Source: an uncultured Lentisphaeria bacterium (GTDB lineage: Bacteria; Verrucomicrobiota; Lentisphaeria; Victivallales; Victivallaceae). From it: a stretch of DNA of 36,098 bases. Positions 1 to 36,098 of this stretch are shown here, one piece after another. Made by a program: the position numbers and the translations under genes. Position 1 is the first letter of the stretch. Every line of letters starts with the position of its first letter. The notes beneath the pieces are model-generated. The model worked only from the letters and a program-made list of their open reading frames with translations, was not told the origin of the DNA and made no database searches. The stretch lies in NCBI GenBank assembly GCA_903831825.1, contig CAIKZE010000298.1:1-36098 (forward strand), given 5' to 3'.

Positions 1-2
1 GG

Positions 3-575
3 GAAATGGGACTCTCGCTGAAACAGTTGGGACAGCTTGGCGCGATCGGTTCGGTGGCGGCGCTGGTAACGATGTATTTTACCGCGATCTTTGTGGACCG
101 CTGGCAGCCGATGCGGGTGAATACCTATATCGCAGTCTTTGGTCTGGTATCATGTTCGATGGGCTGGGTCTGGCCGTTCATCAACATTCCAGGCGACTGT
201 TATTTCTGGTTATGTTTGTCAACCATCCTGATCACCTCATTCCAGGGCGCTTTGGCCGGAGCCTGCGGATTCCCAATGTTGATGCGATTGTTCCCGCAGT
301 CCAGGTTCGGACAATTCTGCTCGGCCAATGCGCTGGTTGGCGCGCTGTTCAGGCTGCCGGCTGGAATGGCCGCAGGCTTTTTCATCGATATTGTCCGATA
401 TTATTGCAATGGCACAGACTATGCTTACCGGTTCCTGTTTGCCTGGACATTGCCTTTCAACGCAATCGCCGCCGGAATCGCGGTTTATCTCTCAGCACTC
501 GTTACTTTGAGGGAGAGAATGTCTTGGTGCAATCGCAAGTATAAATCCCTCCTTTTATTTGCCGACCGAGCCTGA
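3..575 (+). CDS. MFS transporter, C-terminal part, 3' end replaced by an insertion sequence
   Basis: The frame is open at the left edge, so the N-terminal half lies outside the window; the first ATG seen (base 6) is probably internal. The visible part is very hydrophobic and holds about five or six membrane segments, with short basic loops such as FVDRWQPMR and a late FPQSRFGQF loop, as in the C-terminal half of major facilitator superfamily carriers. The substrate cannot be told. Native coding sequence ends at base 530 (after Met-Ser-Trp-Cys); the last 14 residues, from Asn-Arg-Lys, are read from the inverted end of the insertion element. The last membrane helix appears complete, so the carrier might still work with an altered tail. 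No continuation of the gene is recognisable on the far side of the element. Confidence 0.7.
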   Translation, partial: EMGLSLKQLGQLGAIGSVAALVTMYFTAIFVDRWQPMRVNTYIAVFGLVSCSMGWVWPFINIPGDCYFWLCLSTILITSFQGALAGACGFPMLMRLFPQSRFGQFCSANALVGALFRLPAGMAAGFFIDIVRYYCNGTDYAYRFLFAWTLPFNAIAAGIAVYLSALVTLRERMSWCNRKYKSLLLFADRA

Positions 576-2697
576 ATTCAATTTTTTCCCCATTGAACGT
601 TGTGTCATTGCCGCCAGCCTGGTCGAGAAAAAGTTGAAATGCCTGCCTTACTTTTGGCTGAACAGTGATTGCTGGAAAAAGTTCAACGGTAATTTTTTCT
701 CTACCGATGGTCACAAAGCCCGGCGCCCTGGTCAGCGCTCTAAGCATGACGTGGTCATTTCTGAAATTGTTGTATAGCGGCCTGAATTTTTCAAATAGCC
801 CGAAGAAGATGTTTCTTGCTGAAATTTTCACAATGTCCATGTATTGTTTGGGCTCGGTATTGAGTTTTTGCGCACCGTTTTTAATCAGCTTGTCTTCTTT
901 TATGCACTTTTTCTCCATCAGCTTGATTGCTTTCGCGCTTTCCTTTATTTCCTCTTTCAACGTATTTATCCGCTGCCGTTCGCCGTTTTTCATACTGGTT
1001 GCCTTGCCGCCGCCGTTTTCTTTTTTTATGAGCAGTTCCATCAAGGTTTTATTCAGAGAGTTGAGCATGATTTTTTGCGAAATATACTCATCAGACCACG
1101 CCGTTTTTTCTATCAGGCTTTCTTTAAGGGAGCCGTAGTCTTCGAAATCATACGAGGTTATCTGGTTGATGCCGAAATGTCTGATTTCATAGAGGAAATC
1201 ATTTTCCTGTATCCAGCGCGAAAAGATGGCGGTGACAGTTTCCCGGGTGGTCATGTTTTTGTCGTTGACCAGAACTGACACCTCGATATCCTCTCTGTCG
1301 CCGCGGCTTGCCCGGACAATGATTCTGTCATATCCGGGGATTTTAGACGGATACCTGACACAATTGAAATCGCAGCTAACAGTGTCCTGAAAGTTATTGC
1401 GGTAACGGGTGATTTTGAAATGGCAGACGGGCAGTTTATCGCTCCAGCCGTCACGGGCATAACCTTTTTCCCAGGTGATGAGGGTGTCGCCATTGTCGTT
1501 GATCCGGCTTAAAACATCCTTGCCGTAGATGCCCCTGTCAATGACAAACACCAGCCGGCGGAGCGGGGCGGTCAGCGTTTGCGCGAACTCTGAAACCGTA
1601 ACGTGAAACCGCTCCCGCAGGTCGTAGTAATTGTCGAAACTTTTAAAGAAAACCGGATTGCCCGATGAGTCATGGATAAAATCCTGATAATACACTCTTG
1701 CTATTTTTCCTATGCTGCCGCACCAGCCCTTTAACAGTTTGCGGATTCCCGTATAAGGCACGCCGTGGGGATCGTAATAAAAATAACGATGCCTGTCAGC
1801 ATCGACAAACGCGGCATTGCGCCTGAACAGCAGTATCCGGTTATATTCCGTGCTGCCGGCCTTCAGTGCGCCGCGCTGATGACGCGGCGAGGTGAGAAAA
1901 TCCATCCCCGCAAGTTGCGCCAGCGAGCCAAAGTCCAGCCTCATGCTCTGTTCTATATTCACGGCCCCGAGCAGAACTGACATCAGCCACTGACGGCTCA
2001 GGCGCATCAGCGGCAATCCGGCGGTAAGCGTGAAAATAACAGGCAGAAACAACATGATCCCGGCATGATGGAGAAACACCCGTTCGCCGGATTCCGGCTC
2101 CGGGCGGCAGGGAATATGGTTGCGATTCTCAACCGCAGATGAACTCAAATCCGCCGGACAATCGCAAAGACCGTCCTTTTCAGCCGCTTTCTCAACCGCC
2201 GGAACCAGTTCTGAAAGCCGCGCCTTCTCTTCGTTGAATAGCGGACGCAGGGTTTCGGCGCTGAGCCGCGTTTGAAAATGTTCGCTGAGTTCGTCGCGAA
2301 TAATGCGGCTGTAGTTATACTGGTTGCCGCGATAAATCTCTTTGAACCGGCTGCGGACATACGAATTTATCTCCGCAGTCAGCTTACGCCGGTTCTCATG
2401 CCCGCCGTAAGCTGCTTCAATCTGCCGGAGTTCGCCGCTCTTCAGCGCAGTACCCCATTTCCGGATGGTCTTCAAATCCACACCGAAAGCTTCGACTAGC
2501 GCCTGACGCCGGTAACGCATGTTGTACAAACGACCCACCAGAAGTTTGAAATGAAAGGAGTTTTTCCCCTTCTCCACCTTCTCAAGCAGCGCCATCCCAA
2601 AATAAACCTCAAGCAATTCAGGATTATTTTCAGAAGAATAAATGGAAAATAACGGATTGTTCTTGTCAATTCCAAGGAACAGTTGTAAATTTGACAT
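502..2697 (-). CDS. DDE-type transposase of the insertion sequence
   Basis: A 731-residue transposase. The N-terminal region (about 45-160) contains helix-turn-helix-like segments (FGVDLKTIRKWG near 71-82) suited to binding the element ends. A plausible DDE core follows: Asp309 in YYDPHGVPYTG, Asp387 in FVIDRG and Glu498 in RWIQENDF. These fit the spacing of IS4/IS1634-like DDE enzymes, but assigning the catalytic residues is inference. Residues 570-610 are charged and helical. The first codon lies 77 bp inside the right inverted repeat. The frame runs through the left inverted repeat and ends 29 bp outside the element, so roughly the last nine residues (CTKTFSPSK) and the stop come from the target gene. 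I cannot name the IS family. Confidence 0.85.
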   Translation of the reverse strand: MSNLQLFLGIDKNNPLFSIYSSENNPELLEVYFGMALLEKVEKGKNSFHFKLLVGRLYNMRYRRQALVEAFGVDLKTIRKWGTALKSGELRQIEAAYGGHENRRKLTAEINSYVRSRFKEIYRGNQYNYSRIIRDELSEHFQTRLSAETLRPLFNEEKARLSELVPAVEKAAEKDGLCDCPADLSSSAVENRNHIPCRPEPESGERVFLHHAGIMLFLPVIFTLTAGLPLMRLSRQWLMSVLLGAVNIEQSMRLDFGSLAQLAGMDFLTSPRHQRGALKAGSTEYNRILLFRRNAAFVDADRHRYFYYDPHGVPYTGIRKLLKGWCGSIGKIARVYYQDFIHDSSGNPVFFKSFDNYYDLRERFHVTVSEFAQTLTAPLRRLVFVIDRGIYGKDVLSRINDNGDTLITWEKGYARDGWSDKLPVCHFKITRYRNNFQDTVSCDFNCVRYPSKIPGYDRIIVRASRGDREDIEVSVLVNDKNMTTRETVTAIFSRWIQENDFLYEIRHFGINQITSYDFEDYGSLKESLIEKTAWSDEYISQKIMLNSLNKTLMELLIKKENGGGKATSMKNGERQRINTLKEEIKESAKAIKLMEKKCIKEDKLIKNGAQKLNTEPKQYMDIVKISARNIFFGLFEKFRPLYNNFRNDHVMLRALTRAPGFVTIGREKITVELFPAITVQPKVRQAFQLFLDQAGGNDTTFNGEKIEFRLGRQIKGGIYTCDCTKTFSPSK

Positions 2698-2792
2698 GAT
2701 GATGCATTCCTGTTAAAAGTTGTTTGGCGATAACTTATGGAATAGCATCATCTTTCTATTTTTTCAAAAAGCAGGGATTTATATTTGCGATT
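531..2792 (-). mobile_element. Insertion sequence with 19-bp terminal inverted repeats
   Basis: The left end reads AATCGCAAGTATAAATCCC (531-549). The reverse complement of the right end (2774-2792) reads AATCGCAAATATAAATCCC, one mismatch in 19. Similarity continues weakly inward (CT-C-TTTT on both sides). The element is 2262 bp and carries one large transposase gene on the minus strand. No target-site duplication is obvious: the flanks read ...TTGGTGC and ATTGTTAAG.... The element interrupts the 3' end of an MFS transporter gene. Confidence 0.85.
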
Positions 2793-2930
2793 ATTGTTAA
2801 GCAAAGTAACGAGGGCTGTTAAATATATCGGCGATGCTTGAACCATAAGCGGCCGGTATCCAGAGAAATAAGGCAGCGGCCAGAACGCAAGAGCCTGACC
2901 GCCGCCGTTTGCAAATCTCCTGGAATTTAA

Positions 2931-3152
2931 TCAATATGAACAATCTCTCCCCGAACCTTTGCAGAAACTGCAACTGAAATTGGTGCCCGGCTGAAAGCCG
3001 GTGCCGTTGCAGAAAGTACACCTCATGCCATTGTCGATGGTTTTTCCGTCATGCTTGTGACAGCATCCGCCGGTGACATTGACGTTGGCCCAATACATGC
3101 AAGCGGCGATAGCGAGGACTGCAAGAGCAACCATAAATAAAGACTTTTTCAT
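2931..3152 (-). CDS. Small exported CxxCxGxG protein
   Basis: A 73-residue protein. The ATG at 3152 is chosen over a longer frame because GAGG lies about 6 nt upstream and the N-terminus is then a clean signal sequence (MKKSLFMVALAVLAIAAC). That sequence has a lipobox-like end at Cys18, so a lipoprotein is possible. The mature part carries CTFCNGTG (45-52) and CSFCKGSG (61-68), two copies of the CxxCxGxG motif of DnaJ-type zinc-binding domains, plus CCHKH. It probably binds zinc, or forms disulfides, outside the cytoplasm. The partner is unknown. It stands alone, divergent from nothing recognisable and 139 bp from the insertion sequence end. Confidence 0.65.
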   Translation of the reverse strand: MKKSLFMVALAVLAIAACMYWANVNVTGGCCHKHDGKTIDNGMRCTFCNGTGFQPGTNFSCSFCKGSGRDCSY

Positions 3153-3298
3153 CGTGAACCTCATGTTTGATAGTTTGTGTTTAAATCTCAACCCGTTACA
3201 GAATCTAATAGCTTTTATATCACCTCCTAATTTTAAGTTTTCATGTTTTTTTAAGATTTTTATATCCATGCGTCATGTTGTGGGTAAAATAAACATTA

Positions 3299-3808
3299 TT
3301 ATTTATCACCCCTCGGCCTCTTATCAGGAATTAAATTTAACTGACCAGCATGCCTACATTCGTCAACTTCATTCCGCAGGTCGTTCGATGGTTTATCAAC
3401 ATATATCAGCAGAGTACGGATTCCTTTCCCTCTAAGATATCGAACTGCCGGTATAAAATCATAATCGTTAGTAAGTAAGTAAACGGCATCTAGGCCATCC
3501 GTCTGCGTGACCATATCCACAGACATCATCGTGTCGCAGTTGAACTGTCCCCTTTCCCCTCTGCCTTTTTCCGGGACAAGCACTATTTTAAAACCTGACT
3601 TCCTGATGGCATCATATAAAGGAATCTGGTCATCATAAGCTTCAGGCGCATAGAAGTTGGCAATCCTGACAATCCCGCTTTTTCCCCGGATATGTTCAAA
3701 AAGTTTGTCAAAATCAAGATTCTGGCCTCCACTCATTTTTATATTTAACCAGTCTAAATAAATGGCACAACGAAAAGGGACTACTTGTTCTGTCTCATGA
3801 AATGTCAT
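3299..3808 (-). CDS. NYN (PIN-like) domain protein, putative ribonuclease
   Basis: A 169-residue protein, about the length of single-domain NYN/LabA-like proteins. The start at 3808 is fixed by a perfect AAGGAGG 6 nt upstream; a start seven codons earlier has no such site. NYN hallmarks are CAIYLDWLNI near the N-terminus, a conserved Asp in FNCDTMMSVDMV, and LLTNDYDFIPAVRYLRGKGI, which matches the T/SxDxDF acidic motif. These acidic residues coordinate metal in PIN-fold RNases; the RNA substrate is unknown. It is a single gene between AT-rich gaps. Confidence 0.8.
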   Translation of the reverse strand: MTFHETEQVVPFRCAIYLDWLNIKMSGGQNLDFDKLFEHIRGKSGIVRIANFYAPEAYDDQIPLYDAIRKSGFKIVLVPEKGRGERGQFNCDTMMSVDMVTQTDGLDAVYLLTNDYDFIPAVRYLRGKGIRTLLIYVDKPSNDLRNEVDECRHAGQLNLIPDKRPRGDK

Positions 3809-3931
3809 TTCGATCCTCCTTAAAAACATTGTTTGTAATAAATCTGAAATCTAACATTAATAACTAATTCGCAATCAACATGGCAATCTTACAGCAGAAA
3901 TTTAAAAAAGTTAAATTTTTTCTGCGCCTGC

Positions 3932-4561
3932 TCACGGATTTGCTTTAAGTATGGCTTCTGCCCAGTCTTCTCCGAGTTTCGCGGCGGCTTTGGTTTGTCC
4001 GTCTCCCGGGTATATGTCATAACGGTATGCGAACAGCGCTTTGCCATGTATTCGCATGACGACGATGTTTACCCAGTACGGCCTGACTTCCATGCCGGCT
4101 TTGGCATTTAAAAGAATCAGCCATCCGGCACAGTCCTTACGGCAAAACATCCTGCCCACGTTTACCGGTTTATTGATTTCGGCGGTGACTGCCATTTTGT
4201 CATCATACAGCAAGGGCGCCTTCCGGTTAAGATCTGAATCCCCCAGACACTTGTCTACATCCGCCACAATTACCGAGAATTCAGCATCTGTAAGCGTATG
4301 TTCATCTTCAGGGAGCAGCACCATTGCAAATGCCCTCAGTTCAGGATCAGCGCCAGAATTCATCGCTTTGTTATCGAATTCAGTGACAAACCCGACTGAC
4401 AAGCGGAGCCTTGGAGCGGCCAGCGACTTCAAGAAGCCGGTGGATTTACAAATCTCAAGCCCGGACGGAGCAGGGATGCTCAGCGTCGGACCGGCTAATG
4501 CTGGAAATACGGCGGCAACCGAGAGCAGCAGCACGATAGTAATGATAAAGGCATTACGCAT
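3932..4561 (-). CDS. Secreted protein of unknown function
   Basis: A 209-residue protein. The ATG at 4561 has GGAG about 7 nt upstream and gives a standard signal peptide (MRNAFIITIVLLLSVAAVFPALAGP, cleavage probably after ALA). The mature part is mixed alpha/beta, with cysteines at CKSTG, DKCLG and MFCRKDCAGW that could form disulfides. The C-terminal half (RPYWVNIVVMRIHGKALFAYRYDIYPGDG) looks like beta strands. I recognise no family. It is probably periplasmic. It lies head to head with the sigma factor gene across about 290 bp. Confidence 0.65.
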   Translation of the reverse strand: MRNAFIITIVLLLSVAAVFPALAGPTLSIPAPSGLEICKSTGFLKSLAAPRLRLSVGFVTEFDNKAMNSGADPELRAFAMVLLPEDEHTLTDAEFSVIVADVDKCLGDSDLNRKAPLLYDDKMAVTAEINKPVNVGRMFCRKDCAGWLILLNAKAGMEVRPYWVNIVVMRIHGKALFAYRYDIYPGDGQTKAAAKLGEDWAEAILKANP

Positions 4562-4853
4562 AGCAATCTCCGCCATTATTTATTGTCGCGGTCGGCGACG
4601 TTAATTACAATCTAAAGTTCTATTTATCGCTTAACAGGCATTTCAGGCAGCTACTCTCTATCGAGTCGCAGCCTGACCATTGTAAACTAGTTCGCAAATA
4701 ACACGGCAATCTTACAGATGGAATTATAAATCAGTTCATTTTACGTTCCCTCCTGAATCAAGTCTTTTTTAAGTTTTTTTATTTTTTATGTAAGAAATAA
4801 GACATATTAACGAATAAGTTAAGTAACGGAAATTATAGTGAAAGGCTTTCAAC

Positions 4854-5420
4854 ATGGCATTTACGACGCGCAAGAGTCTGCTGAGCAAGATAAAGCAGGG
4901 TGATGAAATCTCCTGGGAGGAGTTCTATGCCTCCTACCGCCCGTTGATCCTGCTGCGAGCCGGAGACTTGGGGTTGACGCAGACCGAAAAGGACGATCTG
5001 GTCCAGATCGTTATGTCGGAGTTCTTTAAAGGCAGCCGGGATTTTCAGTATGACCGCGGCAAGGGCAGGTTCCGAGACTATCTGAAATCCATTATCAATA
5101 ATCAGGCGATCAGCATATTGCGGAAACGCAAAAACTTGGAAGTAGGGCTGGATGACCGGGAGTTCAGCCTGGCGAACGGGCTGGAGCAAGCCTGGAATGA
5201 CGAATGGCAGGGTCATCTGCTGAATATGGCGATGGACGAATTGAAGAACTGCGTCGAGCCGGTCACCTACCAGGCGTTTGACCTTTATGCTATTCAGCGG
5301 CGGAAGAGTATCGAGGTCGCGGATTTTCTGGATATGTCCGTAAATTCCGTCTATGTCGCCAAGAACCGGTGTCTTGAACAGTTGAAAAAGATAATCGCTG
5401 ATGTCAGCGAAAGCGATTAG
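4854..5420 (+). CDS. ECF-type sigma-70 factor, planctomycete-like group
   Basis: A 188-residue alternative sigma factor. The N-terminus (FTTRKSLLSKIKQGDEISWEEFYASYRPLI) and region 2 (DDLVQIVMSEFFKG ... GRFRDYLKSIINNQ) resemble the sigma factors expanded in Planctomycetes and relatives. Region 4 (about 145-182) has the helix-turn-helix SIEVADFLDMSVNSVYVAKNRCLEQLKKI. It should direct RNA polymerase to a small regulon. AAAGG stands about 8 nt before the ATG. The next gene starts 11 bp downstream and encodes a small HxxxCxxC protein, the usual arrangement of an ECF sigma with a zinc-binding anti-sigma partner, and a Ser/Thr kinase follows convergently. The signal and target promoters are unknown. 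Confidence 0.88.
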   Translation: MAFTTRKSLLSKIKQGDEISWEEFYASYRPLILLRAGDLGLTQTEKDDLVQIVMSEFFKGSRDFQYDRGKGRFRDYLKSIINNQAISILRKRKNLEVGLDDREFSLANGLEQAWNDEWQGHLLNMAMDELKNCVEPVTYQAFDLYAIQRRKSIEVADFLDMSVNSVYVAKNRCLEQLKKIIADVSESD

Positions 5421-5431
5421 GGAGGCAGGAT

Positions 5432-5665
5432 ATGAGACATTATACTACAGAAGATCTGGACCGGTACCGCAACGGTGACATGAATATGCTCAGCCGCATT
5501 TCCTGCGCAGGGCATTTGAAGCAGTGTGAAGTATGCCGTAATCTGCTGGAAACGCTGAAACAGGATGACATATTGCTGGAGACTGTCCGCAAGAGTATTG
5601 CCAGATTTCATGCCGCATCGAAAGAACAGGTTAAACCGAAGCTTGCCAGCCACGGCAATCATTGA
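5432..5665 (+). CDS. Small zinc-binding anti-sigma-like protein
   Basis: A 77-residue soluble protein with a strong GGGAGG site before its ATG, 11 bp after the sigma gene and surely co-transcribed with it. CAGHLKQCEVCRNLLE (about 26-41) carries the HxxxCxxC zinc signature of ZAS/zf-HC2 anti-sigma factors. There is no membrane segment, unlike many RseA/RsiW-type proteins, so it would act in the cytosol on the adjacent sigma factor. The anti-sigma role is inferred from motif and position. Confidence 0.72.
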   Translation: MRHYTTEDLDRYRNGDMNMLSRISCAGHLKQCEVCRNLLETLKQDDILLETVRKSIARFHAASKEQVKPKLASHGNH

Positions 5666-5696
5666 ACGCGGCATAAAAGCATTTTTTACAGAAATA

Positions 5697-6818
5697 CTAC
5701 TGCTTTTGGGCGGGGCCGCTTTCGGTCGGAGAGCCGTTCATAATGAGGTTGACCAGAGGGTGTTCACCTTTATAGCCCTGATAAGCTCCAACCGCTATAT
5801 TGCTAACAGTGACTATCAGGCTGATTATGGAAAGGGTGATCCCCGCCGCTGCCAGCGCTTTATAGCGCCGGTTCAAACCGCTTATGCCTAAAAGCAATCC
5901 GGTTAATGCAAGCGGCAGGCCGACCGGTGGAATAAACCAGGCAAACAGTCCAATCAGCCCTAACACAAATGAAGCCTTCGCGGCCTTTCCACCTTTACGG
6001 GGCTGCTGATCAGTTACCGGGTATGCTGACTGGTTCAGGACTTGCCGGAACGCTGCGGCATCCATAAACCGGTCACCGGGATTGTCGCTGCATGCCTTCA
6101 GCAGAAAGAGGTTTACTGGTTTCAATGCTGGAGTGAACATGGCATCCGGCAACTTGGGAAATTCTTTGGCATCAAGTCCGGTCAACGCGCAGTAGATTAC
6201 CTTCCCCATTGCATAGAGGTCGATATTAAAATTATCCGCAGGCGTTCCGGAGTTGCCGCTGCTGCATTCTTTCGGGACAAAGCCGGGGGTTCCACCTGAA
6301 CTATGCGCGATCTGGGCAACCAGGCCGATATCGCTCAGCTTGGGGATGCCGCCGACAAAAATAATGTTGCCCGGTTTAATGTCATGATGGTTCAGCCCGC
6401 TTCTATGCAGCGATTCAAGCCCGTTGAGCAGCGGATTGATGATTTTTAAAACCGTTTCCAGCTTCATGCAGGATTTGTCCAGACGGTTGCTGAGCGTATC
6501 AGGACGGTAAGTTTTACAGTCAACATCCTGATTGTCCGCCAGTTCCATGGAATAGTAGAAATACGTTTCGTTCTCTTCCACATGATATATTTCCAGCAGA
6601 TTGGGATGCGAGGATATAACATGACGATAGTTTATGAGTCCGGCAAGTTCGTCCCGCCACCGTCCGGCGTCATCCTTGGAGATAATTTTGATGGCGACGC
6701 GTTTGCCGGTAAGTTTTTCCTCCGCCATCCACACTTCGCCATAAGCGCCGGAGCCGCAGCTCTGGATCAGGCGGCAGCCGTGAAAATTGTCCGGATCAAA
6801 CTTTGGACTACTATCCAT
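5697..6818 (-). CDS. Hanks-type Ser/Thr protein kinase with C-terminal membrane helices
   Basis: A 373-residue kinase. The start at 6818 (MDSSPKF) is preferred because a longer reading would need a TTG start and would add a hydrophobic segment before the P-loop; no strong ribosome site is visible for either. Kinase landmarks are GSGAYGEV (22-29), Lys44 in VAIKI, a candidate helix-C Glu57, the catalytic loop HHDIKPGNI (Asp146, Lys148, Asn151), and DIG (163-165) in place of DFG. HHD replaces HRD, as in many bacterial kinases. Residues about 285-355 hold three hydrophobic helices resembling a DUF4190-like module, so the kinase is membrane-tethered by its C-terminus. It faces the sigma/anti-sigma pair convergently, which suggests a shared signalling role. 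No extracellular sensor domain is seen. Confidence 0.85.
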   Translation of the reverse strand: MDSSPKFDPDNFHGCRLIQSCGSGAYGEVWMAEEKLTGKRVAIKIISKDDAGRWRDELAGLINYRHVISSHPNLLEIYHVEENETYFYYSMELADNQDVDCKTYRPDTLSNRLDKSCMKLETVLKIINPLLNGLESLHRSGLNHHDIKPGNIIFVGGIPKLSDIGLVAQIAHSSGGTPGFVPKECSSGNSGTPADNFNIDLYAMGKVIYCALTGLDAKEFPKLPDAMFTPALKPVNLFLLKACSDNPGDRFMDAAAFRQVLNQSAYPVTDQQPRKGGKAAKASFVLGLIGLFAWFIPPVGLPLALTGLLLGISGLNRRYKALAAAGITLSIISLIVTVSNIAVGAYQGYKGEHPLVNLIMNGSPTESGPAQKQ

Positions 6819-7008
6819 ACTACTGCAAACTTTCGTGTTTATGGTTACTTGTTGCCAGGTCTCCTCCGAGAACAGAACAATGGTTAAAACTATTGCAAAT
6901 ATCAGGAATGTCAAGGCTCGGGCAATGAATATTACGTAACACTTCCGACAAGATTGTCATCTTAATTTAAAAAAACAGGCGAGTGAGGCTGGTTATTAGA
7001 GGCATGTA

Positions 7009-7034
7009 ACCTTAGGGAAAAAGTTCCCTAAGGT
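7009..7034 (-). terminator. Perfect 11-bp hairpin downstream of the 7071 gene
   Basis: ACCTTAGGGAA (7009-7019) and its exact complement TTCCCTAAGGT (7024-7034) are separated by AAAG. It lies about 37 bp past the end of the last gene of the minus-strand block. No U-tract follows, so intrinsic termination is only one possibility; an operator or mRNA-end structure is another. Confidence 0.4.
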
Positions 7035-7070
7035 ATGATAGTGGCGATGATACTTGCGTACCGTGCCCAA

Positions 7071-7385
7071 TTAAATAGTTATTGCCGGTTCATTATTCGT
7101 ACATTGTTTTTGTGATGACGGAGAATACAATGGTTTTCCGTCAAGTCCCGCCGTGCCTTTCCACACCCTGCCGTTGTAGGAGACGTGCGCAAGCTGCCTG
7201 CCATTTCTACGCTTGTCGAAGATCTCGGCAACCAGATTACCGCCGCCGAGATTCCACTCTTCGATGTACTCCCGCGTTCTCTTGGATGCCTCCGCAAAGC
7301 TGCCGACCTCCAGGATGCGCGGCTCCGATACGTCAGCGTACTGCTGTAAGTCCGGATTGCCAACACCTCTAAGTTTTAATATCAT
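7071..7385 (-). CDS. Small conserved protein of mobile-element type
   Basis: A 104-residue protein. This frame is chosen over two overlapping open frames because AGGAAG lies about 8 nt upstream of the ATG and the sequence has a protein-like pattern: an N-terminal LKLRGVGNPDL, a helix FAEASKRTREYIEEWNLGGGN, then LAHVSYNGRVWKG. A helix followed by a strand motif ending VSYNGRVW is, as I recall it, typical of short proteins found in integrative elements and plasmids; the function is unknown. It is the last gene of the minus-strand block. Confidence 0.6.
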   Translation of the reverse strand: MILKLRGVGNPDLQQYADVSEPRILEVGSFAEASKRTREYIEEWNLGGGNLVAEIFDKRRNGRQLAHVSYNGRVWKGTAGLDGKPLYSPSSQKQCTNNEPAITI

Positions 7386-7423
7386 AGTGTTTCTTCCTGT
7401 ATTACTGCGAAATAGTTAATACT

Positions 7424-7990
7424 TCACAACGGCAACCGGAGAATCCCGTCTGCGGCAAGCAGTTCGTGAACCGCCAAGATAACGCAGGCCGCAAACATTA
7501 GCAACTTAATCCTGGATAATGCCAAGCGGCGCGGTTCCTTGGCTGACTGGAACAGTGTCGGCAGATAGGCGCTGAAGAACACTCCGGTGGCGCCGACTAG
7601 CAGCAGCAGAACCGGGAACGACCACGCAGTGCCGCAGCGGGCCAGGCTCCAGATGGTCATTACCGCGCAGATCAGCAGGTAACCTCCGCTAAGCCATGCC
7701 GCCTGCCGTTCGGGCGTAAGTGCCAGTTCCTTCACCAGTTGTTCGCGAAACTTTTCCACGATGACATCGCCGAAAAAAGCCAGCAGCAGGACAATGATCG
7801 CGCCGATCAGCAACGTCGGTTGAAGCTCACCCATGAGCTGCTGTTTGCTCTGGCCGACTCTGGCTTGCACTTCCTGGATGGCGTCCGCCGCTCCTTTCTG
7901 GTAAGCCTGTCGTACCGCCTGATTGTCGTCGCAAGATGCCAATGTCAGTAACAGCAACGAAGCTGAAACTAATAAGAGTAGTGTTCTCAT
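7424..7990 (-). CDS. Membrane lipoprotein of unknown function
   Basis: A 188-residue protein with a lipoprotein signal (LTLASC, lipidated Cys20 predicted). A short polar stretch follows (about 21-57, QAYQKGAADAIQEVQARVGQ, probably helical), then four membrane segments near 58-75, 101-117, 124-142 and 162-175. The start overlaps the stop of the upstream 63-residue membrane protein by one base (TAATG), so the two are translationally coupled. No family is recognised. A role in the envelope part of a mobile element is a guess from the neighbours. Confidence 0.62.
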   Translation of the reverse strand: MRTLLLLVSASLLLLTLASCDDNQAVRQAYQKGAADAIQEVQARVGQSKQQLMGELQPTLLIGAIIVLLLAFFGDVIVEKFREQLVKELALTPERQAAWLSGGYLLICAVMTIWSLARCGTAWSFPVLLLLVGATGVFFSAYLPTLFQSAKEPRRLALSRIKLLMFAACVILAVHELLAADGILRLPL

Positions 7991-8181
7991 TATTTCCGTC
8001 TCCTAAAGAGCCACCAGCCGCCAAGGCCGATGACCACAATAACCAGCAGCCAGACTGCTATCGGCAAGCCGCTTGGGGCTATGATCGCCGGACCGGCCAC
8101 TACGACTGGCCCGTGGATCGCGGACATTCCGGAGACTAAGATCGCTGCGACAGCAATGATCGCAAGTAAGATAAATGGCAT
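7990..8181 (-). CDS. Small two-helix membrane protein
   Basis: A 63-residue protein from the ATG at 8181, which has AAGGA about 7 nt upstream; the longer open frame above it lacks such a site. It has one hydrophobic N-terminal segment (MPFILLAIIAVAAILVSGM), a Gly/Pro/Ala-rich linker, and a C-terminal membrane helix (WLLVIVVIGLGGWWLF) closed by RRRK, a tail that stays in the cytoplasm. Its stop overlaps the start of the next gene by one base. The function is unknown. Confidence 0.6.
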   Translation of the reverse strand: MPFILLAIIAVAAILVSGMSAIHGPVVVAGPAIIAPSGLPIAVWLLVIVVIGLGGWWLFRRRK

Positions 8182-8265
8182 GATATAATTCCTTCTTATA
8201 ATGTTGATTGGATAAGGCCTGAATGCTTTTACCGCTGGTGCGGTCATAGCTTTATTTGAACTTTT

Positions 8266-8727
8266 TCATGAAATGCAATCATCCGTAGCCTCCATTTTTC
8301 CGGTTTCTCGAAAGCTGTAATATCCATTGCCGATAATAATGTGGTCGAGAATTTCAATCCCGATGATTTTACCGGCTTTCACCATGGCATCAGTCGTTTT
8401 GATGTCGTCGGATGACGGCTGGGTTGAGCCCGAAGGGTGGTTATGCGCCAATATGATTCTCGACGCCCCGGATAAAATTGCCTGACGAAAAACTTCGCGA
8501 CTGTGCGACTGGCTGGTATCGATCAAGCCAATGCAGACGGTGTAATACGCCTTGACGCTGTTCTTGACATCAAGAACCAGCACGATAAGGTTTTCCTGCT
8601 CTTCTTCATGCAGCCTGATTGCCTTCAGGAATCTGTAGGCATTCTGCGGCATGCTGAGCTTTTCACTCTCGCGGAACTCCATCACTTTGGTGCGTTTAAG
8701 GGAATAACGGTAAATTGATTTCTTCAT
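8266..8727 (-). CDS. radC: RadC-like JAB-domain protein
   Basis: A 153-residue protein that consists essentially of the RadC/JAB (MPN+) domain. The metal-binding pattern is present: HSREVFRQAIL, then the HxHPSG core LAHNHPSGSTQPSSDD with its later Asp. Chromosomal RadC is longer (about 220 residues, with an N-terminal helix-hairpin-helix region); this short form lacks that part and is the version usual on plasmids, prophages and ICEs. The biochemical role of RadC is unsettled, and a zinc-dependent hydrolase activity is only inferred from the fold. It lies within the mobile-type gene block. Confidence 0.85.
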   Translation of the reverse strand: MKKSIYRYSLKRTKVMEFRESEKLSMPQNAYRFLKAIRLHEEEQENLIVLVLDVKNSVKAYYTVCIGLIDTSQSHSREVFRQAILSGASRIILAHNHPSGSTQPSSDDIKTTDAMVKAGKIIGIEILDHIIIGNGYYSFRETGKMEATDDCIS

Positions 8728-8761
8728 ATCCTATTTTCACCTTAATTAAATTTAAGAAAGA

Positions 8762-8809
8762 GCGGGAGCGGGTAGAGAGGTGTCAGTTTTTAACCAACCC
8801 CCGCTCCGC
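8762..8809 (-). terminator. GC-rich hairpin after the DUF932-like gene
   Basis: GGAGCGGG (8765-8772) pairs with CCCGCTCC (8800-8807), extended by GCG/CGC past a one-base bulge. The loop is about 27 nt and lies immediately downstream of the gene ending at 8821. The sequence following on the minus strand is T-rich but has no clean run. A terminator or mRNA-processing hairpin is plausible. Confidence 0.4.
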
Positions 8810-8820
8810 GCCCTTGTTGT

Positions 8821-9570
8821 TTATACGTCTATGGCTTGTCCATCCCAGAGTATTGACGGCTGGCCGTCCAGTCCGAACAGCCTGGTCAGCTTGCGTTGGC
8901 ATGTATCAGCCCGTGCCGGTGAATATTTTTTGGATACCTCGGTAAAGGCATTCAGGAAACTCCAGCGGCTGGGAGCCGCAAACTCTTCATGCCGGGGATG
9001 CTCGAACTCATTTAAGACTTCAAGAATATCGCATGAAGGAATTGCCCCCAGTTCCGCTGCCTGAACCGTGGCGATTCTGGCAACATCCGGAGTTACATCA
9101 TAGAGTTTGAGATTGTCAGCCTCCAGTTCCAGCGTGAAGAACTGCTCAACGAGCGTATCCAGCGCACCGGACACTAACGACATCAGGTCAATGCCTGACG
9201 TATGACGCCGCTTGATTACAACGGTTGAACCAAAACTCAAATTATCACAACAGAAGACCGATACCCCCGCAGCTAATCCGACCGCCAGACTCATGTCATG
9301 GCTGTTGCGCAGTCCAATCGCCCGGCTCCAATCCGGATGACTTGAATTGCCCAGGCGCATTACGCCAAAAAGTTTAGCGCCGTCGCGGCCTAACCCATAC
9401 TGTTCATTCGCAATCGTCCAACCGCGTGATTCCACAGCATTGGATACCATTTTGATAATCTCGTAGTGGGGAACCGGATGCCAAGATGCCGTACCGCTAG
9501 GGGTCGGCACCATGGCGATTTCTTCGCGGCCCACATACCTGGAACCGCAGTGCAATAATAGTTCTTTCAT
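8821..9570 (-). CDS. DUF932-like (phage/plasmid-type) protein
   Basis: A 249-residue protein with GAGGAG about 8 nt before its ATG. The order of motifs matches DUF932/TIGR03299-type proteins: SRYVGREEIAMVPTP near the start, NAVESRGWTIANEQYGLGRDGAKLFGVMRL, then GLRNSHDMSLAVGLAAGVSVFCCDNLSF (about 90-115), and a helical C-terminal half. These proteins are common on plasmids, phages and ICEs next to recombination and single-strand-DNA genes; their biochemical role is unknown. It is at the short end for the family. The next gene upstream, a RecB/Cas4-like nuclease, ends 24 bp away. Confidence 0.78.
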   Translation of the reverse strand: MKELLLHCGSRYVGREEIAMVPTPSGTASWHPVPHYEIIKMVSNAVESRGWTIANEQYGLGRDGAKLFGVMRLGNSSHPDWSRAIGLRNSHDMSLAVGLAAGVSVFCCDNLSFGSTVVIKRRHTSGIDLMSLVSGALDTLVEQFFTLELEADNLKLYDVTPDVARIATVQAAELGAIPSCDILEVLNEFEHPRHEEFAAPSRWSFLNAFTEVSKKYSPARADTCQRKLTRLFGLDGQPSILWDGQAIDV

Positions 9571-9594
9571 TTTTGTTTCTCCTCAAGTTAATGA

Positions 9595-10425
9595 TTATGC
9601 AGCCATGCAAACATGCTTGACCGCGCTCTCCCGATGCCATTCCTTGCAGGCATTGGCGAACTGGCAGTCGCTGCAAATGAACGAGGTTTCCGCTGGCAGG
9701 AATACTTCTTTTTTCACGGCTCGTTCAATTGCGAGGGCAAGCAGGCTAAACCGATGAAGATCGTCCTTCGTCCGTTGCGTATAATGGTTTTCAAGACTTG
9801 GATTTTTGGTTTTGGTGACGACATCGAACCGGAAAGCTGGAATCGTGTCATGGTCTGCCTCCATTAAATAGGCAAAGGAAAACGCAGTTGCCTGAAAGTC
9901 CTTGTCGGCTTTGCTTTCTGACCAGCGCTGAGCAGATGTTTTCCAGTCCACGATAGTTGTGCCTTCGCCTTCCTTAATAACCATATCATACTCGCCAATC
10001 AAGGGCTTATTCAGGCCGGGAACGTTTACTTTGAACGCATGGGCGACGGAGACGATATTATCCCAGTCAATCCAACGCGCCAGCAATGCATCCAGCATGA
10101 ATCGGGCCTGTTCAATCAGGCTATTGATGCTTTCGCCATTCTTGAATACCAGATTGGAAGAAGCGGAACATTCAACTTTGAACCATTCTGCAAAAACTTC
10201 ATGCAGTTCAGGCAACGTCATCCGCTTGCCCTGCATGACATTCTTCGCGTGAGTGGTCGCGGCTGTGTGAAACGCCTTGCCAAACGGTAAGCTGGCAGAG
10301 GTTCGCTCCTGTTCCGTCTTATAAACGTATTGAAAAGCATACTTCAGCGAACACATATTGAGGTAAGTATTCAATGCGCTGTATGACCAGTGCGGCACTT
10401 CCCGCAGCTCCAGTATGGTAGCCAT
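9595..10425 (-). CDS. PD-(D/E)XK nuclease with Cas4/AddB-type iron-sulfur cysteines
   Basis: A 276-residue single-domain nuclease of the RecB-like superfamily. The PD-(D/E)XK core is visible: His53 (GKAFHTA), Asp147 (GEYDMVI), Asp160 and Lys162 (VDWKT), and Gln178 (DFQATAF). Four cysteines, Cys25 near the N-terminus and Cys251, Cys254 and Cys260 (ICSDCQFANAC), reproduce the split 4Fe-4S ligand pattern of Cas4 and AddB. A 5'- or 3'-directed DNA exonuclease activity is expected. There is no CRISPR array or other cas gene nearby; the neighbours (DUF932-like, beta-clamp-like) point to replication or recombination of a mobile element. GGAGG lies about 7 nt upstream. Confidence 0.85.
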   Translation of the reverse strand: MATILELREVPHWSYSALNTYLNMCSLKYAFQYVYKTEQERTSASLPFGKAFHTAATTHAKNVMQGKRMTLPELHEVFAEWFKVECSASSNLVFKNGESINSLIEQARFMLDALLARWIDWDNIVSVAHAFKVNVPGLNKPLIGEYDMVIKEGEGTTIVDWKTSAQRWSESKADKDFQATAFSFAYLMEADHDTIPAFRFDVVTKTKNPSLENHYTQRTKDDLHRFSLLALAIERAVKKEVFLPAETSFICSDCQFANACKEWHRESAVKHVCMAA

Positions 10426-10487
10426 AAATTAACCTCCAGTTAATAGTTTAAATCGGCAGCAAGCACTTCGCGCCGGGTTGTACCCGG

Positions 10488-10925
10488 TTATGCAGCTTTG
10501 GCGTTGCCGTTGAGTTCGTCAATCAGCCTGGAACATTCCACTTTGGTCAGCCGCTTCAGGTCAGTGACGCCAGCCTGTTCCAGAAGTTCGCCAGGCTTCA
10601 TGCCCTGAGTGCGGGCCAAGTCCAGCAAATAATTAATCTGTTTCGTGCTTGCCGGTATATTGTCCTGTTGTTTATTGCCGGAACTGCGTTTGCCCTGCGG
10701 ATAACGGATATGCTGTCTGCTTTCAGAGCCGTTCGACTGGACGTTGCCGATCTCAGCTTCAACGGATTCCCTGACCAGTTCAAAGGTGTCATGGATTTTG
10801 TCTTTGAGCTGTTTATCGGTCAAGCCGTCCGGCAATTCAGCCTCAATGGACGCATGGTAGCTCTGGGAACTGAACTCTTCATCTGCCGGAACCTTCTTTG
10901 AAAATGATGCATTAAGTTTCAACAT
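10488..10925 (-). CDS. Hypothetical protein with C-terminal SSB/recombinase-type tail motif
   Basis: A 145-residue protein. The ATG at 10925 is chosen because AGGAG lies about 8 nt upstream and the text before it belongs to another small frame. The N-terminal half (FSQ-type SYHASIEAELPDGLTDKQLKDKIHDTFELVRESVEAEI) is acidic and helical. A low-complexity linker follows, then a C-terminal module ASTKQINYLLDLARTQGM ... LTKVECSRLIDEL. That last motif recurs, as I recall it, in phage and plasmid DNA-recombination proteins as a small helical domain. Its exact function is unknown; its place between nuclease and clamp-like genes suggests DNA metabolism of the element. Confidence 0.65.
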   Translation of the reverse strand: MLKLNASFSKKVPADEEFSSQSYHASIEAELPDGLTDKQLKDKIHDTFELVRESVEAEIGNVQSNGSESRQHIRYPQGKRSSGNKQQDNIPASTKQINYLLDLARTQGMKPGELLEQAGVTDLKRLTKVECSRLIDELNGNAKAA

Positions 10926-10941
10926 GATCTCTTCTCCTGAT

Positions 10942-11034
10942 TTACGCCGCTTCATTAGCTGGCGGTATTTTGATGATTTTGACAATGCTCCAGCCGTTGC
11001 CAACCGGAGTACGGATAATTACGACTGACGGCAT
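10942..11034 (-). CDS. Thirty-residue micro-protein
   Basis: ATG at 11034 with a perfect AAGGAGG five bases upstream, reading MPSVVIIRTPVGNGWSIVKI and then IKIPPANEAA before TAA. It is mostly beta-prone. It sits between the terminator-like hairpin after the clamp-like gene and the next gene, whose ribosome site follows its stop. The excellent ribosome site is the main evidence; no family is recognised. It could also be a leader peptide for the downstream gene. Confidence 0.5.
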   Translation of the reverse strand: MPSVVIIRTPVGNGWSIVKIIKIPPANEAA

Positions 11035-11043
11035 GATTGCCTC

Positions 11044-11090
11044 CTTAAAAATAATTGAGCCTGCCCCCGGTATTATCGGAAGCAGGCTCA
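11044..11090 (-). terminator. Intrinsic terminator after the clamp-like gene
   Basis: On the minus strand, TGAGCCTGC and GCAGGCTCA (11082-11090 and 11056-11064) form a 9-bp stem, with a further CCG/CGG pair in the loop, followed by ATTATTTTTAA. Hairpin plus T-rich tract is typical of factor-independent termination. The ribosome site of the micro-protein begins directly after the T-tract, so read-through would feed the next genes. Confidence 0.65.
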
Positions 11091-11123
11091 TGGTTATGGA
11101 ACAGTACGGCTGGACGCAGCCGG

Positions 11124-12587
11124 TTAGAAGCCGGATACTTTCAGTTTCTCAATCGCTTCCCTTGCAACCTTCACGTTCCTTTCGCGCTGCTTGAAGCTGG
11201 TCTGCTGGTCGCGGATTTTACGGACTAAGTTGGAAGCCTGCTCGTTAATCGTGCGAATGGAACCGCGCAGTTCTTCAACTGATTGCAGCAGTTCATCGTA
11301 ACTGTCTGACTGGGTTGGTGCGGGAACGACCTTGAAGCCGTTGTTCGGAGCTTCCGGAATAACCGGTGCTTTTGCGGTTTCGGTTGTAGTGGTACTTGCG
11401 GCGGCGGTGTTGTTTTTCTGATTCATGGTTTCATTCTCCATTTTGTTGGTTTCTGGTTCATTGGTTTGGGGATTGGGTTCGTTATTCGGAATCGTAGCTG
11501 CATTCTTTATCGGCATGAAGACGAACTTGCCAAGACCGCCGGTTGCAACTACCGGGCAGGGAATTTTCGGATTATACGCAAAAATATGGTGTCCCAGCGA
11601 TAATGCCCTTATCAGCAACTTGCGGTTGACAAAAATTCCATCTTCCGGCAGTTGTCCTGTAACTCCGGATAAAGCGCATTCCGCTTTCTGCTCCGGATTA
11701 CAATCAGCAAGAGCCTCCAGTCTGTCTTCATTGGTCTTGAGTTGAAGCATGTACAGTGAATCCGTATTCGTCAGTTGCTTTAACGCCCCGGCAAACTGTT
11801 CTACTTTGGATTCGTCCAAGGCCATGCTGAACGACAGGCTTTCATCTTGAGGCACAATATGCCGCCAATTTGGATACGTTCCGGAAATGCATCTTGAAAT
11901 CCAAGTCCAGTCCGATACTTCAATAGTCGCCCAGGTATGAACACCATTCTGTGAAGTGCCGAATTTTGAAGGCATTGTCAGAAACTCCGCGGTAAACAGA
12001 CAGTCTGGAATCCGCAGTATGCAGCTATCATTTACCGGCAAATCATAAGGCACACAGCAAAGCTCTTTCCCATCGGTAGCCACAATTCCATCCTTGCTTA
12101 ACAGGATGCCCTTGAGTGCGGTTCTGGGGTCTGACGACGAAATGGACGGAACAACTTGGCTTAATGCCTGGATGAAATCAGCTTGCATAGAGAACAACGT
12201 TTCCGGACAAGGCGGCATTATCGGAAAGTCTTTTGCTTCCAGCGCAGGAAACTCCTGTTTTGAGGTTTGACTGTCGGCAAATTCTGTGATGATTACGCCG
12301 CCTGGGGTAAGCGGCTCTATCTGGAGCAATGCCCGTTTGTTGCCCTTTATGAAATTCCTTATCTCATTAATAGGCAGTAGCGCGTCCAAGCCTTCCGGAG
12401 CATCGGATACTTTGATCCGGCAGGTGAAGAACTCATCCAGATTGGTTACTGTCAGCGAGACGGTTTGCCGGTCAATGGTTTGCAGTTTGGCACACTTCAA
12501 TAACGGAAGCGTGGAGTTTCTGACCGGAGCGACTCTCGACAATACGATCAGTGTCCGGGCAAGTTCAGTTTTGTTGATTAAAAGCAT
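11124..12587 (-). CDS. DNA polymerase III beta-clamp-like protein with coiled-coil extension
   Basis: A 487-residue protein. Residues 1-362 follow the DnaN pattern: KTELARTLIVLSRVAPVRNSTLPLL (6-30), TVTNLDEFF (46-54), RTALKGILLSKDGIVATDGKEL (155-176), SGTYPNWRHIVP (235-246), and a terminal strand KFVFMPIKN (354-362) that matches the MPMRL end of bacterial clamps. The clamp would encircle DNA and tether a polymerase or nuclease. Beyond it come a Thr/Asn/Pro-rich linker (about 363-425) and a C-terminal coiled coil (430-483), which ordinary DnaN lacks. An in-frame ATG (residue 388) preceded by GGAG could restart translation of the tail alone. AGGAGG precedes the main start. It lies among mobile-element-type genes, so it is probably an element-borne clamp, not the host one. 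Confidence 0.75.
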   Translation of the reverse strand: MLLINKTELARTLIVLSRVAPVRNSTLPLLKCAKLQTIDRQTVSLTVTNLDEFFTCRIKVSDAPEGLDALLPINEIRNFIKGNKRALLQIEPLTPGGVIITEFADSQTSKQEFPALEAKDFPIMPPCPETLFSMQADFIQALSQVVPSISSSDPRTALKGILLSKDGIVATDGKELCCVPYDLPVNDSCILRIPDCLFTAEFLTMPSKFGTSQNGVHTWATIEVSDWTWISRCISGTYPNWRHIVPQDESLSFSMALDESKVEQFAGALKQLTNTDSLYMLQLKTNEDRLEALADCNPEQKAECALSGVTGQLPEDGIFVNRKLLIRALSLGHHIFAYNPKIPCPVVATGGLGKFVFMPIKNAATIPNNEPNPQTNEPETNKMENETMNQKNNTAAASTTTTETAKAPVIPEAPNNGFKVVPAPTQSDSYDELLQSVEELRGSIRTINEQASNLVRKIRDQQTSFKQRERNVKVAREAIEKLKVSGF

Positions 12588-12618
12588 GGTTCAATTCCTC
12601 CTGTTTGTTTTTGTTTTG

Positions 12619-12807
12619 TCAGACGACATCTTTTAAGGATTCATTACAAATCCCGGTTATCTTCTCTAGTTTTGAATTCAGTTTGGCATTGTCCATTTCA
12701 GTAGCATCTGCGGCAATGGCTTGTATCTGGACTAACGCCAGGTAGAATCGGTTCCTTTCTTTGACTTCTCCATTGATTTGTTTTTTATCGCCAATGGTTG
12801 CATCCAT
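12619..12807 (-). CDS. Small helical protein of unknown function
   Basis: A 62-residue, mostly helical charged protein (KERNRFYLALVQIQAIAADATEMDNAKLNSKLEKI) with AGGAC upstream of its ATG. It lies between the DUF6908-like and clamp-like genes, 12 and 31 bp away, so it is very probably part of the same transcript. No family is recognised. Confidence 0.5.
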   Translation of the reverse strand: MDATIGDKKQINGEVKERNRFYLALVQIQAIAADATEMDNAKLNSKLEKITGICNESLKDVV

Positions 12808-12819
12808 GATGAAAGTCCT

Positions 12820-13224
12820 TTACCGCTGAATGCTTAATTTCTGCTGGTCAACGATGTTTTGCAGCCATTGGTCAGCGAATTCAGTCAGTTCATGTTGCAG
12901 TTTCAGGTTTATCTGCGGCGCGGCGGCTTCCCTGTCACGGATGACTTCCTGGTCTACTCCGACATAATCGTTCCGGAAACTTAAAGGATAGAATTTGCTT
13001 TCCTTTAAGCCGAAGGTCATATCCGGATCGGCCATCAAGTCGCCGTTCTGCTTCCCATAATGCGATACGGAATAGACTTCTTCAAAACCGGAATGAGTGA
13101 ATACCCGTTCGACGATTACCGGCATGAAAGTACCAGAAGTGTTATCCAGTTTGAGATAACCTTTTGACATTAATGAAAGCAGATGCTGGAAGACTTTGGT
13201 CGAATGTTCGTTGATGCTGTGCAT
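12820..13224 (-). CDS. DUF6908-like protein
   Basis: A 134-residue soluble protein with AAGGACC before its ATG. The sequence GYLKLDNTSGTFMPVIVERV, then SVSHYGKQNGDLMADPDMTFGL and FYPLSFRNDYVGVDQEV, matches my recollection of the DUF6908 pattern found in plasmid and integrative-element genes. The C-terminus is helical (LKLQHELTEFADQWLQNI). The biochemical role is unknown. It is the second gene of the minus-strand block. Confidence 0.65.
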   Translation of the reverse strand: MHSINEHSTKVFQHLLSLMSKGYLKLDNTSGTFMPVIVERVFTHSGFEEVYSVSHYGKQNGDLMADPDMTFGLKESKFYPLSFRNDYVGVDQEVIRDREAAAPQINLKLQHELTEFADQWLQNIVDQQKLSIQR

Positions 13225-13440
13225 GATGTTGGTCCTTTTTTTTGCGAGTTAAATAGAAAAGCTCTTGGAAGGCACGAATACACCCGTCAGATGCTTTGCT
13301 TCATGGGTATTATGCCGAAATTAGAAAAACTGTTAAATTTATATCAAGAACGTTTTCCCTTGTATTGTTGCCGAAGATAAGAAATATCTGAAGCGAAGGT
13401 AGATGTTCATTCCCACGCTCCAGTTCATTGTTGCTTTGTG

Positions 13441-14154
13441 TCAGCCGAACATGGCTTCGGTGATGTTCGCCTGTTCCGGATTGTCGATCCGGTACAGTTT
13501 CGTATGTTTCCATTCGTTTCGTTCCCGGAGACACCGGATGTCGCGCTGCCAGACGGACTCGCTGACGGAATCTACGAGTATGGTATCACCCATGAACTTC
13601 CGGATGGCCTGTCCGATTTCCCGTTTTAACTGGACGATCCTCGCGGAAGTTACAGCCAGCCGTCTGGCAATGTCGCCGGTTCCGCCGCCGACCATCAGTT
13701 CTTCGACAATCGTGCGCTTCCTTGCGTCAAGGGTTACCATGAAGGCATCCCAGCCAATCTGCCGTAAAACTTTTGCCGCGATGTCTTCCGTCCTGGCTGC
13801 GATCATATCGCCGACAGTGAAGTCTTCATCCTCCCCGCCGACCGGAGCCTGCATTGAACAGACGGAGCCTTCATTATCCATCTGATAGCCGGGATTCATT
13901 ACGTCAGTGCGGTTATGCCCGTATGAACGTCTGCCACATTTGGTTCGCTGGATGCTATAGTACGCGATGCTGCTGGGAATCGGTTCTTTACCGGACTGCT
14001 CCATGGCGTCGAGCATTGCCGCCGCCGTGGCTGTGGTGTCCTGGATCAGCTCCTGGTAGTCTTCGGAGCCGATCGGTTTAGCCTTTCTGTGAACGGTGTT
14101 CCGGATAATGGGGTAGATCTGCATTTCGAGAATCAACGCTGCTGCTGGACTCAT
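13441..14154 (-). CDS. Sigma-70-like / helix-turn-helix regulatory protein of mobile-element type
   Basis: A 237-residue protein. The ATG at 14154 has GAGAGGTG 6 nt upstream and is preferred; the frame stays open to an ATG at 14274, which has no ribosome site but would add plausible residues (HSARLAAYYNERCN). The N-terminal half (ALILEMQIYPIIRNTVHRKAKPIGSEDYQELIQDTTATAAAMLDAME) looks like a divergent sigma region 2 and is followed by SIAYYSIQRTKCGRRSYG. The C-terminal part has a region-4-like helix-turn-helix, TIVEELMVGGGTGDIARRLAVTSARIVQLKREI. As first gene of the unidirectional block it may control it; whether it acts as a true sigma factor is untested. Confidence 0.65.
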   Translation of the reverse strand: MSPAAALILEMQIYPIIRNTVHRKAKPIGSEDYQELIQDTTATAAAMLDAMEQSGKEPIPSSIAYYSIQRTKCGRRSYGHNRTDVMNPGYQMDNEGSVCSMQAPVGGEDEDFTVGDMIAARTEDIAAKVLRQIGWDAFMVTLDARKRTIVEELMVGGGTGDIARRLAVTSARIVQLKREIGQAIRKFMGDTILVDSVSESVWQRDIRCLRERNEWKHTKLYRIDNPEQANITEAMFG

Positions 14155-14522
14155 ATTACACCTCTCGTTGTAATAGGCGGCCAGACGGGCAGAATGCACC
14201 CGCAGCGGCCGCCAATGTTGTTGGAGGCCGGGTGCGGCCGATAAGCACAGGGTAGAAGCTAAATTCTCTACCATGTATTATGCCCGGAAAATGAGTCTTT
14301 TTAAGCAGGTGATGGGAAAAGAGGTGCCAGTATTAATGCTTTCAATAGTTACGAAGCAGTGAGATAACCGATTACGAAGAATATAATACATCTTTGCGAT
14401 GGATATATTGAGCTTAGATATGCATAATAAAATGTTTCAAAAATGTTTCAATTTTTGTATTATTAGCCTGCGTTTGCAGTCCGTAGCAGGGGATAGCATA
14501 AACATTGTTTTGAGATAAAAAC
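14155..14522 (-). promoter_or_regulatory. Probable promoter region of the mobile-type gene block
   Basis: This 368-bp stretch precedes the whole minus-strand block. Apart from a possible N-terminal extension of the first gene (to 14274) it is non-coding and AT-rich. It holds a perfect tandem 11-bp repeat, AAATGTTTCAA twice (14430-14451). No terminator or second RNA gene is seen. Its role as promoter is inferred from position. Confidence 0.4.
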
Positions 14523-14598
14523 TGGAGCCAATGAACGGAATCGAACCGTTGACCTGCTCATTACGAGTGAGCTGCTCTACCGACTGAGCTACATTGGC
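14523..14598 (-). tRNA. tRNA-Thr (anticodon CGT)
   Basis: A complete 76-nt cloverleaf on the minus strand: acceptor arms GCCAATG and CATTGGC, D arm GCTC/GAGC, anticodon stem GCTCA/TGAGC with loop CTCGTAA (anticodon CGT, reading ACG), TpsiC stem AACGG/CCGTT with loop TTCGATT, discriminator T and encoded CCA. All stems pair perfectly. Its 3' end faces the mobile-type gene block. Confidence 0.97.
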
Positions 14599-14694
14599 AT
14601 TTAATAATATAAAAATGCAGTCCTATTAATTTAACTGATTATTGGAAAATTCAAGTTTTAAACTCTCTATTTTCAATTAAAAAACCGTAATCTT

Positions 14695-15651
14695 TTAAGC
14701 TTTATTTTCCTGATAAACGGAATTAATGATTTCAATGCATCTTACACTGTCATCCGCGGTGCAGGTAATCTTGGCTTTGCCTTCTATGGCGCTGACAAAG
14801 TGGGCGATTTCTTCAGCAAATCCATTACTGGGTTTGACCAATTCCGAAGTCCATTCTGTTTCGCCGGCTTTTCTGGTGTTAATGTTTTCCGGCTTGGCAT
14901 AATCATACCGGACCATGCCCTTGTCACCCATGACGGTGATTTCGGCGGTGCCGGCGCCGGCTACCCAGGTTGCAATCAACGAGCCGATTGCGCCGCTTGC
15001 CGCCTTGAGCGTGATGATGCTCGCATCTTCGACATCGGTGCCGGCAAAATTTTTATTCATCAATCCGTGCTGCTCCGATGCTTCGCCGATCAGAAAACGG
15101 AAGAGGTCAACGGAATGGCTGCTGGTGTCAAGCATACAACCGCCGCCGGTAATGGCTTTTTTGCTGAACCATTTATCTTTCATATAAAATGCCGGACCGC
15201 AGAAAATATTCTGAAAGAATACGACATTGCCGATTTCGCCGGACTGGATGATTGCCTTTAGTTTTACAATTGCCGGAAGAAAACGGTGCCGGAACGCAAT
15301 CATAAACAACGCTTTGGATTTCGCGGCGGCATTCGCAATATTCTGCGCGGCCTCCAATATATGCGTCTGCGGCTTTTCCATCAGGACGTGAATACCATGC
15401 TGCAATGCCTGAATTGCGGGTTCTTCATGCGCGACCGGCGTAATGCAAATGCTGACCATATCCACCAGCCCGGACTTTAGCAGACTGTCCGCATCCTTGA
15501 ATATTTTTGCGCCGGTGATCTCCGCCATTTTAACTGCCGCCTCGTGAGAGACGTCTGTAACGGCGGTAACTTGGATGTTGTTGCTTTTGTAGCCGTCCAC
15601 GTGGGCGTTGGCGATTCCGCCGCAACCGATGATGCCTGCTCTTAAGCTCAT
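14695..15651 (-). CDS. Gfo/Idh/MocA family NAD(P)-dependent oxidoreductase
   Basis: A 318-residue enzyme, close to the family norm. The Rossmann fold opens with AGIIGCGGIANAHVDGY, VSICITPVAHEEPAIQALQHGIHVLMEKP carries the conserved EKP motif (Lys near 93), and GGGCMLDTSSHSVDLFRFL supplies the Asp and His of the substrate site. It would oxidise or reduce a sugar, cyclitol or derived carbonyl in the cytosol; the substrate is not deducible. AGGAG precedes the start. An AAAACGTTTT palindrome lies about 37 bp upstream, and a LacI-type regulator with the same palindrome is encoded next, so sugar-responsive repression is likely. Confidence 0.92.
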   Translation of the reverse strand: MSLRAGIIGCGGIANAHVDGYKSNNIQVTAVTDVSHEAAVKMAEITGAKIFKDADSLLKSGLVDMVSICITPVAHEEPAIQALQHGIHVLMEKPQTHILEAAQNIANAAAKSKALFMIAFRHRFLPAIVKLKAIIQSGEIGNVVFFQNIFCGPAFYMKDKWFSKKAITGGGCMLDTSSHSVDLFRFLIGEASEQHGLMNKNFAGTDVEDASIITLKAASGAIGSLIATWVAGAGTAEITVMGDKGMVRYDYAKPENINTRKAGETEWTSELVKPSNGFAEEIAHFVSAIEGKAKITCTADDSVRCIEIINSVYQENKA

Positions 15652-15687
15652 TTTAATCTCCTGGGTTTTTAGCTTATATTTCTATTT

Positions 15688-15697
15688 AAAACGTTTT
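15688..15697. promoter_or_regulatory. LacI-type operator upstream of the oxidoreductase gene
   Basis: AAAACGTTTT, a CG-centred palindrome of the kind bound by LacI/GalR regulators, lies 37 bp before the oxidoreductase start. The same core occurs before the neighbouring LacI-type gene. Confidence 0.6.
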
Positions 15698-15740
15698 TTT
15701 AATTAACTCGTCATTTCTATGACTGTTTTCTGTATTTTGC

Positions 15741-15787
15741 CTTTCCTTCATCAGTTGGATATTCCTTGTTGGATATTGGATATTCGT
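15741..15787 (+). repeat. 47-bp dispersed repeat, copy 1
   Basis: Identical over 47 bp to bases 28810-28856. It contains TTGGATATT motifs (GTTGGATATTCC, TTGGATATTGGATATTC). It sits between the LacI-type gene end and the oxidoreductase promoter, and lacks the inverted partner arm that the second copy has. Confidence 0.85.
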
Positions 15788-15813
15788 CTTTTTATCCATT
15801 CCAGTGAATACCC

Positions 15814-16770
15814 TCATTTTGTTGCAGGCGGCGCGGTGCTTCCTCTCACCACCAGTTCGGGCTCCATGAACTTGCTCATCACTTTTTTGCCGTCGATGAG
15901 TTCAAGCAGCATCTGCATCGCCGCCTGCCCGATTCCTTCTTTAGGCTGCGCGACCGTGGTAAACTGAAATTCCTGAATATTTGAAAACCACATGTCATCG
16001 AAACCAGTAATGGAAATATCGTCAGGTATGCGCAGCCCGAGACCTTCTATTACATGCTTGACTCTAATTGCCTGCGCATCAGAGCAGGCCGTTATTCCGG
16101 TGATTGAAGGATTAGCTTTCAGGATGACGGCTAATTCTTTTCCTTCCATAAACAGCGCCGGCTCAGGCAGATTATGCCGGCGGATGACGTCCAGATTTCC
16201 CGCCAGCCGGTCTTTATTTCCACTGCAACATGCCAGATGCCGGTGTCCGAGGCTGATAAGATGGCCGGCGGCAAGTTGTCCGCCCTTGAAATTATCGGTA
16301 ATCACAAACGGATGCCTGCCGCTGTCCCGGGTCGAACAGAACACCATCGGTACTTTGCGCCGTTCGACCTTTTCAAATTGTTCGGCATGTGTGCTGTAGT
16401 TGGAGGAAATAATGATGCCGTCCACATTTCGCTCGATAAATATTTTCAGTTGAGCATCTACTTTTCCCGAAGCATAAGTAATTCCGGTCAGCAGACCGTA
16501 ATTCGCAGCCGCGGCGGTTTCGCCGATTCCCTGCATGATCAGATCAAAAAACGAACCGGTGGCGGAACCGGCAAGATATCCCGCCAGGCGACTTTTCCTC
16601 GATTGCAGTCCGCGCCCGAAATTGTTCGGCACGTAATCCAGTTCATCGGCCAGCGCTTTGATTTTCGCGCTGGTTTCTTCGGCAACCCGGCTGTCGCCGT
16701 TAAGCGCCAGGCTGATCGTCGCCGGAGAAACGTTCAACTGCCGCGCCAGTTCTTTGATGGTCACACTCAT
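15814..16770 (-). CDS. LacI/GalR family transcriptional regulator
   Basis: A 318-residue repressor. The start at 16770 (MSVTIKELARQL) places the helix-turn-helix VTIKELARQLNVSPATISLALNGDSRVAEETSAKI at the very N-terminus, as in all LacI proteins; an earlier start in the frame would add residues without support. The hinge helix and the periplasmic-binding-protein-like effector domain follow (LAGYLAGS ... ITGFDDMWFSNIQEFQFTTVAQP). It probably senses a sugar. A 14-bp palindrome, TTAAAACGTTTTAA, lies just upstream of its start, implying autoregulation, and the oxidoreductase gene downstream has the same core site. Confidence 0.92.
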   Translation of the reverse strand: MSVTIKELARQLNVSPATISLALNGDSRVAEETSAKIKALADELDYVPNNFGRGLQSRKSRLAGYLAGSATGSFFDLIMQGIGETAAAANYGLLTGITYASGKVDAQLKIFIERNVDGIIISSNYSTHAEQFEKVERRKVPMVFCSTRDSGRHPFVITDNFKGGQLAAGHLISLGHRHLACCSGNKDRLAGNLDVIRRHNLPEPALFMEGKELAVILKANPSITGITACSDAQAIRVKHVIEGLGLRIPDDISITGFDDMWFSNIQEFQFTTVAQPKEGIGQAAMQMLLELIDGKKVMSKFMEPELVVRGSTAPPATK

Positions 16771-16783
16771 TGCAATAATCTCT

Positions 16784-16797
16784 TTAAAACGTTTTAA
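16784..16797. promoter_or_regulatory. LacI-type operator upstream of the regulator gene
   Basis: TTAAAACGTTTTAA, a perfect 14-bp palindrome, is centred about 20 bp before the start codon of the LacI-type gene. It shares the AAAACGTTTT core with the site before the oxidoreductase gene, which supports autoregulation and one small regulon. Confidence 0.65.
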
Positions 16798-16972
16798 TAC
16801 ATTACCGCCAATTCGGTTGTCTGTCAATTGCTTCCGGTGAAATAACTACTCAATATGTCTGGAACCGCAGGGCTGCCCATGGATATTTTCAGGAATCCCG
16901 TCTGAAATCAAGATTTCTTTTTTCTGAAAAGACTGTAGATTTCTAATACAACAATACAGCAGACGGAGTTTA

Positions 16973-18313
16973 ATGAAGATCCATAAAGAATTTGAATGGA
17001 TGAAGAAATTTCTTGACGGGCCGGAATGGTTTTACGTTCCTGCCCTGGAAAGGACATCCAAACCTTACCGTTCTCCGACGGTGGCGCTTTCAGCCTGGTT
17101 TCTGGGGTGGCTGTTTCGTCTGCTGACAGTTCCCGGCAGAATAATCATTCCATCAGCTTTTATGATCCTGATGTACAGTTCCATTTCGGTTGATTCTCCG
17201 GTCCGCACCCTGGCGATTACGCTGTTTATGATTTTTCTGGTTGATTTTCTAACCGGCTGGCTGTTCCGTCCTAAATTCAGGATTTGCAGAAAACTGCCGG
17301 AACGGGTACGCGCGGGGGCCAGCGTAAAAGTCAATTATGAGATCACCAATCTGCGGCGGCTTTCCGCCTGGGACGTCCGGCTTGATCCTTTTGCGTTGAA
17401 GCCCGGCCTGAAATGGGCGGAACATGCCGCGGCCGGTGTCGTTCCCGCCGGACAAACCATTGCCGCAGACGGCACCATTGACGCCCGGCGGCGCGGCAAA
17501 TATGCCATTTACTCCCCGCTTGCCGATTCCGCGTTTCCGCTGGGCATCTTCAAGTGGAACTGCCGCAATAAAAAAGCCTCATCCGCCCTGATGGTGTATC
17601 CGTCATACCAGACATTAAATGACTTTCGCCTGCCGGTCGGCATGAAATATCAGCGGGAAGGTGTTTCACGGGTCTCAAAAGTCGGAGAATCAACGGATTT
17701 CTTCGGTTGCCGCGAATTTCGCGAGGGCGATGATCCCCGGCATATTTACTGGCCGGGCAGCGCCCGCAGCGCGGGAGAACTGATTGTCAAGGAATTTCAG
17801 GAAGAGTACCTTACCCGCATCGCCCTGATCGTGGACACTTATGTGCCTAAAGTTAAAAGCTTCAGGCTGATCAAAAAACACAATGTTCTTTCGGAGGAAC
17901 TCGAAGGCGCAATATCGCTGACCGCCGCGCTGACGGATTTTTTGACAAAAGGCGAGTATGTGGTGGATGTTTTCGCCGCGGGAACCCAGGTTTATCATTT
18001 TCAGGCCGGCCGGCATCTGGCCTGCCTGGAAGGAATCCTCGACGTGCTGGCTTGTCTGGAGCCGAATAATGAACACCCGATTTCCAGGCTGTCGCCCGAT
18101 GTGCTGGAAGAGGTTTCCGGCATCGGCAGCGCGGTCATAATGCTGCTCGGCTGGGACAAGGAACGCGAAACGCTGGTCCGGAAGCTGCGCGAGTCCGGTG
18201 TCGCATTGCGGATTATTGTGATCGGCAAAGGCATCCAAGCCGGCGAACTGCCGGCGGACGCTACCTTTGTCAGCGCCGCCGACATCAGTGAAGGGAGGGT
18301 TAAAAATTTATGA
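16973..18313 (+). CDS. DUF58 domain protein
   Basis: A 446-residue protein. Two membrane segments lie near residues 35-55 and 60-90 (IIIPSAFMILMYSSI, LAITLFMIFLVDFLTGWLF). A beta-rich region follows, then the DUF58 signature CREFREGDDPRHIYWPGSARSAGELIVKEFQEE (about 245-275) and a von Willebrand A-like C-terminal fold. DUF58 proteins usually act with a MoxR AAA+ ATPase and a transglutaminase-like membrane protein; here the latter follows with a 4-nt ATGA overlap, but no MoxR gene is adjacent. GGAG precedes the start. The cellular role is not established. Confidence 0.9.
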   Translation: MKIHKEFEWMKKFLDGPEWFYVPALERTSKPYRSPTVALSAWFLGWLFRLLTVPGRIIIPSAFMILMYSSISVDSPVRTLAITLFMIFLVDFLTGWLFRPKFRICRKLPERVRAGASVKVNYEITNLRRLSAWDVRLDPFALKPGLKWAEHAAAGVVPAGQTIAADGTIDARRRGKYAIYSPLADSAFPLGIFKWNCRNKKASSALMVYPSYQTLNDFRLPVGMKYQREGVSRVSKVGESTDFFGCREFREGDDPRHIYWPGSARSAGELIVKEFQEEYLTRIALIVDTYVPKVKSFRLIKKHNVLSEELEGAISLTAALTDFLTKGEYVVDVFAAGTQVYHFQAGRHLACLEGILDVLACLEPNNEHPISRLSPDVLEEVSGIGSAVIMLLGWDKERETLVRKLRESGVALRIIVIGKGIQAGELPADATFVSAADISEGRVKNL

Positions 18314-20469
18314 ACGAGCCCGACAGAAAATCATTTTTAACCGTAGCGCTGTCCGCCGGAATCATCTTTCCGGCAACGGTCTTTTTTGCTTTCACCGCTG
18401 ATTTGCCGCATGTGCTGCTGTTGGTTGCAATCGGGATGATTTTCTCAATGCTGACGAGAAAACCCGTAAAAATGACTGACCGGTCAATCATTTATTTTTC
18501 TGTTCTGACGGTTGTTCTGACAGTGCTGCCGGATTATATGTTTCCAATGAATGGCGACCGCTTCGGTTTCATCGGCGTTTTCTTCCACCCGCAAATTTTT
18601 GTCCCGATTGCACTTTACGCCGCGGTATTTCTGACATTTTTCAAGTCCGGCCCTTACGTGCCGGGCGGCGCTGCGGCGGCGGCGCTGTTCACACTGATGT
18701 TTGCGGGTGATGTGTACAACCTGAAAGTTCCGAATGAGCGGCTGCCGACGCTCACCCCGATGATTAAACATTTCCATGTCGCGTTTATTATTGTGATCGC
18801 CGTCACTCTCTTTTTAATTCTGTTGAGTTTCAGAATTTCCGAATCGCGGAAAATCAGCCGTAAACAACAAAGCTACCGCTGGCGCAAGAGACTTATAATG
18901 TGTTTTATTTTTGTGCTGCTGCCGCTTTGCATTGCAGGCGCGTGGAAACTTTATAAAATAAATGAAGACAGCATCCGGCGTCTGGAGAATTTTTTAATGC
19001 GCCTGAGTGTCAGGCGCATGATGCAGCCTGTAAAACATACGGTTTTTGACCGGGAAGTGGACTTGAACCGGACTTTCAACGAGGATATTATCAAAAACCA
19101 GGAAATCATCGTGCTGCGCGTGGTCTCGAAACCGGCGCCGGGCTATCTTCGCGGCCATGCGTATGTAAATTACCGCAATGGCCGCTGGCTGGAGTCCGGC
19201 GATCAGAATGTCCAACAGCTTAAAAACAAGTCATATCCCGGCATGCTCGCGTTTAAAACCTTTTTCCTTGAGACGGACAAGCGAGAGAATTTTGCTTTTG
19301 AAGTTCAACCGGCAAAGGATTTTACCAGCAAAACGCTGCTGACGCCGGCGAACGTGCGCCAGTTTGACATTATCGCCAACCGCATTACTTGCAGCCGCGA
19401 CGGGGTGTTTGAACCGCAGGATTGGGAAAAAGACGGCGGTTACACGGCATTTACGCCTAAACCCGCAATTGAATCGGCCTGGCAGGAGCCTGCCGGTCCG
19501 GCCTCCTCTCCTGAATATCTAGACCTGCCGCCGAATATTGCGCCGCAGTTAGACGAGATAGCCGGGAATATTCCTGAATTCAAGCATCTGAAACGGCCTG
19601 CCGGAGATGCGGCAATCATCTCGGCGCTGTTAAAGTTTTTTTCCTCCCAATTCACCTACAAACTGGCCGCGCAGGATGCCGGCAATTCCGATCCGGTCAT
19701 TCATTTTCTCACTAAAACCAAAGCCGGACATTGTGAACTTTTCGCCTCCGGGATGGCTTTGCTGCTGCGGGAGAAAGGCATTCCCTCGCGCTATGTCACC
19801 GGATTTATCTGCGAAGAGCGCCATCCTTCCGGCAAATATTATATTTCCCGCCTGGGCAGCGCCCATGCCTGGCTGGAAGCCTATGACCGCGATCTCAAAA
19901 AGTGGGTCATGCTGGAGCCGACGCCGCCTTCCGGCATCCCCAACTTCAAGCATGAGATGGGTTCGTGGGAAGCCGCCGGCGACCGCTTCCAGCAATTCTC
20001 CCAGCAGTTGCTGTCCGATTTGCGGCGCGGTTATTTCGCAAAAATAATCACCGATGCCGGAGCCGGGATTTACGATTTATTTGCCGCAATCTTTTTCCAT
20101 CCCGTGCGCGGACCCATTGGTCTGCTGTTGTTCATTTTCGCATTGATTATATATCTGCGCCACCGGAGGTCCCGCTTCAAAAAACATAAAAGCATTGCTG
20201 AACTCCACAAAAATGTGGTAGAATTAAGCAAGGAATATGCCAGAATCGCAAATATGCTCAGAAAAAGATATAATCTGGAAATACAGGAAAGCACAACCGT
20301 TTCAGAGTTCGCAAAAATGATCACTGATTTAAATATTCCACCTGACGAAGCGCAACGGATAACCGACGTGCTGCGGGAATATCAGCAATTGCGTTTCCGG
20401 GAATTGCCGCCCTCCGATAAAGAACTGCAACAGACGAAGAACCGCTTGTCTCAAACGTCGAACGGATGA
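18310..20469 (+). CDS. TgpA-like membrane transglutaminase-fold protein
   Basis: A 719-residue protein. About six membrane helices fill residues 10-210, a periplasmic domain with the transglutaminase core spans about 430-560, one more helix lies near 595-615, and a cytosolic DUF4129-like tail closes the protein (about 620-719, coiled and charged). The core is conserved: GHCELFASGMALLLREKGIPSRYVTGF with Cys475, AHAWLEAYD with His519, and a third acidic position at Glu536 in LEPTPPSG, where Asp is usual. It could be a periplasmic protease or transpeptidase-type enzyme. It is co-translated with the DUF58 gene through an ATGA overlap. Confidence 0.9.
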   Translation: MNEPDRKSFLTVALSAGIIFPATVFFAFTADLPHVLLLVAIGMIFSMLTRKPVKMTDRSIIYFSVLTVVLTVLPDYMFPMNGDRFGFIGVFFHPQIFVPIALYAAVFLTFFKSGPYVPGGAAAAALFTLMFAGDVYNLKVPNERLPTLTPMIKHFHVAFIIVIAVTLFLILLSFRISESRKISRKQQSYRWRKRLIMCFIFVLLPLCIAGAWKLYKINEDSIRRLENFLMRLSVRRMMQPVKHTVFDREVDLNRTFNEDIIKNQEIIVLRVVSKPAPGYLRGHAYVNYRNGRWLESGDQNVQQLKNKSYPGMLAFKTFFLETDKRENFAFEVQPAKDFTSKTLLTPANVRQFDIIANRITCSRDGVFEPQDWEKDGGYTAFTPKPAIESAWQEPAGPASSPEYLDLPPNIAPQLDEIAGNIPEFKHLKRPAGDAAIISALLKFFSSQFTYKLAAQDAGNSDPVIHFLTKTKAGHCELFASGMALLLREKGIPSRYVTGFICEERHPSGKYYISRLGSAHAWLEAYDRDLKKWVMLEPTPPSGIPNFKHEMGSWEAAGDRFQQFSQQLLSDLRRGYFAKIITDAGAGIYDLFAAIFFHPVRGPIGLLLFIFALIIYLRHRRSRFKKHKSIAELHKNVVELSKEYARIANMLRKRYNLEIQESTTVSEFAKMITDLNIPPDEAQRITDVLREYQQLRFRELPPSDKELQQTKNRLSQTSNG

Positions 20470-20563
20470 ACAAAGGAGTTGTGTAAGAAATAAACTTGAC
20501 AAGAATCGCGAAATATCCCGAAGTGATTTTGTGAATTGCCGGTAAATCAATCTAAACCCTAAT

Positions 20564-20685
20564 TTTAACGCAAAGGCGCAAAATCGCGAAAGAAAAAAAC
20601 TTTTTAAAATTTGGCACAGCCAAACTTTAAAAGATTCTCTTCTCTGCGTCTCTGCGTCTTTGCGTCTTTGCGCCTTTGCGTTAAA
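20564..20685. repeat. Nested inverted repeat element (AACGCAAAGGCGC type)
   Basis: TTTAACGCAAAGGCGCAAA (20564-20582) and its exact complement (20667-20685) bound 84 bp that contain an inner hairpin, AAATTTGGC with GCCAAA-C-TTT (about 20607-20628), and a run of TCTGCGTC/TTTGCGTC units. Copies of ATCGCGAA flank it (20506, 20583, 20702). It is a non-coding, MITE- or REP-like element between convergent genes. Confidence 0.7.
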
Positions 20686-20741
20686 TTCTTAATCCGGGAG
20701 AATCGCGAAGAGGTAAAGGTTATTTTTTTACGACTCCGGAG

Positions 20742-21131
20742 CTATTTCAAAGAAAGATCACCGGTGATTTTCATGCCTGAAACGTCATGCGCGACTTTCA
20801 AGTTTTTACCGGGAAACACTTCAGGAAGCCGCTTGTTCAGAATCTCTTCGGCAACCGCGTCTGCCTCATGCTTAATATTCTCCGGAACCTCATCAAAAGT
20901 TACCCAGCGGATTTCCACGGCATAGCCCTCGCCGTAATTGGACCCGAAACCGGCGGTATATGCCGACTGAACCTCAAAAAGACCGTCATATTGCGGATTG
21001 GCGGCGCTGCCGGACGGGGGTCTGACCGGTTTACGGGGAAAAATAGCGCCGAACTTTTTTTCAAGTTCCGCGTCTATTTCATCGAGAACTACATTCAGCT
21101 TTTTTTCCCAAATTTCAAGTTCAGTCGGCAT
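20742..21131 (-). CDS. Hypothetical soluble protein
   Basis: A 129-residue protein with CAGGAC about 8 nt before its ATG. It is mixed: a helical N-terminus (LEIWEKKLNVVLDEIDAELEKKF), a Pro-rich loop (FPRKPVRPPSGSAANPQYDG), then strands and helices (GYAVEIRWVTFDEVPENIKHEADAVAEEIL). No signal peptide or membrane segment is present. I recognise no family. It lies convergent with the transglutaminase-like gene, between two palindromic elements. Confidence 0.6.
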   Translation of the reverse strand: MPTELEIWEKKLNVVLDEIDAELEKKFGAIFPRKPVRPPSGSAANPQYDGLFEVQSAYTAGFGSNYGEGYAVEIRWVTFDEVPENIKHEADAVAEEILNKRLPEVFPGKNLKVAHDVSGMKITGDLSLK

Positions 21132-21165
21132 ATTTTTTGTCCTGAAAATTACTGTTCTTCTCTAA

Positions 21166-21326
21166 CCTGAAATTATTCATAAAAAATGGGTGAAAGGCGA
21201 AAATATGCTCAAAAAGAAAGTTTTTGGCGAGGCCGCAGTCGCAGCCACGCTACGGCGAGGACATCGACAAGAGCTTTACTTTGAGCAGATTGCAGCATTT
21301 CGCCATTCGTTTATGAATTATTCAGG
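21166..21326. repeat. Long imperfect inverted repeat (about 60-bp arms)
   Basis: The left arm from CCTGAAATTATTCAT (21166) and the complement of the right arm, CCTGAATAATTCAT (ending 21326), align through the shared blocks ATTCATAAA, AATGG, GGCGAAA/GGCGAAATG, and CTGCTCAAA/ATGCTCAAA. The loop is the GC-rich segment AGGCCGCAGTCGCAGCC...GGCGAGGAC. It lies in the 361-bp gap before the SPFH operon, looks like a dispersed MITE-like or mRNA-hairpin element, and has no coding potential. Confidence 0.6.
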
Positions 21327-21492
21327 CTAATAACATTACCGCCGGACTGATAATTTTTCCAGGTTCAACCGGCAATGGCGCCGGAAATTCATTTAACCCT
21401 GGATGATTTTGATTCAATTTATAATGCTTGACTTTTCAGTTTCCGGCAGTAGTTTCTCCCACCTAGTTTTTAATCGCACGGGGAGGTTTTTC

Positions 21493-23055
21493 ATGAATGT
21501 TCAGGAATTTTTGAATAAACAGGGCGCGCCGCCGAATTTGACGAAAGCAGGCAGTTTGAAAGCCGGCTGTTTCGCCGCAATATTGGCGTTAATCATTTTG
21601 CTGGTTGTCGCATTGCCGCTATGGTACTGGTATTGGTGGCGGATTGAACCGGAAAACGGCGAACTGGCGGTGCTGATCCGAAAGACCGGCGATCCGTTGC
21701 CGTCAACAGAAATGCTGGCAAGCCGCCCCGGCCAGAAAGGCATTCAGCTTGAAGTGCTGCCGGAAGGCCGTTATTTCCGCAATCCTTATGTCTGGAGTTG
21801 GGGAATCCATAAGATGACCGACATTCCGGCAGGCAAACTCGGGGTGAAAGTAAGACTCTACGGTAAAAATCTGCCCGCCGGCGCAATTCTGGCGCAGAAC
21901 GACTGCAAAGGGATCGAACCGGACATCCTGGCTCCCGGCAAATACCGGATCAACCCTTATGCGTATGAAGTGCTCGTGTTCGACGCCATCAATATTCGTC
22001 CCGGCCATGTCGGCGTAAAGACCAGTCTGGCCGGCAAGGACATTCTGAACGGCAATATGCCGGAGTCCGATCGCAATGCCTATCTGGTCGGCAATGAAAG
22101 CAAAGGCGTCTGCGCCGAAGTCATGTCTCCCGGCACCTACTATCTGAACCCGTATCTATGGACTGTGGTCGAAGTCAACCTCCAGAGCCAGCGGTTTGAA
22201 ATGGGCGGCGGCCCCGAAGTGATCGAATTCCTTACCTCGGACGGTTTTGCGGTCCGGGTCGAAGGCACCATTGAATTTAATGTCCGCCGGGAAATGGCGG
22301 CGATGCTGGCGCATAAGGTCGGCAACATGGAAGATATCATCAAAAAACTGATTCTGCCGCGGGCCCGCGGTTTTATCCGTATCGAAGGCAGCAAAAAAAC
22401 CGCGGTGGAATTTATCGTCGGCGAAACCAGGCAGCAGTTCCAGAATGATCTGGAAAAACATTTGAAGCAAACCTGCGACGGGTTCGGAGTTTCCATCAAC
22501 TCCGTCCTGATCAGGAATATTATTCCGCCGAACGATGTGGCAAAGATTATTCGCGACCGGGAACTCGCCGCCCAGGAAACCAAGAAGTTCGAACAGCAGA
22601 TCGTGCAGGCAAAATCCCGCGCGGAATTGGTGCGCCAGGAAATGCTCGCTTTGCAGAACGGCAAGAAAGTGGAGGCGGAAACCGCCAGCCTCCGCGCCGG
22701 CATCGGCGCCCGGCAGGAACAGGAAGTCAAGAAAATCGCGGCAGTCCGGGAGTTGGAAGTTGCGAAGATTGACAAGGACACCGCGGAAGCCCAGGCCCGC
22801 GCCAAAATATTGTCCGCCGAGGCGGAACGGGATGTTATCCGGCTTCATAATGAAGCGGAAGCCGGAGTGTTGAAAGTTAAAGTGAACGCTTTCGGCGACG
22901 GCATGGAATGGGCCAGATATAATCTTTACCAGCGGCTGGCTCCGCAAATAAAAAGCATCATAACCACGGATACGTCAGCCCGTTCATGGCTGCCGACCGG
23001 CGGCGCCGCGCCGGAAGCCGCGGACAACAGTAAAAAGAAGGAGGCTGGACGATGA
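21493..23055 (+). CDS. SPFH/band 7 protein with tandem extracytoplasmic repeats (first of pair)
   Basis: A 520-residue protein. The ATG at 21493 has GGGAGG 6 nt upstream; earlier starts do not. One membrane segment (about 23-47) is followed by three tandem units of about 60 residues, each with the pattern GxLGV...G..LP...LA....KGI...hL.PG.Y..NPY.Y. A band-7 domain follows (about 235-365, TSDGFAVRVEGTIEFNVRREM ... ILIRNIIPPNDVAKII), then an Ala/Glu/Gln-rich coiled coil (about 370-470). SPFH proteins oligomerise on membranes as scaffolds. The stop overlaps the start of the next SPFH gene (ATGA), so the two are probably made in equal amounts and form a hetero-oligomer. Confidence 0.88.
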   Translation: MNVQEFLNKQGAPPNLTKAGSLKAGCFAAILALIILLVVALPLWYWYWWRIEPENGELAVLIRKTGDPLPSTEMLASRPGQKGIQLEVLPEGRYFRNPYVWSWGIHKMTDIPAGKLGVKVRLYGKNLPAGAILAQNDCKGIEPDILAPGKYRINPYAYEVLVFDAINIRPGHVGVKTSLAGKDILNGNMPESDRNAYLVGNESKGVCAEVMSPGTYYLNPYLWTVVEVNLQSQRFEMGGGPEVIEFLTSDGFAVRVEGTIEFNVRREMAAMLAHKVGNMEDIIKKLILPRARGFIRIEGSKKTAVEFIVGETRQQFQNDLEKHLKQTCDGFGVSINSVLIRNIIPPNDVAKIIRDRELAAQETKKFEQQIVQAKSRAELVRQEMLALQNGKKVEAETASLRAGIGARQEQEVKKIAAVRELEVAKIDKDTAEAQARAKILSAEAERDVIRLHNEAEAGVLKVKVNAFGDGMEWARYNLYQRLAPQIKSIITTDTSARSWLPTGGAAPEAADNSKKKEAGR

Positions 23056-24740
23056 AAACAAGTGCAATTTCAGGCATCCTCGGATGTGTCGTAATAATCC
23101 TTTTCTCATATTTTATCTGGACATGGGGGTTCTGCCGTTTCTATGTCGGCGCCGACCAGATGGCGATTGTCACCTCCAAGGACGGCCAGGACCTGCCGTC
23201 CGGACAGATATTGGCCGACCCCGGACAGAAGGGCATTTTGCGTGAACCGCTGGGCGAAGGCCGCCATTTTCTCAATCCTGTTGCTCATGACTGGAAAATC
23301 GTGCCGGTGGTGACTATCCCGGCGGGAAAAGTCGGCATTGTTACGGCCAAGGACGGCAAAAGCCTGCCGCCGGGAGAATTTCTCGCGGAAGAGGACCAGA
23401 AAGGCATCTGGAAAAATGTGCTTGGACCCGGCAAATACCGGTTGAACCCGGAAGGATACGACGTTACCTTGACGGATGCGATCAATATTCCCATCGGCTA
23501 TGTCGGCGTGGTCACTTCCCTGTCCGGGAAAAAAGTTTCCGAGGGACAGTTCGCCGGTCCCGGCGAAAAAGGGGTTCGCAAGGATATCCTGCAACCCGGC
23601 CTTTACTACATCAATCCCAACGCTTACAAGATTGATGTGCTGGAAATCGGCTTGAGCCAGGTGTCCCTGACCGGCCGTGAAGGCAGTCAGGTATTGACTA
23701 AAAACAAAGCCGAAGTCCAGAATGCCGCGATGGATCAACTTGCTTCAAATGTCCTGGCCAAACAGCTTGAGCGGCGGAAAGAATATATGGGATTGCGCAG
23801 CGAACAGGCTCCGGCGGCGGCCGACAAGAAAGCGCAGGCCGGCAACATGCCCCAAACGCAAGTTCCGCAAAGCGTCAGCTCATTCGGCTTGCAGCAGTTC
23901 GTCGAGTTTCCCTCGCGCGACGGGTTCGAGATACATCTGGACATGTCGGTGGAATTCGAGCTTGAGCCGGATAAAATCGCCGAAATCCTGTTAAAATACG
24001 GTGATCTGCCTGCGGTAGTTGACAAGATTATCATGCCGCAAATCCAGTCCGTCTCGCGGCTGAAAGGCTCTTCCTACCGCGCTCAGGACTTCATTGTCGG
24101 CGAAGGCCGCGAAAAATTCCAGAACGAACTGCGGGACACCCTGATTGCGATCTTGGAGAAAAAAGACATAAAGATTCACAATTCGCTGATCCGCCATGTG
24201 GATGTGCCCGACCAGATATTGCAGCCGATACAGCAGTCCAGCCTGGCGGCAGAGCAGAATTTGACGAACATTGCATTGCAGACCACCGCCCGGAAACAGG
24301 CCGAACTGAATACCGAAGAATCATTGATTGAACAGCGCCGCCAGCAGGTGTTGCAGGAAACTGAAAAAATCGTTGCCGAAATCAAGGCGCAACAGGAAAA
24401 AACCGTTGCCGAAACCCAGGCCGGAACTAATCTGCTGGTCGCCAGGACGGCTCAGGAAACCGCCGGCGTCCGCGCCGCCGTCACCCGCATTGCCGGACAG
24501 GCTGACGCCCAGGTAATCGCGATGGTTGAAGGCGAAAAAAGCAACGGCTTCAAGCTCCAGCTCGGCGCTATCGGCAATCCCGCCGCTTACAGTCTGCTGA
24601 TGTTCGGCAAAGAGTTGAACCCGAAGCTGAATATCCAGATCATTCATGCCGGCGAAGGCACGTTATGGACTGATCTTAAGCAACCGGGGCTGAATACGCT
24701 GGGCAGCGTCAAATCCCTCGTTCCGGAAGCCGGGAAGTAA
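23052..24740 (+). CDS. SPFH/band 7 protein with tandem extracytoplasmic repeats (second of pair)
   Basis: A 562-residue paralogue of the upstream protein with the same plan: a membrane segment at about 5-25, three repeats (ADQMAIVTSKDGQDLPSGQI; AGKVGIVTAKDGKSLPPGEF; IGYVGVVTSLSGKKVSEGQF, each ending in a PG.Y..NP block), a band-7 domain (about 280-400, SRDGFEIHLDMSVEFELEPDK ... NSLIRHVDVPDQIL), and a long coiled coil (about 400-500, QRRQQVLQETEKIVAEIKAQQEK). An insertion between repeats and SPFH domain (about 215-275) is Lys/Gln/Ala-rich and is not in its partner. AAGGAGG precedes the ATG, which overlaps the previous stop. Confidence 0.88.
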   Translation: MKTSAISGILGCVVIILFSYFIWTWGFCRFYVGADQMAIVTSKDGQDLPSGQILADPGQKGILREPLGEGRHFLNPVAHDWKIVPVVTIPAGKVGIVTAKDGKSLPPGEFLAEEDQKGIWKNVLGPGKYRLNPEGYDVTLTDAINIPIGYVGVVTSLSGKKVSEGQFAGPGEKGVRKDILQPGLYYINPNAYKIDVLEIGLSQVSLTGREGSQVLTKNKAEVQNAAMDQLASNVLAKQLERRKEYMGLRSEQAPAAADKKAQAGNMPQTQVPQSVSSFGLQQFVEFPSRDGFEIHLDMSVEFELEPDKIAEILLKYGDLPAVVDKIIMPQIQSVSRLKGSSYRAQDFIVGEGREKFQNELRDTLIAILEKKDIKIHNSLIRHVDVPDQILQPIQQSSLAAEQNLTNIALQTTARKQAELNTEESLIEQRRQQVLQETEKIVAEIKAQQEKTVAETQAGTNLLVARTAQETAGVRAAVTRIAGQADAQVIAMVEGEKSNGFKLQLGAIGNPAAYSLLMFGKELNPKLNIQIIHAGEGTLWTDLKQPGLNTLGSVKSLVPEAGK

Positions 24741-24896
24741 CAAAAATGCCGGGTTCCTGTATTTGACGGAATTTTTCGTCTAAAAACGGTTTTTTCCTGA
24801 AACTCCGGGTTGAAATCTATTCATCACAAGCTATTCGTATTAGCTATAATAGCGTCTGCTGAGAATAAGAAATGTTGCTTAAGGAGTGATGGCTCC

Positions 24897-27629
24897 ATGT
24901 CAGTAAAATTTTTTCTGCCGTTTTTGCTGTCAGTTTTGCTGTTTTCTCCGTTGCGGATTTATGCCGCCGACAGCAATAATGACGGCATCACTGACGCGAA
25001 TAAAATTGCCAACGGTTATAATCCGAATCTTTTCACGCGGCTGGTGTATGTGGACGGCAGCCGCCAGGATGACAGCGGAAACGGCCTGACTTTACCCACC
25101 GCCAAAAAAACATTGGAGGCGGCGATTGCAATCTCCAGGATTGCGGACCAGGAGAACGTAATCCTGGTGGCGGCGGGAACCTATGCCGGGGCATCCAATA
25201 AAAATCTCTCCTTCGGCGGCTGCAACATCAAACTCCGTTCACTCAGCGGGGCGGCGAATACGATCATCGATTTGGAAAACAACGGACGCTTCCTCTATTT
25301 GCATAATGGCGAAACTCCGGACTCCCTGCTGGACGGTTTTACCGTGCGTAACGGTTCAGCCGTTGACGGCGGCGCGGTGTATGCGGGCTCCAATTCCGGG
25401 CTGAAAATCAAGGACTGCGTGTTTGAAAACAACGAAGGAACGTCTTACAGCGGCGCGGTATCGGTTGACGCCGGAATTGCCGAAATCACCAATTGCCGTT
25501 TCATCAACAACTTTTCCCCGCGGGGGGGCGGCCTTGCGCTGCGCAACAGTCCGGGCAGCATTATCCGGGACTGTGAGTTCAGCAGGAACAAGACCATGGA
25601 CAAAGGCGGGGCGATTGTAATTTACGATTGCAACGGCACGGTGGAGATTACCCGGTGCAAATTTATGTATAATCAAAGTTCCGATTGCGCGGGCGCAATA
25701 TATGCCCGCAATTCCCGGAGCAATATGTTAGCCTTGACCAACTGCCTGTTTTTGGACAACAAAGCCGACTCATACTGTGATTTTTATGCAACGCTCAAAA
25801 CTCTGACCATTCTTAAAAATGTGACTTTTGCCGGAGCTAAATACTCCATGAACTACAGTTGTTGCCTGGGGCCCGATACTTCTTCGACGCTGCAGAACTG
25901 TATTATCCAGGGCGGAATATTGAATCGGGGTACGGTTGTCGCCAATAACAACTGCTCCCGGAATGACCTCAGTTCTTACGGCGGCAACAATATTACACTT
26001 GATCCCCAGCTCACGCTGGGCGGTTACCCGAAAGCGACCTCGCCCTGTATTGACGCCGGACTTGCCGAAGGGGCTCCGGCTGAAGATTTGGACGGCACCG
26101 GACGCCCGGTCAGCAGCGGCGTGGACATCGGCTGCTATGAATTTAAAGACAGCGATCGCGACGGCATTCCGGACGTCTGGGAAATCGCCAACGGACTCAA
26201 CCCGAAGAACCCCAACGACGCCAATTTCACCCATTCCGGCAATGACCTCACCAACCTTCAGAAGTTCCATTACGGATGCAATCCAGCCGTGGCGGACACG
26301 GTTGGCGACGGCATCAGCGACGGGGTGAAAGTCGCCTGCGGCTATAATCCGCGCCTTCCGTTTAAAACCATTTATGTTGACAACGCCCAGGCCGATGACA
26401 GCGGCAGCGGACTGACCCCGACCAGCGCCAGGAAAACGATCAGCGCGGCTATCGCGTCAGCCGAAAATGCCGATTATAACAATATAATTATGATTGCGCC
26501 TGGAACTTATGCCGGAAACTTGAATAAAAATTTGAATTTCAGCGGGTTCGACATCCGGCTGTGCGGCGTCAACGGGCCGGAAAACGTCATTATCGATCTG
26601 GAAGAGGACGGGGTTTTCCTGAACCTTCACAGTCATGCCTGGATTGACGGCCTTACCATCCGCAACGGCTGGGCGGAAGAAGGCGGCGCGATACTCATGG
26701 ATTCATCAAGCTTGAGAATTAAGAACTGCGTGTTTGAAAATAATTGCGCGGCTTATGACAGCGGCGCAATATTGGTTAAGGAAGGCGCGGCGGAGATCAG
26801 CGGTTGCTGTTTTGTGAATAATTCTTCGCCGTGGGGCGGCGCGATATTTGCCTGGCGCAGTTCAGGAATTACCGTCAGCAACTGCGAATTCAGCAATAAT
26901 TATGCGGTCAGCGATAACGGCGGCGCAATCGTCCTCCATTTTTGCGAAGGCGCCGTGAACATCAGCAAAAGCATCTTCAAACATAATCAAAGCTCCGCCT
27001 GCGCGGGAGCGTTATATGCCGGCAATAGCGAAACTAATCCGTTAACCTTGACCAACTGCCTGTTTTTGGATAACGAGGCCCGGACATGCAGTGATTTTTA
27101 TGCTGATCTCAACACGGTGTCCAATCTTAAAAATGTGACTTTTGTCAGGAATGAATCCTCCGATAATTGCATTTGCCGCTTTGCCCCTGACACTTCCACG
27201 ACGCTCCTGAATTGCATTATTCCGGGAAACATATCGGATCAGGGAACGATCGTTGCCAATAGAAACTGTTCCCCGGTGAACCTTGACCTGCACGGCGCCG
27301 GGAACATCACGCTTGATCCGCAACTCACGCGGGGCGGCTATCTGAAAGCGGCCTCGCCTTGTATCGACGCCGGATTCGCTGACGGATCCCTGGTTGATGA
27401 CCTGGACGGCATTGAACGCCCGGTCGGCAACGACGTGGACATGGGTTGCTGTGAGTTTAAAGACAGTGACGGCGACGGCATTCCGGATGCCTGGGAAATC
27501 GCTAACGGACTCAACCCGAACGACCCGGACGATGCCCTGCTTGCCGATGCAAAAGGCGTCAGCAATCTGCAAAAATTCTACAACAACCAGCCCCCGACCC
27601 TGCCGCCGGGCCGGCCTGAGCGGAGATAA
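24897..27629 (+). CDS. Secreted right-handed beta-helix protein with internal duplication
   Basis: A 910-residue exported protein. The ATG at 24897 has AAGGAG 10 nt upstream and starts a clean signal peptide (MSVKFFLPFLLSVLLFSPLRIYA). Two similar halves follow, each opening with a VDN/VDG...DDSGxGLT motif and pectin-lyase-fold repeats (NCRFINNFSPRGGGL, NCEFSNNYAVSDNGGAIV) and ending in an acidic calcium-type loop (KDSDRDGIPDVWEIANGLNP; DSDGDGIPDAWEIANGLNP). The N-terminus repeats that loop (DSNNDGITDANKIANGYNP). Such proteins commonly bind or cut polysaccharide; no catalytic residues can be assigned, and adhesion is equally possible. There is no cell-wall anchor or autotransporter domain. Confidence 0.85.
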   Translation: MSVKFFLPFLLSVLLFSPLRIYAADSNNDGITDANKIANGYNPNLFTRLVYVDGSRQDDSGNGLTLPTAKKTLEAAIAISRIADQENVILVAAGTYAGASNKNLSFGGCNIKLRSLSGAANTIIDLENNGRFLYLHNGETPDSLLDGFTVRNGSAVDGGAVYAGSNSGLKIKDCVFENNEGTSYSGAVSVDAGIAEITNCRFINNFSPRGGGLALRNSPGSIIRDCEFSRNKTMDKGGAIVIYDCNGTVEITRCKFMYNQSSDCAGAIYARNSRSNMLALTNCLFLDNKADSYCDFYATLKTLTILKNVTFAGAKYSMNYSCCLGPDTSSTLQNCIIQGGILNRGTVVANNNCSRNDLSSYGGNNITLDPQLTLGGYPKATSPCIDAGLAEGAPAEDLDGTGRPVSSGVDIGCYEFKDSDRDGIPDVWEIANGLNPKNPNDANFTHSGNDLTNLQKFHYGCNPAVADTVGDGISDGVKVACGYNPRLPFKTIYVDNAQADDSGSGLTPTSARKTISAAIASAENADYNNIIMIAPGTYAGNLNKNLNFSGFDIRLCGVNGPENVIIDLEEDGVFLNLHSHAWIDGLTIRNGWAEEGGAILMDSSSLRIKNCVFENNCAAYDSGAILVKEGAAEISGCCFVNNSSPWGGAIFAWRSSGITVSNCEFSNNYAVSDNGGAIVLHFCEGAVNISKSIFKHNQSSACAGALYAGNSETNPLTLTNCLFLDNEARTCSDFYADLNTVSNLKNVTFVRNESSDNCICRFAPDTSTTLLNCIIPGNISDQGTIVANRNCSPVNLDLHGAGNITLDPQLTRGGYLKAASPCIDAGFADGSLVDDLDGIERPVGNDVDMGCCEFKDSDGDGIPDAWEIANGLNPNDPDDALLADAKGVSNLQKFYNNQPPTLPPGRPERR

Positions 27630-27728
27630 GGACTGGGTCTATCAAGCCTGCGCAGGTTCTGTAATTAACCGTATCAAAGGGCGATATTCGCCTGCTGTAC
27701 ATCAAATGTAAATAGAAGGAACAGCATC

Positions 27729-28604
27729 ATGAAACATTGCAAGTATTCGATCAACACCAATGCATTAAAAAAAGAAATGGACCCGGAGTCCATTGTGGCG
27801 CTTGCGCGCGAATTAAAGCTCGACGGAATCGAATGGGGCGTCCGCTCAATCGACACCGCGGCGGCGGAAATGAAAGAAATGGCGGCAAGAACTGAAGACG
27901 CCGGGCTTGAGGTCGTAAACTGGCTGATCGGCGGAAAGCCGTGGAAAAAGGATGAGATGAAAAGACGCGCGGAACTGGTTGTTGCCGCCGGCGGCAAGTC
28001 GATGCGGGTGGACCATCCCTGGGTGGCATGGAATTTCGATGAATCGCTTCATCAGAAAGAATCCTTCAATCAAATATTCAATCTGGCAAAAGAATCCATC
28101 CCGTTTCTGGTGGAGTTAAGCAAAGCAACCGGTCTCCGGTTCCTTTTTGAAACCCACAGCGGAGCGCTGCTGGCCTCAACGTTGACGGTTAAAATGCTCT
28201 TCGAAGAGACATCTCCCGAGCATGTGGGGGTGATATACGATCCGGCAAATACGCTTGTCGAAGGCAATCTCAGGCCGAGAAGCGAAACTGAAATCCTGGG
28301 GAAATATCTCGCCTATGTCCACGCCAAAAACGTCGGTTTCTTCTTTGACCGGATAGATTCGGAAATGCAGGTGAAAAGAGCCATATGGGTCAGCAGGACC
28401 GTTCCGCCTGACGCGGGGATGCTGGATTGGATGGAAGTCTTTTTCGCATTGAAAAATGCCGGATACCGCGGGTTTATTTCCGTCGAGGAATTTTTCTCCG
28501 CAAAAAACCTTGCTCCTGTAAAAGCGGGGATCGAGTTTCTTAAAGAATGTGAGTTGCGGGCTCCCGGAACGCCTTGCGCCCCATGCACAAAGTTCAATGA
28601 ATAA
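27729..28604 (+). CDS. Sugar phosphate isomerase/epimerase-like TIM barrel protein
   Basis: A 291-residue protein of the xylose isomerase-like (AP endonuclease family 2) fold. Characteristic strand ends are LKLDGIEWGV, GLEVVNWLIG, SMRVDHPWVAW, LRFLFETHSGALLAS (metal-ligand Glu), HVGVIYDPANTLVEG, YLAYVHAKNV and GFISVEEFF, which place acidic and His residues on the barrel rim where a divalent metal would sit. AAGGA precedes the ATG. The enzyme probably isomerises or epimerises a sugar or cyclitol; the substrate is unknown. It follows the beta-helix gene by 100 bp and may be linked to its carbohydrate substrate. Confidence 0.85.
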   Translation: MKHCKYSINTNALKKEMDPESIVALARELKLDGIEWGVRSIDTAAAEMKEMAARTEDAGLEVVNWLIGGKPWKKDEMKRRAELVVAAGGKSMRVDHPWVAWNFDESLHQKESFNQIFNLAKESIPFLVELSKATGLRFLFETHSGALLASTLTVKMLFEETSPEHVGVIYDPANTLVEGNLRPRSETEILGKYLAYVHAKNVGFFFDRIDSEMQVKRAIWVSRTVPPDAGMLDWMEVFFALKNAGYRGFISVEEFFSAKNLAPVKAGIEFLKECELRAPGTPCAPCTKFNE

Positions 28605-28726
28605 AACTATTTAAGGAGTTGTTCAAAAATTACAGAATGTCTCAAAATATTAAAGTCTCTTCTCCTGAATTCGCGGGTCATTTTCTGTATAAATAACCGT
28701 CTCCGTTTTTAGCGGTCAAATAATTT

Positions 28727-28856
28727 GAATATCCAATATCCAACACGGAATATCCAACATTCAAGGTAAAAAACGTTATTGCTCCCGCTTGTTTCTGTGT
28801 GTATTCGGTCTTTCCTTCATCAGTTGGATATTCCTTGTTGGATATTGGATATTCGT
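28727..28856. repeat. Inverted repeat pair with TTGGATATT units, copy 2 of the dispersed repeat
   Basis: Bases 28727-28758 and 28823-28854 are complements over 32 bp with one mismatch, separated by 64 bp. The right arm lies within the 47-bp segment (28810-28856) that is identical to 15741-15787. The pair could form a long hairpin or mark a small non-autonomous mobile element. Confidence 0.8.
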
Positions 28857-28886
28857 TTTTTTACCCATAGATTTTAGTGAAGACCC

Positions 28887-28932
28887 ATATTAAATAAAGC
28901 GGCCTGCCGGAAGGGGGGCCTTCCGGCAGGCC
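28887..28932 (-). terminator. Strong intrinsic terminator of the amt-PII operon
   Basis: GGCCTGCCGGAAGG and CCTTCCGGCAGGCC make a perfect 14-bp stem with a GGGG loop on the plus strand. On the minus strand the stem is followed by GCTTTATTTAATAT, a T-rich tract. It sits 30 bp after the PII stop. Confidence 0.85.
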
Positions 28933-28961
28933 AGGGATCTGGGATATAGGGAAATTAATAT

Positions 28962-29303
28962 TTATCCGATCGCAAGATGACCCGTTTCCTGGGTCCTGAT
29001 GCGAATACATTCATCCAAATCAATGATGAATATTTTTCCGTCGCCGATTTCGCCGGTCTGCGCGCCCTGAATGATGGCTTCAACCGCCGCATTTACATAA
29101 TCGTCGTTGACGGCAATCTCCAGTTTGGTCTTTTTCAAAAGACTCCCGGCCTCCTTATGGCTGCGGTAAACTGCGGGAATGCCTTTCTGTCTGCCGCGCC
29201 CCATGACACTGGAGACCGTGACAAGATGGATCTCTTTCTCTTCGAGCTTCTGTAACACGTCGTCCAGCCTGTCCGGCTGAATGACCGCAATGATGTATTT
29301 CAT
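28962..29303 (-). CDS. glnK: PII family nitrogen regulatory protein lacking the usual uridylylation tyrosine
   Basis: A 113-residue PII protein that aligns to E. coli GlnB without gaps over its first 60 residues. GRGRQKG (35-41) and YR at 46-47 are kept in the T-loop, but position 51 is Glu instead of the uridylylated Tyr51, Gln replaces Lys at 9 and Arg replaces Phe at 36. The C-terminal signature (QTGEIGDGKIFIIDLDECIRIRTQETG) is canonical. It should bind ATP/ADP and 2-oxoglutarate and gate the ammonium channel encoded 12 bp upstream. Regulation by uridylylation at residue 51 is not possible. Confidence 0.93.
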   Translation of the reverse strand: MKYIIAVIQPDRLDDVLQKLEEKEIHLVTVSSVMGRGRQKGIPAVYRSHKEAGSLLKKTKLEIAVNDDYVNAAVEAIIQGAQTGEIGDGKIFIIDLDECIRIRTQETGHLAIG

Positions 29304-29315
29304 GATAAACCTCCG

Positions 29316-30707
29316 TTATTCAAGTATTGTGTAAGCTGCTTCGCGATGTTCGCTCAGGTCCAGCCCGATGCGTTCTTCATGGTCGGAAACTCTCAGGCCC
29401 ATTACCGCGTCCACCAGTTTGAACAGGATAAATGATGCGACGAAAGAGAAGACCATCGTAATGATGACCACTTTAATCTGAATCCATAGCTGCATCGGAT
29501 TGCCGTAAAGCAGCCCGTTCGCGCCGTCTTTATTGACGCTGGTGGTCGCGAAAATCCCGGTGGCGATCGCGCCCCATATTCCGCCCACTCCGTGAACGCC
29601 GAAAGCATCCAGCGAATCATCGTAATGGAATCTGGGTTTGAGAAACGCCACTGAAAGATAGCAGATCACGCCCGCGCCGATGCCGACGCCGAAAGCTCCC
29701 GCCAGATTTACGAACCCGGAAGCCGGGGTAATCGCCACCAGTCCGGCAACCGCGCCGGTGATAATACCCAGTACCGTCGGACGCTTATTGAATATGTAGT
29801 CCATGACCGCCCAGGTAATCCCCGCTATCGCCGCGCCGATATGCGTCACCACGAAAGCGTTCACGGCCAGGCCGTTTGCCGCCAGCGCGCTGCCGGCATT
29901 GAACCCGAACCAGCCGAACCACAGCAGGCCGGCCCCAAGCACCGCGAACGGCAGATTATGGGGCGGGGAAATCTTCTCCGGAAACCCTTTTCTCCGGCCG
30001 AGAATCAGCACCGCGGCCAGCGCCGCCATCCCCGCGTTGATATGCACCACCGTGCCGCCGGCAAAGTCCAGGGCGCCCATGCCCCCGGCGGTGCCGAGGA
30101 TGCCGCCGTTGGCCCATACCCAGTGCGCCAGCGGATCATAAACAAAGGTTGCCCACAGCAGAGTGAACACGCAGAAACTGGAAAATTTCAAGCGTTCGGC
30201 AAAGGCCCCGATAATCAGCGCCGGCGTAATTACGGCAAACATGCACTGGAAGATCATAAATGCCTGATGCGGAATGGTCGTGGCGTAAAAATCATGCGGC
30301 TCAAGCCCGACGCCGTTAAGAAACGCCCAGCTTAAACTTCCAATCAACCCCTTGCCGCCGACGTCAGGCCCGAATGACAAGCTGTAGCCGATTACCACCC
30401 AGTGAATGCTGATGAGGCACATAATGGCAAAACACTGCATAAGAATGGACAATACGTTTTTCTTCCTTACCAGCCCCCCGTAAAAGAAAGCCAGTCCGGG
30501 AACCGTCATCATCATTACCAGCGCGGCTGAAACCAGCACCCATGCCGTGTCGCCGCCATTGACTTTCGATACCGCCGCAACCGTTGCCGCCGCGGGGGCC
30601 GCGACCGGGGTCTGGGCATCCGCCCCGAATAATACGGCGCCGCCGGCCATAAGCAATAGCGCCGTCAGCAAGACTTTGTAGTTTTTGATTTTCATTAATC
30701 GTTTCAT
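29316..30707 (-). CDS. amt: Ammonium transporter (Amt/MEP/Rh family)
   Basis: A 463-residue channel. The ATG at 30707 is preferred over a TTG three codons earlier; AGGA lies about 9 nt upstream. The N-terminus has a signal peptide and an Ala/Pro-rich linker. Then come eleven membrane helices with family hallmarks: TVPGLAFFYGGLVRKKN, QCMFAVITPALIIGAFAERLKF, FAGGTVVHINAGMAAL (first pore His), and DDSLDAFGVHGVGGIWGA (second pore His). It conducts ammonium into the cell. The gene order is amt then PII, the reverse of the usual glnK-amtB, and both end at the downstream terminator. Confidence 0.95.
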   Translation of the reverse strand: MKRLMKIKNYKVLLTALLLMAGGAVLFGADAQTPVAAPAAATVAAVSKVNGGDTAWVLVSAALVMMMTVPGLAFFYGGLVRKKNVLSILMQCFAIMCLISIHWVVIGYSLSFGPDVGGKGLIGSLSWAFLNGVGLEPHDFYATTIPHQAFMIFQCMFAVITPALIIGAFAERLKFSSFCVFTLLWATFVYDPLAHWVWANGGILGTAGGMGALDFAGGTVVHINAGMAALAAVLILGRRKGFPEKISPPHNLPFAVLGAGLLWFGWFGFNAGSALAANGLAVNAFVVTHIGAAIAGITWAVMDYIFNKRPTVLGIITGAVAGLVAITPASGFVNLAGAFGVGIGAGVICYLSVAFLKPRFHYDDSLDAFGVHGVGGIWGAIATGIFATTSVNKDGANGLLYGNPMQLWIQIKVVIITMVFSFVASFILFKLVDAVMGLRVSDHEERIGLDLSEHREAAYTILE

Positions 30708-30731
30708 AGTATTCAATTCCTGGGTATTATT

Positions 30732-30954
30732 TCAAAAAAAATTAAACGTTATTGAGATATAGTTTACTTTGCCGGGGATTATCTCTTCCGGCGAATTAAA
30801 AAAGACCGCCGCCGAAGAGGACGCGGAGTAATCAATCAGCAAACACAATTTGCTGTCGCTGTTGTTGTCGCCGCTCCTGTCTTCTTGCATTAAACAGCCT
30901 ATTTCTGGAACTATTTTCAAGTCCCGGCTTGATTAGAGCCTCAGTCTTTTTCAT
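30732..30954 (-). pseudogene. Frame-shifted gene remnant upstream of amt
   Basis: Two overlapping frames together look like a scrambled leftover. From an ATG at 30954 (AAGGAG 13 nt upstream) the protein begins MKKTEALIKPGLENSS, close to the PII N-terminus MKKIEAIIKPFKL, but soon turns into low-complexity Arg/Gln and stops at 30832. A second frame, ending at 30732, finishes with KVNYISITFNFF, a pattern resembling the last strand of an outer-membrane barrel. It may be the joint of a deleted PII gene and a porin gene. This is inference from short matches. Confidence 0.35.
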
Positions 30955-31081
30955 TTACTTTCTTTTCGCTCCTTTTGGAAGTTTATATTTCACGAACGTT
31001 GCCATTTATCTAGCAAATGCCATGCCAATAATTTATAGATATGTATAATGAGTTTATAAATAAGTATTTACATAATTAGCG

Positions 31082-31148
31082 CATTTTTGTAACATACGCT
31101 AAAATTACAAAAATGTAATGCCGGTGGCCGATAATCACATTTTTGTAA
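31082..31148. promoter_or_regulatory. Triple CATTTTTGTAA operator-like array
   Basis: CATTTTTGTAA occurs at 31082-31092 and 31138-31148, and in inverse (TTACAAAAATG) at 31105-31115. The middle copy is part of ATTACA-AAAA-TGTAAT, an interrupted palindrome. It lies between the amt operon and hsdM and could serve either. Nothing else recognisable fills 30955-31285. Confidence 0.55.
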
Positions 31149-31285
31149 TGACAGAAAAGTTATTTTTCAGAACGCTGATAATGCGGTAAAAAATTCCAGA
31201 AAAAAGACAGAATTATCACGGCAACGACACAAAATGTCGTTCCCCTCAAAGTATTTTCTATATGTTGACTGATTGTTTTTATTGC

Positions 31286-31333
31286 CTTTTGCGCGTTAGA
31301 TGTTATCTTTACAGGATAACTGTTGCGCAAAAG
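31286..31333. promoter_or_regulatory. Nested palindrome upstream of hsdM
   Basis: CTTTTGCGC (31286-31294) is complementary to GCGCAAAAG (31325-31333), and inside them GTTATC pairs with GATAAC (31302-31307, 31315-31320). It ends 29 bp before the hsdM start, so it may be an operator or a 5' mRNA hairpin controlling the restriction-modification operon. Confidence 0.55.
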
Positions 31334-31362
31334 AAGAGACATATTAATCATAAAGGTCAGGC

Positions 31363-32814
31363 ATGTTTGAACAGACTTTCAAGAATATCGACGACATTTT
31401 ACATAAAGACGCCGGATGCGGCAGCGAACTGGATTACGTGGAGCAAACCTCCTGGATTCTTTTCTTGAAATATCTGGACGATTTTGAAAAAGACAAAAAG
31501 ACTGCCGCCGAGCTCGCCGGACGGCCTTACACCCCGATTATCAGCAATGAATACCGCTGGAACGTCTGGGCTGCCCCAAAAAAGGACGGCAAACTTGATC
31601 ACCATGCCGCGCTCACCGGCGACGACCTCAAGGATTTCGTTGACCATAAACTGTTCCCCTATTTAAAGCAGTTCAAGGCCGATGCGGTAAGCCCGGACAC
31701 CATCGAATACAAAATCGGCGAGATTTTCAGCGAACTGAAAAACCGGCTTCATAGCGGCTATAACCTCCGCGAAATCCTCGATCTGATTGATGAACTGCGT
31801 TTTCAGTCGCGCGCGGAAAAACACGAGATGAGCCACCTGTACGAAGGCAAAATCCAGAACATGGGCAATGCCGGACGCAACGGCGGCGAATATTATACTC
31901 CGCGCCCGCTGATTAAAACTATTGTCAAAGTCGTCGCGCCGAAAATCGGACAGCGGATTTATGACGGCGCGGTCGGCTCGGCGGGCTTTCTGTGCGAAGC
32001 GTTTGAATATCTGAAAACCAGCAAGAACCTGACCACCGGCGACGCCGAAACTTTGCAGAAAAAAACGTTCTACGGCAAAGAGAAAAAGTCGCTGGCCTAC
32101 ATCATCGGCACCATGAACATGATTCTGCACGGCGTGGAAGCGCCGAACATCGTCCATACCAACACCCTTGCCGAAAACCTTGCCGACATCCAGGAACGCG
32201 ACCGCTACGACATAGTCCTGGCCAATCCGCCGTTCGGCGGCAAGGAACGCGCCGAAGTGCAGCAGAACTTCCCCATTAAAACCGGTGAAACCGCATTTCT
32301 TTTTCTACAGCACTTTATCAAGATTTTAAAAGCGGGCGGACACGCCGGCGTGGTCATCAAAAATACTTTCCTGTCCAATACCGACAACGCCTCGGTCAGT
32401 CTGCGCAAACTGCTGCTGGAAAACTGCAATCTGCATACCGTGCTGGATTTGCCGGGCGGCACTTTCACCGGGGCGGGAGTAAAAACAGTGGTATTGTTTT
32501 TTGAAAAAGGCGCGCCCACCCAAAAGGTCTGGTTTTACCAACTGAATCTGGATAGAAACCTGGGCAAGACCAATGCTCTGAGCGAAAAAGACCTGGCGGA
32601 ATTTGTCGAACTGCAAAAGACCAAAGCCGACAGCGAAAACTCCTGGACGGTAAATGTAAAAGACATTGACCAGACCACTTTTGACCTGAGCGCCAAAAAC
32701 CCCAACAAAAAAGCAGAAACCGCCTTGCGCAGCCCGGCGGCAATCCTCGACGAAATAAAAGCGCGGGATGCGGAGAGCGCGGAAATCCTGGAAACCATCC
32801 GGAGACTGATATGA
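31363..32814 (+). CDS. hsdM: Type I restriction-modification DNA methyltransferase subunit
   Basis: A 483-residue HsdM. The N-terminal helical domain (MFEQTFKNIDDILHKDAGCGSELDYVEQTSWILFLKYLDDFE) is followed by the N6-adenine methylase fold with GGEYYTPRPLIKTIVKVV, an S-adenosylmethionine-binding motif I in the form YDGAVGSAGFL, and the catalytic NPPF (DIVLANPPFGGKE). It methylates adenine in the site chosen by HsdS and is needed for both modification and restriction. AAAGG precedes the start. The stop overlaps the start of hsdS by four bases (ATGA). Confidence 0.95.
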   Translation: MFEQTFKNIDDILHKDAGCGSELDYVEQTSWILFLKYLDDFEKDKKTAAELAGRPYTPIISNEYRWNVWAAPKKDGKLDHHAALTGDDLKDFVDHKLFPYLKQFKADAVSPDTIEYKIGEIFSELKNRLHSGYNLREILDLIDELRFQSRAEKHEMSHLYEGKIQNMGNAGRNGGEYYTPRPLIKTIVKVVAPKIGQRIYDGAVGSAGFLCEAFEYLKTSKNLTTGDAETLQKKTFYGKEKKSLAYIIGTMNMILHGVEAPNIVHTNTLAENLADIQERDRYDIVLANPPFGGKERAEVQQNFPIKTGETAFLFLQHFIKILKAGGHAGVVIKNTFLSNTDNASVSLRKLLLENCNLHTVLDLPGGTFTGAGVKTVVLFFEKGAPTQKVWFYQLNLDRNLGKTNALSEKDLAEFVELQKTKADSENSWTVNVKDIDQTTFDLSAKNPNKKAETALRSPAAILDEIKARDAESAEILETIRRLI

Positions 32815-34208
32815 AACAATACCATGGGAATACACTTGGGATTTCCTCCGGGAACGCCACTCTCCGCAGTGGCATGGGTTTGCCTGGGAACGCCACTCTC
32901 CGTAGTGGCGAAGGCTCTACCCCGGGAACGCCACTCTCCGTAGTGGCAGAGGAGAAAAAAGCCAAACATGCCAATCGGGAGATTGGCGATCCCAGGTTTG
33001 GGAAAAAAGCAAAACATGCCAATCGGGAGATTGGCGATCCCAGGATGGGATGGAAAATAAAGAAGCTGGGGGAAGTGTGTGAGTTTGAAAAAACACCAAA
33101 AAAACAAAAACAACTCCCATATGTCGGATTAGAAGACATTGAATCAAACACAGGATTATTTCTTGGATCCTATGAACCGGCTGATGTAAAGAGTTTAACA
33201 TTCCAATTTGATGATTCACATATTTTATATGGTCGTTTGCGCCCATATCTAAATAAAGTTTTAAAACCAGATTTTACGGGGCATTGTTCAACAGAAATAT
33301 TTCCAATAAAACCACTTAAAACTATTGATAGAAATTATTTATTCCATTGGTTTTTATCTGACTCTGTTGTTAATAAGATCAATGCTACTTGTACAGGTGC
33401 GAGAATGCCTCGTGCCAATATGAATGAAGTATTGGATTTTTCCATCCCCATCCCGCCACTCCCGGAACAACAACGCATCGTAGCCATCTTGGATGAAGCC
33501 TTTGCCGCCATCGCCAAAGCAAAAGCCAATGCCGAACAAAACCTCAAAAACGCCAAAGAACTCTTTGAGAGTTATTTGCAATCGGTGTTTGAGAATGGGA
33601 ATTGGGAAGAAAAAAGAATTCAGGACATCGCTAAAGTTATCAATGGTTACGCTTTTTCAAGTAAAGACTTCAAACCGACCAATGCGATAAAATCGATTAA
33701 AATTACGAATGTTGGAGTTAAAGAGTTTGTTGAAGAAATTGGCAATTATCTACCAGAACAATTCAAAGACACATTAAAAGAAGTTCAAGTCAAAGAAGGG
33801 AATATTGTAATAGCATTGACAAGGACAATTATTTCAGCAGGGTTAAAAGTTGCTGTTGTTCCAAAGAGCTATGATGGAGCTTTGGTAAATCAGCGCGTAG
33901 CAGCATTGGTGGCAAATGAGAAATTAATCAATCAAAGATATCTGTATAATTTCCTTACAACTGATGGAGTTGCTAAATATGTTTTAGCGCATGTAAATAC
34001 TTTGATGCAGCCAAATCTTTCAATCAATGATTTGAAAAACCTAATAGTTCCTTGTCCTTCATTTAAAGAACAGCAAGAAATTGTAAACAAACTCGATGGG
34101 CTAAGAAACGAAACCAAAAGATTAGAAGCAATTTACCGGCAGAAAATCGAAGATTTGGACGAGCTGAAAAAAACGATCTTGAATAAAGCGTTTAAGGGGG
34201 AATTATGA
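32811..34208 (+). CDS. hsdS: Type I restriction-modification specificity subunit with repeat-derived N-terminus
   Basis: A 465-residue HsdS. From about residue 80 it is normal: a first target-recognition domain (GWKIKKLGEVCEFE ...), the central conserved helix (PPLPEQQRIVAILDEAFAAIAKAKANAEQNL), a second recognition domain (NGNWEEKRIQDIAKVINGYAFSS ...), and a C-terminal helix (CPSFKEQQEIVNKL ... [10 protein letters not shown]). The first 78 residues are translated hairpin repeats: two GNATLRSG, one repeat in another frame (PGTPLSVVA) and two ANREIGDP. The start at 32811 overlaps the hsdM stop and has GGAG upstream, so the repeats lie after the native start. A later ATG at 33045 lacks a ribosome site. 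The recognition domains are AT-richer than the flanking genes. Confidence 0.9.
   Translation: MKQYHGNTLGISSGNATLRSGMGLPGNATLRSGEGSTPGTPLSVVAEEKKAKHANREIGDPRFGKKAKHANREIGDPRMGWKIKKLGEVCEFEKTPKKQKQLPYVGLEDIESNTGLFLGSYEPADVKSLTFQFDDSHILYGRLRPYLNKVLKPDFTGHCSTEIFPIKPLKTIDRNYLFHWFLSDSVVNKINATCTGARMPRANMNEVLDFSIPIPPLPEQQRIVAILDEAFAAIAKAKANAEQNLKNAKELFESYLQSVFENGNWEEKRIQDIAKVINGYAFSSKDFKPTNAIKSIKITNVGVKEFVEEIGNYLPEQFKDTLKEVQVKEGNIVIALTRTIISAGLKVAVVPKSYDGALVNQRVAALVANEKLINQRYLYNFLTTDGVAKYVLAHVNTLMQPNLSINDLKNLIVPCPSFKEQQEIVNKLDGLRNETKRLEAIYRQKIEDLDELKKTILNKAFKGEL
32850..33041 (+). repeat. REP-like cluster 1 inside hsdS (A A A B B)
   Basis: A copies start at 32850, 32886 and 32924; B copies at 32970 and 33018, each 24 nt. 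A is GGGAAC followed by the stem GCCACT, loop CTCCGC (or CTCCGT) and stem AGTGGC. B is the stem GCCAATC, loop GGGA and stem GATTGGC, followed by GATCCC. The third A copy is out of phase by 2 nt and is brought back by the 46-nt step to B, so the hsdS frame survives. Confidence 0.95.
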
Positions 34209-35266
34209 AGCATATCTCCCATCCTGGGAACGCCACTCTCCGCAGTGGCATGGATTCTCCCGGGAACGCCACTCTCCGCAGTGGCGAAAGCAAATATGCC
34301 AATCGGGAGATTGGCGATCCCGTGGTAAATTCTGCCAATCGGGAGATTGGCGATCCCGGGGTTAAAACTGCCAATCGGGAGATTGGCGATCCCGTGGTAA
34401 ATCCCGGAGTTGCCAACCAATGGCACAGCCGGGGATATTTGCCGCATTTCGACAACGCGGCCGCGATACAGCACGTTACATTTCATCTTGCTGACAGTCT
34501 GCCGGAAAGTGTGCTGGTGCGTCTGGAGCAGGAGATTCGCTGCCTGCCGTCGGAAATACAGGATGCGGAGCGGCGGAAACGGCGGGATGCCTGGATAGAC
34601 GCAGGGCACGGTTCATGTATTATGCGGGAGCCGCCGGTAGCGCGGATAGTGCAGAATGCTTTCCTTTTCTTTGATGGTCAGCGTTACAGGCTTTTAGCAT
34701 GGGTGGTGATGCCGAACCATGTGCATGTTTTATTTCAGCCGGTCAACGGCTGGACTGTGGCAAAAATTGTGGCATCGTGGAAGAAATTCACCGCGACTAA
34801 AATCTGCTCTCCCGCTCTCCCCGGGAACGCCACTCTCCGCAGTGGCGAAAGCAAAACTGCCAATCGGGAGATTGGCGATCCCAGGGTTAATCCCGGAGTA
34901 AATCCCGGGTTTGGGATTAAATCTCCGGTTTGGCATCGGGAATACTGGGATCGTTTCATCCGGGACAGCCGGCATTATGAGCAGGCAGTGGAGTATATTC
35001 TCCAGAATCCGGTAAAAGCGGGCTTGGCCGCAACAGCAGCAGAATGGCCGTGGAGCAGCGCCAGTTTTAGTGGCATGGATTCTCCCGGGAACGCCACTAC
35101 TCCCGGGAACGCCACTCTCCGTAGTGGCAAATCTAATTCAGCCAATCGGGAGATTGGCGATCCCAGGGGTAAAACTGCCAATCGGGAGATTGGCGATCCC
35201 GGGTTAAAAACTGCCAATCGGGAGATTGGCGATCCCAGGGTAAAAACTGAAAAAACGATAGTTTAA
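34205..35266 (+). CDS. REP-associated tyrosine transposase (RAYT, Y1 family) containing its own repeats
   Basis: A 353-residue protein whose RAYT part is [10 protein letters not shown]...[13 protein letters not shown] (73-100), the HUH motif [11 protein letters not shown] (169-179, His172 and His174), [10 protein letters not shown] (191-200), then [33 protein letters not shown] (242-274, with likely catalytic Tyr264) and EWPWSSAS (280-287). RAYTs of this type cut single-stranded REP hairpins. Three sets of repeat-encoded peptides interrupt or flank it: 8-62, 207-226 in a loop of the catalytic domain, and about 295-344. The start overlaps the hsdS stop (ATGA). Whether the enlarged enzyme is active is unknown. 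Confidence 0.9.
34226..34393 (+). repeat. REP-like cluster 2 at the 5' end of the RAYT gene (A A B B B)
   Basis: A copies start at 34226 and 34262; B copies at 34298, 34334 and 34370. All steps are exactly 36 nt, so each copy begins at a codon boundary of the RAYT frame and reads GNATLRSG or ANREIGDP. Confidence 0.95.
34823..34882 (+). repeat. REP-like cluster 3 inside the RAYT catalytic domain (A B)
   Basis: One A (34823) and one B (34859), 36 nt apart and in frame, lie between the SWKKFTATK helix and the VWHREYWDR segment, which are normally joined by a short loop. Confidence 0.95.
35087..35236 (+). repeat. REP-like cluster 4 at the 3' end of the RAYT gene (partial A, A B B B)
   Basis: A half copy of A (GGGAACGCCACT, 35087-35098), a full A at 35105 and B copies at 35141, 35177 and 35213 follow the natural end EWPWSSAS of the transposase. 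All are in frame. The spacer ATGGATTCTCCC before the half copy is also found between the two A copies of cluster 2, suggesting the clusters were copied from each other. Confidence 0.95.
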
Positions 35267-35277
35267 GGGAAGAAACG

Positions 35278-36098
35278 ATGAACAACACAAAGATATCCAT
35301 ACGATTTTTTGATGACCGGGAAGTGCGTGCCCTATGGGATGAACAAAATGCCAAGTGGTGGTTTTCGGTGCTGGATATTGTTGCCGTGCTTACCGACCAA
35401 AACGACTACACCAAAACCCGTAACTATTGGAAATACCTTAAAGCCAAGCTGAAGAAAGAAGGCAGTCAAGTGGTTAGCGCCACTACCCAGTTGAAATTGC
35501 TCGCGCCGGACGGCAAAAAACGTTTGTCTGATATGCTTGATTACAGCGGCATTATTGCCCTGGGCAAAGAGTTTCCGGGCAAAAAAGCAAACCGATTTAT
35601 TGAATGGTTTACCTACAGCGATGAAAGTATAGACGGAAAAAGTAAAACAAAGGCCTATGCCTTGTTTGAAAGTTCTTTTATCAACAGCATAAAAGTAGGC
35701 ACAACCCAGGGATTGCAGCAAATACACGGATATTTATTTGGTGGCTTGTATGACTTTGCGGGACAAATCAGGCAAAAAAACATTTCAAAAGGAGGTTTTC
35801 AATTTGCAATGGCTCGTTTTCTTGATGCCTCCTTAAAGCAGATAGATGCAATGCCCGAGAATACTTTGGATGAAATTGTGGCGAAATATGTAGAAATGAA
35901 CATTGCTCACCCATTTATGGAAGGCAATGGCAGAAGCACCCGAATATGGCTGGATTTGATATTGAAAAAGCGGCTAAAAAAATGCGTGGATTGGAGTAAA
36001 ATAGATAAAACAGAGTATATGAATGCAATGGTGAAAAGTTCGGCAAACAGTAGTGCCCTAAAAAAACTACTAAGAAACGCATTAACCACCGATATAGA
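35278..36098 (+). CDS. Fic-domain protein with N-terminal KilA/Bro-like domain, cut by the window edge
   Basis: The frame is open for 273 codons to the right edge and starts at an ATG with AAGGGAAG upstream, 11 bp after the RAYT stop. Residues 1-115 ([24 protein letters not shown] ... [31 protein letters not shown]) resemble the Bro-N/anti-repressor type domain common beside type I restriction-modification genes. From about 120 a Fic domain follows, with [21 protein letters not shown] and the complete active-site motif [12 protein letters not shown]. Fic enzymes transfer AMP or related groups to target proteins. Its place in the hsd operon suggests a defence accessory role; the target is unknown. 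Confidence 0.85.

Follow-up and report, generated by a model that had tools for sequence, protein, structure and literature searches.

A DnaN-like clamp extended by a coiled coil, and its conserved, probably used internal start, in tRNA-targeted integrative elements of Lentisphaerota and related bacteria

The window, i.e., the whole stretch of 36,098 nucleotides that was analysed (contig CAIKZE010000298.1), carries on its minus strand a gene for a DnaN-like clamp which is extended by a linker and a coiled-coil tail. In the linker an in-frame ATG follows a Shine-Dalgarno motif, and from this ATG the tail could be translated separately. The following features were assigned, all on the minus strand; the evidence is given in parentheses.

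8266–8727 (-): RadC-like JAB domain protein (PF04002, E 3e-38)
8821–9570 (-): DUF932 protein, fourth gene of the cassette (PF06067, E 3e-13)
9595–10425 (-): PD-(D/E)XK nuclease, RecB/Cas4/exonuclease-like, third gene (PF12705, E 5.5e-23; PHROG 69 exonuclease)
10488–10925 (-): C2 family protein, 145 aa, conserved next gene (beta-hairpin plus helix, three-helix C-terminal domain)
11056–11090 (-): terminator-like hairpin right after the stop of the clamp-tail gene (14-bp stem, T-rich tail)
11124–12587 (-): full-length clamp-linker-tail gene, 487 aa (list of open reading frames, homologues)
11505–12587 (-): DnaN-like three-domain clamp, residues 1–361 (AlphaFold2, Foldseek, PDB profile, PHROG 947)
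11307–11504 (-): disordered linker rich in Pro, Thr, Asn and Gln, residues 362–427, containing the internal start (pLDDT < 50 at 365–428)
11127–11306 (-): coiled-coil tail, residues 428–487, a single unbroken helix (AlphaFold2, heptad periodicity)
11436–11439 (-): Shine-Dalgarno motif GGAG, 9-nt spacer to Met388 (sequence, family comparison)
11424–11426 (-): putative internal start codon ATG, Met388 (counterpart found in 48 of the 50 members of the family)
11124–11426 (-): predicted free-tail protein from the internal start, 100 aa (sequence comparison)
12820–13224 (-): DUF6908 protein, upstream of the clamp (PF21849, E 6e-32)
13441–14274 (-): C10, upstream gene with a weak sigma-factor-like match (PHROG 351, E 3e-7)
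14523–14598 (-): tRNA-Thr(CGT), likely integration site (from tRNA-bounded relatives)

The usual order of the cassette is clamp, C2, PD-(D/E)XK nuclease and DUF932 protein; near the clamp, the nuclease was found in 24, C2 in 23 and DUF932 in 22 of 36 loci, and C10 is common to the window and three related loci. The N-terminal domain of C2 is very conserved (MLKLNASYSKKVP...YSSQSYHASIEVEL). Comparisons of C2 with Pfam, NCBIfam and the PDB yielded nothing of note, and a Foldseek search with its model gave no significant match. No canonical clamp-binding motif was conserved in the neighbours, including the cassette nuclease and C2. The hairpin that separates the clamp-tail gene from C2 is strong, and the downstream genes may use readthrough or a promoter of their own. 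Elsewhere in the window, a Sigma-70 region 2 protein (4854–5420, plus strand) adjoins a serine/threonine kinase with a DUF4190-like tail (5697–6914, minus strand); the kinase resembles PADLOC kinase models, and the sigma-70 and kinase clusters are both found again close to the clamp at three further loci. Genes for a type I restriction-modification methylase and specificity subunit, with one for an IS200-like (Y1) transposase-domain protein after them, occupy 31363–35266 on the plus strand, and a 731-aa protein at the contig's left edge (502–2697, minus strand) showed a weak Transposase_29 match.

From the sequence alone, the first-pass annotation had proposed a DnaN-like clamp of 362 residues followed by a Pro/Thr linker and a coiled coil, and this architecture was borne out in all three parts. 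The AlphaFold2 model, a monomer prediction with an alignment of 19 relatives as input, contains all three clamp domains at a pLDDT of about 90, with FMPI (residues 357–360) as the end of the clamp part, then disorder at residues 365–428 and one helix at 429–486. With the clamp model Foldseek retrieved DnaN (E 1.9e-22, TM 0.77 on target length). DnaN chains were also found by a single-sequence search against the PDB (E 3e-9), and the family profile matched PDB DnaN over 348 positions, i.e., nearly the whole clamp (E 3e-24). Among the family libraries the nearest match to the clamp was PHROG 947 (E 3e-29, residues 3–272); none of the Pfam clamp models matched the protein. The score against the DnaN equivalog TIGR00663, 49.9 bits, lies below the cut-off of 137.65. 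Since the clamp fold is present while the score stays under this cut-off, the protein should be regarded as clamp-like and not as DnaN itself. It is also not the ordinary DnaN of the host, which is encoded on a separate contig of the same genome and has no tail. The partner-binding cleft of DnaN includes T172, G174, L177, P242 and M362 (E. coli numbering); in the alignment to the P. aeruginosa clamp these cleft residues are kept, and H175 is replaced by K and R176 by E or Q.

The hydrophobic periodicity of the tail has its peak at 103 degrees per residue, a value not attained in any of 2000 permutations, and of the a/d positions 80% are hydrophobic, compared with 25% of the other positions. 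Pfam searches with the tail alone gave generic coiled-coil matches only. Clamp fold and coiled coil of the window protein are thus near certain. The tail had been considered an addition to the clamp; however, it is not peculiar to the window protein, and across the family it is the best-conserved part, with a mean pairwise identity of 42%, compared with 31% for the clamp and 27% for the linker.

The genes for clamp-tail proteins are borne by integrative elements which target tRNA genes, as is evident from attachment repeats and integrases in the relatives. One element of 18.6 kb (G053:C14, 218–18801) is bounded by a 21-bp repeat of the 3' end of tRNA-Lys, with an integrase adjoining the tRNA; its GC content is 44%, versus 57% outside, and it carries glycosyltransferase cargo. 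Another of 25.7 kb (G033:C9, 133621–159335) is bounded by a 22-bp repeat of the 3' end of tRNA-Asn, again with an adjoining integrase. Two more integrases lie within 3 kb past this latter element (133621–163395; L194, L195), which suggests tandem insertions. Tyrosine integrases, D5/PriCT-2 primases, PIF1 helicases and G2P/YagK-like replication proteins recur around the cassettes, and by manual count an integrase was present at a distance of 20 kb or less from the clamp in 8 of 23 copies, from six genomes. In the window, the cassette begins about 250 bp past the 3' end of tRNA-Thr; no attachment repeat for this copy was found over the 14.5 kb up to the end of the contig, and an integrase was not seen anywhere in the window. 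The mobile-element location which had been suggested for the window gene agrees with these relatives.

Tail-bearing homologues were found in 50 of 137 Victivallales genomes, mostly in one to four copies, with a maximum of ten. Victivallis vadensis DSM 14823, an isolate, is among the carriers, as are many Lentisphaerota MAGs. More distant homologues turned up less often, in Verrucomicrobia MAGs, one Planctomycetes MAG and one Desulfomonile MAG, and these rare assignments may be due to misbinning. Scans of IMG/VR viral contigs with two alignments gave no homologue, and matches in INPHARED were to the clamp only, all < 30%. Some copies are decayed (L161, L158, L159, L163), with most or all of the clamp gone and the linker/tail left with motif and ATG; tail-less clamps exist as well (L069, L088). 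Two apparent natural split genes (L043, L041) were rejected as damaged copies, showing an in-frame TGA and a rearrangement, and the short tail ORFs inspected were remnants, deletions or contig ends.

A possible internal start, GGAG at 9 nt before Met388 with the start at position 11426, had been pointed out in the first-pass annotation, and the coordinates were confirmed. The family lends it stronger support than a single sequence could have provided. Nearly all members possess an in-frame linker ATG after AGGAG, AAGGA, GGAG or a near variant; the motif of the window copy is the short GGAG. Shine-Dalgarno motif and in-frame ATG were present in 48 of 50 dereplicated members, with spacers mostly of 8–9 nt, and at 50% identity the internal start persists in 24 of 25 clusters, far beyond chance. 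In the first set, defined by < 85% identity, all 36 members have it. When the linker codons of these 36 were shuffled 2000 times, on average 3.6 and at most 11 members showed the feature, and in 500 redraws of synonymous codons with the protein kept fixed the mean was 21.9 and the maximum 31; since the members share ancestry, these counts are not probabilities, and the cluster count and the shifts in position serve as a guard. Such shifts are seen: the Met is spread over several alignment columns and moves jointly with the motif, Met388 being used by the window copy and its nearest relatives, and the column equivalent to Met383 by most others. Members found later gave the same picture, with an internal start in all six from the order, one of which was missed by the script and carries cAGGAGaaaaaagttATG, and in six of eight further distant members. 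As a yardstick, the motif precedes the primary clamp start in 38 of 42 cases and the start of the following gene in 21 of 21, compared with only 35 of 357 in-frame ATGs within the clamp. The internal start is also predicted to lie among the least structured mRNA stretches of the gene, although an A-rich linker would be unstructured regardless.

Translation from the internal start would therefore appear very likely on these comparative grounds. The linker varies in length from 19 to 92 codons and yet is open and in frame throughout, which argues that the fusion must be made too. Taken together, the conserved internal start and the retained fusion are most simply read as two products, so that two proteins very probably arise from the gene, the clamp-tail protein and a free coiled-coil tail; the predicted length of the latter ranges from 60 to 131 aa across the family. 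Two divergent proteins (L191, L192), in which the clamp is present and the tail matches more weakly, have no internal start, which is thus not indispensable to the clamp-tail fusion. They are the most divergent of the clamp-tail proteins and could help to tell a gain of the internal start from a loss.

As to function, it is rather probable in our opinion that clamp-tail protein and free tail act together in the tRNA-targeted element, as products of a gene within a gene. From a single mRNA the full-length clamp would be made and, via the Shine-Dalgarno motif and ATG of the linker, the free tail. The full-length clamp dimer, a ring, would bear two long, flexible coiled-coil arms on its C-terminal face; in DnaN this is the partner-binding face. 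Free tails could pair with clamp-borne tails, as SctQ-C does with SctQ, or with one another, and the ratio of short to long product would set the number of paired arms. The clamp might thereby gather the DNA-processing proteins of the element during its replication or recombination, the obvious candidates for partners being the cassette nuclease and C2. Both the role of the cassette in element replication or recombination and, by analogy, the co-assembly of free tail and clamp-tail protein are what we infer. More tentatively, there could be a new class of two-product clamps in elements of the PVC group, in which the tails co-assemble with the free tail and perhaps link rings, or load element-specific nuclease and recombination proteins without the customary clamp-binding peptide. 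Recruitment of partners by the coiled coil, and with it a distinct replication strategy, had been envisaged for the window gene; both may hold, but replication is not singled out by the neighbourhood, since nuclease, DUF932 protein and C2 fit recombination equally well.

The free tail could instead be an inhibitor, made from the same internal start, which caps the clamp tails and prevents tail-to-tail bridging or a toxic tethering of host DNA. This is the architecture of RpnL/RpnS (PMC10327210), and the decayed copies L161, L158 and L159, in which a linker/tail piece with motif and ATG survives while little or none of the clamp does, are also in its favour. Such copies are few, however, and mostly damaged, tail-less clamps exist too, and there is no sign of clamp toxicity; we consider an inhibitor unlikely.

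A quite different explanation would be that only the full-length protein matters and that Shine-Dalgarno motif and Met represent a peptide motif (E-E/K-E-x-x-M-E) or a ribosome pause site. Glu379 was indeed invariant in the first alignment of 19 sequences, and the Met in a subgroup of 13 sequences. Against a peptide motif, the residues vary (KEE, QEE, TEE, KEK, NKE) while AGGAG is constant, the synonymous redraws destroy the feature in about 40% of members, and the joint movement of Met and motif was mentioned above. Moreover, the preference for GAG is confined to the motif window, where it makes up 30 of 56 Glu codons, versus 19 of 143 in the rest of the linker (p 2e-8). For a pause, an ATG at 8–9 nt would be unnecessary. 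This explanation is therefore improbable.

The internal start might also be a relic of an operon of clamp and coiled-coil genes which were fused by loss of a stop codon, the free tail having no separate role. The arrangement is precisely what an in-frame junction of two genes would give, and some pieces of motif plus tail stand alone (L158, L161); however, intact separate genes for clamp and tail were not found in any relative, and a useless site should have decayed in an unconserved linker, whereas it is kept in nearly all clusters. We think that a relic is very improbable. The small genes after the clamps of Rhizobium phages were considered as a split-gene ancestor and rejected, as they are not coiled-coil-like. 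That the window gene encodes a common phage-type clamp, the tail being decorative and the Shine-Dalgarno/ATG due to chance, can hardly be maintained, although among the family libraries phage clamps (PHROG 947) match it best, since the shuffle tests and the later samples oppose chance, the tail is conserved better than the clamp, and the clamp of phage 16-3 ends without such a tail.

Sliding clamps usually gain their partners via short peptides, which are bound in a common cleft. Coiled-coil arms on a clamp and additional arms from the same gene would mean a different control of the clamp's cargo, and a gene-within-a-gene case conserved over deep divergence would be added to those described. 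As the clamp-tail gene is present in a cultured isolate, these ideas are directly testable.

With DnaN (TIGR00663; structures from E. coli and P. aeruginosa) the window protein shares the three-domain fold, the length of the clamp, the cleft strands T-[DN]-G-x-x-L and YP-W-x-x-[VI]-x-P and the terminal MP. Unlike DnaN, the clamps of this family possess a linker and coiled-coil tail of about 125 residues with an internal start, and they reside in mobile elements, the host DnaN being present as well. E. coli dnaN reportedly gives a shorter, UV-induced form, in which clamp domains are retained. We know of no sliding clamp for which a separate tail product from an internal start has been described, and an earlier report of such a clamp was not found in the literature searched, which consisted of open-licence papers. 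Among phage clamps (PHROG 947), those of Rhizobium phages 16-3 and RHph_X2_25 were compared, and neither a tail gene nor an internal start was seen; p081 of phage 16-3 stops directly after the clamp, unlike the tailed family, while in RHph_X2_25 the clamp is also near a RecB-type exonuclease, as in the cassette. The order at the RHph_X2_25 locus (L125) is clamp, small Cys-containing protein, RecB-type exonuclease and sigma factor, resembling a parallel, tail-less cassette. A plasmid dnaN beside PRTRC genes (Azospira pAZI09) is likewise a DnaN-like gene of a mobile element; it is annotated with 375 aa, which leaves no room for a coiled-coil tail, and its neighbourhood differs.

The nearest models for two products from one gene come from unrelated proteins. 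In the C-ring of type III secretion, one gene yields full-length SctQ and, from an internal start, the C-terminal product SctQ-C, which binds full-length SctQ and is required for assembly (PMC4295842); in our case the long form is a DNA clamp and the short one would be a coiled coil. In Cas10d/Cas11d and Cas8b/Cas11b, an internal in-frame start provides the small subunit of a DNA-acting complex (PMC11899642), with proteins and function different from those of the clamp-tail gene. In RpnL/RpnS, a C-terminal oligomerisation domain is separately translated inside the gene of a mobile DNA-acting protein, and RpnS blocks the long form RpnL (PMC10327210); Rpn is a toxic nuclease, whereas the clamp-tail protein has no nuclease and no known toxicity. 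By analogy, SctQ/SctQ-C and Cas11 would thus be models for a free tail which helps its long form, and RpnL/RpnS for one which inhibits it.
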